Shown here in pieces: positions 1 to 48,198 of a stretch of DNA of 48,198 bases. This stretch comes from Burkholderiales bacterium (GTDB lineage Bacteria; Pseudomonadota; Gammaproteobacteria; Burkholderiales; Ga0077523), in the NCBI GenBank assembly GCA_022843925.1, contig JALHMS010000033.1:1-48198 (forward strand). The letters run 5' to 3'. The stretch's first letter is position 1; each line of letters starts with the position of its first letter. Made by a program: the position numbers and the translations under genes. The notes under the pieces were generated by a model. That model saw only the letters and a program-made list of their open reading frames with translations, had not been told where the DNA came from and did not search any database.

Positions 1-718
1 AAGCGATCGTTCCGGTCGAGACGTTTCCTTGCATCCACCGCTTTCGGGGGCATGGCCCCCTCCTACAGGGCCACGGGCCGCCTCTCGGGCCGGTGGCCCG
101 CGGCGGCTCGGCCGCGTGGCGTACCAACAAGGCGGGACCCCTTGTATATCCCCCGTGGTGCGCCACGACCGCGGAGATGGCCGCGCTTCCTGTAGGAGCG
201 GGCCATGCCCCCGAAAGCGATCGTTCCGGTCGAGACGTTTCCTTGCATCCACCGCTTTCGGGGGCATGGCCCCCTCCTACAGGGCCTCGGGCCGCCTCTC
301 GGGCCGGTGGCCCGCGGCGGCTCGGCCGCGTGGCGTACCAACAAGGGGGGACCCCTTGTGTATCCCCCGTGGTGCGCCACGACCGCGGAGATGGCCGCGC
401 TTCCTGTAGGAGGGGGCCATGCCCCCGAAAGCGATCGTTCCGGTCGAGACGTTTCCTTGCATCCACCGCTTTCGGGGGCATGGCCCCCTCCTACAGGGCC
501 TCGGACCGCCTTTCGGGCCGGTGGCCCGCGGCGGCTTGGCCGCGTGGTGTACCAACAAGGGGGGACCCCTTGTATATCCCCCCGTGGTGCGCCACGACCG
601 CGGAGATGGCCGCGCTTCCTGTAGGAGCGGGCCATGCCCGCGAAAGCGATCGTTCCGGTTGAAGCGCTACCTTGCATCCACCGCTCTCGCGGCATGGGCC
701 CCTCCTACAGAACCCCAC
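1..718. repeat. 214-bp tandem repeat, three copies plus a partial fourth, built from REP-like palindromes
   Basis: The phrase AAGCGATCGTTCCGGT recurs at 1, 215, 429 and 644, giving units of 214, 214 and 215 bp and a partial last unit that fades near 718. Each unit carries two facing REP-like hairpins of the type GTAGGAGCGGGCCATGCCCG, and a middle module with a CAAGGGG/CCCCTTG hairpin and a GC-rich stretch. The same middle module occurs inverted at about 42880-42960. Long open frames cross the block in several phases on both strands because the unit lacks stops; I do not regard them as genes. Confidence 0.9.
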
Positions 719-736
719 GCCCTGCCCTGAATCGGA

Positions 737-1156
737 TCAGCTCATCCAGCCCAGCTCGCGCATCGCCCACGCCGCGTGCCAGATCTTCGTCATGTGCTTG
801 ATCTTCCCGCCGGCGAATTCGATGAAGTACACGTAGTCGCTGTTCGTGCTCTTGCCCGTGGGCGGCATCGGACCGCCCTGACCGCTGTGGGTACCGTGAA
901 AGACGGCGTAGGCGCACACGCTGCCGCGCTCGGCATCGGTCGCAAACGACTTCAGCGTGTAGCGCCCGTCCGGAATGAAAGTGAGCAGACCCTTCATCCA
1001 TTCCGTGTAGTCCTTCAACGTCTTCACGTCGGCCAGAGGCTCGGACTGCGATGCGAAGGTCGCATCCGGAACACAGTAGCCGCTGCAGGCCTCCCATCCT
1101 TTGCCGGACTCGCACGCTTCGAAGAATGCCTTTGCCGTTTCGGTGATCGTCGCCAT
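737..1156 (-). CDS. SnoaL-like / NTF2-fold polyketide-cyclase-family protein
   Basis: A 139-residue protein with the length and layout of the NTF2-like superfamily: an N-terminal helix (ITETAKAFFEACESGKGW), a central section ending in FHGTHSG, and a strand-rich C-terminus (YVYFIEFAGGKIKHMTKIWH). The GG-KI-H-IW ending is typical of SnoaL-like ester cyclases and small hydrolases. I chose the Met of MATITETAK because an AGGGA-like ribosome site lies about 10 bases upstream; an in-frame start 33 bases earlier adds a non-family, charged tail. No signal peptide is seen. Substrate is unknown. It stands alone between the repeat block and a divergent gene. Confidence 0.75.
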   Translation of the reverse strand: MATITETAKAFFEACESGKGWEACSGYCVPDATFASQSEPLADVKTLKDYTEWMKGLLTFIPDGRYTLKSFATDAERGSVCAYAVFHGTHSGQGGPMPPTGKSTNSDYVYFIEFAGGKIKHMTKIWHAAWAMRELGWMS

Positions 1157-1482
1157 GTCTCGCTTTTCCCTATGTTCTGCCCGGACCACTCCGAGTCGCG
1201 TCGAGTCTAGTGCGACAGTTTGCAGTTGCGTCTACCACCAGGAACTTTTTTTTCGTTTGGTTAGCATTCGGCAGAAGTCCGCACAGGCATGGTGCTGTCT
1301 GTGCGGTGCTTGCCGACCGCGGGTGCCCTTCTGCCCGACCATGGTGCGGTTCCGGCAGTACCTCGACGCCGGGGTCGGCGTATAGCCGGGCTTCCTTATA
1401 CTCCCGGCGCGGCGCCTTCCATGCCGCACGACCGCAGGCCCCTTGCCCGTGGTCGATGACCAACCTCTCCGCGGAGACAGCC
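1157..1482. other. Intergenic spacer between divergent genes
   Basis: About 325 bases that must hold the promoters for the SnoaL-like gene (leftward) and the DUF2780 lipoprotein (rightward). An A/T-rich tract lies around 1248-1266, unusual in this GC-rich sequence. Short open frames across it have no recognisable content. Confidence 0.5.
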
Positions 1483-1935
1483 ATGCACACCCGACGCGTA
1501 TTCCTCAGGACCCTCGCCGTTGTCCTGCCCGCCACAGCCCTCACCGCCTGCGAATCCCTGCCCCCGATGTTGGGCGGCAAGGCCGGCGGCGACGGCGACA
1601 TGATCGACGGTCTCACCAAGCAGACGGGCGTCAACAAGACCCAGGCCGCCGGCGGGTTGGGCGCCGTCCTCGCCCTCGCGAAGGAGAAGCTGTCCGGGGC
1701 CGACTTCTCGAAGATCGCGAACGTGATCCCCGGCGCGGACAAGTACTTGAAGTCGGCGACCGATCTCGGCGCGGTCTCGGGTAGTCTGGGCGACATGAAG
1801 GGCCTGACCGGCGCCCTCGGGAAGCTCGGGATGAGCGCCGACCAGAGCGCCAGGTTCCCGGCGGCGGTGACCGACCAGGTCAGCAAGCTCGGAGGTGCCG
1901 ACATCGGCAAGCTGCTGGGCGGCGTGCTGAAGTAA
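1483..1935 (+). CDS. DUF2780 (VcgC/VcgE-like) lipoprotein
   Basis: A 150-residue exported protein. The N-terminus has an RR pair, a hydrophobic stretch and a lipobox-like LTAC at residues 20-23 (Cys23), predicting a lipid-anchored product; the RR followed by F-L also resembles a Tat signal. The rest is a glycine/alanine/lysine-rich helical domain (LTKQTGVNKTQAAGGLGAVL, then SKIANVIPGADKYL) matching the DUF2780 family, whose function is unknown. The ATG at 1483 has GGAG 7 bases upstream; upstream in-frame starts would add 91 residues of unrelated sequence. The gene stands alone. Confidence 0.8.
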   Translation: MHTRRVFLRTLAVVLPATALTACESLPPMLGGKAGGDGDMIDGLTKQTGVNKTQAAGGLGAVLALAKEKLSGADFSKIANVIPGADKYLKSATDLGAVSGSLGDMKGLTGALGKLGMSADQSARFPAAVTDQVSKLGGADIGKLLGGVLK

Positions 1936-2061
1936 GTCGGACGCTCCCCGCGACCCGGCACCTCCCGGGTTGCGGGTGGCCATCGCGTCGACCGCCTACA
2001 ATCCGGGACGCAACGCCGCCGGAACCGTCTCGGCGGCGCCTCCGGAGGGACGTCCGTCGTC

Positions 2062-3084
2062 ATGACCGCACCACCGCTGACCCACCACGAGATCCTCGAG
2101 ATCGTCGAGCCCTTCGCCCGGCGCGGGCGCCGTGTCGATCTCGCCGGGAGCCAGCGCCTCGAACGGCGCCTGGCGTTCAAGCCGGTCGAGCACGGGGAAG
2201 CGATAGCAGCGGTGTCCGGTGTCGTCGAGACACTCGCGCTCGAGAACCCCCACGAAGGGTCCTTCCGCCTGACCCGGGTGCTCGCCCTGCCCTGCGGCCT
2301 CGAATCACGACTGCGCACCGACGGCCCCGATCCGGCGGAACTGCTGGCGCGCATCGAAGCCGTACCGCCATCGGCGCAGATCGAGGCGACCACCGATGCC
2401 GTGATCGCGCGCAGCCATCGCGTGGTCCGCACCGGCACGACGAACCCGGACGGCACACCCGGGACGCGCCTGATCCTCTCGGGCGGCGTCGCCCGCGTCG
2501 GCGATCTCACGCTCACGATGAACGTCCTCGACGTGAAGGGCACGCCCGGCGAGATCGAACTGCGCGCCACCCATGGCGCGAGGGACCTAGGCCACCTGCC
2601 CGAGGATCTGCTCGCCGTGCTGGGTTGGAGTTGGTCGCGCCTCACGCGGAACGAAGACGGCTGGAAGGCCGGCGTGCGCCTCGCGCGGACGGAACCCGAT
2701 CGCAGCGACGACGCGACCCGAAAGCTGGATGCCGTCGCGCAACACCTGGCACGCACGCTGGCGGAGGCCCCGGCCCGCTTCCATCGGCGCCATCTCGGCG
2801 CGCGCTGGCTCGTCTTCCTGCGCCGCGCCTTTCCACTGCTCGCCAGCATCGGCCTGATCGGCGGGACGCTCGCCATCCCGCGCGTGGACGTCGAGGGCGA
2901 GTCGATGATCCGCATGCTCATGTTCCACTCGCCGCCGCTGCTGCTCATCACGTTCTTCTGCATGCGCGAGTTGCCGCGCATCGAGATCCCGCCGCTGCCG
3001 CGCCGCCCGCGCGAGGCGACCTGGATGCCTGCGGACGCCGACCGGACTGCGACCGACGCCACGGCGGCGCTTCGTCCGCACTGA
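2062..3084 (+). CDS. Unrecognised membrane-anchored protein
   Basis: 340 residues that I cannot assign to a family. Residues 1 to about 245 look soluble and alpha/beta, with acidic and arginine-rich segments and no catalytic motif I know. Two hydrophobic segments follow near the C-terminus (around LLASIGLIGGTLAIP and MFHSPPLLLITFFCM), with a short proline-rich tail. The topology suggests a large domain held to the inner membrane by a C-terminal hairpin. A GGAGGGA ribosome site precedes the ATG. It lies 46 bases ahead of the MoxR ATPase on the same strand, so it may belong to that ATPase/VWA unit. No signal peptide is visible. Confidence 0.7.
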   Translation: MTAPPLTHHEILEIVEPFARRGRRVDLAGSQRLERRLAFKPVEHGEAIAAVSGVVETLALENPHEGSFRLTRVLALPCGLESRLRTDGPDPAELLARIEAVPPSAQIEATTDAVIARSHRVVRTGTTNPDGTPGTRLILSGGVARVGDLTLTMNVLDVKGTPGEIELRATHGARDLGHLPEDLLAVLGWSWSRLTRNEDGWKAGVRLARTEPDRSDDATRKLDAVAQHLARTLAEAPARFHRRHLGARWLVFLRRAFPLLASIGLIGGTLAIPRVDVEGESMIRMLMFHSPPLLLITFFCMRELPRIEIPPLPRRPREATWMPADADRTATDATAALRPH

Positions 3085-3130
3085 GACGCGGCCGCCCCCA
3101 CCCTTCTCGAATCCACCGCCCCGCCGCGCC

Positions 3131-4240
3131 ATGCCCGCCAACCCGATGAACATCCCACCCGTCTCGATCGCCATGGCGAAGTCCGCCCTGATCGAGCAGT
3201 ACGCCGACCCGGTGCTGCGACGCCGTGCGTCGATGCTGTGGGGCACGCGGGGCGTGGGGAAGTCGTCCATCGTCCGGCAGGTGGCGGACCACTACGGCGT
3301 GCCGCTGGTGGACCTGCGGCTCACGACCATCGAACCGGTCGACATCCGCGGCGCCATCTACGCCGACGACGCGCTGGGCAAAACGGTCTGGTTCCCCCCC
3401 GAGTTCCTGCCCTCGCCGGATGCGCCGGCGGGCATCCTCTTTCTCGACGAACTCACCGCCGCGGACCAGCGCCTGCAGATCTCGGCGTACTCGCTGATCC
3501 TCGATCGCCGCGTCGGCAACTATCGGCTGCCCGACGGCTGGCAGGTGATCGCCGCGGGCAATGCGAGCTTCCACGATGCCGTGAGCCACGACATGGGCAC
3601 GGCGCTCGCCGACCGCATGTTCCACTTCAACGTGCAGACCGTGATCGAGGCGTTCCTCGCGCACGCCGTCGCGATGGACTTCGCCCCCGAGGTGATGGCG
3701 TACCTGAAGGTCCGACCCGACCGGCTCGACGACACGCAGACGCAGCTCGCGAACGACCACCTCATCGGAGCCAGTCCGCGCGGGTGGGAAGACATCTCCA
3801 ACGTGCTGCGCTCCGGACTCTCCGACGCCGCGAAGCGGGTCTTCGTGCAAGGGCGCATCGGTGCGGCGAACGCCGCCGAGTTCTTCGGCGTGCTGCGCGA
3901 GATCCAGGCCGCCGTCGATGTCGTGCGCCTGCTCGCTGCGAAGCCGGGCGACGAGACTGCCGCGCTGCTGCCGCGGACGCTCGACGGCCTCTACGGGATG
4001 ATCTACGGCCTGCTCGCCGCGAGCCGCGAGTCCCCCGCCCTCGGACGCGCGCTCGAGATCGTCGAACAACTTCCCGAGGCGCGCGGCACGACCTCGCTCC
4101 CGGTGCGCGAGGCCCAGACGCTCGCGATGGAACTGCTCATGCAGGAGGCCCTGGAGCACGGCCTCGAGACCACGATCCTCGACAGCCCCGCATACCAGCG
4201 CTACAGCGACGCGCGGCGCGCGGCGGAACGCGGTGCCTGA
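3131..4240 (+). CDS. MoxR-family AAA+ ATPase
   Basis: 369 residues with the full AAA+ set: Walker A GTRGVGKS at 38-45, Walker B ILFLDE at 102-107, sensor-1 Asn in AAGN near 144, and the arginine-finger segment ADRMFHF near 160. MoxR ATPases act as chaperone-like remodelling enzymes, usually paired with a von Willebrand A (VWA) protein encoded just downstream, as here. The next gene starts 8 bases before this stop, indicating translational coupling. No good ribosome site precedes the first ATG; ATGs 15 and 42 bases downstream remain possible. The client protein is not evident. Confidence 0.9.
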   Translation: MPANPMNIPPVSIAMAKSALIEQYADPVLRRRASMLWGTRGVGKSSIVRQVADHYGVPLVDLRLTTIEPVDIRGAIYADDALGKTVWFPPEFLPSPDAPAGILFLDELTAADQRLQISAYSLILDRRVGNYRLPDGWQVIAAGNASFHDAVSHDMGTALADRMFHFNVQTVIEAFLAHAVAMDFAPEVMAYLKVRPDRLDDTQTQLANDHLIGASPRGWEDISNVLRSGLSDAAKRVFVQGRIGAANAAEFFGVLREIQAAVDVVRLLAAKPGDETAALLPRTLDGLYGMIYGLLAASRESPALGRALEIVEQLPEARGTTSLPVREAQTLAMELLMQEALEHGLETTILDSPAYQRYSDARRAAERGA

Positions 4241-5606
4241 AGGCGCGGCACCGCCCTCCCATCGCGGCACGCGCGCGATCCAGCGCATGGTGGAGTTCGC
4301 GCCGTCCACCGGCGGGCTCGCGCTGTGGATGCACCACCGCGACCTCCCCGACGATGGCGCGGCGCCGCTCATCGCCACGGACGGTCGGACGATCTTCTAC
4401 GGGGCGGCGTTCGAGCGACTGCCCATCGCGCAACAGGCGGGACTCGTCGCCCACGAGGTGCTGCACGTGGCGCTGCGACATCCGCAGCGCTTCCTCGATC
4501 TGAAGAGCCTCGTCGGCGATGTCGACCTCGCGCTCTTCAACCTCTGCGCGGACGCCATCGTGAACAGCGCCCTCGACCACCTGACTTGGCTGACGCTGCC
4601 GGACGCGTCGGTGTTCCTCGACAAGCTGCTCACGACGGCGCTGGACATCGATCAAACCGTCGAGAAATCGCTGCTGCAGTGGGACGTCGAACAGCTCTAT
4701 CGCGCCATCGACGATCGTCGTCCGCCCGATCGCGGCGGCAAGGGTCGCGATCCGCGTCGCGCGGAGGGCGGCGAGGCGCAAGGGGCACGCGGCACGGCGG
4801 CGGCAGCATCGCGCCGCGAGGATCCCGAACCCGCCGATACCGGCCCGCGCGCCGACGGTCCGAAGTCCGCACGCGCGCGGGCGATGGCCGATCCACGACA
4901 CGCCGACCTGCTGCCGACGCCCGACGCGCAAAGCGCTCCGGAGCAGGAGGCCGAGCAGGCGCGGGAGTGGAGCGAGCGCCTCCTCCGCGCCCACGCGGGC
5001 GACGGCGAGCATTCGATGCTGCGCGCACTCATCGCGGACCTGCCGAAGGTACGCACGCCATGGGAACAGGTGCTGCGCACGCGTCTCGCGCGAAGCCTCA
5101 CGCCGAAGCCGGAGGTGTCGTGGTCACGGCCCTCGCGCTCGTATCTGGCGAACCAGGGCCGCGCGGGACCCTCGCGCCGCATGCCCTGGGAGCCCGGCTT
5201 CAGCGGACGCAGGACCGCCCCGCGGCTCGTGGTGGTGGTGGATGTGTCGGGCTCGGTCGACGAAGCACTGCTGGAGCGCTTCGCGCGCGAGATCGAGGCC
5301 ATCACGCGACGGCTCGCAGCATCACTCGTCCTCGTGATCGGTGACATGCAGGTGCGACGCGTGGCGCACTTCGCCCCGGGGCGTTCCGACCTGCGCAGCA
5401 TCGAGTTCCACGGCGGCGGCGGCACCGACTTCACGCCTCTGCTCGAGGAGGCCGATCGCCACGACCCGGACATGACCGTGGTGCTGACGGACCTGCAGGG
5501 GCCCGCGAGATTCCGGCCGCGGTCGGCCGTACTGTGGGTGGTGCCGGAGGCGTGGCGGTCGGCGGAACCGCCGTTCGGGAGGAGGCTCGTGCTGGGGATG
5601 ACGTGA
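4233..5606 (+). CDS. DUF2201-type VWA protein with a metallopeptidase-like N-terminal domain
   Basis: 457 residues from a GTG start overlapping the MoxR stop. The N-terminal domain has HEVLH at 74-78 in the context LVAHEVLHVALRH, the zinc-peptidase-like HExxH of DUF2201_N. A charged, low-complexity linker spans about 160-245. The C-terminal VWA-like domain has a MIDAS motif DVSGS at 337-341, a GGGTDF segment and a later VLTDLQG, so metal-ion adhesion is plausible. This pairing with MoxR is widespread in bacteria; its target is unknown. Whether the HExxH is catalytic cannot be told from sequence. An internal ATG at 4287 is a less likely start. Confidence 0.88.
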   Translation: MPEGAAPPSHRGTRAIQRMVEFAPSTGGLALWMHHRDLPDDGAAPLIATDGRTIFYGAAFERLPIAQQAGLVAHEVLHVALRHPQRFLDLKSLVGDVDLALFNLCADAIVNSALDHLTWLTLPDASVFLDKLLTTALDIDQTVEKSLLQWDVEQLYRAIDDRRPPDRGGKGRDPRRAEGGEAQGARGTAAAASRREDPEPADTGPRADGPKSARARAMADPRHADLLPTPDAQSAPEQEAEQAREWSERLLRAHAGDGEHSMLRALIADLPKVRTPWEQVLRTRLARSLTPKPEVSWSRPSRSYLANQGRAGPSRRMPWEPGFSGRRTAPRLVVVVDVSGSVDEALLERFAREIEAITRRLAASLVLVIGDMQVRRVAHFAPGRSDLRSIEFHGGGGTDFTPLLEEADRHDPDMTVVLTDLQGPARFRPRSAVLWVVPEAWRSAEPPFGRRLVLGMT

Positions 5607-5711
5607 CGGCTGGCCGACGCGATCCACTCATCGACGGCGCACGGGCTCCGTCGCTCGACACGCCGGCGCTCGCGGCCTCTGCTGCACCGCGACCGCCGAC
5701 GAACAGCCCGA

Positions 5712-6146
5712 TCACTCCGGTAGCACGACGCCGGAACCTCCCATCTCCGCGGGAATGTCCTTCATCTTGGGCAGGCCGTCGTGGATATGGAGGACGGTCT
5801 CCTCGTAGAACACGTGCAGATGCGGATCGAACGGCATGTCGGGGATGATCGCCGCGTAGACATCCACGAGCTTCATCTCCGGATGATCGGTGAACACGTG
5901 CCCGCCGCAGGTCTTGCACCACTTCCGGAAGCTGCGCGAGGTCTTGTTGTAGGTCCCGATGTTGTCGGCACCTTTCGTGACCACCACGGCATCGGGCTGC
6001 CAGAGCGTGAAGGCGTTCACCGGCCCCGCCGACCACGTGCGGCAGGAATCGCAGTGGCAATAACCCATGGCGACGGGTTCACCAGTCACTGTGAACTCCA
6101 CCGACCCGCAGAAACACTTTCCCAGGTACGACTTTCCTTCGCTCAT
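5712..6146 (-). CDS. GFA-family (Mss4-like fold) zinc protein
   Basis: 144 residues of the family named after glutathione-dependent formaldehyde-activating enzyme. The zinc cysteines are visible: C11 and C13 in CFCGS, C30, C32 and C35 in CHCDSC, and C77 and C80 in CKTCGG. The body matches the GFA layout (GxCHCDSCRTWSAGPVNAF, then RxFCxxCGGHVFTDHP). The start has a GGAGAGAG ribosome site. Many GFA proteins do not act on formaldehyde, so the reaction is left open. It lies downstream of the ammonium transporter and its 59-aa partner on the same strand, 131 bases away, and may be read from the same message. Confidence 0.85.
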   Translation of the reverse strand: MSEGKSYLGKCFCGSVEFTVTGEPVAMGYCHCDSCRTWSAGPVNAFTLWQPDAVVVTKGADNIGTYNKTSRSFRKWCKTCGGHVFTDHPEMKLVDVYAAIIPDMPFDPHLHVFYEETVLHIHDGLPKMKDIPAEMGGSGVVLPE

Positions 6147-6277
6147 CTGCTCTCTCCATACGTTTCGTCTTGCCGCCGGAGGCGGGGCCGACATGGGTTC
6201 GGCCTGGGAAGGACGATACCCCGATGAAGACAGCGACGTCGTTGATCCGACGCATTCCGCCGCGATGGGCGGACCCG

Positions 6278-6457
6278 TCACTCGTAGCCGCTCTCCTCCA
6301 GCTTGCGGGTCACGCGCTTCTCGTGCCGCATCGCGTTGAAGATCACGAAACCGGCCACCAGCAGCATCAGGACGAAAATCGCCTTCAGCATTCCCGGGGA
6401 GTCCGCCCCGGTGAAATAGGCCGTGGCACCTTCCCAGCTCTTGATCGGACTGCCCAT
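6278..6457 (-). CDS. 59-aa single-pass membrane protein next to the ammonium transporter
   Basis: A short frame found by hand. It begins MGSPIKSWEGATAYFTGADS, has one hydrophobic helix from about 24 to 43 (LKAIFVLMLLVAGFVIFNAM), and ends in a basic then acidic tail (RHEKRVTRKLEESGYE). A purine-rich GGAGAGAG site precedes the ATG. The gene starts 39 bases after the transporter stop and is co-oriented, so the two probably share a message. The positive-inside rule puts the C-terminus in the cytoplasm. It has no resemblance to a PII protein, the usual Amt partner. Function unknown; an accessory subunit is an inference from position. Confidence 0.75.
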   Translation of the reverse strand: MGSPIKSWEGATAYFTGADSPGMLKAIFVLMLLVAGFVIFNAMRHEKRVTRKLEESGYE

Positions 6458-6496
6458 GATGGCTCTCTCCGCTTTTCGGGAATGCTGCGAACGTGA

Positions 6497-7825
6497 TCAG
6501 GTCGCTCGCGCCGCGAGGCGCTCGCGCCCGTTGCCGGTGGCGGGCGTGCTGTTCTCGGGATAGGGGTGCGTGGCGATCTCGGCGAGATCGAGACCGAGTT
6601 CCTCCACGGACGACGCCACCCGAAGACGGCCCAGTGCCTTGAGGACATAGGCGATGACGAAGCCCGGGACGAAGCCGAGCAGCGCCATCACGAACGCGCC
6701 CCCGATCTGCCCGCCGAGGTTGATCGGCGGGGCCTCGCCCGCATTCGGGTAGCCCGAGGCAAGAACACCGACCATCACGACGCCGTAGAAGCCCGTCGCA
6801 CCGTGCACTGCCACGGCGCCCACGGCATCGTCGATCCGCGCCTTCTCGATCAGCGTCGCCACCGGCTTGATGATGCACCCACCGATGAAGGCGACCAGGA
6901 ACGCGAGCGGCGGATAGTAGAGCTCGAGCCCGGGCGCGACGGAGATGATCCCGGCGAGGGCGCCGGACATCATCCAGAACGGATTGCCGCGGCTCATCAC
7001 GTACGCACCGATCACGCCGCCGGAGAATCCCATGAGCGTGTTGAATGCGAAGGCCGACAGCGTCGCGGGCGTGTTGAAGATCGTCATCCACTGCGCGTTC
7101 TGCTGCCAGATGATGCAGCCACCCAGGAAGCCGAAGAAGCCCACGATGATCATCATCAGCCCGATCACGGTCATCGGCATGCTGTGCCCCGCGATCTCGT
7201 TCGCAGTGCCGTCCGGGTTGAACCTGCCGATGCGCCCGCCGAGCTGGATGAGCACACCGAGAGAGAAGAAGCCGGCGACGGTATGGACACAGCCGGCCGC
7301 GGCGGTGTCGTGGAAGCCCCATCGGGTGGTGAGCCAGCCCGTCGGATGCCAGCCCCACGACGCCGCGAGGATCCAGACGAAGGAACCGAGCGCGATCGCG
7401 AGGATGATGAAGGCACTGAGACGGATGCGCTCGATGACCGCACCCGACAGGATCGACGCCGTGGTCGCCGAGAACATCATGAACGCCGCCCAGAAGACGC
7501 CGGTCGCGTTGTCCCCGAGATTCGGCCCCATCGACATGCTCCACGGGACACCGGCGGCACCCGCCTCGAAATCGGGAGACAGTCCCTTGTACATCGCGAG
7601 GTAGATCCACCAGCCGATCGCGTAGAACGCGGGCACGGTGAACGCGAAGGCCAGGATGTTCTTCACGCCGGAGGCGAGCGTGTTCTTGACCCGCGAAGCC
7701 CCCATCTCGTAGGCGAGAAAGCCGGCGTGGATGAGCACCATGACCGCGGTGCACCACCAGTAGTAGACCTCCATGTTGATGGTGCTCGCCATCTTCACCG
7801 CCCGTTCCAGTTCTTCCGGAGTCAT
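6497..7825 (-). CDS. amt: Ammonium transporter, Amt/Mep/Rh family
   Basis: 442 residues with about eleven hydrophobic segments. The conserved pore elements are present: Asp173 in GFHDTAAAG, and the twin histidines His181 (GCVHTVAG) and His341 (AVHGATGFYG). It moves ammonium or ammonia across the inner membrane. The start MTPEELERAV has an AGAGGTG ribosome site; Met12 is an alternative. The C-terminal tail after the last helix is cytoplasmic and serine/glutamate rich. No glnK lies beside it; instead a 59-aa membrane protein follows. A sigma-54 promoter about 110 bases upstream suggests induction under nitrogen limitation. Confidence 0.95.
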   Translation of the reverse strand: MTPEELERAVKMASTINMEVYYWWCTAVMVLIHAGFLAYEMGASRVKNTLASGVKNILAFAFTVPAFYAIGWWIYLAMYKGLSPDFEAGAAGVPWSMSMGPNLGDNATGVFWAAFMMFSATTASILSGAVIERIRLSAFIILAIALGSFVWILAASWGWHPTGWLTTRWGFHDTAAAGCVHTVAGFFSLGVLIQLGGRIGRFNPDGTANEIAGHSMPMTVIGLMMIIVGFFGFLGGCIIWQQNAQWMTIFNTPATLSAFAFNTLMGFSGGVIGAYVMSRGNPFWMMSGALAGIISVAPGLELYYPPLAFLVAFIGGCIIKPVATLIEKARIDDAVGAVAVHGATGFYGVVMVGVLASGYPNAGEAPPINLGGQIGGAFVMALLGFVPGFVIAYVLKALGRLRVASSVEELGLDLAEIATHPYPENSTPATGNGRERLAARAT

Positions 7826-8298
7826 GCCGCACACCTCTCGAATGCCCGTCGCGTGAAGATCGAAGGGCCGACTCACAGGGGAACGCGGCCGCCGGGCGTC
7901 GCGGATTTCCTCATGGTTCGGCTGGCCGCTTTTGCAAGACCCTTTTCGCAACAACCGAGCCATCACGCCAAAGCCCCGTGCCCATCGTGAGATCACCGTC
8001 CGGCGCCCCGATTCCCGCACCCGCGCAGAGCGAGCCACCGTCCGGCGCACCTCGGTCGTGCACCACGCGAACCGCACCGGCGTGCGCACCGGCGTGCGCA
8101 CCGAAGGCGGTACGGCCATCGGTCGCCATCCAGAAGACCGACGCATCGTCCGGGGCATGGTGTCGTCCCGCGAGGCGCATCCCCGGCGGGAAGAACTCGC
8201 CGGTTCCGCGGGCGATGCAGGGCCTGTGTTCCGGGCGCTTCCGGTGCATCCTATGGGGAGGCGGCCCGAACGGTCGTCGATCCCGAGGAGAACCCCCA
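7826..8298. other. Divergent intergenic region between amt and soxC
   Basis: 473 bases holding the amt leader and sigma-54 promoter on one side and the soxC start on the other. At about 8072-8103 a 12-base phrase, GTGCGCACCGGC, is repeated in tandem and contains the palindrome GTGCGCAC. This lies 110-160 bases upstream of the sigma-54 promoter, where an enhancer-binding protein would sit, but it is not a good NtrC consensus. No gene is recognised; in-frame extension of soxC through this region is rejected. Confidence 0.5.
7947..7962 (-). promoter_or_regulatory. Sigma-54 (-24/-12) promoter for the ammonium transporter
   Basis: Read on the minus strand the site is TGGCTCGGTTGTTGCG, against the consensus TGGCAC-N5-TTGCW. 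The invariant GG and GC are exactly 10 bases apart and 8 of the 10 fixed consensus bases ahead of W match or sit in the preferred class. Transcription would start near 7936, leaving a leader of about 110 bases before the transporter ATG. Amt genes are classic NtrC/sigma-54 targets, which supports the call. Confidence 0.65.
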
Positions 8299-9582
8299 GT
8301 GCCGAACAACCTCTTGCCGGCGATCAACCTCCAGCCCGTAGCCGCCGGCGGTCTGCTGGACCGCAGGGGATTCCTGTCCGTGGGCACGGCGCTCGCGGTT
8401 GCCGGTACGACAGCCCTCACCGGCCAGGCCGCGCCGCTGGAGGTGCCGAGCCATTCCCGGGTGCCGGGGCGTTCTTTCCTGCCCTACGGCGAGCCATCCG
8501 CATTCGTGCTGCCGGTTCTGAAGCGTGGCCTCGGCCAGCCCTACGGCGACATCGCTCCCGGCGCCGGCTCGGCCTTCACGCCACTGCAGGCGCTGCATGG
8601 CACGATCACTCCGGCCAGCCTGCATTTCGAGCGCAGCCACAGCGGCGTGCCGGACATCGATCCGGCGCAGCATCGGCTGGTCATCCATGGCCTCGTGAAA
8701 CGCCCCCTCGCCTTCAGCCACGAGGCGCTCCTGCGCTACCCGATGGTGAGTCGGACGCTGTTCATCGAATGCTCCGGCAACAGCTTCTTCCAGACGCTTC
8801 CGACAGCGCAGCAGTTGCCGATCGGCATGCTGAACGGCCTGCTCTCGTGCAGCGAGTGGACCGGCGTGATGCTCTCGACCCTGCTCGATGAGGCCGGTAT
8901 CGATCCGCGAGGTCGGTGGCTCATCGCGGAAGGGGCCGACGCCGCAAGCATGAGCCGCAGCATTCCACTGGAGAAGGCGATGGACGACGTGATGGTGGCG
9001 CTGTACCAGAACGGGGAGCCGATCCGCCCCGAGCAGGGCTTTCCCATGCGCCTGGTGCTGCCCGGGTTCGAAGGCAACATGAGCGTGAAGTGGCTGCGCC
9101 GTCTGAAGGTCACCGAGGGTCCGGTGCACAGCAAGGACGAGACCTCCAAGTACACCGACCTCCTGCCGGACGGCAAGGCCTTGCAGTTCACGTACGTGAT
9201 GGGCGTGAAGTCGGTGATCACGCGACCGTCACCGCGGATGACCATGGGCGCGCCCGGCTTCTACGAGATCTCCGGCCTCGCGTGGTCGGGCGCCGGCCGC
9301 ATCCGCAGGGTCGAGGTGTCCGCCGACGGCGGCCGGAGCTGGGCCGATGCCGCACTGCAGGAACCCGTGCTGGACCGCAGCGTCGTGCGGTTCGGCTTGC
9401 CCTGGCGATGGGACGGCGCGCTGGTCACGCTCGAGAGCCGCGCGACCGACGAACTGGGTCGTGTGCAGGAGCCGCGCGCGACCTGGAAGGCCCGGTATGC
9501 GCCGGGCAATCGCTATCACTTCAACGCCATCCAGACCTGGCATGTGGATGCCCAAGGGGAGGTGACCAATGCCTACGCCTGA
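8299..9582 (+). CDS. soxC: SoxC-like sulfite/sulfane dehydrogenase, molybdenum subunit
   Basis: 427 residues from a GTG start with GAGGAG 8 bases upstream. The N-terminus has a Tat signal (RRGFLSVGTALAVAG from residue 22), so the protein is exported folded with its cofactor. The sulfite-oxidase fold is shown by FIECSGN with Cys158 as the molybdenum ligand, and by a C-terminal Mo-co dimerisation domain (FYEISGLAWSGAGRIRRVEV, SADGGRSW). It would oxidise sulfite or SoxY-bound sulfane sulfur in the periplasm. The next gene, a cytochrome c, overlaps by 14 bases and is the natural electron acceptor. soxAX and soxB are not in the window. Confidence 0.92.
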   Translation: MPNNLLPAINLQPVAAGGLLDRRGFLSVGTALAVAGTTALTGQAAPLEVPSHSRVPGRSFLPYGEPSAFVLPVLKRGLGQPYGDIAPGAGSAFTPLQALHGTITPASLHFERSHSGVPDIDPAQHRLVIHGLVKRPLAFSHEALLRYPMVSRTLFIECSGNSFFQTLPTAQQLPIGMLNGLLSCSEWTGVMLSTLLDEAGIDPRGRWLIAEGADAASMSRSIPLEKAMDDVMVALYQNGEPIRPEQGFPMRLVLPGFEGNMSVKWLRRLKVTEGPVHSKDETSKYTDLLPDGKALQFTYVMGVKSVITRPSPRMTMGAPGFYEISGLAWSGAGRIRRVEVSADGGRSWADAALQEPVLDRSVVRFGLPWRWDGALVTLESRATDELGRVQEPRATWKARYAPGNRYHFNAIQTWHVDAQGEVTNAYA

Positions 9583-10108
9583 TCGCACGGCGCGCATCGC
9601 GCTGCTCGTCGCACTGATCGGCACGCCGGCCGCGGCGGGACCCAACCTCGGCACGCCCATCGACGAACGGGACGTCGCGTCCTGGGACATCAGCATTCCC
9701 CCGAGCGGCACGGGTCTGCCTCCCGGAAGCGGGACGGCACGCCAGGGAGTGAGCGTCTACCAGCAGAAGTGCCAGGCGTGCCACGGCGCCGACGCGGCCG
9801 GCAAGCCTGCCGACGCGCTCGTGGGCGGCATCGGCACCCTGGCCACGCCGCAGGCACGGCGCACGGTCACCAGCTTCTGGCCCCACGCCACCACACTCTT
9901 CGACTACGTGCGGCGTGCGATGCCCTATCAGGAATCGAAGACGCTCTCGGCGGACGAGTTGTACGCGGTTTGCGCCTACCTGCTGGCGCAGGACGGCATC
10001 GTCACGGACGACTTCGTGCTCGATGCAGAGACACTGCCTGCGGTGATCATGCCGAACCGAGAAGGGTTCATCCCGTCGTGGCCGGAACGCCGACCGACAC
10101 GGCCATGA
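9569..10108 (+). CDS. Periplasmic monohaem cytochrome c, partner of SoxC
   Basis: 179 residues with a signal peptide (about 1-23, ending PAAA). One haem site CQACH covers Cys68, Cys71 and His72, and Met118 in RRAMPYQ is the probable second axial ligand. Family knowledge pairs such cytochromes with SoxC or SorA. It is half the length of the dihaem Paracoccus SoxD and has only one haem motif, so a SorB-like or short SoxD-like subunit is the better description. GGGGAGG precedes the ATG, which lies inside the soxC end, indicating coupled translation. Confidence 0.88.
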   Translation: MPTPDRTARIALLVALIGTPAAAGPNLGTPIDERDVASWDISIPPSGTGLPPGSGTARQGVSVYQQKCQACHGADAAGKPADALVGGIGTLATPQARRTVTSFWPHATTLFDYVRRAMPYQESKTLSADELYAVCAYLLAQDGIVTDDFVLDAETLPAVIMPNREGFIPSWPERRPTRP

Positions 10109-10701
10109 CCACCGAGTCCCGCACCGTGCCGCCGGAAACTCCCGACGCAGTGCTCGAATTCTGGTTCGGCCCCGAGGACCGGCCATCGATTCCGAAACGG
10201 GAGTGGTTCGCGAAATCCGCCGAGTTCGACGCGGAGATCCGTCGCCGCTTCCTGACGACGCTCCAGTGCGCCCGGGCCGGGGCACTCGACACATGGCGGC
10301 AGGCGCCTCGCTCGTCGCTGGCGCTCGTGGTCGTGCTCGATCAGTTCTCGCGCAACGTGTTTCGCGATTCACCCGAAGCGTTCTCCGCCGATGGTGCTGC
10401 ATTGTCGATCGCGCGAAGCATGGTGGCGACCGGCTGGGACCTGCTGCTCACGCCGATCGAGCGTGGCTTCGTCTACCTGCCCTTCGAGCATTCGGAGGCG
10501 CTCCCCGACCAGCACGAATCGCTGCGGTGCTTCGCCGATCTTCGACCGTTCCCGGAGACCGCGGACCTGTACACGTGGGCCGAGAAGCACCATCGCGTGA
10601 TCGCGCGCTTCGGACGCTTCCCGCACCGCAATGCGATCCTGCGGCGCCCCAACACCCCCGCGGAGGACGCCTTCCTGCTGGAGCCCGGCTCGCGCTTCTG
10701 A
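10105..10701 (+). CDS. DUF924 family protein
   Basis: 198 residues matching the DUF924 family: VLEFWFGPEDRP at the N-terminus, the signature LDQFSRNVFRDSPEAFS near the middle, then FVYLPFEHSE and RFPHRNAILRR. The fold is all-helical and TPR-like in known members. No biochemical role is established. The ATG shares ATGA with the cytochrome stop, a 4-base overlap, so it is probably translated from the soxC message. No link to sulfur oxidation is known; the arrangement may just be co-expression. Confidence 0.9.
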   Translation: MTTESRTVPPETPDAVLEFWFGPEDRPSIPKREWFAKSAEFDAEIRRRFLTTLQCARAGALDTWRQAPRSSLALVVVLDQFSRNVFRDSPEAFSADGAALSIARSMVATGWDLLLTPIERGFVYLPFEHSEALPDQHESLRCFADLRPFPETADLYTWAEKHHRVIARFGRFPHRNAILRRPNTPAEDAFLLEPGSRF

Positions 10702-11305
10702 GCCTCGTCGCCAGCCGCGGGGTCCGGCCATCCGGTCCACGACACCCACGAGCCGCGCGGCCTCCGGCTTCCACGCCGTCGCGATCCGCGGCCGGCTCGA
10801 TGCCGAACCTGTTGCCGCTCCGGATCCGCGCGTCGCCGGCGGATGCGAGGGATGGGTCGATCCACGCTTCGAGATCGGGTCCCGCTCGTCGAGCGGCGCG
10901 CCGACTTCGGGCTGGTGCTCACCCGCGCCGTCGTGCCCGTCCCGCAACCGGCCTCCGTCGCGCGCTCTATCCCATCGATCTTCGGGTCGCAGCGGGCATC
11001 CACCGGTCACGGGCGCTGACGCTGACGCGGCACGCTATGCCGTTGGTCAGATCCGCCTCGGGTCGACGCTGCGTTAACTTCGTTCTCGGAAAGTACGTGG
11101 GCATGCGCGATTGCGCCGGAACCCCTGCATGCCCGTTCTGTTCCTCGGCATCGGAGCGACGAGAACGCACGGCCTTTCCCCGCCATCGCCATGCATGCGT
11201 CCGGCCCGGGTGACCCGGTACCCCGTGGATCCCCGGCCGGATCGCCACCGAGGAATGCCCTGCCGCGCGGCCGTCCGCACGGCCCGCCAAGAGGAGGAAC
11301 AGGCC
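10702..11305. other. 600-base spacer with no convincing gene
   Basis: Between the DUF924 gene and the M19-like gene. All frames carry open stretches because of GC content, but none has a family signature. Around 10870-10990 one plus-strand frame briefly reads like protein (LVERRADFGLVLTRAVVPVP) before stopping, which could be a decayed gene. A ribosome site GAGGAGG at 11291-11297 belongs to the next gene. Confidence 0.4.
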
Positions 11306-13837
11306 ATGTTCCGGATCGTCGTCACCGCAGCGCTCGTATCGTCGTTCGCACTGGCCTTTTCGACAGCCCGCGCCGAGGAAGCACGCCGCCCCGTCCAGGG
11401 CTACGTGCTGACGCACGAACATCCGACCTACGGTATGGCTTTCGGCGGCAACTACGCTTTCGCGGGCGCCCCGGGCAACTACCGCCACGGCATCATGGTG
11501 AACGGCTACACGGCCGCGTGCGGCGGCTGCAAGATTCTCGGCAAGTGCGACCACGGGGAAGTGAAGGGGAGCTTTGCAGCGTTCACCGGCGGACTCGGTG
11601 GCGACATGGGGGACCACGCGTCGCACATGGGTCCGCTCCACAACAGCAACTCCCACCTGCGGTACAGCACCGAATGGATCAAGGCCGCGGCGCGACCGAC
11701 CGGCGCGGACGCCGATGGAGCCGCGATGAAGATCATGGTGGCGTTCGCCGTCGAGAACGAGGCCATGTGCGAGCAGCTCTACTACGTGAACAAGGGCAAC
11801 GGCGGCGCGGGCGGTGACGGCTATGCCTGCTCGACCGGCGACAGCTGGGCATCGCTCAAGCGGCAGCTGGACAATCTGAAGGCGTGGGCTGCCGAGAACA
11901 ACGACTGGATGGGCATCGCCTACACGGCCACCGATGCGCGCAACATCATCGCGGCCGGTAAGCTCGCCGTCGTGCTCGCGATCGAGTCGGAGTACTCGTT
12001 CGGCTCCGAGGCCCGGACGTTCGATCCGGTGGAGCGCCTCGCCAGGTACCACGAAGAAGGTGTGCGCACCTTCTACCTTGCGCACAAGATCAACTCCCGG
12101 CTCTCGGGTGCAGACCTCTACCTGCCGCGAGGATCCCTGCCGGGCCGTGCCATCCGCGCAGTGCAGGCGATGTCCGGATGCTTCCACTACGACGACAACG
12201 TCGCCCATTTCCCGCTGGAGGGTCGTCTCGGCGAGAACCTCTGCGACAACACCAACCAGTGCGGTCCGAATGCCTTGAAGGGCGGCAAGCTCAAAGACAA
12301 GTGCAACTACAAGCTGAGCGACATCTCCGAAGCGAACTACGTGGACTACCTGTCCCGAGGCGCCGGGGCCTTCAACGGCTTTGACCTGTACCCCCTGCCG
12401 CCCGGATTCACCCGGGAGGCCGTCACCCTCGGACCACCGAGCGGACCGGGCACCCGGCTCGACGATGACGACATCGAGCGCAACAACCTCGGACTGTCCC
12501 ACGACGGCGAGCGCGTCGTTCGCGAGGCGATGCTCCGCGGCATGATCGTGAACATCGACCACGTGTCGAGCCGGGCCCGCGTCCAGATGCACGCGCTCGC
12601 GACGCAGGTGTTCGACGGGTATCCGCTGAACGCCCTGCACAACAAACCCAACGAGCGACTCTCCGGAGGAAAGAACTTCGAGCGGCACGAGTACGACCTC
12701 GATGGCCCGGAGCTTCGCTTCATCCGCGACACCGGCGGCTTCTTCGGCCTGCGCATGGGGCCGACGGAATCGGTGAAGTACCCCGAGTCGGGCATCCGGC
12801 AGAGCTGCGCCAGGACGAGCACCGAGACCGCGAAGATGCTGGCCTGGCTGATCGACGAGGGGATGAGCGTCGGCTACTCCCTCGACTACGCCACGGTCAC
12901 CGAGGGCGTGCACTCGCGGACGCTCGTCGGCTGCGGCCTGGAACTCGGAAACGATCGCCTTCACATGTACGGCCGCCACCGGGCGGAAGGCCTCTCGCAT
13001 ATCGGGATGATGACGCAGTGGCACGGCGAGCTGGAGGCCATCGGACTCGCCCGGAAGTACCTCGATGTGCTGCGCAACGACGGTGCCGAACAGTTCCTCC
13101 GGATGTGGGAACGCTCGGAGGCGAAGGCCGCCAACGGGACCCAGATTCCCCGCCGCGTGTTCACGGCGGCATCGGTCGATCGCGGATGCAAGGAGGACTC
13201 CGACTGCGCCGGCGGCGAGTACTGTGCACGGATGGGCGCCGACATCCGGACCAACGTCTGCCGAACCGCCAAGGATCGCGGGTCGTTCTGCACCGACCAG
13301 CGCCAGTGCGGCTCCGGAAGATGTGTGGCGGGCGCCTGCGCCGCCGCGGACCAGTGCACCGAGAACCGCGACTGTGCCGACGACCAGTTCTGCGGCGACC
13401 CGATCGCCGGCAGGCGCACCTGCAAGTCCCTGCTCGACGACGGCAAGCTCTGCACGCGGTCCGAACAGTGCACGTCCGGACGTTGCTCCGCAGGTGCCTG
13501 CGGCCAGGCCGACGAATGCCGTGCCGCCATCGACTGCGCGGCCGGCGAGTACTGTGGCGACCCCATCGCCGGACGGCGGTCCTGCAAGGCACTGAAATCC
13601 CGTGGCCAGGTGTGCATCAAGGACGACCAGTGCGACACGAAGCGCTGCACGCTGGGAAAGTGCGCCGACGCGGACGAATGCCGCTCCAATGCGGAGTGCC
13701 GCAGCAACCAGTATTGCGGCGACCCCATCGCGGGCAAGCGAAAGTGCAAGGACCTCCTGCCGAACGGCAAGGCGTGCACGAAGTCGATCCAGTGCGCGTC
13801 GAACCGCTGCTCGCTCCTGAAATGCAAGGAGAACTGA
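11306..13837 (+). CDS. Exported M19-dipeptidase-like hydrolase with four C-terminal cysteine-rich modules
   Basis: 843 residues with a signal peptide (1-23, ending ARA). Residues 31-600 resemble the amidohydrolase-superfamily dipeptidases (M19): a metal-type THEHP at 36-40, AIESEY near 225, a NIDHVSSR segment at 416-423, LHNKPNERLSGG at 444-455, and GYSLDYATVTEG at 523-534. A cysteine-rich tail from about 628 to the end has four modules with a 54-residue period; the core CGDPIAG-RR-CK repeats three times and each module ends with a C-GRC-AGAC type pattern. The cysteines imply disulfides and a surface or extracellular location. GAGGAGG lies 8 bases before the ATG. The substrate is unknown. Confidence 0.8.
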   Translation: MFRIVVTAALVSSFALAFSTARAEEARRPVQGYVLTHEHPTYGMAFGGNYAFAGAPGNYRHGIMVNGYTAACGGCKILGKCDHGEVKGSFAAFTGGLGGDMGDHASHMGPLHNSNSHLRYSTEWIKAAARPTGADADGAAMKIMVAFAVENEAMCEQLYYVNKGNGGAGGDGYACSTGDSWASLKRQLDNLKAWAAENNDWMGIAYTATDARNIIAAGKLAVVLAIESEYSFGSEARTFDPVERLARYHEEGVRTFYLAHKINSRLSGADLYLPRGSLPGRAIRAVQAMSGCFHYDDNVAHFPLEGRLGENLCDNTNQCGPNALKGGKLKDKCNYKLSDISEANYVDYLSRGAGAFNGFDLYPLPPGFTREAVTLGPPSGPGTRLDDDDIERNNLGLSHDGERVVREAMLRGMIVNIDHVSSRARVQMHALATQVFDGYPLNALHNKPNERLSGGKNFERHEYDLDGPELRFIRDTGGFFGLRMGPTESVKYPESGIRQSCARTSTETAKMLAWLIDEGMSVGYSLDYATVTEGVHSRTLVGCGLELGNDRLHMYGRHRAEGLSHIGMMTQWHGELEAIGLARKYLDVLRNDGAEQFLRMWERSEAKAANGTQIPRRVFTAASVDRGCKEDSDCAGGEYCARMGADIRTNVCRTAKDRGSFCTDQRQCGSGRCVAGACAAADQCTENRDCADDQFCGDPIAGRRTCKSLLDDGKLCTRSEQCTSGRCSAGACGQADECRAAIDCAAGEYCGDPIAGRRSCKALKSRGQVCIKDDQCDTKRCTLGKCADADECRSNAECRSNQYCGDPIAGKRKCKDLLPNGKACTKSIQCASNRCSLLKCKEN

Positions 13838-13851
13838 TCGACGCGTGAGCG

Positions 13852-13867
13852 GGCGGGTGCGCCCGCC
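13852..13867. terminator. Short hairpin between convergent genes
   Basis: GGCGGG, loop TGCG, CCCGCC. It sits 14 bases after the stop of the M19-like gene and touches the stop codon of the opposing gene. No T tract follows on either strand, so it may be a weak bidirectional terminator. Confidence 0.4.
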
Positions 13868-14649
13868 TACCAGCGCTGCGGAGGCACGGGCACTTCCACG
13901 GTCCGGCCTGCGAGCCACGCGTCGACGACGTCGTCCGCGACAGGGCCCTGCGCCGCCGTCCACAGCACCTCGGGCGGCAGCACGCGGGTGCCGGGCGAGG
14001 CCATCGGCAGCGCCGCTGCGAGCCGCGCCGCGACGCACGCCACCGTGCGGCTTCGCACCGGTTGATCGCGCTGCGGCACCATCCAGTGGAGTTGCCCGAT
14101 CAACCAGCCGGCGAGGCGCACGGGCCAAGGTTCGCGCGCACCCGCATCAACGGCCGCCTGTGCCGACCGCATGAAAACCAGGTGCCCGAAACCCAGCGCC
14201 GACACCGCCCCTTCGTCCAGCGATGCGAGCCCCGTCTTCAGCGCCTCCGGCAGGAACCCCGGGGCATGGGGCACCACGACCACCAGCACCGCGACGCCGA
14301 GCCCGTGCAGCCGGCCAGCCAGCACGGCGAGGTCCTCGGGCTGCGGCAGGCCGAACGGCTCGTCACGACCGTTCGCGTGCCGCTCGCGATCGAACACGAT
14401 CACGGCCGTGTCGGGAGCGAAGGACAGCCACGCCGTCTCGTGCACGGCTTCGAGCCTGCGCATGGCCGGCTGCATCGGCAGCACCGTCCACACGCCGACA
14501 TGCGCGAACTCGCTCCTGGCGAGCAATTGCTCGACGACCTGGGAACCGAGCACGCCACCACCGCCGAGCACGAGCACGCGGCGCCGCGCCGCACCCCCCG
14601 CGCGGATCGGGCGATTGGCGGCGGCAAGGGCGTCGGCGGGATCGATCAT
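13867..14649 (-). CDS. NAD(P)-binding Rossmann-fold protein, SDR/epimerase-like
   Basis: 260 residues. A nucleotide-binding loop VLVLGGGGVLGSQVVEQLL lies at about 25-43, followed by strands and helices in the order of atypical SDR or HTATIP2-like proteins (VAVLVVVVPHAPGFLPEAL, then FGHLVFMRSAQ). The classical YxxxK catalytic pair is not evident, so a binding or redox-sensing role is as likely as a dehydrogenase. No signal peptide. The start is followed directly upstream by the palindromic repeat block. No operon partner. Confidence 0.65.
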   Translation of the reverse strand: MIDPADALAAANRPIRAGGAARRRVLVLGGGGVLGSQVVEQLLARSEFAHVGVWTVLPMQPAMRRLEAVHETAWLSFAPDTAVIVFDRERHANGRDEPFGLPQPEDLAVLAGRLHGLGVAVLVVVVPHAPGFLPEALKTGLASLDEGAVSALGFGHLVFMRSAQAAVDAGAREPWPVRLAGWLIGQLHWMVPQRDQPVRSRTVACVAARLAAALPMASPGTRVLPPEVLWTAAQGPVADDVVDAWLAGRTVEVPVPPQRW

Positions 14650-14699
14650 CGGGATGTGCTCGAGCGAGGAATCTTTGCGTAGTTTGGCGGATCAGGTCG

Positions 14700-15600
14700 C
14701 CGCCCGGAGCGCAACGCATCCACCGCCCTTGTACGAGGGACCCATGGACCCTGTACGAGGGACCCATGGCCCCGAAATCGGTCGATGGCGCACAAGCGCC
14801 TCGACCGCATCCCACGCTTTCGCGGGCACGGCCCGCTCCTATAACAGCTCGGTCCGATCCCGAGGGTTGACGGGGCATCCACCGCCCTTGTAGGAGGGCC
14901 CCTGTAGGAGGGGCCCATGGCCCCGAAAGCGGTCAATGCCGCGGAAGCGCCTCGACCGCATCCCACGCTTTCGCGGGCATGGCCCGCTCCGACAACATCT
15001 TGGTTCGCTCCCGAGGTTTGACGGGGCATCCACGGCCCTTGTAGGAGGGCCCCTGTAGGAGGGGCCCATGGCCCCGAAAGCGGTCGATGCCGCGGAAGCG
15101 CCTCGACCGCATCCCACGCTTTCGCGGGCACGGCCCGCTCCTACAACAGCTCGGTCCGATCCCGAGGTTTGACGGGGCATCCACCGCCTCTGTAGGAGGG
15201 GCCCATGGCCCCGAAAGCGGTCAATGTCGCGGAAGCGCCTCGACCGCATCCCACGCTTTCGCGGGCATGGCCCGCTCCTACAACAGCTCGGTCCGATCCC
15301 GAGGTCGATGACGCATCCACCATCCTTGTAGGAGGGACCCTGTAGGAGGGGCCCATGGCCCCGAAGGCGGTCAATGTCGCGGAAGCGCCTCGACCGCATC
15401 CCACGCTTTCGCGGGCATGGCCCGCTCCTACAACATCTTGGTTCGCTCCCGAGGTTTGACGGCGCATCCACCGCCCCGGTAGAAGGAACCCACGACCCCT
15501 GTAGGAGGGGCCCATGGCCCCGAAAGCGGTCAATGTCGCGGAAGCGCCTCGACCGCATCCCACGCTGTCGCGGGCATGGCCCGCTCCTACAAGGAAAGCG
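14700..15600. repeat. Tandem repeat of about 150 bp, six copies, with paired REP-like hairpins
   Basis: The phrase GCGCCTCGACCGCATCCCAC recurs at 14796, 14947, 15098, 15235, 15385 and 15544, so spacings are 151, 151, 137, 150 and 159 bp. Each unit has one hairpin of the type GTAGGAGGGGCCCATGGCCCC and one in the opposite orientation (TTTCGCGGGCATGGCCCGC). Spacing differences come from one or two copies of the GTAGGAGGG segment. This is the same family as at 1-718, 42735-42960 and 47900-48198. No gene is seen. Confidence 0.9.
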
Positions 15601-15644
15601 TGACCGATTCTCGCGGCGGGTGGCACACCGACAGGAGGCATACA

Positions 15645-15717
15645 CCGGGCCCTCTCCTGTTTCGCCATCCGCGCGGGCACCCGCCGCAGGCCGACAGGCA
15701 CGAGAAACAGGGCCCGG
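15645..15717 (-). terminator. Long hairpin just after the nitronate monooxygenase stop
   Basis: The arms CCGGGCCCTCTCCTGTTTC (15645-15663) and GAAACAGGGCCCGG (15704-15717) pair over 14 bases with a 5-base bulge. The structure begins 5 bases after the stop codon of the minus-strand gene. A second pair, GGCGGGTG and CACCCGCC, interlocks with it rather than nesting. No T tract is present, so termination is probable but not certain. Confidence 0.5.
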
Positions 15718-15722
15718 CCCCC

Positions 15723-16760
15723 TTACCGTTCCGCCAGCCTCCACACCAGCTCGGCTGCCGGCATCTCCCGGCACCCCGTCGCGTTCTGACCGGACCACAG
15801 CGGGGAGAAGTCGCCGCTGCCGATGGCCTCGGCCTTCGCGCGGATCGGCGTGATCGCCGCCGTCGCGAGCGGGAATGCCGGTGCCGCGGGGTTCATGGGC
15901 CCGACCTCGCGGATGAGCCGATTCACGATGCCCCGCGCCGGACGGCCGGTGAAGAGGTTGGTGAGCGCGGTATGCCGCACGGCTTCGCTTTTCAGCGCCG
16001 CGCGGTGGACCGCGCTCGTGGTCGCCTCGGGGCACAGCAGGAACGCCGTGCCGAGCTGCGCTGCACCCGCACCGAGCGCGAGCGCCGCCGCCACGCCCTC
16101 CGCGTCGGCGATGCCACCGGCGGCGATCACCGGCACCTTCACGGCTTTCACGATCTGCGGCAGCAGCGCGAACGTGCCGATCTGCGTGGTGAGATCGTCC
16201 GACAGGAACATGCCGCGATGCCCACCGGCCTCGACGCCCTGGGCGATGACGGCGTCGACGCCGTGGGCTTCGAGCCATCGCGCCTCTTCGACCGTTGTCG
16301 CGGACGACAACACCTTCGCACCCCACGCGCGAACGCGGGCGAGCAGATCCGGCGCTGGCAGTCCGAAGTGGAAACTCACGACCGGTGGCTTGAAGACCTC
16401 CAGCACATCGGCCGCCTCGCTGCTGAACGGCGCGCGCCCGGGCCCGGCGGGAATCGTCGCGGGGTCGATGCCGAACTCGTCGTAGTACGACCCGAGCGTC
16501 CGGCGCCACGCCGCCTCGCGCGCCGCGTCGACGACGGGCGGCGCGTGGCAGAAGAAGTTCACGTTGACGGGTCGCGAAGTCGCCGCACGGATCTTCTCCA
16601 GCTCGGTGCGGATCATCTCCGGCGTGGACATCGCGCACGGCAGCGCACCGAGCCCCCCTGCGTTCGATACCGCGATGGCGAGCGCGCTGCCCTGCACGCC
16701 GGCCATCGGGGCCTGGAGGATCGGCAGATCGATGCCGAGGAGCGTCTGGAGTCGGGTCAT
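15723..16760 (-). CDS. Nitronate monooxygenase (2-nitropropane dioxygenase-like), FMN TIM barrel
   Basis: 345 residues with the family hallmarks: PILQAPMAGVQGSALAIAVS near the N-terminus, a GGLGALPCA loop, NVNFFCHAPP, the QGVEAGGHRGMF motif that carries the catalytic histidine, and phosphate-binding loops VIAAGGIADAEGV and ALGAGAAQLGTAFLLCPEA. It oxidises toxic nitronates using FMN and oxygen. No signal peptide, so cytoplasmic. The start follows no clear ribosome site; the ATG is kept because the protein begins exactly where family members begin. It is a single-gene unit ending in a hairpin. Confidence 0.9.
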   Translation of the reverse strand: MTRLQTLLGIDLPILQAPMAGVQGSALAIAVSNAGGLGALPCAMSTPEMIRTELEKIRAATSRPVNVNFFCHAPPVVDAAREAAWRRTLGSYYDEFGIDPATIPAGPGRAPFSSEAADVLEVFKPPVVSFHFGLPAPDLLARVRAWGAKVLSSATTVEEARWLEAHGVDAVIAQGVEAGGHRGMFLSDDLTTQIGTFALLPQIVKAVKVPVIAAGGIADAEGVAAALALGAGAAQLGTAFLLCPEATTSAVHRAALKSEAVRHTALTNLFTGRPARGIVNRLIREVGPMNPAAPAFPLATAAITPIRAKAEAIGSGDFSPLWSGQNATGCREMPAAELVWRLAER

Positions 16761-16956
16761 GGAGGTCTGCCGGGATCGCGTTTCGCCGCGGCGAAGCGGC
16801 CGCCGGCGGGAATGTCGGAGACGGGATGGTACCACTCGCCGTCGATCGTGATCCAGATGCGCGGTGCATGCGTAGAGCACCGTGAGGCCGGCACGGATCG
16901 CCACGTCGATCCACCCCCTGCGCCGGCCGCGCACGACCCTCACCGGAGACCTCATC

Positions 16957-17892
16957 ATGACGCAAAGACAACTGCATCGCCTCGGCGCGCTCGCGCTCGC
17001 CATCGGCGCCATCGCCGCCACGACGTCCGCCCGTGCGGAGATGCTCATCGGGCTCACAACGACCAACCAGCTCGTCACGTTCGACAGCGCGACACCCTGG
17101 ATGGCCTCGACGCCGATGACCATCTCGGGACTCGCCGCGAACGAGGGGATCCTGGGCATCGACCTGCGGCCGAGCACCGGCGTGCTCTACGGTCTCGGCA
17201 GCGCAGGCAATCTGTACACGCTCGATGTCGGCACCGGCAACGCCACCTTCGTCGCTGCGCTCGTGGCCGATCCGACCGACGCCTCCGCGCCTTTCGCCGG
17301 GCTCATGGGCGCCACCTTCGGGGTCGACTTCAACCCGGTGCCCGATCTCGGCCAGACGCTGCCATCCCTCCGCGTCACCAGCAACGCGGGCATCAATCTC
17401 CGGATCAACGTGAACGGCGCGAACGCCGGCCGGGTCTTCACGGACGGACCGTTGAACGGCAGCGGCACGCCGACCATCGCCGGCTCGGCCTACACGAACA
17501 ACGACCGCGACCCGTCCACCGGCACGACGCTCTACAACATCGATTCGGCGACCGATGCGCTCTTCATCCAGAGCCCGCCCAACAACGGCACGCTGACCAT
17601 GGTCGGCGCGATGGGCGTCGACACGATCGGCGTGGTCGGCTTCGACATCTCGTTCGCCGGCGTTCCCTACGCGTCGCTCACCGACGGCCTGACCGGCAAG
17701 AGTTCGCTCTACACGATCGACCTGGTGACGGGCGGCGCGTCGCTCATCGGCGCGTTCGGCATCGGCGGCGACGCCGCCATCGCCCCCCCTCTGCTCGACC
17801 TCGCGGCGCCGGTTCCCGAACCGGGCACCTACGCACTGATGTTGCTGGGTCTGCTGGGGTTGGGCGCCGTCGCACGCCGGAAGGCAGCATGA
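16957..17892 (+). CDS. DUF4394 protein with PEP-CTERM sorting tail
   Basis: 311 residues. A signal peptide (1-26, ending ARA) leads into a DUF4394 domain of repeated beta-propeller-like phrases (MLIGLTTTNQLVTFDSATP, LGIDLRPSTGVLYGLGSAG, NLYTLDVGTGNATFV). The C-terminus has VPEPGTYALMLLGLLGLG followed by ARRKAA, the PEP-CTERM signal processed by exosortase. The product is probably released to, or anchored at, the cell surface. GGAG lies 8 bases before the ATG. The exosortase is not in this window. Function of DUF4394 is unknown. Confidence 0.92.
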   Translation: MTQRQLHRLGALALAIGAIAATTSARAEMLIGLTTTNQLVTFDSATPWMASTPMTISGLAANEGILGIDLRPSTGVLYGLGSAGNLYTLDVGTGNATFVAALVADPTDASAPFAGLMGATFGVDFNPVPDLGQTLPSLRVTSNAGINLRINVNGANAGRVFTDGPLNGSGTPTIAGSAYTNNDRDPSTGTTLYNIDSATDALFIQSPPNNGTLTMVGAMGVDTIGVVGFDISFAGVPYASLTDGLTGKSSLYTIDLVTGGASLIGAFGIGGDAAIAPPLLDLAAPVPEPGTYALMLLGLLGLGAVARRKAA

Positions 17893-18284
17893 CGGCGTGA
17901 TGCGGCACTGCTGTCGCCGTCAGGCATCGAGTCCGATGGCGACAGCACCACTTCCCGCCCCCACGTCGACCGTCCAGTTGGCCCCCGAGCGCGATCCTCC
18001 GCGCCATTCCCGGGTGCCATGCACCACGGCTGTCCGTCCGGTCCGCCCGTGACTCGGTCCGGCGCCATCGCCGCCAAGGTCAAGCCGGCCACCGCCGGAC
18101 AGCCGCTCCAGACCTGTCGTCCCCGTCCAGACACGCAGAAAGGCATAGCCCCTCGCCGGGACGCGTAAGACCTCCGTGGGTTCCCGCCACTTACCTTCGC
18201 TGTCACCCGATCCGAGCGCACGCGCGGTCATCGGGGGCGCGGTAACGATCGGCCGTCCATCCCTTCAACCCGAGGAGCTCTTCC
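17893..18284. other. Spacer with one doubtful minus-strand frame
   Basis: A 103-codon minus-strand frame at 17920-18231 reads in part as a plausible strand-rich sequence (EVLRVPARGYAFLRVWTG, then a glycine/aspartate-rich tail), but it has no ribosome site and no family I recognise. I do not call it as a gene. A GAGGAG at 18272-18277 belongs to the next gene. Confidence 0.35.
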
Positions 18285-19037
18285 ATGCACCCGTTTCCCG
18301 TTCGTCGTTCTGCCTCCATCGCGGCGACGCTTGCCGTCGCGATCGGCATCGGATGCTCGCCCTGCGCCGAGGCGCAGTCGAGCGCCGAACCGGGCATGTT
18401 CCAGCTGTACATCGGCGGCGGTGGCGGTGCCTCGCCGATGACGCTGGACAGCCGGGACTACAGCGCCACCGGCCACTTCGTGACCCAGATCGGCACCACC
18501 ACGGAAACGGTTTCCCAGGACGAGACCTTTGCCGGGTCGTACAAGGGATTCGTGGGACTCCGCTTCCTCAAGTACTTCGGTATCGAAGCCGGGGTCGGCC
18601 ATCTCGGCACGGTCGGATTCACGGCGGAAGGTGTCGGTGGTAGCGGTGGAGGTGCGTACGCCTTCACCGATCGCGGGGATTACTCGGCCAATATGACCTA
18701 CGTGGCGGCGCTGCTCACCCTGCCCACGGGGAGCGACGGCGGGTACTTCCACTTGAAGGGTGGAACCGCGCAGGTGAAGGTCGACGTGACGGAAACGCTC
18801 ACGCAGGAGTTCCTGCTCTCCGGTCTCACCGTCGAGGCCGTCTACAAGACGAGTTCGAAGGTGACCCGTCCGTTGATCGGCGTCGGGTACACGACACCGA
18901 TGGGAACCGGAAAACTGCTGCGTGTGGAGCTGGAGCATCTCGGCGAGATCGGCAAGCCCTACATGTTCGGCACCCAGGATGGCACCGGGCGCGCAAGCGT
19001 CACGATGTTGACGGTGGCCTACATACTCGCGTTCTAG
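18285..19037 (+). CDS. Outer-membrane beta-barrel protein
   Basis: 250 residues with a signal peptide ending near EAQ (about 30). The mature part has alternating amphipathic strands rich in Gly and aromatic residues (FQLYIGGGGGASP, GFVGLRFLKYFGIEAGVGHLG, RPLIGVGYTTPMGTGKLLRVELEHLG) and ends in Phe, the signature of outer-membrane insertion. Its length fits an 8- to 10-strand barrel of the OmpW/OmpA type. GAGGAG precedes the ATG. The stop codon TAG lies inside the CTAG at which a small mobile element appears to have inserted. Function is unknown. Confidence 0.8.
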   Translation: MHPFPVRRSASIAATLAVAIGIGCSPCAEAQSSAEPGMFQLYIGGGGGASPMTLDSRDYSATGHFVTQIGTTTETVSQDETFAGSYKGFVGLRFLKYFGIEAGVGHLGTVGFTAEGVGGSGGGAYAFTDRGDYSANMTYVAALLTLPTGSDGGYFHLKGGTAQVKVDVTETLTQEFLLSGLTVEAVYKTSSKVTRPLIGVGYTTPMGTGKLLRVELEHLGEIGKPYMFGTQDGTGRASVTMLTVAYILAF

Positions 19038-19197
19038 GAGCCTGTCGGACTCGGGTGGTCGATAGCGAAACGGCCGGAGAGCGGGGACAGATCTTGACGA
19101 TTGCGACGAACGTATCGGGAATACGTGAGGAGAAAGCGGCGAGACATGGACCGCTCTCCCGCCGTTGCAATCGGATGATCCCAAGTCCGACAGGTTC
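19038..19197. mobile_element. 160-bp MITE-like element with terminal inverted repeats
   Basis: The left end GAGCCTGTCGGACTCGGG and the right end, read inverted, GAACCTGTCGGACTTGGG match at 16 of 18 bases. The flanks are CTAG on the left and CTGG on the right, consistent with a 4-base target duplication of the IS5 type with one change. It encodes no transposase; a 61-codon minus-strand frame across it is not recognisable. It would need a transposase in trans. Confidence 0.65.
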
Positions 19198-19281
19198 CTG
19201 GGAGGCCGCTTTCCGCCACACGAGTACGGCGCCGACAGCTCGCGGGCCGAAGCGGGTATGGCGGTGGGGCTCCGAGCCCGC

Positions 19282-19602
19282 CTAACCCACCGTCACGCGC
19301 GCCCTCTCCTCCACCACCCCGCCCCGGTCATCCGTCCACGTGAAGACGAACTCCCCTTCGCCCTTCACGACGACGGAAAACGCCACGTACGGATTCGTCG
19401 CCACCGCCGGAAAGAATCTCGCGCGGAACACCTCCTCGCCCGCGTAGGTGCAGACGAAGCGCTCGACGATGTGCCGGGGGATGGGCTTGCCGACGTTGTC
19501 CAGTCGGAAGCCGGATTCCATGGTGTGGAAGACGAGCGCCTTCACTTCGATGATCTCGCCGACGCGGGCCTTCGCGGGCATGCGGATGCGGGCGTTGGCC
19601 AT
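19282..19602 (-). CDS. soxZ: SoxZ, sulfur-carrier chaperone subunit
   Basis: 106 residues, the usual SoxZ length, with an immunoglobulin-like fold: RMPAKARVGEIIEVKALVFHTMESGFR, IPRHIVERFVCTYAGEEVFRARFFPAVATNPY, then FVFTWTDDRGGVVEERARV. SoxZ forms a dimer with SoxY that carries thiosulfate-derived sulfur. It has no signal peptide and is normally exported by hitchhiking on Tat-exported SoxY. It lies 44 bases after soxY, last in a four-gene set. Confidence 0.95.
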   Translation of the reverse strand: MANARIRMPAKARVGEIIEVKALVFHTMESGFRLDNVGKPIPRHIVERFVCTYAGEEVFRARFFPAVATNPYVAFSVVVKGEGEFVFTWTDDRGGVVEERARVTVG

Positions 19603-19646
19603 CGGTCAGGCGCTGGCCACGCGGCACAGGGAAGCAGTGCGGAACA

Positions 19647-20102
19647 CTACCCGCACCCCGAACTGACCACTTCGACGCGCGCCGCGCCGGACCACAGGGA
19701 CCCGTCGTGCATCCGCGCGATCGCGAGGAGGTCCTGCGAGACGGCCATGCGGATCCGGGTCGACACCTTCGCGATGCCGTTGCGCGGGCCGAGGTGGAAC
19801 TCCGCGACCTGCGCCAGGTTGTTGCGCGGCGCGAAGAGGTCGATGCGGGTGACGTGATCGTCCGGGGTCATCGGGCTGTCCACCCGCACCGTCACGGGTA
19901 CGACGAGGCCGTTCTCCGCGAGCGGTGGGACCTCGATCATGACGCGGCCCGGCGTGATCGGCGTGGTGCCGAACGCCGACTGCACCGCCGCCGAGAGCTT
20001 CGCGAGCTCTTCCGGCTCGGCTGCCCTCACGCGGAGCGCGTGCAACACCGCGCCGGCCGCGACGCCTTGCAGCCAGCGGCGACGCGGTCCGGAGGTGCCC
20101 AT
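19647..20102 (-). CDS. soxY: SoxY, sulfur-carrying subunit
   Basis: 151 residues. A Tat signal (RRRWLQGVAAGAVLHALRVRA) is followed by the SoxY fold (ITPGRVMIEVPPLAENGLVVPVTV, HVTRIDLFAPRNNLAQVAEF). The carrier cysteine is at the C-terminal end in SSGCG, shorter by one Gly than the usual GGCGG but with the swinging-arm Cys kept. It would carry sulfur on this Cys with SoxZ in the periplasm. It starts 19 bases after the molybdenum-hydroxylase gene, in the same operon, and not beside soxAX or soxB. Confidence 0.93.
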   Translation of the reverse strand: MGTSGPRRRWLQGVAAGAVLHALRVRAAEPEELAKLSAAVQSAFGTTPITPGRVMIEVPPLAENGLVVPVTVRVDSPMTPDDHVTRIDLFAPRNNLAQVAEFHLGPRNGIAKVSTRIRMAVSQDLLAIARMHDGSLWSGAARVEVVSSGCG

Positions 20103-20121
20103 GCCCACGGGACGGCCGACC

Positions 20122-22275
20122 TCAGGCGTAGCTGAACCCGTGATGCTTGAGCGGCATCGAGCGGATCCGCTTGCCGGTCGCAGCGAAGATCGCGTTGCCG
20201 AGCGCCGCGGGGATCGCCGCGAAAGGCGGCTCGCCGACACCCCCCCAGAAGCCGCCCGAGGGCACGAGGATCGGCACGATCTCCGGTGTCTGCCCCATCG
20301 TGAGGATGGGGTAGTCGTTGAAGTTGCCCTGCACGACGCGGCCCTTCTCGATGGTGATCTCCTCGTGCATGGTCGAGCTGAGCGCCCACACCACGCCGCC
20401 CTCGATCTGGCCCTTCACCGCGTCGGGGTGCACGATGTAACCGGGGTCGAGCGCGACGTACACGCGCTTCACGTCGATCACGGTGCCGTCCTTCACCGAC
20501 AGCTCCACCACCGCGGCGGAGTAGCTGCCGTAGGAGTCCTGCACGGCGATGCCGCGGAAGACACCCTTCGGCAACGGCTTGCCCCAGTTGGCCGCCTTCG
20601 CGACCGCGTCGAGCACACCGAGATCGCGGGTCTTCTTCGCGAGCAGCGGACGCCGGAACTCGTAGGGGTCCTTCCCGGTGGCGTGACAGATCTCGTCGAT
20701 GAAGCTCTCGCGCGCGAACGGATTGTTCGTGTGGGCCACGGCCCGCCACGGACCCGGAGGCACGTGGGTGTTCCGCATCGCGTAGTCGTTCGTGTAGTTC
20801 GGGATGTCGTATGGCTGGTCGGAGAAGCCGCGCACGCCGATCTGGTCGATGCCGTCCTTCACGAACTGCTGAAGATCGCGCGCGGCGAACGACTGCTCGG
20901 CCTGACGCACATGCATCGCCACCAGCTTGCCGCCCGCGTCGAGGCCCGCCCGGAGACGGACGAACGACACCGGGCGGTAGCGGCCCTGCTTCATGTCCTC
21001 CTCGCGCGTCCACTGCACGCGCACCAGTGTGCCGGGCATCGTCTGAGCGATGCGGATGGCCTGCTTCACGTACTCGTTGTAGAGGCCGCGCCGACCGAAT
21101 CCGCCGCCCGCGTGCATCTTGTACAGATACACCTTGTCGAGCGGCATGCCCGAGGCCTCGGACGCTGCGGCGATCGTGCTCTCGCCGTTCTGCGTGCCGA
21201 CCCAGACCTCGACCTTGTCGTCGGAGACGAGTGCGGCGGCCGTCTGCGGCTCCATCGTGGCGTGGTTGAGGAACGGGGCGTAGTACTCGGCCTCCATGAC
21301 TTTCGCGGCGCCGGCGATCGCTGCTGAGGCATCGCCATCCTTCCGCGCCACCGGCACGTCGGTCGCATCCAGACCGGCACGGATGAACCTCGCGATGGAT
21401 TCGCTGGAGACATCGCCGTTGCCGCCATCGTCCCACTCGATCGGCAGCGCGTCGAGCGCCTGGCGCGCACGCCACCAGTTGTCGGCGACGACGGCGACCC
21501 AGTCCTCGGCGGTCACCACGGCCTTGATGCCGCGGCGGCCCGTCACGGCGTCCTTGTCGACGCGGATCAGCTTGCCCCCGAACACGGGGACCTGCGTCAC
21601 GGCGGCGTGCACCATGCCGGGCATGCGCACGTCGGCCGCGTAGATCTGCGCACCGGTCGTCTTCTCGGGCACGTCGAACCGTGCCGGCGACGTGCCGATG
21701 AGGGTCCACTCGGAGGGGGCCTTCAGCTTCGGTTCCTTCGGGATCTCGAGCTTCGCTGCCGCGGGGGCAAGCTCACCGTAGCGCGCGCTGCGGCCGGTCT
21801 TCGCATGGCTCACCACACCCGCCTTCACGACGAGTTCGTCGATCGGCACACTCCATTGGTGCGCGGCGGCGGTCAGCAGCATCTCGCGTGCGGCGGCGCC
21901 GGCCTTGCGGAGGTACTCCTGGGAGTCGCGGATGGCGCGGCTGCCGCCCGTGGTCATCGGGCCGAACACGCGGTTGCGGCGCACGTGCTCGTTCACGCTG
22001 GCGTACTCGGAGCGCACCTTCGACCAGTCGCACTGCAGCTCTTCGGCCACGAGCATCGCAAGGCCGGTGAAGCTGCCCTGGCCCATCTCGGACCGAGCGA
22101 TGCGGATGATCACGGAGTCATCGGCGAGGATCTGCACCCACTGGGTGATCTCGCCGACCGCGCCATCGTCGGCGAGGGCAAGACCGGGGACCTGCACGCC
22201 GATCATCAGGCTGCCGCCGAGCGCGGCGGACTTCACGAGGAATGCGCGGCGCGCTTCGTTCTGCGGGGTCGTCAT
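20122..22275 (-). CDS. Tat-exported molybdenum hydroxylase large subunit, isoquinoline 1-oxidoreductase beta-like
   Basis: 717 residues of the xanthine dehydrogenase family. A Tat signal (RRAFLVKSAALGGSLMIG) starts at residue 9. Cofactor motifs include GQGSFTGLAMLVAEELQC, FGPMTTGGSRAIRDS and GFWGGVGEPPFAAIPAALGNA near the C-terminus, which contains the GEP-type glutamate region. Such enzymes hydroxylate N-heterocycles or aldehydes, passing electrons to the small [2Fe-2S] subunit; the substrate here is not evident. It is second in the operon, 13 bases after the iron-sulfur gene and 19 before soxY. Confidence 0.9.
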   Translation of the reverse strand: MTTPQNEARRAFLVKSAALGGSLMIGVQVPGLALADDGAVGEITQWVQILADDSVIIRIARSEMGQGSFTGLAMLVAEELQCDWSKVRSEYASVNEHVRRNRVFGPMTTGGSRAIRDSQEYLRKAGAAAREMLLTAAAHQWSVPIDELVVKAGVVSHAKTGRSARYGELAPAAAKLEIPKEPKLKAPSEWTLIGTSPARFDVPEKTTGAQIYAADVRMPGMVHAAVTQVPVFGGKLIRVDKDAVTGRRGIKAVVTAEDWVAVVADNWWRARQALDALPIEWDDGGNGDVSSESIARFIRAGLDATDVPVARKDGDASAAIAGAAKVMEAEYYAPFLNHATMEPQTAAALVSDDKVEVWVGTQNGESTIAAASEASGMPLDKVYLYKMHAGGGFGRRGLYNEYVKQAIRIAQTMPGTLVRVQWTREEDMKQGRYRPVSFVRLRAGLDAGGKLVAMHVRQAEQSFAARDLQQFVKDGIDQIGVRGFSDQPYDIPNYTNDYAMRNTHVPPGPWRAVAHTNNPFARESFIDEICHATGKDPYEFRRPLLAKKTRDLGVLDAVAKAANWGKPLPKGVFRGIAVQDSYGSYSAAVVELSVKDGTVIDVKRVYVALDPGYIVHPDAVKGQIEGGVVWALSSTMHEEITIEKGRVVQGNFNDYPILTMGQTPEIVPILVPSGGFWGGVGEPPFAAIPAALGNAIFAATGKRIRSMPLKHHGFSYA

Positions 22276-22288
22276 CGTGGCGCCCTCG

Positions 22289-22738
22289 TCAGACCGACTT
22301 CGCGGCGCGATGGATCGCGGCGCGGATGCGGGGGTAGGTGCCGCAGCGGCACAGATTGCTCATGGCGGTGTCGATCGTGGCGTCGGTCGGCTTCTTGTCC
22401 TTCGCGAGCAGCGACACGGCCGTCATGATCTGACCGCTCTGACAGTAGCCGCACTGCGGCACCTGGAGGTCGACCCAGGCCTTCTGCACCGGATGGTCGC
22501 CGTTCTTCGAGAGCCCCTCGATCGTGGTGACACGCCTGCCCTCGATCGCGGACACCGGTAACACGCAGGACCGCACCGCCTCGCCGTCGAGATGCACCGT
22601 GCACGCACCGCACATGGCGATGCCGCAACCGTATTTGCTGCCGGTGAGTCCCAACTCGTCGCGCAGCACCCAGAGCAACGGCATGTCGTCCTCGACATCC
22701 ACCGTCACCGCCTTTCCGTTCACCTCGAATGTCGCCAT
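22289..22738 (-). CDS. [2Fe-2S] small subunit of the molybdenum hydroxylase
   Basis: 149 residues with two iron-sulfur clusters: plant-type ferredoxin cysteines Cys38, Cys43, Cys46 and Cys58, and the helical C-terminal cluster Cys96, Cys99, Cys130 and Cys132 ([18 protein letters not shown]). It relays electrons from the molybdopterin subunit, here without an FAD subunit, as in isoquinoline oxidoreductase. It has no signal peptide and would be co-exported with its Tat partner. It is the first gene of the ior-like/soxYZ operon. Confidence 0.93.
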
Positions 22739-22915
22739 GTCGGCCCCCTTGATGCATTCTGTCGTCGACGCGAGCCCGCGTCGGTCCGGCCTCAACCGTA
22801 CAGGAAAAGTTCCGAACCGTGGGACGCCGCGACGCAGCGCGATGCGGGGCACGATCGCAGCGCGGTGCACGCACGATGCCGTTACGCTTCGCGCTCCGCA
22901 AATGACGTCCTCGCC

Positions 22916-23626
22916 ATGAACTTCGAATCCCCGCTGGTCCCCGCGCGCCTCGAGCGCCGCTACAAGCGCTTCCTCGCCGACGTCACGCTGGCCGATGGCA
23001 GCCCGCTCACCATCCACTGCCCCAACACCGGATCGATGATGGGCGTGGCGGACGCCGGCAGCCGCGTCTGGCTGCTCCACCATCCGTCCCCGACGCGCAA
23101 GTACGCGTACTCGTGGGAACTCACGGAACTTCCCGACGGGACGCTCGTGGGCGTGAACACGCATCGCAGCAATGCGCTCGTCGCCGAGGCGGTGAGGGCG
23201 CAGCGCTTCGCGGTCCTCGCGGGCTACGACGAGATCCTTCCGGAACAGAAGTACGGCAGCGAGAAGAGCCGCATCGACCTCCTGCTGCGCGGTCCGGACC
23301 GCCCCGACTGCTACGTCGAGGTGAAGAACGTGACGGCCGCCGTGACCGACGGTGTCGCGCTCTTTCCGGATGCGGTGAGCGAGCGCGGCGCGAAGCACCT
23401 GCGCGAGATGACGGCGATGGTGGCTGCCGGCGCGCGGGCCGTGCTGGTCTTCTGTGTCCAGCGCACCGACGTCACCGAGGTCCGCCCGGCGGACGCCATC
23501 GACCCCATCTACGGTCGCACGCTGCGCGAGGCCATCGCACGCGGCGTCGAGGCCGTGGCCTGGCGGGCCGACCTGTCGCCCGCCGGCGCGACGCTCTCGA
23601 CAACGGTGCCCGTGGTGTGTCCGTAG
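22916..23626 (+). CDS. sfsA: SfsA, DNA/RNA nuclease-fold protein
   Basis: 236 residues matching SfsA end to end: the N-terminal OB part ([30 protein letters not shown]) and the PD-(D/E)XK part ([21 protein letters not shown] with Glu135 and Lys137). SfsA was named for sugar fermentation stimulation in E. coli, and later assigned nuclease-like folds. It is cytoplasmic. It is transcribed away from the molybdenum-hydroxylase operon. The ATG was set by the family N-terminus. Confidence 0.93.
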
Positions 23627-23788
23627 TCCCAACGGCGCCCCCATCGCCTCTCGATTTGGTCACACGCCGGCCGATAGGGACAAGGAGTCGTTGCATCGGC
23701 TGCGCAGCGTAGTCCTGCGGGTCCTGCACGAATTTCCCACACTCCCACCGGCTGCGTTGTGGCCGGGGTGCCGGACACCCGAGGTGCG

Positions 23789-24223
23789 ATGGCCAGAATC
23801 GTGACATTGACAACTACAACTCTGTTGGCTGCAGCACCGCTGCTGCTGTCGGCCTGTGCTGCCGTACCCGGAGCACCGCAAGAGGGCACCGTCTCGGCCG
23901 TATTCGTCGAACCGCTTCCCGGGATTCTTCTGAGCCCCGAGCTCACGGACCCCAACGACACGCTGCCGCAATGGGTGGAGGTCCGGCTGGAATCCGGGAC
24001 CGCACCCGCGACGAGAACGCTGGCCCGGATCGACGTCCGTGAAGGTATCGGCATCGGTGACCGCGTCCGCCTGCAACCCCGCACCGCAAGCCCCGGGATC
24101 GAAATCGCCGTGTCCGGCATTCCAGGCATGAAGGCAGTCCGCACCGGAACCGGCGGTTCTCCACCGGCGATGGTTGCCTCCCTCGAGTCCCGCGGCGTCC
24201 GGATCGAGATCATGCCGCCCTGA
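23789..24223 (+). CDS. Small lipoprotein of unknown function
   Basis: 144 residues. A hydrophobic signal ends in LLSAC, a lipobox with Cys near residue 23. The mature protein is strand-rich with many Thr, Pro and Val residues (GTVSAVFVEPLPGILLSPEL, RVRLQPRTASPGIEIAVSGI) and resembles outer-membrane lipoproteins of the Slp/YcfJ size class, but I cannot name a family. I preferred MARIVTL over the frame-opening Met ten residues earlier because the signal then has a normal length. A hairpin terminator follows 40 bases after the stop. Confidence 0.65.
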   Translation: MARIVTLTTTTLLAAAPLLLSACAAVPGAPQEGTVSAVFVEPLPGILLSPELTDPNDTLPQWVEVRLESGTAPATRTLARIDVREGIGIGDRVRLQPRTASPGIEIAVSGIPGMKAVRTGTGGSPPAMVASLESRGVRIEIMPP

Positions 24224-24263
24224 CCGGGGCGGCTGCACCACGCGCTGAAGCTCCCGGAACGGA

Positions 24264-24294
24264 AAGGGCCCGACGAACGATCCGCCGGGCCCTT
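24264..24294. terminator. Bidirectional terminator between convergent genes
   Basis: AAGGGCCCG at 24264-24272 pairs perfectly with CGGGCCCTT at 24286-24294. The structure sits between the lipoprotein stop and the 52-aa PEP-CTERM stop. A-rich bases before and TT after the stem suit termination in both directions. Confidence 0.6.
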
Positions 24295-24323
24295 CGATAT
24301 CTGTTCCACCACTCGCGGACGAT

Positions 24324-24482
24324 CTACTTCCTGCGCCTCCGGGCCACCCAAGCACCGGCAGCGACCGCGGCGGCAATCAGCCCGAGCGTTTCGGGTTCGG
24401 GGACGCGGCCAGGAACTGAAGTCGACTGGGCGAACGCGGAAGCGCTGGCCGCAAGGCCAAGCAGGAGCGTGGCGAGCTTCAT
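24324..24482 (-). CDS. 52-aa PEP-CTERM protein: signal peptide joined almost directly to a sorting tail
   Basis: The protein has a signal peptide (1-19, ending AFA before QS), then only about nine residues (QSTSVPGRV), then PEP at 28-30, a hydrophobic helix (TLGLIAAAVAAGAWV) and RRRRK. It therefore holds both export and exosortase signals but no domain. A GGGGGACT ribosome site precedes the ATG. It may be a remnant of a larger gene, or a genuine minimal substrate releasing a short peptide. It faces the lipoprotein gene across a terminator. The adjoining repeat array starts about 120 bases upstream of the start codon. Confidence 0.7.
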   Translation of the reverse strand: MKLATLLLGLAASASAFAQSTSVPGRVPEPETLGLIAAAVAAGAWVARRRRK

Positions 24483-24599
24483 GGTGAGTCCCCCTTCGGT
24501 TGGTGTTTCGAAAGCCCCCTCGAAGGGGCGTTGGAACAATGCACCCGATTCCATGCCCGTGACAAGAGAAGACCTTCGGCGAAGAGGTCGAAGGCACCA

Positions 24600-25735
24600 A
24601 GAACAACCCCCGTGGGTCGGGCTTCGCCCGACGCCCGCGTTCCTGGATTCGCTGCTGGGCCCGAGCCGGCGCCGCGTCGAGCGATGCTCGACCCACGCAG
24701 GACCTTCGCGACTGGATGCCGAGTCGCTGGAAACCACCCCCGTGGGTCGGGCTTCGCCCGACGCCCGTGTTCCTGGATTCGCTGCTGGGCCCGAGCCATC
24801 GAGCGTCGAGCGATGCTCGACCCACGCAGGACCTTCGCGACTGGGTGCCTCAGCGATGGAAACCACCCCCGTGGGTCGGGCTTCGCCCGACGCCCGCGTT
24901 CCTGGATTCGCCGCTGGGCTGGAGCCGGCGCCGCGTCGAGCGATGCTCGACCCACGCAGGACCTTCGCGACTGGATGCCTCAGCGATGGAAACTACCCCC
25001 GTGGGTCGGGCTTCGCCCGACGCCCGCGTTCCTGGATTCGCTGCTGGGCCCGAGCCATCGAGCGTCGAGCGATGCTCGACCCACGCAGGACCTTCGCGAA
25101 TGGATGCCGAGTCGCTGGAAACCACCCCCGTGGGTCGGGCTTCGCCCGACGCCCGTGTTCCTGGATTCGCTGCTGGGCTCGAGCCATCGAGCGTCGAGCG
25201 ATGCTCGACCCACGCAGGACCTTCGCGACTGGGTGCCTCAGCGATGGAAACCACCCCCGTGGGTCGGGCTTCGCCCGACGCCCGCGTTCCTGGATTCGCC
25301 GCTGGGCTGGAGCCGGCGCCGCGTCGAGCGATGCTCGACCCACGCAGGACCTTCGCGACTGGATGCCTCAGCGATGGAAACTACCCCCGTGGGTCGGGCT
25401 TCGCCCGACGCCCGTGTTCCTGGATTCGCTGCTGGGCCCGAGCCGGCGCCGCGTCGAGCGATGCTCGACCCACGCAGGACCTTCGCGACTGGATGCCTCA
25501 GCGATGGAAACCACCCCCGTGGGTCGGGCTTCGCCCGACGCCCGTGTTCCTGGATTCGCCGCTGGGCCCGAGCCGGCGCCGCGTCGAGCGATGCTCGACC
25601 CACGCAGGACCTTCGCGACTGGATGCCTCAGCGATGGAAACCACCCCCGTGGGTCGGGCTTCGCCCGACGCCCGCGTTCCTGGATTCGCTGCTGGGCTCG
25701 AGCCATCGAGCGTCGAGCGATGCTCGACCCACGGG
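24600..25735. repeat. Nine-copy tandem array (129-130 bp) of inverted REP-like palindromes
   Basis: CGTGGGTCGG recurs at 24611, 24741, 24870, 25000, 25129, 25258, 25388, 25518 and 25648. Each unit has two hairpins in opposite orientation: GTCGGGC-TTC-GCCCGAC, and GTCGAGC-GAT-GCTCGAC followed by CCACG. The joining segments differ by a few substitutions and fall into about three sub-types that alternate (CCTCAGCGATGG or CGAGTCGCTGG). The same family flanks the RAYT gene at 35175-35603. Open frames of 350-775 codons that run through the array encode only a repeated peptide and are not treated as genes. Confidence 0.93.
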
Positions 25736-25782
25736 GGCCATGGGCCCCTACACCAACGGCGGGACCAATGAGGACCCGCTGC

Positions 25783-28095
25783 CTACGCGGCCTTCGCACC
25801 CTGCGCCGTGCGGATCGCCTGCCACACGCGCTCCGACGTTGCCGGCATCTCCAGATGGCTCACGCCGAGCGGCCGCAGCGCGTCGATCACCGCGTTCACG
25901 ATCGTCGGCGTGCCGCCCACCGTGCCCAGCTCGCCCACGCCCTTCGCGCCCAGCGGGTTGATCCTGCAAGGTGTCGACTCGTCGCAGTACTGCGCGAAGT
26001 CCGGGAGGTCGTCCGCGCGGGGCACGGCGTAGTCGAGCAGCGAACCCGTCACGAGCTGGCCGCTCTCAGGGTCGTAGCGCGCATCTTCCATCAGTGCCTG
26101 GCCGGCCGCCTGCGCGATGCCGCCGTGCACCTGGCCCGCGACGATCATCGGATTGATCACGCGGCCCACGTCGTCCAGCGTCGTGTACTTCACGAGCTCG
26201 ACGACCCCGGTCTCCGGGTCCACCTCGACCTCGCACACGTGCACGCTGTTCGGCCACGACGGTCCGTCGACCTTCTGGAGCGTCGTGATGGCGATGCGCT
26301 TCTCGGGCTGACGGCCGGCCAGCGCGAACAGGTCGATCCCGACGTCGGTGCCCGCCACGGTGAAACGACCTTCGCGGTATTCGATGTCGCCCGCGGAAGC
26401 CTCGAGCGCGTCGCCGGCCAGCTCACGGCCCTTCTCGATGGTTTCCTTCGACGCGGTCATCATCGCGGAGCCGCCGATGTACAGCGAGCGGCTGCCCATG
26501 CTGCCGATGCCCTGCGCGACGTCGCTGTCGCCCTGCACGATGTCGATCACGTCCGGATCGACATCCAGCGTCTCGGCGATGATCTGCACGTAGCTCGTCT
26601 CGATGCCCTGCCCCATCGCCTGCATCGCAGTGAAGACGCGCACGCGACCCTCGGCCGTGACCTCCATGCGCACGGTCTCCTCGTGCACCACGCCGGTCCA
26701 TTCGAGGAAGGTCGATATCGCGCGGCCGCGCAGACGACCCTTGGCCTTCGATGCCGCCTGACGGGCGGGATACCCGGCCCAGTCGGCGAGCGGTAGCATG
26801 CGGGACAGCATGTGGGGGAAGTTGCCGCTGTCGAACTTCTCTCCCATGGGCGTCGTGTACGGCATGGCGTCGGGCTGGATCAGATTGCGGCGGCGCAGTT
26901 CCGCCGGGTCGACCTTCATCTCCGCCGCGGCCTGGTCCATCAGGCGCTCGATGAGGTAGATGGCCTCGGGACGTCCGGCGCCACGGTAGGCACCGACGAC
27001 GTTGGTGTTCGTGAGCAGCGCGGTGCCGCGCAGGTGCAATGCGGGGATGTGATAGACGCCGGTGATGACCTTCGGGCCCACGGCCACGACGATCACGGAA
27101 CCCGGCCCGCAAGCGTACGCGCCGACGTTGCCGAGGATGTCGACGCGGAGGCCGAGGATCTTGCCGTCGGCGTCGAACGCGATCTCGGCGTCGTTGGTCT
27201 GGTCCCGGCCGTGGTTGCCGGTGAGGAACTCCTCCGTGCGGCTCGCGCGCCAGTGCACCGGCTTGCCGAGACGCTTCGCCGCCCACGCGCAGACGGCGTC
27301 TTCCATGTACAGCTGGGTCTTCATGCCGAAGCCGCCGCCGACGTCGCCGACGATCACGCGCACGGTCTCGGCCGGCACCTTCAGGATGCCTTCGGCGAGC
27401 GTCTTCTGCAGACCCGCGGGGTTCTGGCAGCTCGTGCGCAGCGTGATGCGGCCGGTGGTCGCGTCGAACTCGGCGATGCTGCCGCGGGGTTCCATCGTGA
27501 CGGGGATCAGCCGCTGGTTGTGGAAGTGCACGCGGGTGACGTGCGCCGCCTTCGCGAACGCGGCATCGGTGGCGTCCTTCTTGCCGAACTCGGTCTGCGC
27601 GGAGACGTTGCCGGGGGCATCGCCCCACAGCTGCACGCCGCCGGCGCGCGTGGCGTCCTCGATCGTCGTGACGGACGGCAGCTCCTCGTACTCGACGATG
27701 ACCTGCTCGACGGCGTCCTCGGCCTCTTCACGCGTCGCGGCGATCACGGCCGCCACGGCCTGCCCGACGAAGCGGGCCTCGTCGGTGGCGAGCACGTGGT
27801 ACGGCGGCGCGGTCATCGCCTTGCCCGCCGCGTTCTTCAAGCCGGGATTGATCGGCATGGCGCCCAGGCCGTCGGCCAGCGCGTCGGCGCCGGTCAGCAC
27901 GGTGATCACGCCCGGCATCAGCAGCGCGTTGGCCGGGTCGATCGAGACCACCCTGGCCCTGGCGTGGGGGGACCGCACGAAAGCCACGAAGACCTCGCCG
28001 GGCACCGCGACGTCGTCCACGTAGACGCCCGTGCCGGTGAGCAGGCGCTGGTCCTCGCGCCGGGTGATGGCCTGTCCGATGCCGTACTTCGCCAT
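25783..28095 (-). CDS. Aerobic CO-dehydrogenase-like molybdopterin subunit, form II (CoxL-like)
   Basis: 770 residues of the xanthine dehydrogenase family. The active-site loop reads AYRGAGR at 369-375, the form II signature, not the AYXCSFR of form I. Other motifs are VGGGFGMK at 252-259, [26 protein letters not shown] and [11 protein letters not shown] with the catalytic Glu. Form II enzymes may not oxidise CO, so the substrate is open. The start has GAGGAG upstream. It is divergent from coxS-coxM-coxD, whereas typical clusters have all on one strand. No signal peptide. Confidence 0.9.
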
Positions 28096-28230
28096 GCTGG
28101 AATCTCCTCGGGATGCGTTGCGCCGGTCGGCGCCATCGATGCCCGATTCTACGGCAGCCCACCCGTCTGTCGACACGTCCGCCACATCGCGGTGCATGCC
28201 GGCCGGGAACCGCATTTCTGCGTGCGGCGT

Positions 28231-28260
28231 TTGTCGCCGGAACTGGGCGTGGTGTAGGGT
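28231..28260 (+). promoter_or_regulatory. Possible sigma-70-type promoter for coxS
   Basis: TTGTCG at 28231 and TAGGGT at 28255 are 18 bases apart, with a start near 28267 and a coxS ATG at 28293. The match is moderate and lies in the divergent coxL/coxS region, so it is only suggestive. Confidence 0.3.
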
Positions 28261-28292
28261 ACGGGTCTTTCCGGGACTCGCACGCCAAGACC

Positions 28293-28763
28293 ATGTCCGT
28301 CACCCTCTCTCTCGAAGTCAACGGCAAGCCGGTGTCGCTGGAAGTGGCGCCGCGCACCCTGCTCGTCGATCTGCTGCGCGACAGCCTCCGGCTGACCGGC
28401 ACCCACATCGGCTGCGACACCGCCCAGTGCGGCGCCTGCACCGTGCACCTCGACGGCCGCGCCGTGAAGAGCTGCAACGTGCTCGCCGTGCAGACCGCCG
28501 GCGCCAAGGTCACCACCATCGAGGGGATCGGCAGCGACGCCGCGCTCCATCCGATGCAGGCCGCCTTCCGCGACCACCACGGGCTGCAGTGCGGCTACTG
28601 CACGCCGGGCATGGTGATGAGCGCCCTCGATCTCGTGGCGCGCCATCCCGCGCCGTCCCGCGACGAGATCCGCGAGGCCCTCGACGGCAACATCTGCCGC
28701 TGCACCGGCTACCACAACATCGTGACCGCCATCGAGGCGGGCGCGAAGGCGATGAAGGCCTGA
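28293..28763 (+). CDS. CoxS-like [2Fe-2S] subunit
   Basis: 156 residues with Cys41, Cys46, Cys49 and Cys61 for the ferredoxin-type cluster and Cys100, Cys103, Cys135 and Cys137 for the second cluster ([18 protein letters not shown]). It carries electrons between the molybdenum subunit and the FAD subunit that follows 11 bases downstream. The family length is about 160 residues. No export signal; the complex is cytoplasmic on the inner membrane side. Confidence 0.93.
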
Positions 28764-28774
28764 GGAGACCACGC

Positions 28775-29575
28775 ATGTACGAATTCGCCTACCACCGCGC
28801 CACTAGCCTCGAGAACGCCGCCTCCCTCCTCGCCTCGGCCGACGACGGCCGCGTCCTTGCCGGCGGGCAGACGCTCGTCGCGGCGATGAAGCTGCGCCTC
28901 GCCGCCCCGTCCGACCTCGTCGACCTGCGCGGCATCCCCGAACTGTCGGGCGTCTGCCGAGACGGCGACACGATGATCATCGGGGCGATGACGACCCACT
29001 CGGCCGTCAACGCGTCCGACGATCTGAAGGCCACCATCCCCGCGCTGGCCGAACTCGCCGGCGGCATCGGCGACGCCATGGTCCGCAACCAGGGCACGAT
29101 CGGCGGGTCCGTCGCGAACAACGATCCCGCGGCCGACTATCCCGCAGCCCTGCTCGCGCTCGGCGCGACGATCCGCACCGAAAGACGCACGATCGCTGCC
29201 GACGATTTCTTCACGGGCATGTACGAGACGGCGCTGGAACCCGGCGAGATGATCGTCTCGATCGGCTTCCCGATCCCGAAGCGCGCCGCATACGTGAAGT
29301 TTCCGAACCCTGCATCGCGCTACGCACTCGTCGGCGTGTTCGTGGCCGACGGCCCGGCCGGTGTCCGCGTGGCAGTCACGGGGGCAGGCTCCGGCGTGTT
29401 CCGCGCGACGGCGTTCGAATCGGCGCTGTCCGGTCGATTCGCACCCGAGGCGCTCGACGGCCTGACGGTCGACGCTTCCGAACTCTCCGGCGACATGCAC
29501 GCGAGTGCCGAATACCGCGCCCACCTGGTCGGCGTGATGGCCCGCCGGGCCGTCGGGAAATCGACGGGAGCCTGA
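28775..29575 (+). CDS. CoxM-like FAD subunit
   Basis: 266 residues of the FAD-binding subunit of CO-dehydrogenase-type enzymes: VLAGGQTLVAAMKLRLA at 27-43 for the FAD pyrophosphate, then RNQGTIGGSVANNDPAADYPAA. It takes electrons from the CoxS clusters. GAGGAGACC is upstream. The next gene starts 2 bases after the stop, indicating coupled expression. Confidence 0.93.
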   Translation: MYEFAYHRATSLENAASLLASADDGRVLAGGQTLVAAMKLRLAAPSDLVDLRGIPELSGVCRDGDTMIIGAMTTHSAVNASDDLKATIPALAELAGGIGDAMVRNQGTIGGSVANNDPAADYPAALLALGATIRTERRTIAADDFFTGMYETALEPGEMIVSIGFPIPKRAAYVKFPNPASRYALVGVFVADGPAGVRVAVTGAGSGVFRATAFESALSGRFAPEALDGLTVDASELSGDMHASAEYRAHLVGVMARRAVGKSTGA

Positions 29576-29577
29576 CG

Positions 29578-30468
29578 GTGCCCCCCCGGGCCCTGCCCGG
29601 TTCGATCGACGACACCGCTGCGCTGCTGGCCGCCGCCGACTACGTGGCGGAACGCAGCCTCGCCACCGCCGTCTTCCTCGCGCTGAAGCTGGCCCGGCCG
29701 CTGTTCCTCGAGGGTGAGGCCGGGGTCGGCAAGACCGAGATCGCGAAGGTCCTCGCTGCCACACTCGATCGCCCGCTCGTGCGCCTGCAGTGCTACGAGG
29801 GGCTCGACGTCGCCTCTGCCGTCTACGAGTGGAACTACGCGCGCCAGATGATGGAGATCCGCCTGGCGGAAGCGGCGGGCGGCGTCTCGCGGGATGCCCT
29901 CACGCAGGATCTCTTCTCCGAACGCTTCCTGATCCGCCGCCCCGTGCTCCAGGCGCTGGAAGGCACGCCGGGCCGCATGCCCGTGCTGCTGATCGACGAA
30001 CTCGATCGCGCCGACGAACCCTTCGAGGCCTATCTGCTCGAGGTGCTGTCGGACTTCCAGGTGACCATTCCGGAAATCGGCACGGTTCGCGCCGCGGAAC
30101 CGCCGATCGTGGTCCTCACCTCGAACCGCACGCGCGAAGTGCACGACGCCGTGAAGCGCCGCTGCCTCTACCACTGGGTCGACTATCCGTCGGCCGCGCG
30201 CGAATTGGACATCCTGCGGCGCAAGGTGCCGGGGATCGAGGCGACCCTTGCGGATCGCGTCGTGACCTTCGTGCAATCGCTCCGGGGCATGGACCTCTTC
30301 AAGCCGCCGGGCGTCGCCGAGACCCTCGACTGGGCACGGGCGCTGGTCGCGCTCGACACTTCCGCACTCGATGCCGCCCTCGTGGACGACACGCTGGGTG
30401 CGCTACTGAAGTACCGCGACGACATCACCCGCGTGCGGGCACAACTCGATTCGATGCTGCCGCGCTGA
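29578..30468 (+). CDS. CoxD-like MoxR AAA+ ATPase
   Basis: 296 residues from a GTG start 2 bases after coxM. Walker A GEAGVGKTE at about 45-53, Walker B VLLIDELDRA near 138-147, and the sensor segment SNRTREVHDAVKRRC are clear. CoxD proteins assemble or mature the molybdenum-sulfur-copper site of CO dehydrogenase. In standard clusters CoxE and CoxF follow; here the gene is last and faces the patatin gene, so those partners are absent locally. Confidence 0.9.
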   Translation: MPPRALPGSIDDTAALLAAADYVAERSLATAVFLALKLARPLFLEGEAGVGKTEIAKVLAATLDRPLVRLQCYEGLDVASAVYEWNYARQMMEIRLAEAAGGVSRDALTQDLFSERFLIRRPVLQALEGTPGRMPVLLIDELDRADEPFEAYLLEVLSDFQVTIPEIGTVRAAEPPIVVLTSNRTREVHDAVKRRCLYHWVDYPSAARELDILRRKVPGIEATLADRVVTFVQSLRGMDLFKPPGVAETLDWARALVALDTSALDAALVDDTLGALLKYRDDITRVRAQLDSMLPR

Positions 30469-30480
30469 TCGCACGCGGCA
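30458..30480. terminator. Possible shared hairpin at the end of coxD
   Basis: TGCCGCG at 30458-30464 and CGCGGCA at 30474-30480 pair around a 9-base loop that includes the coxD stop. No T tract. It sits in the 19-base gap between convergent genes. Confidence 0.35.
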
Positions 30481-30487
30481 GGTGGCG

Positions 30488-33400
30488 TCACGCCGGCCGG
30501 TTCCGGTCGAACCAGGCCGAGCGGTACATCCGCCGGAAGCGCTCCACGCCGGCGTCGGTGGTCGCCTCGGTCGCGCCGGAGGGCATCGGCCGCACACCGT
30601 GCAGCGGACGGAACCGGCGGTCTCGCACGAGCAGCCGCAACGCCTTGCGGCCCAGACCCATCATCCGCAGGTGATCCTGGATGCGGAAGTAGAGCATCTC
30701 CAGCTCGCCATCCACCTCGCGCGCGAGGGCGAAGCCGAAGCTGAACCGCAAACCCGGGCGCGCGTCCGGTGCCGGCAGGCTCGTGTCCGTCGTGCTGAGC
30801 GGCAGGCCGCTCTCCAGCCGGGTCTGCAGGATGAAGAGACGGGCACCGCCCGACAGGGCATCCGCGTGCGAACGCGCGAAGTCGCGCAGCAATCCGCGCT
30901 CGACGGGATTCAGCGCCTTCCACTCATCGAGCACCAGCAGCGAGGTCTCCAGGGTCTCGCCGGTCGTCGCGCGGATCTCCCACGGCATCTCGATGTACGT
31001 GACCTCGCCCGCCGGCAACCCCAGCCGCCATTCGCAGAAGCGCTGGAACCGCGCCTCGAAGGTACTCGCCGTCACGGCCCACGTCGCCTGCAGCATCGCG
31101 GACCCGGTCCAATGGCGGAACAGGTTCATCCAGCCGCGGTTGTCGGGGTGATCGAAGTTGTCCTCGAGACGCAGATCGCGATAGATGTCCTCCATGAGTT
31201 CGATCACGCGGCTGCACAGGTAGAACCCGGCGCGGAGTTCTTCCATCGTCTCCGGCAGCCACAGCCTGCCGGCGTAGTCCGGTGCGACGGTTTCGGCGAG
31301 CGCCGGCCACTCCGGATAGATCTGCGCGTCGAGGAAGGCCAACTGCGGCGCGGTCCGGATCTGTTCGTAGATGGTCTGCAGCGCCTGCGAATGGGTCGTG
31401 ACGAGACCGTCTCCGGGCGCGGGCGGATACCACTGCTCGCGCACCGCCTGGAACAGCTCCTCGTTGGTGACGCCCTCGCGCGGCCGGCCCTGCGCATCCA
31501 GCGCGGCCGCGGAGAACACGGTCGTGCAGAGGTGATGCCCGAGCTTGCGATAGCTCTCGAACTGCTGCTCGTCGAACCACTGGTCCGCGGTGGACTGGTG
31601 CGGGAAATCGGGATGCGCCGACGCGTAGTTCGCGATGTCGGTGGGTTCGTTGCCCGTCAGCGTCGGCTTCAGGTAGACGATGAGACCCGGTGCGGCCGAC
31701 GGCCCGTCGACGCGTTCGTAGTGGATCAGTCCGACCGCGCAGTGATGCAGGGAGCGCCCGGTCTCCTTCGACGGACGTATCGCATCCACCGACAGATCGA
31801 TCTCGATGCCGAGGTCGATCTGACACTTGCGGATCATGTTGCCGAGATCCTCGAACGTCGTCGCGCTGTCCTGCCCGGCGTCCGACACCACGATGAACCG
31901 GCAGCGGCGCCGCACCAGTTCGTACACCGCAAGATTCTCGAAGTGACCCCCGTCGGAAAGGTAGACGAAGGGCGTCGTTTCGCTGGTGAGGCCGAACAAC
32001 TCGCTCAGCAGATAGCGCCCTGAGAAGCGCGGCCCCCGATTGCGCCACGCGGTGTCGTGCTGCGGGTTGCCGCACCAGCGGCCGAGCCGCACGTCGAAGA
32101 GCGTCATCAGGAAGGAAAGCGCAGGGGACGTGTGATAGCCCATGTTCGGGCTGGCCGCGGCACCCGAGATCGCCATCGCGCTGCCGAGCGGAATGCCGCC
32201 GGGCTTAAGATAATCTTGAGCCGGACGGAAGCTGCTCTGCGGCGCCGCCTCGCCGCCCTTGCCGTCGATCCGCTTGTCGACCCGCTTGTCGACCCGCTTG
32301 TCGACCCGCTTGTCGACCCAGCTCGGCGGCAGCTCGTACCCGGCCGAGCGCGGCGTGAACACGAACGATGCCGCCTTGCGCTGCTGCCACGCGAGCTGGC
32401 GACCGTGCACGAGATTGAGCGCGGTGTTCACCAGATGGAAGGGCCGCTGATAGATGTTCCGTGACGCATTCCCCTGCGTCACCGACCGCCACAGCGATGC
32501 CATGGGGAGATCGTCCAGCGCATCGAAGCCCGTGATGACATGGGGCTCGCGGCGCTTGCGCGACGCGCCCAGATAGCAGCGCGCAAGACGGTTGTGATAG
32601 AAGTGATGCAGCGAGAACAGGTTGATGTCCACGCGCCAGGCGAGCAGCAACCAGACACCGAAGAGGCCCAGCGCCCACCACACGAGCGCAGGCTGCGACG
32701 CCGCCTCCAGGCTGGCCATCGCGTTGAAAAGCGCCTCCTGGTAGGCGATCGGGCACACGAGCGGTGAGGCCGGGCAGCCGGTTGCCGGGTCCATCGAACT
32801 GCTGATCACCTGGCGCCACGCGGCGTAGCAGCCGCCGGCCTTCTCGTCGCAGGGGTAGACCTTGTCGAGCATCGCGTGCTGCATCCATGCGAGCACCATC
32901 AACAGCCCGACGACGAACACGTACGGTGCGATCCGGGCAAAGCGGTCGGCCCATCGGCCACCGTTGGCCCGGCCCGTCAGCGAGCTCTTGCCGAGGAGGA
33001 TGCCGCCGATGGTGGTCGCGATCCACGCCGGCCCGAGGAAGACGAGCCACGAACTGCCCCAGGTCGCCAGGATCGGCGTGAACACCACGAGGGCGAACAG
33101 CGCCGCCCAGACGAGCTCCCCGAGGATGAACCAGCCCCCCAGCGAGCTCCACCATTCGCGCTCGTCCTCCGTGAACGCCTGACCCACCAGTCCGATGTGG
33201 AACGCGATCATCAGCGTCAGCACCGCCACCACGAGCGGCGTGCCGAATCCGAGCACCATCCAGAATCCGGTGACGCGTTCGACGAGCAGCACGCCCTCGG
33301 CACGCGTCGGCGACCACACGCCGAACGACCAGGCGTCGAAGAGATCGCGCAGCCACGAGAACAGGCTGCCGCCGGCCGCTCCCACGAGCGCCGCGGCGAG

Positions 33401-34384
33401 CAGGATCTTGGCCCACTTGCGCCACTCGAACTGCTTGCGCTGCGAACGCGACGACACCAGCGCCACGAGGGCCGCGGAGATCCAGGGCACCAGGTAGAAG
33501 AGCAGGGTGACCATGGACCATTCGAGCACGGCATCGTTGAAGGTGGTCCGGTCGGTGAGGATCCACCACGCGATCAGCGCCGCCCCGCTGAACCCGGCGC
33601 CGACCGTGATGGCCGCAGCCGGCAGCATCCGCGCGAACCAGGGGACGGGATCTCGCAAACGCGAGCTCACGTACATCAGGTTGAGCGCGATCACGACCGT
33701 CGCGCCCCCGAAGAGCGCGAGCCCGGCGATGCCCGCCCAGGGGCGCAACCACTGGTCCATCGGCCCCGACAGCCGCTGCATCCCGAGCACCAGCGCGCGC
33801 GGCACCAGCAGCAATGCCGCGAGCGCGGCGATGAGACCGGTGAGATTGAGGATCAGGTTCCGGAGATACGCCGACACGGCAGCGAGCGTGTCGTTGTTGA
33901 GGGCGCCCAGCCGCGGCGTCAGGTAGTTGCTGTAGGCGCGCAGGAACTGGATCGGGTCGGCCTCCTTCGGCTTCGGGTTGTACTGCGTGCCCGGGACGAG
34001 ATCCTCCTCGACTCCTCGCAGCCCGTTCTCGTGCCGCTTGATCCACGCCGACAGCCAGCTGCCGATGTAGCCGCCACCCGAGACCGTCGAGAGATAGTCG
34101 AAGCGCGAAAGCAGCCGCATCTCCGCGAGCCCCTGCAGCACGCCGAGGTTGAAGGTCGCGCTGCGGATGCCACCACCGGAGAACGCGAGGCCCACGGTCT
34201 GGTGCGCGTGCGCGACGGATACGATGTCAGCGTCGTCGGCCTGCGCGGCCGCGACGTCGATCTCCGGGGCGGCGTGCGCCGCGTCGACGCTGCGACCCGC
34301 CGTGATCTCGCGCAACTCGTCCCGCAGGACTTCTTCGAAGGTCCAGGGGCGATCGTTCGGATCCGGCGCGGAGGACTCCGTCAT
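30488..34384 (-). CDS. Giant patatin-like phospholipase with a multi-pass membrane region
   Basis: 1298 residues. Patatin motifs are the oxyanion loop GGGIRSA at 70-76, the nucleophile Ser102 in TVSGGGYIGS, and Asp811 in YLSDGGHFENL, so the catalytic dyad is split by about 700 residues. In between lie several hydrophobic segments, roughly residues 175-580, unusual for the family core. A lipid acyl-hydrolase anchored in the membrane is the inference. A short KRVD tandem repeat lies near 689-706. A GGAGGACAG ribosome site precedes the ATG. No partner is visible; the coxD gene is convergent. Confidence 0.85.
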   Translation of the reverse strand: MTESSAPDPNDRPWTFEEVLRDELREITAGRSVDAAHAAPEIDVAAAQADDADIVSVAHAHQTVGLAFSGGGIRSATFNLGVLQGLAEMRLLSRFDYLSTVSGGGYIGSWLSAWIKRHENGLRGVEEDLVPGTQYNPKPKEADPIQFLRAYSNYLTPRLGALNNDTLAAVSAYLRNLILNLTGLIAALAALLLVPRALVLGMQRLSGPMDQWLRPWAGIAGLALFGGATVVIALNLMYVSSRLRDPVPWFARMLPAAAITVGAGFSGAALIAWWILTDRTTFNDAVLEWSMVTLLFYLVPWISAALVALVSSRSQRKQFEWRKWAKILLAAALVGAAGGSLFSWLRDLFDAWSFGVWSPTRAEGVLLVERVTGFWMVLGFGTPLVVAVLTLMIAFHIGLVGQAFTEDEREWWSSLGGWFILGELVWAALFALVVFTPILATWGSSWLVFLGPAWIATTIGGILLGKSSLTGRANGGRWADRFARIAPYVFVVGLLMVLAWMQHAMLDKVYPCDEKAGGCYAAWRQVISSSMDPATGCPASPLVCPIAYQEALFNAMASLEAASQPALVWWALGLFGVWLLLAWRVDINLFSLHHFYHNRLARCYLGASRKRREPHVITGFDALDDLPMASLWRSVTQGNASRNIYQRPFHLVNTALNLVHGRQLAWQQRKAASFVFTPRSAGYELPPSWVDKRVDKRVDKRVDKRIDGKGGEAAPQSSFRPAQDYLKPGGIPLGSAMAISGAAASPNMGYHTSPALSFLMTLFDVRLGRWCGNPQHDTAWRNRGPRFSGRYLLSELFGLTSETTPFVYLSDGGHFENLAVYELVRRRCRFIVVSDAGQDSATTFEDLGNMIRKCQIDLGIEIDLSVDAIRPSKETGRSLHHCAVGLIHYERVDGPSAAPGLIVYLKPTLTGNEPTDIANYASAHPDFPHQSTADQWFDEQQFESYRKLGHHLCTTVFSAAALDAQGRPREGVTNEELFQAVREQWYPPAPGDGLVTTHSQALQTIYEQIRTAPQLAFLDAQIYPEWPALAETVAPDYAGRLWLPETMEELRAGFYLCSRVIELMEDIYRDLRLEDNFDHPDNRGWMNLFRHWTGSAMLQATWAVTASTFEARFQRFCEWRLGLPAGEVTYIEMPWEIRATTGETLETSLLVLDEWKALNPVERGLLRDFARSHADALSGGARLFILQTRLESGLPLSTTDTSLPAPDARPGLRFSFGFALAREVDGELEMLYFRIQDHLRMMGLGRKALRLLVRDRRFRPLHGVRPMPSGATEATTDAGVERFRRMYRSAWFDRNRPA
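32265..32318 (-). repeat. Twelve-base coding repeat (KRVD) in the patatin gene
   Basis: The unit CTTGTCGACCCG (plus strand) is repeated about four times without a break. It encodes a KRVD-type run of charged residues in a linker of the patatin protein, and a change in copy number would keep the frame. Confidence 0.85.
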
Positions 34385-34604
34385 GACTGTCCTCCGCGTG
34401 GCTGTGCCGACAGGATTCGCGGCCTCGCGGCGTGGGCGTGGACGGTCAGTGGCATGCGGAGGTCTCCTCATCCGTTCTTGTGTTGTTCCGAGTCCGCGCG
34501 ATCCGCAGACCTTGGGGATGTTACCCCCGTATGACGTCCGGGCGTGCCATCCCTCGCTCCACGAGGACCATTGGACCTGCAATCGACGGAGGTCACCACA
34601 GCCC

Positions 34605-35158
34605 CCGTGTGGTCGAGCTAGTGCTCGACCCACGCAGAACCTCGCGACTGGATGCCTCGGGGCTGGAAACAACCCCCGTGGGTCGGGCTCCGCCCGACGC
34701 CCGCTTTCCTGGATGCGCCGCTGTGCCCAAGCCATCGCCGCGTCGAGCGATGCTCGACCCACGAAGGACCTCGCGACTGGATGGCTCGTCGCCGGAAACA
34801 TCCCCCGTGGGTCGGGCTTCGCCCGACGCCCGTGCTCCTGGACTCGCTGCTGTGCCCATGGAAACGCAGCGTCGAGCTATTGCTCGACCCACGAACACCT
34901 TCGCCCCTGGAGTCGTCGTCGCCGGAAACATCCCCGTGGGTCGGGCTTCGCCCGACGCCCGTGCTCCTGGACTCGCTGCTGTGCCCATGGAAACGCAGCG
35001 TCGAGCTATTGCTCGACCCACGAAAGACCTTCGCCCCTGGATTCGTCGTCGCCGGAAACATCCCCGTGGGTCGGGCTTCGCCCGACGCCCGTGCTCCTGG
35101 ACTCGCTGCTGTGCCCATGGAAACGCAGCGTCGAGCTATTGCTCGACCCACGAAGGCT
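34605..35158. repeat. REP-like repeat block, left flank of the RAYT gene
   Basis: CGTGGGTCGG recurs at 34677, 34806, 34935 and 35065, a 129-130 bp period as in the 24600-25735 array, with four full units and half-units at the ends. The second hairpin here has TAGT, GAT or TATT loops (GTCGAGC-TATT-GCTCGAC). The spacers differ from the nine-copy array by many substitutions. The block ends 17 bases from the RAYT stop. The stretch 34385-34604 upstream holds the patatin leader and no gene. Confidence 0.92.
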
Positions 35159-35174
35159 GTGGCAACCAGCCCGC

Positions 35175-35603
35175 TTACACCCAGATCGCATCCCACAACG
35201 AATAGTCGCCCAACCGCTTCACAAGCCTCGCCCGCAAGGGATTGGCCACGATGTACCTCGCCATGGCGCGCAAGTCGTCGTCACGCCGCACCGCCCGATC
35301 GAAGAACCCCGTTTGCCACACCGACTCGCCCATCCTCCCGGACACCCGGGCCTTCATCCGCCCGACGGCCGCCGGCAGGTTCGATGCGCCGAGGACGAAC
35401 AGCCAGTGCACGTGGTCGGGCATCACGACGTAGCAGAGCGTCTCGGCCACGCCTTCGCGCTGGAGACGCATGAGTTCCTCGACCACGACGCGGCCGGCGT
35501 ACAAGTTGGAGAAGACCGGGATGCGATCGAGTGTCGTCGCGACGACGTGATAGGCGCCACCCTGACGCGACACGCGTCCGGTTCGAAGATCGTTGTAGGT
35601 CAT
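35175..35603 (-). CDS. REP-associated tyrosine transposase (RAYT), IS200/Y1 type
   Basis: 142 residues of the Y1-transposase family. The HUH motif is His-Val-His at 64-66 in VMPDHVHWLFV, and the catalytic Tyr117 lies in ARYIVANPLRARLV, a segment typical of RAYTs. Such enzymes cut and join single-stranded REP sequences and do not move themselves readily. The gene sits between two REP-like blocks (34605-35158 and 35750-36024). The start is the ATG of MTYNDLRTG; an in-frame ATG eight codons earlier is possible. Confidence 0.9.
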   Translation of the reverse strand: MTYNDLRTGRVSRQGGAYHVVATTLDRIPVFSNLYAGRVVVEELMRLQREGVAETLCYVVMPDHVHWLFVLGASNLPAAVGRMKARVSGRMGESVWQTGFFDRAVRRDDDLRAMARYIVANPLRARLVKRLGDYSLWDAIWV

Positions 35604-35749
35604 GGCCGGCTCCGTGGATGCCGGCAACGTAGTTCCCGATTCTCAGCGGGCGCATCGAGTCATGCGCTGTCGCTCGCGATGCGTCGGAGGGTTGCGCCGG
35701 ATGCGTCGCTGCTCGCGGGTAGTCGACGTGATACTTCGGCGACCACATC

Positions 35750-36024
35750 CAACGCCGCGTCGAGCCATGGCTCGACCCACGAAAGACCACCGCCCGAGGT
35801 CTTCACAGCCCCCGTGGGTCGGGCACTGCCCGACGCCCGCGCTCCTGGATTCACCGCGGCAACCACGCCATCGCCGCGTCGAGCCATGGCTCGACCCACG
35901 AAAGACCACCGCCCGAGGTCATCACATCCCCCGTGGGTCGGGCACTGCCCGACGCCCGCGCTCCTGGATTCGCCGCGGTGCCCACGCCATCGCCGGGTCG
36001 AGCCATGGCTCGACCCACGAAACC
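35750..36024. repeat. REP-like repeat block, right flank of the RAYT gene
   Basis: About two and a half units of the same family, with CGTGGGTCGG at 35813 and 35932 (119-bp period). The hairpins are GTCGGGC-ACT-GCCCGAC and GTCGAGCC-AT-GGCTCGAC, so the inner stem differs from the other arrays but still pairs. The block ends 5 bases before the ggt stop codon. Bases 35604-35749 hold no feature I can name. Confidence 0.9.
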
Positions 36025-36029
36025 ACCGC

Positions 36030-37652
36030 TCAAACCCCGATCGCCGCCCCGTCGCTCCGCGGGTCCGAGCCGCCGTACCGCGTGCCGGACTCAGGATCGA
36101 TCACGATCCCGTGCGCGTGGCCCGCCAGTTCGTGCCAGTCGCCCCAGCGATTCAGTACATGCCCGCGACGCTCCAGTTCGCGCAGCGTCGCCTCCGGGAA
36201 TCGCGCCTCGATGTGCAGCGTGTCGCGCGCCTCGCCGAGGGCAAAGCGGCCGGACAGCCAGCGCGGCGATTCGAGGGCTTCCTGGATGTTGCAGCCGTAG
36301 TCGATGAGGTTCACGTACGTCTGCAGGTGGATCTGCGGCTGACCGTCGGCGCCCATGCAGCCCACGACGCTCCAGAGCTTGTCATTCCGGAATCCGAGGG
36401 ATGCGATGAGCGTGTGCAGCGGCGTCTTGCCCGGTTCGAGGCGGTTCGGATGCGCGGGATCGAGCGAGAAGTACGCGCTGCGGTTCTGCAGCACGACGCC
36501 CGTGCTGCCCGCGACGACCGCGGATCCGAACACGCCGTACAGGCTGTGGATGAGCGACACGGCGTTGCCCTCGGCGTCGACCGTCGCGATGTACACGGTG
36601 TCGCCGCTCAGGCTCCCGTACGACGGCACCTTGTCCCACGGCAGCGCGCGGGCCGGGTCGATCAGACTGCGGCGCTCGTCCGCGTAGCGCTTCGAGATGA
36701 GGCGGTCCATCGGCACGTCGGTGAAGCGCGGATCGCCCAGATGCCGGTCGCGGTCGTGATACGCGATCTGCTTTGCCTGCACGAGCAGGTGCGCGTGGTC
36801 GGCACCGCGGAACTCGCGCTTGTGCAGTTCGAACGGCTCCACCAGGTTCAGCATCTCGAGCACGGCGAAGCCCTGCGTGGGGGCCGGCGTCTCGTAGATC
36901 GTCACGTCGCGATAGGTGCCGCGGATCGGTTCGCCCCAGCGCGCGATCTGCGCGGCGAGGTCGGCCTCGGTGAAGAAGCCGCCCTTCTCGCGGGCGAAGC
37001 GCGCGAGCTCACGGGCCACCTCGCCTTCGTAGAACCCCGCACGGCCGCCGGCAGCGACCGCCTCCAGCGTGCGCGCAAGACCGGGATTGCGCAGCAGGCT
37101 GCCGGCGCGCGGCGCCTTGCCGTCCGGCATGAAGATCGCCATCGTCTCGGCGTGCGGCGCGAGGTCCGCGGCCACGAGCTCGATGAAGCCCGCGACGCGC
37201 TCGGTCACCGGAAAGCCGTCCCGTGCGTAGCCGATGGCCGTTTCCAGATTGCGTGCGAGCGGGAGGCGACCGTACGCCGCGTGCGCCTCGGCCCAGCTCG
37301 ACACCGCACCGGGTGTCGTGAGCGTGGCCGGCAGGATGCCGCGGAACGGCACCTCGGTGTGTCCGCGCGAACGGAACCAGTCGAGCGTGCCGGTCGCCGC
37401 CGCCCGTCCGCCGCCATCGAGATGGCGCACCGACTTCGTCTTCGCATCGTGGATCAACCAGAAGGCGTCGCCGCCCAGACCGGTCATGTGCGGGTAGAGC
37501 ACCGACAGCGCGGCGCTCGTCGCAATGGCCGCATCGACCGCGGACCCGCCCGCGCGCAGCACATCGACGCCCGCCTGCGAGGCCAGCGAATGGGGGCTGG
37601 TGACCATGCCCTTGGGGCCCATGGTGACCGGACGGCCGGTGGTGATGTGCAT
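36030..37652 (-). CDS. Gamma-glutamyltransferase family protein
   Basis: 540 residues of the Ntn-hydrolase family that cleaves gamma-glutamyl bonds of glutathione and related peptides. The N-terminus has GMVTSPHSLASQAGVDVLRAGGSAVDAAIA, and the autoprocessing nucleophile Thr352 is in SGDTVYIATVDAEGN, equivalent to Thr391 of the E. coli enzyme. I see no signal peptide, which differs from periplasmic Ggt; some family members act in the cytoplasm. A 5-oxoprolinase cluster 4-7 kb away on the same strand suggests a linked peptide or 5-oxoproline route. Its stop lies 5 bases from the repeats. Confidence 0.92.
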   Translation of the reverse strand: MHITTGRPVTMGPKGMVTSPHSLASQAGVDVLRAGGSAVDAAIATSAALSVLYPHMTGLGGDAFWLIHDAKTKSVRHLDGGGRAAATGTLDWFRSRGHTEVPFRGILPATLTTPGAVSSWAEAHAAYGRLPLARNLETAIGYARDGFPVTERVAGFIELVAADLAPHAETMAIFMPDGKAPRAGSLLRNPGLARTLEAVAAGGRAGFYEGEVARELARFAREKGGFFTEADLAAQIARWGEPIRGTYRDVTIYETPAPTQGFAVLEMLNLVEPFELHKREFRGADHAHLLVQAKQIAYHDRDRHLGDPRFTDVPMDRLISKRYADERRSLIDPARALPWDKVPSYGSLSGDTVYIATVDAEGNAVSLIHSLYGVFGSAVVAGSTGVVLQNRSAYFSLDPAHPNRLEPGKTPLHTLIASLGFRNDKLWSVVGCMGADGQPQIHLQTYVNLIDYGCNIQEALESPRWLSGRFALGEARDTLHIEARFPEATLRELERRGHVLNRWGDWHELAGHAHGIVIDPESGTRYGGSDPRSDGAAIGV

Positions 37653-37741
37653 GGCGGTTTCCTGGAAGAGTGGTGCGCGATTCTCTCGCAGGCGATGCCT
37701 CTCGCGATACGGCGAATGCTCGGGCGCCGCGCCCCCGACCG

Positions 37742-40066
37742 TCAGAACGCCGCGCTCAGCGCCACGTTGAGAGAGCGGCCCAACCCCGGCACGGCGACAC
37801 CCCAGGGGATGCCGTTCGTCGTCATCGACGGGCCCTGACCCAGATAGGCGCCGCCCAGCGGCAGCGAATAGAAGCGGTCAAAGAGATTCTCGACCGCGAG
37901 GTCGAGGCGGATCTTCTGCCACTCGTAGCTGGTGCGCAGGTTCACGAGGCCGTAGCCCGGAGTGCGGACTTCGTTGCGCACCCGCGAGACGTTCGATTTC
38001 GCGTCGACGCCGATCAACTCCAGCGTGGTGGTCCATGCGGCCTTGCGGTGGACGAGCGAGACCTTCGCGTTGATGGGCATGATCTGATAGAGATCGTCGC
38101 CGGTCGTGAGGTTCTCCCCCCGCACGTAGCTCACGATCGCGCCGAGGTCGACGCGCCCGAGGCGCGGCCCTTCGCCGAGGATCGACGTGCCGGACAGATC
38201 GAGTCCGTAGAGTTGCGCCCTGTGGTTCGCGTACTGCAGCAGGACGAAGCCCGTGGTGCGGGACACGTTCGCGGCGCCCCCGCACTGGCCGAAGTCACAG
38301 CGGCGCGCGTCGACGTAGTCCTCCACATAGGTGTAGTGCGTCGTGGCCTTCAAGCCCCAGCGATCGCGGGCGGCGTCGTGCCAGTCGCCGGAAAGGCTCG
38401 CGGTGTATGCCGTCTCGGGCCGCAGATCGGGATTGCCGATGTATCCGTTGCCATCGCCCACGAAGTTGTTCATGAGCGCCGCCATCGGCTGGGTCGACCA
38501 GGCGAAGCGCTCGTAGAGGTTCGGCGATCGCATCTTCCGCGCGAACCCCGCCTCGAAGGTCGCGTTCCCGGTCGGCTCCTGCCGCAGCAGCGCCGTCGCG
38601 CTCCAGTGGCGGTCGGTGCGGCGGCGGTCGCGGGCGTTGAAGGGGTTCGCGTCGGAGGCCCAGATCCCGCTCGTGCTGTAGCCCTGCACATCGTCGGCAT
38701 CGCTCTGCACGAGATCGGCGCGAAGGCCGACGAGGCTCATCCATTCCGTGCTCCAGCGCGTCTCGACCTCACCGAAGACGCCGAGGCGGTCGCGGCGGCC
38801 GTTGCGGATGTTCACGAAGCGATTGCAGCACATGGATCCGCTGACGCCGACCGGCGGCCACCAGTCGTCGAGATCGTGGGTCAGCACGTCGGTGCCGAAG
38901 CGCGCGAGGTTGCGCTCGGAAAGAGGCAGGGTCGCCTTGGCCGACACGCCGCGCGTGAGGGCGCTGCTCTCCATCGGCATGCCGGTGCCGTACGAGAAGC
39001 GGTTGGGGCCCATGTCCATACGGTGCCGCGTGCGCTGTTCGAAGACGCGCGCCTCGAGCGAGCCCCAGTCGTACTGACCCGTGTAGCGCAGGTTGACCAT
39101 GGTGTTCCGGTTGTCGGTCATGTCCATGCGCTGGTTCGGAAAGCCCTCGAAACCCACGGACTGCTCGCTCACCGCCGCCTGGATCAGATGCCGCTCGTGC
39201 TGCGCGGCCAGGTTGATCTCGCGATTGCGCGAGCCCCGGAAGGCGCTCGATCCGACGACGTCGCCTTCGAGAAACTCGCCGCCGGGCAGGAGTGAGCCGA
39301 TCCCCGCTGCCTTGAAACTCCGCCCCGCCCGGTAGTTCTGCGACTGCGCCATCGACTCGTCGAACGACAGGCTCACGCGCTCACTGGCGAGCGTCGCGCC
39401 GAACTGGTGCCCGTGCGCGTGGCCGTTGCTGCGGTAGAAGGTGCCGACGCGGCCCGTCGCGAGGAGCGGTTCGCCAGGCGCGGTAAACCGCGGCGGCGCC
39501 GATTCGACCTGGATCGTGCCGCCGATGCTGTCGCCGCCGGCGCTGACCGGTGCGATCCCCGCGAACACCGTGACGCGGGCCACCTTGGTCGGGTTGATGT
39601 ACGACAGCGGCGAGTTCATGTGATTGGGGCATGCCGACATCGCATCCACCCCATCGACCTGGATGCGGAGTCGGTCGTCCGCGAGACCGCGGATCACCGG
39701 CAGGCCGGCGATGCCGCCGGCACCGTAGACCGTCACGCCGGGAATGTCCTCCAGCAGGCGGGAACTGTCGCTGGTGACGGCGCGCTTCGGGGCGAAGTCG
39801 GCGAGATCGCGCGTGGTGGCCCCGGGACCCTCGGTCCTGGCGCGGCCCGACACGACGACGGTGGGCACGCGAAGCGACTCGAACCCGCGCACCGGCGGCG
39901 CATCGGAAGGGCCCGGCGCGCGTGGCGCTCCTGGGCGCGCCCGGATGTCGTCCGCTGCCGCGAAGGACATACCGTGTACGCCGAGACACAGGGCACCGAG
40001 GACTACGATCGGACGAACAGCGGACAAGCTCGCGATGCTTCGCCGTCGTCCGGAAGTGATGCGCAC
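37742..40066 (-). CDS. TonB-dependent copper receptor, OprC/NosA type
   Basis: 774 residues. A signal peptide, a plug (SSRLLEDIPGVTVYGAGGIAG, IRGLADDRLRIQVDGVDAM) and a 22-strand-type barrel ending in Phe. The copper-site motifs known from Pseudomonas OprC are both present: CxxxM as Cys146-P-N-H-Met150, and HxM as His348-R-Met350, with Met352 next. It would import copper across the outer membrane using TonB energy. It starts 21 bases after the stop of a PEP-CTERM gene, so the two are probably one operon. A NosA role in nitrous-oxide reductase maturation is possible but nos genes are absent here. Confidence 0.92.
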   Translation of the reverse strand: MRITSGRRRSIASLSAVRPIVVLGALCLGVHGMSFAAADDIRARPGAPRAPGPSDAPPVRGFESLRVPTVVVSGRARTEGPGATTRDLADFAPKRAVTSDSSRLLEDIPGVTVYGAGGIAGLPVIRGLADDRLRIQVDGVDAMSACPNHMNSPLSYINPTKVARVTVFAGIAPVSAGGDSIGGTIQVESAPPRFTAPGEPLLATGRVGTFYRSNGHAHGHQFGATLASERVSLSFDESMAQSQNYRAGRSFKAAGIGSLLPGGEFLEGDVVGSSAFRGSRNREINLAAQHERHLIQAAVSEQSVGFEGFPNQRMDMTDNRNTMVNLRYTGQYDWGSLEARVFEQRTRHRMDMGPNRFSYGTGMPMESSALTRGVSAKATLPLSERNLARFGTDVLTHDLDDWWPPVGVSGSMCCNRFVNIRNGRRDRLGVFGEVETRWSTEWMSLVGLRADLVQSDADDVQGYSTSGIWASDANPFNARDRRRTDRHWSATALLRQEPTGNATFEAGFARKMRSPNLYERFAWSTQPMAALMNNFVGDGNGYIGNPDLRPETAYTASLSGDWHDAARDRWGLKATTHYTYVEDYVDARRCDFGQCGGAANVSRTTGFVLLQYANHRAQLYGLDLSGTSILGEGPRLGRVDLGAIVSYVRGENLTTGDDLYQIMPINAKVSLVHRKAAWTTTLELIGVDAKSNVSRVRNEVRTPGYGLVNLRTSYEWQKIRLDLAVENLFDRFYSLPLGGAYLGQGPSMTTNGIPWGVAVPGLGRSLNVALSAAF

Positions 40067-40087
40067 TGAACCTATGTCGACGCGAAC

Positions 40088-40786
40088 TCAGCGCGCTGCG
40101 CGCTTCCTCGCCACCACGCCGAGCAGCCCGAAGCCGGCCAGGAACAGCGCGTAGGTCTCCGGCTCCGGAACCGCAGCGATGGTCTGCGAGATCGGGTAGC
40201 CACCCATGGAGCCGATGGTGCCGTAGCCGGCAACGGTGGTGCCGCTCATGCAGGTCGCGCCCATCATGCCTTCCGGCGTGCAGTCGGCGTACGCGAGCCT
40301 GTCGAGCTGCGCCTGCGTGAGCGGCGCGGTCGGGTCGGTGATGTTCACGAAGATGCGCGCGTACGCGTTCCCGGGGTTGGCGCCCGGAAAGCCCGAGTAG
40401 AGGCCGAACCCGGTGCCGGGCGACCAGCCGTCGCCACCGCCCATCGTCGAGAAGGTGTTCGTGTTGCTGTTCAGGAAGGTCGTCACGAGCAGCCCGCCGA
40501 GGACCGGATCGAGAATGGCGGACAGCTGATGCGTGAGTTCGATCTGCGCCATGTCGTAGAACGGACCCGTACCACTGACCGTGCCCGTCATGGACTGCGT
40601 GAGGAAGCCGCGCAGGCCCGAGACGGTCTGCGTGTGCTCGTTGAACGAGAACGTGCCGGTGAAGATCGTGTTCCGGGGCTGCGTATCCGGTTCAAGGTAC
40701 ACCTGGGTGACGTTGTACATCATCTCGTGGGCCTGCGCCGCGCCCGCAAAGGACAGGATCGCGGCGGCGATGGCGAGCATCTTCAT
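40088..40786 (-). CDS. Met/His-containing PEP-CTERM protein upstream of the copper receptor
   Basis: 232 residues. A signal peptide ends in AQA, and the mature protein then begins His20-Glu-Met-Met. The domain that follows is strand-rich (YNVTQVYLEPDTQPR, FNEHTQTVSGLRGFL); it has only two other histidines, His51 and His86, and a Cys pair at 169 and 179. The C-terminus is VPEPETYALFLAGFGLLG with RKRAAR, a PEP-CTERM tail. AGGAG precedes the ATG. The gene is first in an operon with the copper receptor. Copper binding by the amino-terminal His is an inference from position and sequence, not shown. Confidence 0.85.
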   Translation of the reverse strand: MKMLAIAAAILSFAGAAQAHEMMYNVTQVYLEPDTQPRNTIFTGTFSFNEHTQTVSGLRGFLTQSMTGTVSGTGPFYDMAQIELTHQLSAILDPVLGGLLVTTFLNSNTNTFSTMGGGDGWSPGTGFGLYSGFPGANPGNAYARIFVNITDPTAPLTQAQLDRLAYADCTPEGMMGATCMSGTTVAGYGTIGSMGGYPISQTIAAVPEPETYALFLAGFGLLGVVARKRAAR

Positions 40787-40866
40787 GGAAGTCTCCTGGT
40801 GAATGCCGTTCCGGCGGGCGTCATGGGACGCCGGGCAGCACACGGCACCGCGACGTGGAGTCCCGA

Positions 40867-40888
40867 GGTGCTGCGTCGACGCAGCACC
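40867..40888. promoter_or_regulatory. Perfect 22-base palindrome upstream of the copper operon
   Basis: GGTGCTGCG-TCGA-CGCAGCACC, centred about 90 bases before the PEP-CTERM start codon. It could be an operator for a dimeric regulator or a terminator of the gene upstream. A further hairpin, TGCGAC-CAGTT-GTCGCA, lies at 40939-40955. The whole 40787-41044 spacer holds no gene. Confidence 0.5.
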
Positions 40889-41044
40889 GACCCGCTCGAT
40901 CACCGGAAGATTAGGCGGGTGCTGATGCGAGGGGAATGCGACCAGTTGTCGCACCTCGGATACCGGGGTCGCCGTTCGGCATCTTCGCTGCACGCGAGGT
41001 CGGATGCGGCGCCCACCTTCGGCACCTGCCTCGCGCCGACGGCC

Positions 41045-41824
41045 TCAGAAGATGTCGATGACGACCTTGACGCCGACGCTGTAGCGGTCGCTCGCGGGCT
41101 GGAAGATGAGGTTCTGACCCTGCGTCGTGTGGGTCACGGGTTCCATCGGTGAACGGGAGAATCGGAAGCTGTCGACGTAGAGCACCACCGCGATGGGATC
41201 CTGGAAACGGTAGCCGAGGTGCAGATACGGCGAGGGGCGTTTGCCCGGCCTCAGGATCGGGTTGCTCGCGAAACCGATGTCCGAGAGGTGGGCGTTCTCC
41301 CACGTGTAGAACGGCATCTTCACGCCGGCGCCCGCGAGCCAGCCCGTGCCCTTCGCCTCCGTCTCGACGCCGAGCCGAGCGAAGCCGATGACGAAATCCT
41401 CCTTCTGCGATCGCGAAAGGCTGCGCTGCCAGACGTCGACACCCGCGCCGAGGACGACGTCGACCGCGCGCGATCCGTGGACATCGAACCGATAGCGCAC
41501 CTGACCCTCGTTGCTCGTCCCGAGGTAGCCGGTCTGGCTCTGGATCGGCGTGTTGGGCGGAAAGAGCGTCGCGCCTTCGTAGTTGACCTCGCCGCCGTAG
41601 AGTCGGCCGCGATAGGCGAACAGGACGCCGGCATCCCGCGGCATCGTGTACTCGGCACCGGCCGACAGCAGCGCGCCGGTTTCCTTCACCTCGGGCCTGG
41701 TGTCCTCCTTCCAGGAGAAGTACTCGGTCCCGATCGAGACCCGCAGCTGCGCGTGGGCGGGCAGCGCGGATGCCGCGGAGATGGCGAACAGCGCCAGACT
41801 GGCGGCGGTGGAAACGATCTTCAT
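41045..41824 (-). CDS. Outer-membrane beta-barrel protein of unknown function
   Basis: 259 residues with a signal peptide ending at HAQ (about 26). The mature part has repeated amphipathic strands (LRVSIGTEYFSWKED, AGVLFAYRGRLYGGEVNY, VDVVLGAGVDVWQRSL, SPYLHLGYRFQDPIAVVLYVDSFRFS) and ends in Phe. This is the pattern of 10- to 12-strand barrels. No recognised transport substrate. It lies upstream of the copper operon on the same strand but is separated by 258 bases and hairpins, so I treat it as a separate unit. Confidence 0.78.
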   Translation of the reverse strand: MKIVSTAASLALFAISAASALPAHAQLRVSIGTEYFSWKEDTRPEVKETGALLSAGAEYTMPRDAGVLFAYRGRLYGGEVNYEGATLFPPNTPIQSQTGYLGTSNEGQVRYRFDVHGSRAVDVVLGAGVDVWQRSLSRSQKEDFVIGFARLGVETEAKGTGWLAGAGVKMPFYTWENAHLSDIGFASNPILRPGKRPSPYLHLGYRFQDPIAVVLYVDSFRFSRSPMEPVTHTTQGQNLIFQPASDRYSVGVKVVIDIF

Positions 41825-41895
41825 GGACGAACGATTCCCGCGGAAGTGGATGCCCGCGGAATGTAGGCGAAAACCCGAGGGCGGGATAGCGCGGA

Positions 41896-42651
41896 TCAGC
41901 AGGGGCGGAGACTGAAACCCGCGCCCTCGAGGGCAACGCGGAGCGCCCGTGCGAGGCTCACCGCAGCCGGCGAATCGCCGTGGACGCAGATGGTGTCCGG
42001 GATCACCGGCACCCACACGCCGTCGACCGACAGCACCCGCCGATCGCGAACCATGTCGAGCGCCTGCGCCACGGCCTTCGACTCGTCGTGGATGACGGCG
42101 CCCGGCTCGCTGCGATCGACGAGTCCGCCGTCGCGCTTATAGGCCCGATCCGCAAAGACCTCCGACGCCACCGCGAGCCCGATGGCCTCCCCGGCCGCAG
42201 TCAGCTCGCTCCCCGCGAGTCCGTAGAGCACGAGGTCGGGATCGAAATCGCGCACGGCGCTTGCGATGCCGCGCGCGAGCGACACATCGGTGGCCGCCAT
42301 GTTGTAGAGCGCACCGTGCGGCTTGACGTGATGCAACCGGCCACCGGCAGCACCCGCGAACGCGGCCACGGCACCGATCTGATACAGCGTGAGATCGTAG
42401 GCTTCCTCGGCGGTGATCTGCATGCGGCGACGACCGAACCCCAACAGATCGGGCAGCGACGGATGCGCACCGATCGCGACGCCGTGAAGCAACGCCCGTC
42501 GTACCGTGCGGCGGATCGTGGCCGGGTCACCCGCATGGAACCCGCAGGCGATGTTCGCGGACGTCACCACCTCGAGCAGGCTGGCGTCATCCCCCATGGC
42601 CCAGGGCCCGAAGCCCTCGCCGAGGTCGCTGTTGAGATCGATCGTGTGCAT
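41896..42651 (-). CDS. pxpA: 5-oxoprolinase subunit A (LamB/YcsF family)
   Basis: 251 residues with the family opening MHTIDLNSDLGEGFG and the conserved segments NIACGFHAGDP, GVAIGAHPSLPDLLGFGRR, VKPHGALYNMA, ASEVFADRAYKRDGGLVDR and TICVHGDSP. PxpA works with PxpBC to hydrolyse 5-oxoproline to glutamate using ATP. The start is set by this conserved N-terminus. It is separated from pxpC by 313 bases that include a repeat element, so transcription from the pxpBC promoter may still reach it. Confidence 0.95.
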   Translation of the reverse strand: MHTIDLNSDLGEGFGPWAMGDDASLLEVVTSANIACGFHAGDPATIRRTVRRALLHGVAIGAHPSLPDLLGFGRRRMQITAEEAYDLTLYQIGAVAAFAGAAGGRLHHVKPHGALYNMAATDVSLARGIASAVRDFDPDLVLYGLAGSELTAAGEAIGLAVASEVFADRAYKRDGGLVDRSEPGAVIHDESKAVAQALDMVRDRRVLSVDGVWVPVIPDTICVHGDSPAAVSLARALRVALEGAGFSLRPC

Positions 42652-42734
42652 GGTGCGCAGGCCGGAAGAATCGGAGAAGAAGGATAGCGCGTTGCGATCG
42701 GGGCGGATGCGTCGAGGGCCGTGGCCCCGTCGGA

Positions 42735-42960
42735 GAGGCCTTTGGCCCCTGTAGGAGGGGCCCATGGCCCCGAAAGCGGTGAATGCCGTGGAAGCGTTTC
42801 AACCGGAACCATTGCTTTCGCGGCCATGGGCCGCTCCTACAAAAGCTTGGCCCACTTCCAGGGCGGATGGCGATTCAACGGGGGGATATACAAGGGGCCC
42901 TCCCCTTGTTGGTACACCACGCGGCCAAGCCGCCGCGGGCCAACGGCCCGAGAGGCGGCC
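42735..42960. repeat. Composite REP-like element inside the pxp cluster
   Basis: A GTAGGAGGGGCCCATGGCCCC hairpin, an opposing GGCCATGGGCCGC hairpin, then the module with CAAGGGG/CCCCTTG and the GC-rich segment, which matches the 1-718 unit in reverse orientation. The element fills the space between pxpC and pxpA and ends 4 bases before the pxpC stop codon. Confidence 0.85.
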
Positions 42961-42964
42961 CCGC

Positions 42965-43966
42965 CTACATCAACTTCGCCGCCAGCGCCTGCCGGATCAT
43001 CCCCAACTGGTGTTCCCTCTGCCCCGACGCCGCATAGCCTTCCTCGGGCGTGATCAGCTTGAACTGCACGATCTCGTTCGGTGGCATCTGCGCCATCACC
43101 GGGAGGTCCACGCCCGCGACCACCGCGATGACCGGATACCCGCCGGTCGTCTGGTGATCGGCCATCAGCACGATCGGCTGGCCACCGGGCGGCACCTGCA
43201 TCGCGCCCATCACCACACCTTCGGACAACACGTCGTGGCTGCGTCGTGCTTCGAGCACGGGCCCGGCCAGCCGGTAGCCCATGCGGTCGGAATCGAGGCC
43301 CACCTTGTACGGCGCCGAGGTGAGCAGTTCGCGCACCGCCACCGAGAAATGCTGCCAATGGCGACCGGGCACGATGCGCACCGGCTGCGGCGAGACGCGA
43401 TACGGCATCCGGGCGCGGCTCACCGACCAGTTCGGATACGCGATGCCGTGATGGCTGCGCACGAGCAGGCGCACCCAGCGCGGCGTATGGGCCTCGTCGG
43501 GCTGGCGTGGGAGCAGCACGTCGCCCTTCTTCAGCGCGCGGCCGTGGAAGCCGCCGTAGCCGCCCATCAGCGCCGTGGACCGGCTGCCCAGCACCACGGG
43601 CAGATCGAAGCCGCCCGCGATGGCGAGGTACGCGCGGCAGCCGATGGCGGGCCGGCCGAAGACGATCTTCGAACCGCCAGGTACGCGGATCGGTCGCCAC
43701 CACGGCACCGGCTGGCGGCCCACGGTGCCGCCCATGTCGGCTCCGCAGATCGCGATCACGGCGTCGGTGGTGAAGCGCAGCGTCGGGCCGTTCAGCGTGA
43801 GTTCGAGCGTCGCCTCGTTCTCGTCGTTGCCGACGAGCAGGTTCGCGAGCCGGTGGGAGATCTCGTCCATCACGCCGTTCACCGGCACGCCGAGATGCTG
43901 ACGGCCGGGCCGGCCGAGATCCTGCACCGTCGTGAGCAGGCCGGGACGCTCGACTTCGATGGTCAC
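42965..43966 (-). CDS. pxpC: 5-oxoprolinase subunit C (biotin-carboxyltransferase-like)
   Basis: 333 residues from a GTG that overlaps the pxpB stop as GTGA. Family phrases are VERPGLLTTVQDLGRPGRQHLGVP, GNDENEATLELTLNGP, YLAIAGGFDLPVVLGSRST, SDRMGYRLAGP, SEGVVMGAMQVPPGGQPIVLMADHQTTGGYP. With PxpB and PxpA it forms the prokaryotic 5-oxoprolinase. It was formerly annotated as urea amidolyase-related or KipA. The repeat element begins just after its stop. Confidence 0.95.
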   Translation of the reverse strand: MTIEVERPGLLTTVQDLGRPGRQHLGVPVNGVMDEISHRLANLLVGNDENEATLELTLNGPTLRFTTDAVIAICGADMGGTVGRQPVPWWRPIRVPGGSKIVFGRPAIGCRAYLAIAGGFDLPVVLGSRSTALMGGYGGFHGRALKKGDVLLPRQPDEAHTPRWVRLLVRSHHGIAYPNWSVSRARMPYRVSPQPVRIVPGRHWQHFSVAVRELLTSAPYKVGLDSDRMGYRLAGPVLEARRSHDVLSEGVVMGAMQVPPGGQPIVLMADHQTTGGYPVIAVVAGVDLPVMAQMPPNEIVQFKLITPEEGYAASGQREHQLGMIRQALAAKLM

Positions 43967-44691
43967 TGGCGGCGCTCCGAGAGGCGCACGAACTCGGCGG
44001 CGTCGATGGGATGGAAGCGCACGTGGTCGCCGGCCTCCATCTCGGAAGGCGAACCCGATCGTTCGAAATCCACGAGCCTGCGAGGCGTGCGGCCGATGAG
44101 GTTCCAGCCGCCGGGCGTCTCGACGGGATACACGCCCGTCTGCTCGCCGCCGATCCCGACGCTGCCCGCCGGCACGCGCTTCCTGGGCTGATCGCGACGC
44201 GGTGTGACGAGACGCCGATCGAGCCCACCGAGATAGCCGAAGCCGGGTACGAAGCCCACCATGGAGACGTCGTACAGCACGCTCGAATGCAGGCGGATCA
44301 CTTCGTCGGCGGTGAGCTTGCAGTGCTTCGCGACGTCGGCGAGATCCTCGCCGTACTCGCCGCCGTAGCAGACCGGGATGTCGAGCGTGCGGGCACGACG
44401 GCGTGGCGCGAGCGGTGCGCGCTCCACCGCCTGCTGCAGGACCTCGCGCATGGCTTCGAGCGGGCTCACGGCGCGGAAGTGCGCGACGGCGGCAATCGAA
44501 TCGAAATGCACGGTGACGGACGCGTACGACGGCACGACGTCGGTCATGCACGGCAGCGGATGCGCGAGGAGGTATTCGCACAGGGCGCGGGCGCGCAGCG
44601 TGAAGGCGTTGTTCAGCGTGCGCCCGAACTCCACCACGAGGGCGCGATCGCCCATGGAGAAGATCTGCGCGGTGGTGTCGGTCTGCGGCAT
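43963..44691 (-). CDS. pxpB: 5-oxoprolinase subunit B (KipI-like)
   Basis: 242 residues of the allophanate-hydrolase subunit 1 family: FSMGDRALVVEFG at 11-23, then the C-terminal core LDIPVCYGGEYGEDLADVA, SMVGFVPGFGYLGGLD, PRKRVPAGSVGIGGEQTGVYP and ETPGGWNLIGRTP. It pairs with PxpC; the two genes overlap by 4 bases, so they are translationally coupled. Homologue KipI in Bacillus inhibits a kinase, but the pxpC and pxpA neighbours here point to 5-oxoprolinase. Confidence 0.95.
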   Translation of the reverse strand: MPQTDTTAQIFSMGDRALVVEFGRTLNNAFTLRARALCEYLLAHPLPCMTDVVPSYASVTVHFDSIAAVAHFRAVSPLEAMREVLQQAVERAPLAPRRRARTLDIPVCYGGEYGEDLADVAKHCKLTADEVIRLHSSVLYDVSMVGFVPGFGYLGGLDRRLVTPRRDQPRKRVPAGSVGIGGEQTGVYPVETPGGWNLIGRTPRRLVDFERSGSPSEMEAGDHVRFHPIDAAEFVRLSERRQ

Positions 44692-44693
44692 CG

Positions 44694-45050
44694 TCAGCGC
44701 AGCCGCGCCAGCACGCGCGAGCGGTAGGCGGGGTCGATCGTCGCCCCGGGGCGGGCCGCGGCGATCCGCAGTTCCAGCGCCCGCAGCTTGCGCAGTGCGA
44801 CCGCACGGGCAGCATCGTCATCGCAGCGCGCGATGGTCTCGGAGAGGTCGTGCGCCTCCCGGCGGTCGGTGATCTCGGGCGGGACGAGGCCCGCGTTCTT
44901 CATCACGCGCAGCATCGCGCGGACGTCCTCGGGGACGAGCGCGGCATCGTCGAAATCGAGCGGCCGGCCGGCGCCGGGGAGATCGTCGAGGTCCCCGCGC
45001 GCCACGGCTTCCTCGATGCGGGATTCCGCGAGGCGGTCGAACAGGGCCAC
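44694..45050 (-). CDS. DUF1992 (DnaJ homologue subfamily C member 28-like) protein
   Basis: 118 residues from a GTG start. Family signature: LFDRLAESRIEEAVARGDLDDLPGAGRPL, followed by FDDAALVPEDVRAMLRVMKNAGLVPPEI. Bacterial members are short, DnaJ-related without a J domain; their role is unknown. It starts 5 bases after the aldolase stop and ends 2 bases before pxpB begins, so aldolase, DUF1992 and pxpBC may be one transcript. The in-frame ATG farther upstream lies inside the aldolase gene and is rejected. Confidence 0.85.
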   Translation of the reverse strand: MALFDRLAESRIEEAVARGDLDDLPGAGRPLDFDDAALVPEDVRAMLRVMKNAGLVPPEITDRREAHDLSETIARCDDDAARAVALRKLRALELRIAAARPGATIDPAYRSRVLARLR

Positions 45051-45055
45051 GGAGT

Positions 45056-45832
45056 TCAGCTCGCGTAGCCCGGGAACGTGCGATCGAGCCGCCGCAGAAG
45101 CCCGGGCCACACGATCCCGCCCATGCGGCCCTGGGTGCCGATGCGCGCCTGCTCCATCGCCGTGCCGACGATCGCCTGCGGGATGCGTGTGAGCGGCACG
45201 CCGCCGCTCTGCGCGGCGATCTGCACCTCGCACGCGCGCTGCAGCACGTACATGTGGAGGAAGGCGTCCGCGACCGTCTCGCCCACGGTGAGCAGGCCGT
45301 GATTGCGGAGGATCAGATAACTGGCGCCTCCGAGATCCGCGACCAGCCGGGGCCGCTCGTCCTCGCGCAGGGCCACGCCTTCGTAGTCGTGGTACGCGAT
45401 GGAGGCCAGCGGGAAGATCGACTGCTGCGACACCGGCAGCAGGCCGTCCTGCTGGGCCGAGACCGCGACGCCGGCCGTCGTGTGCGTATGGAGGACGCAG
45501 GTGACGTCGTGCCGCGCCGCGTGCACGGCGCTGTGGATGGTGAAGCCCGCAGGGTTGATCGAGAACGGGGAGTCAATCACCACGCGCCCGTCGAGATCGA
45601 TCTTCACCAGGCTGGAGGCGGTGATCTCCTCGAACGTCGCGCCGTAGGGGTTGATGAGGAAGTGCGTCTCGGGCCCCGGCACGCGCGCCGAGATGTGCGT
45701 GAAGACGAGGTCGTCCCAGCCGTGCATCGCCACCAACCGATAGCAGGCCGCGAGATCCACGCGCAGTTGCCATTCCTCCGCACTCACCCTTCCCCGCACG
45801 TCCAGCGCGGCGATATCTGCTGCCATGTCCAT
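45056..45832 (-). CDS. Class II aldolase/adducin family protein
   Basis: 258 residues with the class II aldolase fold: LAACYRLVAMHGWDDLVFTHISARVPG, FLINPYGATFEEITASSLVKIDLDG, and metal-ligand region VLHTHTTAGVAVSAQ with His-Thr-His, then YLILRNHGLLTVGETVADAF with the third His. Such enzymes act on sugar phosphates or decarboxylate beta-keto sugars; the substrate is unknown. I chose MDMAADIAAL because AGGAG lies 8 bases upstream; a GTG start 24 bases earlier is the alternative. It heads a probable unit with DUF1992 and pxpBC. Confidence 0.9.
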   Translation of the reverse strand: MDMAADIAALDVRGRVSAEEWQLRVDLAACYRLVAMHGWDDLVFTHISARVPGPETHFLINPYGATFEEITASSLVKIDLDGRVVIDSPFSINPAGFTIHSAVHAARHDVTCVLHTHTTAGVAVSAQQDGLLPVSQQSIFPLASIAYHDYEGVALREDERPRLVADLGGASYLILRNHGLLTVGETVADAFLHMYVLQRACEVQIAAQSGGVPLTRIPQAIVGTAMEQARIGTQGRMGGIVWPGLLRRLDRTFPGYAS

Positions 45833-45945
45833 GATGCTTGCTCCTGATCCGATCACTCGTCCGATGATAGCGCCCTACGCTCTCTGCCGTGCCATCCGGC
45901 CTGCGGGCGCCGCATAATCGGCCACCCAACGGGAGGAGAACAACG

Positions 45946-47223
45946 ATGAAAACCCTGCTGCAACTGGCGCGCGCCGCCGTGCTCGCCGTCCTGACGACCG
46001 CCCTGCCGCTTGCCGCAGCGCCGCTGCCCGTCGCGCAGCCCGAGGAGGTCGGCCTGTCGTCCGAACGCCTGGCGCTCATCGACGCGAAGGTCAAGGAGTG
46101 GATCGACAGGAAGGAAATCCCCGGCGCCATCGTCATGGTCGCCCGCAACGGCAAGCTCGCGTACGTGAACGTGCAGGGCTTCCGCGACTCCGCGAAGGGC
46201 GAACCGCTCACCGAGGACGCCATCTTCCGGCTGTACTCCATGACCAAGCCCATCACCAGCGTGGCAGCGATGGCGCTGATGGAGGAAGGGAAACTGTCCA
46301 TCGACGAGCCGGTGTCGAAATACCTCCCCGAGTTCAAGAACATGGTGGTCGGCGTCGAGAGCTTCGACCCGAAGACAGGCGCGCAGAGTTTCCACACCAT
46401 GCCCGCCAAACGGCAGATCACCATCCAGGACCTCCTGCGCCACACCTCGGGCCTGACCTACGGCCCGCCGCTGTCGGAGCGCACGCAGATCCAACGCATG
46501 TACAAGGAGGCCGGCATCTGGTCGCAGAACTGGGTGCTCGCCGACTTCGCGAAGGCGCTCGCCAAGATGCCGCTCGTCTTCGAGCCCGGCACGATGTGGG
46601 AGTACGGCTACAACACCGACATCCTCGGCCGCGTCGTCGAAGTCGTCGCCGGCAAGCCGCTCGACCAGGTCTTCGCGGAAGGCGTCCTCGACCCGCTCGG
46701 CATGTCGGACACGCACTTCAACCTGCCGCCCTCGAAGCACGGCCGGATCGCGCAGCCGCAGCCCGATCCGTACACGGGTGTGACGCCCGTGATGCTCGAC
46801 TTCACGCAGCCCACGCAGTTCTTCGCTGGCGGCCACGGCCTCGCGGGTACCGCCGGCGACTACATCCGCTTCACGCAGATGCTCGTCAATGGCGGCACTC
46901 TCGATGGCGCCCGCATCCTCGGCCCGCGCACGGTGGAGTTCGCGGCGTCGAACCACCTGCACCCCGGCATCGACAAGGGCCCCGCGTTCCTCGCCGGCCC
47001 CGGCTACGGCTTCGGCCTCGGTTTCGCAGTCCGCACCGACCGCGGCATGTCGACGTGGAACGGCTCCGTCGGCGACTACTACTGGGGCGGCTACGGCGGC
47101 ACCGCGTTCTGGGTCGACCCGAAGGAGAAGCTGACCTTCGTCTTCATGACCCAGGAACCCGTGCGCCGCCTCGCGTACCGCATGGCGCTCCGCGCACTCG
47201 TGTACCAGTCCATCCTGGAGTAA
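45946..47223 (+). CDS. Serine beta-lactamase/esterase-like hydrolase (class C fold)
   Basis: 425 residues with a signal peptide (1-25, ending LAAA). The nucleophile is Ser98 in SMTK (98-101), with Tyr220 in WEYGYN as the likely second catalytic residue, and GGYGGTAFW near the end in place of the KTG box. Conserved phrases include DLLRHTSGLTYG, PLGMSDTHF and AGGHGLAGTAGDYIRF. It resembles esterase EstB-type and 1,4-butanediol-type hydrolases more than true beta-lactamases. GGAGGAG precedes the ATG. It is followed 7 bases later by the algH-like gene. Confidence 0.9.
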   Translation: MKTLLQLARAAVLAVLTTALPLAAAPLPVAQPEEVGLSSERLALIDAKVKEWIDRKEIPGAIVMVARNGKLAYVNVQGFRDSAKGEPLTEDAIFRLYSMTKPITSVAAMALMEEGKLSIDEPVSKYLPEFKNMVVGVESFDPKTGAQSFHTMPAKRQITIQDLLRHTSGLTYGPPLSERTQIQRMYKEAGIWSQNWVLADFAKALAKMPLVFEPGTMWEYGYNTDILGRVVEVVAGKPLDQVFAEGVLDPLGMSDTHFNLPPSKHGRIAQPQPDPYTGVTPVMLDFTQPTQFFAGGHGLAGTAGDYIRFTQMLVNGGTLDGARILGPRTVEFAASNHLHPGIDKGPAFLAGPGYGFGLGFAVRTDRGMSTWNGSVGDYYWGGYGGTAFWVDPKEKLTFVFMTQEPVRRLAYRMALRALVYQSILE

Positions 47224-47230
47224 CCCAACC

Positions 47231-47818
47231 ATGAAATGGATCGCCGCCCTGCTGCTCGCTGCCCTGCCCCTCGTCTCGTTCGCAGGTGTGGAGGACGACG
47301 GCGAGGCGGCAATCCTCCTCGCGAAGCCCGACATGCCCGACCCGCGCTTCGCGAGAACCGTGGTGCTCGTCACCTTCCCCCAGGACACCGGCCCGATGGG
47401 CGTGGTGCTGAACCGGCCACTGGACCTGCAGCTGGGCAAGTTACTCGGGGCCGACCGCCCCGAACTGGCCGGCCTCGCCGACACGCTGTACTCGGGTGGC
47501 CCGGTGGAGCCGAGCGGGATCCTCTTCGTGTTCCACGCGCCAGAACATCCGCTACGAGCGCTGCCGGTGATCGGGGACGTGTATCTGTCGGGGGATGGGA
47601 AGGTGTTCGAACGGTTGGCCGGGGAGGTCACCGACCCGAAGGCGCGGCGTTTCTATGCGGGCTACGCGGGCTGGGCCGAAGGGCAACTCGACAAGGAGAT
47701 CGAGGAAGACGGCTGGTTCGTGATCCCGGTGACCGAGGAGATTCTGTTCGGGATGCCGGTGGAGGGGATGTGGGAGGGGTTGGTGAAGAGGGCGATGGGG
47801 GCGCGGGCGGGGCGGTAG
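47231..47818 (+). CDS. YqgE/AlgH (UPF0301) family protein with a signal peptide
   Basis: 195 residues. Family motifs are ILLAKPDMPDPRFARTVVLVT, GPMGVVLNRPL, LYSGGPVEPSGILFVFH and FYAGYAGWAEGQLDKEIEEDGWFV. The N-terminus is MKWIAALLLAALPLVSFAG, a signal peptide, whereas cytoplasmic YqgE proteins start with the domain. Members are linked to alginate regulation by name only; the function is unsettled. It is 7 bases after the hydrolase, so the two are probably co-transcribed. Confidence 0.88.
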   Translation: MKWIAALLLAALPLVSFAGVEDDGEAAILLAKPDMPDPRFARTVVLVTFPQDTGPMGVVLNRPLDLQLGKLLGADRPELAGLADTLYSGGPVEPSGILFVFHAPEHPLRALPVIGDVYLSGDGKVFERLAGEVTDPKARRFYAGYAGWAEGQLDKEIEEDGWFVIPVTEEILFGMPVEGMWEGLVKRAMGARAGR

Positions 47819-47899
47819 GAGATTCGGCACCTGCAGCGACCGTGCAGTGGCTGGAAGGGCAATCGATCCCGGACTAGCGTACTCGCGAACCACGCCGCA

Positions 47900-48198
47900 G
47901 AACGAGGAGGGGTCCATGGCCCCGAAAGCGGTTAGTACTGCGGAGACGCTTCAACCGGAACGATCGCTCTCGCGGGCATGGCCCGCTCCTACAGTTCGTG
48001 GCGCATCCACCAGCCGTGATCGCAGCGACGGTGTTGTAGGAGGGGCCCATGGCCCCGAAAGCGGTTAGTACCGAGGAGACGCTTCAACCGGAACGATCGC
48101 TCTCGCGGGCATGGCCCGCTCCTACAGTTCGTGGCGCATCCACCAGCCGTGATCGCAGCGACGGTGTTGTAGGAGGGGCCGATGGCCCCGAAAGCGGT
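47900..48198. repeat. 133-bp tandem repeat at the window edge
   Basis: GCGGTTAGTA recurs at 47928 and 48061, and the next unit begins at 48194, so the period is 133 bp. Each unit has a GGGGCC-CATGGCCCC hairpin and an opposing CGGGCATGGCCCG hairpin. It is the same family as at 1-718 and 14700-15600. The array runs off the end. No gene lies between 47819 and 48198. Confidence 0.9.

Follow-up and report, generated by a model that had tools for sequence, protein, structure and literature searches.

A Surface Protein Family with a Conserved Methionine-Cysteine Motif as a Candidate Copper-Uptake Partner of OprC-Like Receptors

We propose that a PEP-CTERM protein encoded in a Burkholderiales genome is displayed at the cell surface, binds copper, probably as Cu(I), and supplies it to the OprC-like receptor encoded beside it, and that it belongs to a rare family of copper-uptake partners, a reading to which we assign a probability of about 0.62. 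After export, the PEP-CTERM/exosortase route would deliver the protein to the cell surface or matrix, where copper, probably Cu(I), would be captured by a cluster of Met and Cys residues (Met66, C169, M174/M175, C179/M180, and M194). On docking with the OprC-like receptor encoded just downstream, the protein would pass the captured copper to that receptor's CxNxM-HxM site, and this TonB-dependent receptor would import it. The passage of copper across the outer membrane of Gram-negative bacteria is poorly known, and OprC has been described as the first TBDT to import copper without a metallophore (PMC8610252). If the proposal is true, a dedicated family of surface proteins tied to OprC-like receptors makes the hand-over of copper from protein to receptor testable in cultured bacteria, and it offers a Cu(I) motif as a target for mutation and a definite job for a PEP-CTERM protein.

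The gene pair and its receptor

The window analyzed here is the whole stretch of 48,198 nucleotides. A preliminary description, made from its letters, had placed a PEP-CTERM protein gene, with a mature product beginning HEMM after a cut at AQA, 21 bp before a receptor gene, and this arrangement was confirmed, on the minus strand (Table 1). The receptor start follows the stop of the PEP-CTERM protein gene on the same strand, a Shine-Dalgarno-like stretch (AGGAGA) lies just upstream of the latter gene, and the two are presumably transcribed as an operon. The precursor begins MKMLAIAAAILSFAGAAQA, followed after the predicted cut by HEMMYNV; the AQA cleavage agrees with the (-3,-1) rule, and its position coincides with the cut between AHA and TVTV in the nearest homologue. 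The mature protein contains exactly three His (20, 51, and 86), nine Met, and two Cys. Its C-terminal PEP-CTERM signal scores 32.7 bits against a PF07589 cut-off of 20.7, and the window genome has 92 PEP-CTERM matches and two exosortase matches over the cut-off (PF09721). A sorting signal above its cut-off thus occurs together with an exosortase in the same genome, where export and sorting of such a protein would be ordinary given these numbers. No CruR/DUF2946 leader was recognized by eye among the ten ORFs of at least 20 aa that overlap 40780-41060, and no Rfam element reached the gathering score within 37000-42000.

Table 1. Features of the gene pair, with positions in the window
Feature	Position	Strand	Remarks
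PEP-CTERM protein gene, 232 aa	40088..40786	minus	ATG at 40786, stop at 40090-40088
Predicted signal peptide, residues 1-19	40730..40786	minus	Cleaved behind AQA according to the (-3,-1) rule
Core domain of the mature PEP-CTERM protein, precursor residues 20-207		minus	Mature part
His20 codon, predicted first mature residue	40727..40729	minus	His in 1/18 copies only
Met66 codon, conserved	40589-40591	minus	Alignment of 18 copies
C-x4-MM-x3-CM motif (C169, M174, M175, C179, M180), proposed Cu(I) site	40247..40282	minus	Conservation
Met194 codon, conserved	40205-40207	minus	Alignment of 18 copies
PEP-CTERM sorting signal	40100..40174	minus	PF07589
TonB-dependent receptor gene, OprC-like, 774 aa	37742..40066	minus	GTG start at 40066
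Receptor CPNHM (C146-x-N148-x-M150)	39617..39631	minus	Aligned with OprC C143/N145/M147
Receptor HRM (H348-x-M350)	39017..39025	minus	Aligned with OprC H323/M325

The receptor had been described as OprC/NosA type, which is correct for the kind of receptor but not for its family assignment. Its best solved-structure match is OprC, and its CxxxM and HxM residues align with C143/M147 and H323/M325, the four residues that bind copper in OprC crystals (PMC8610252). Against the OprC model TIGR01778 it scores 124.9 bits, under the cut-off of 472.45, and the equivalog label was dropped on that score; the best NCBIfam score, to a heme-receptor family, is also below its cut-off (146.8 versus 316.85). 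A profile built from 17 related receptors could be aligned to OprC almost end to end (E = 3.6e-53), with C-x-N-x-M and H-x-M invariant in all 17 and falling on OprC C143/N145/M147 and H323/M325; this alignment omits one near-copy (G211, of G081), one truncated sequence (G381), the plasmid receptors, and eight more distant receptors. Both motifs are kept in 22 of the 23 receptors of our tree, with or without a partner bearing the core domain, the 23rd being a truncated sequence. The eight more distant receptors (30-34% identity), checked for motifs only, all contain HxM, while CxNxM is absent from seven of them. CxNxM is thus the telling half of the putative ligand set and HxM the less diagnostic one, and this control supports the reading of a copper receptor. 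TonB-family genes, assigned by family match, by eye, or by annotation, are found directly downstream of related receptors (L060:3793-4635, L086:8361-9104, L095:7113-7865, and L096:7431-7763), which suggests dedicated energization.

Distribution of the core and its linkage to the receptor

The core domain is known at 12 loci, in 11 genomes and on a plasmid of Ideonella dechloratans. The 11 genomes hold 18 copies, one to three per locus, and the plasmid encodes one protein, WP_151124326.1, which is annotated as "hypothetical." A pattern scan of a species-genome collection with the single protein returned five loci, with a receptor homologue beside each match. In profile searches, the core turned up in 4 of 369 class-sample genomes (window genome included), in one genome each among 349 of an acidobacterial class and 240 of the class to which the "delta" genome belongs (in both the previously known one), in 4 of 249 of one order (two new), and in 1 of 398 of the phylum (the window genome); these genome sets overlap and the counts are not additive, and in some genomes the searches scored part of the first-look candidates only. 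One record held under two names (G004 and G380) was counted once. The core family is rare and scattered across distant lineages.

Linkage to the receptor is strict. A receptor adjoins the core at 12 of 12 loci, always co-directionally and with the nearest core gene 9-108 bp off, a range for which some gene starts or ends were set by hand (G383, G211, and G357). CxNxM and HxM are present in 11 of the 12 core-linked receptors, and the twelfth is cut off by a contig end. The profile searches reported no core copies away from the receptor in core-bearing genomes at E ≤ 1e-5; weak matches of the single protein to many other PEP-CTERM proteins, chiefly over the C-terminal third, were not reported by the profile. 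The pairing at all the loci found is clearly above chance. An ordinary PEP-CTERM matrix protein could stand beside a receptor by accident in a genome with as many PEP-CTERM matches as this one, but the same core accompanies the same receptor in distant lineages at every locus, and in four genomes without a detected exosortase it takes a lipoprotein form. We regard a chance neighbor as extremely improbable.

Related receptors also occur by themselves. Eight other genomes of the class sample have a receptor at 40-52% identity, and the core is present in two of them and absent from six, absence meaning no genome-wide match at E ≤ 1e-5, which makes the core an accessory of one receptor branch. In a tree of 23 receptors, one of them partial, 11 of the 12 core-linked receptors fall in one set with 100/97 support, and the acidobacterial receptor stands apart. 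Core presence changes twice on this tree, against a mean of 8.0 in shuffled labels, a comparison that shows label clustering only and is aided by the near-copies G081/G211 and G381/G382. Core and receptor identities are correlated (r = 0.55; 101 of 10,000 permutations as high) across 10 of the 12 loci, with one core copy taken from each. A related receptor was present in 41 plasmid records, with neighbors inspected in four, Ideonella included. At one locus (G357; L052:2971-7499), a single receptor lies between two core genes whose anchors differ by eye, VPxPA-type upstream and lipoprotein-like downstream.

Conserved residues, fold, and surface anchors

The conserved residues of the core are rich in sulfur. 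Among the 18 aligned copies, Met66, D168, and Met175 are kept in all, M194 in 17, C169, C179, and M180 in 16 each, and M174 in 14; by eye, the Ideonella copy retains all the conserved Met and Cys positions and His86. A Met/Cys cluster of this kind suits Cu(I), and we take it as the candidate metal site.

The preliminary description had sought the site elsewhere, in a histidine brace formed by the N-terminal His with His51 or His86, which would bind Cu(II) as in LPMOs, PmoB, and CopC-like proteins. The predicted first mature residue is indeed His, and the genomic context is one of copper. Conservation, however, speaks against it, with His20 and His51 in 1 of 18 copies each and His86 in 12 of 18. 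The closest relative has Thr at the first position, beginning TVTV, and keeps the receptor; loss of His20 in homologues that retain the receptor is what the description itself had named as counting against a brace. Among the ten copies with a signal peptide, only the window copy has His as its first residue under the AxA rule, T, A, or S standing first in the others as judged by eye, and 8 of the 18 copies are lipoprotein-like, with no free N terminus at the core. Pfam gave no LPMO or CopC match in the window protein or the eight copies scanned (best E 0.27). The brace was rejected on conservation and seems to us very improbable. The broader idea, of a surface partner for a copper receptor, is well supported by the receptor present at every locus, its OprC-type motifs, and the two MbnP-MbnH operons described below.

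The conserved Cys pair may form a disulfide, as two divergent second copies (L054:4831-5688 and L053:4587-5342) lose both Cys together. In these copies Met and Leu stand in place of the two residues, and additional Met residues appear; either a sulfur site has been rebuilt with thioethers or a disulfide has been lost. The joint loss would also fit a receptor-associated surface protein without a metal site of its own, which would act as a lid, gate, or co-receptor, or capture a copper chelate or a copper-bearing protein; the Cys pair would then be a structural disulfide. As a lid, gate, or co-receptor it would resemble SusD or TbpB in role. The strict receptor linkage and partial co-variation are in keeping with it, as is a resemblance in fold, very weak and not significant, to Slam-dependent surface lipoproteins and to NHBA (E above 0.1, among the matches listed). 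It leaves unexplained, however, the invariance of Met66 and Met175 and a motif in which as many as five residues carry sulfur. We consider it unlikely and prefer a protein that itself binds copper, probably as Cu(I).

AlphaFold predicts a beta-rich domain, with a pTM of 0.73 for the window protein and 0.80 for a shorter acidobacterial copy. The motif loop has low confidence in both models, so that a convergence of the sulfur residues would be conjecture. Neither model had a PDB fold match at E ≤ 0.001 (best 50 of 364 and 50 of 455 matches), and the core had no cupredoxin match in Pfam, nor did cupredoxins figure in the 50 fold matches listed per model. Structure and family scans covered 8 of the 18 aligned copies, those of the window and the pattern-scan loci, and gave no credible Pfam or NCBIfam match to the core (best E 0.27 and 0.02). 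There was likewise no PHROGs match to the window protein at E ≤ 0.01 and no credible PDB sequence relative of the core (best E 0.54 and 0.37). In Pfam the window protein matches PEP-CTERM only; an NCBIfam candidate, NF038126 (FxDxF PEP-CTERM), was set aside, having matched the C-terminal tail only (residues 184-229) and under the cut-off. The open-access literature searched contained no description of the core family, which is as yet unnamed. The single Trp of the core lies in a loop that is missing from several copies.

The core is found on two kinds of surface anchor. Besides the copies with a signal peptide, nine are lipoprotein-like by eye (8 of the 18 aligned and the Ideonella protein), and their N terminus would therefore be a lipidated Cys far from the core. 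PEP- or VP-type C termini occur in six genomes, all six with an exosortase, and lipobox-only forms, most with Ig-like repeats, occur in five, of which one (G384) has an exosortase. A one-sided Fisher test by hand gives 0.015 for this association, a value weakened by two near-relative pairs and by incomplete genomes; lipoboxes, AxA cuts, and PEP/VP-type C termini were all judged by eye. As far as sequences can tell, anchor type largely follows the presence or absence of exosortase, and what stays constant appears to be extracellular display rather than the anchor.

Metal context and known systems

Copper genes accompany the pair in some lineages. MbnP and MbnH were found in 2 of the 12 core operons, with neighbors at most core loci family-scanned in part only. 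In one genome (G1112) the order is MbnP-MbnH-receptor-core, with MbnP at 219.5 bits (cut-off 140) and MbnH at 425.4 (cut-off 362.85), and in Ideonella it is DUF2946-MbnP-MbnH-receptor-core, with DUF2946 at 24.8 bits (cut-off 23.7). CruR, a copper-sensing leader at the head of copper operons, those with MbnPH and OprC-type genes among them, belongs to the DUF2946 family (PMC9426467). Two of three core-less plasmid relatives also lie behind a DUF2946-like gene, over the cut-off in Azospirillum and slightly under it in Acetobacter; the third, from Sphingopyxis, is without one. Of the 11 core genomes only two have MbnP, the window genome being without it, and in one of the two (G382) it is on a contig other than that of the pair. 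The three flank proteins of the window that were scanned (gamma-glutamyltransferase, an outer membrane barrel, and PxpA) include no copper protein.

Signals of nickel are present as well. The acidobacterial pair has NikR and a NicT-type nickel transporter on one side and the copper-storage protein Csp1 on the other (L061:1285-5715 and L013:1636-2061), a locus with mixed nickel and copper signals, and in Ideonella a gene annotated as a nickel transporter precedes the operon, beyond a transposase. The metal handled by the pair might thus differ from copper, nickel being one candidate, in all lineages or in some of them. Against this stand the alignment of CxNxM-HxM with the OprC copper ligands, the operons with MbnP, MbnH, and DUF2946, and Csp1 at the very same acidobacterial locus, and we hold a metal other than copper to be improbable.

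The closest functional analogy may be with ZepA, a zinc exoprotein of Anabaena (PMC10957091). Like the window protein, ZepA has a signal peptide and PEP-CTERM, serves metal uptake, and occurs sporadically in distant phyla, and TBDT genes are reported in its gene neighborhood. ZepA differs in its metal and in its conserved H-X2-9-H-F/Y-H site, and the portions of that report drawn on here do not mention lipoprotein forms. The three His of the mature window protein do not make up such a site; it has the Met/Cys motif instead, and an OprC-like receptor is its neighbor at every locus. By analogy, the core would work like ZepA while being unrelated to it.

Other extracytoplasmic proteins invite comparison. 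The copper protein azurin of Pseudomonas aeruginosa is secreted and is reported to help copper uptake by binding a receptor of the OprC type (PMC6907878), but its secretion is by a T6SS, whereas the core is anchored by PEP-CTERM or, apparently, by lipid, and has no cupredoxin match. The binding of azurin to OprC is disputed, no complex having been obtained with purified functional OprC (PMC8610252), which weakens only the analogy. MbnP-MbnH and MopE/CorA are likewise extracytoplasmic, copper-linked proteins, and MbnP/MbnH pairs are often beside TBDTs (PMC3621798); TIGR04052 and PF20243 matched neither the window protein nor the eight scanned copies, and the Ideonella protein, scanned against NCBIfam only, gave no match. 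Judged by its sequence, the core is not a member of the ZepA, MbnP, or histidine-brace proteins. The window receptor, for its part, joins OprC/NosA (PMC8610252) and CrtA (PMC12914433), both copper TBDTs, in kind: it has OprC's CxNxM and HxM ligands but falls under the TIGR01778 cut-off, and one branch of these receptors has core partners, which the relevant passages of the two reports do not mention.

A wider proposal, which we offer tentatively and at slightly less than even odds, is that such proteins form an undescribed family of "cuprophores" made of protein: beta-rich domains tethered to the surface that, by means of a sulfur-rich Cu(I) site, would feed an OprC-like receptor working without a metallophore. 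Their partner role would stay the same, and the anchor (PEP-CTERM or lipidated Cys) would vary with the sorting machinery of the host.

Two minor observations concern genes around the pair. In the window, gamma-glutamyltransferase (TIGR00066; 36030-37652, minus strand) and the 5-oxoprolinase subunit PxpA (41899-42651, minus strand), genes of gamma-glutamyl breakdown, flank it, and an outer membrane beta-barrel protein (41045-41824, minus strand; PF13505, 30.1 bits versus 28.7) without an NCBIfam match is encoded upstream; all three were considered as parts of the system and dropped, as tblastn matched none of them at the other 11 core loci. In Ideonella dechloratans, a gene annotated as "methanobactin export MATE transporter MbnM" (L094:3564-4835) is by match MbnH, a di-heme enzyme (406 bits, over the cut-off).
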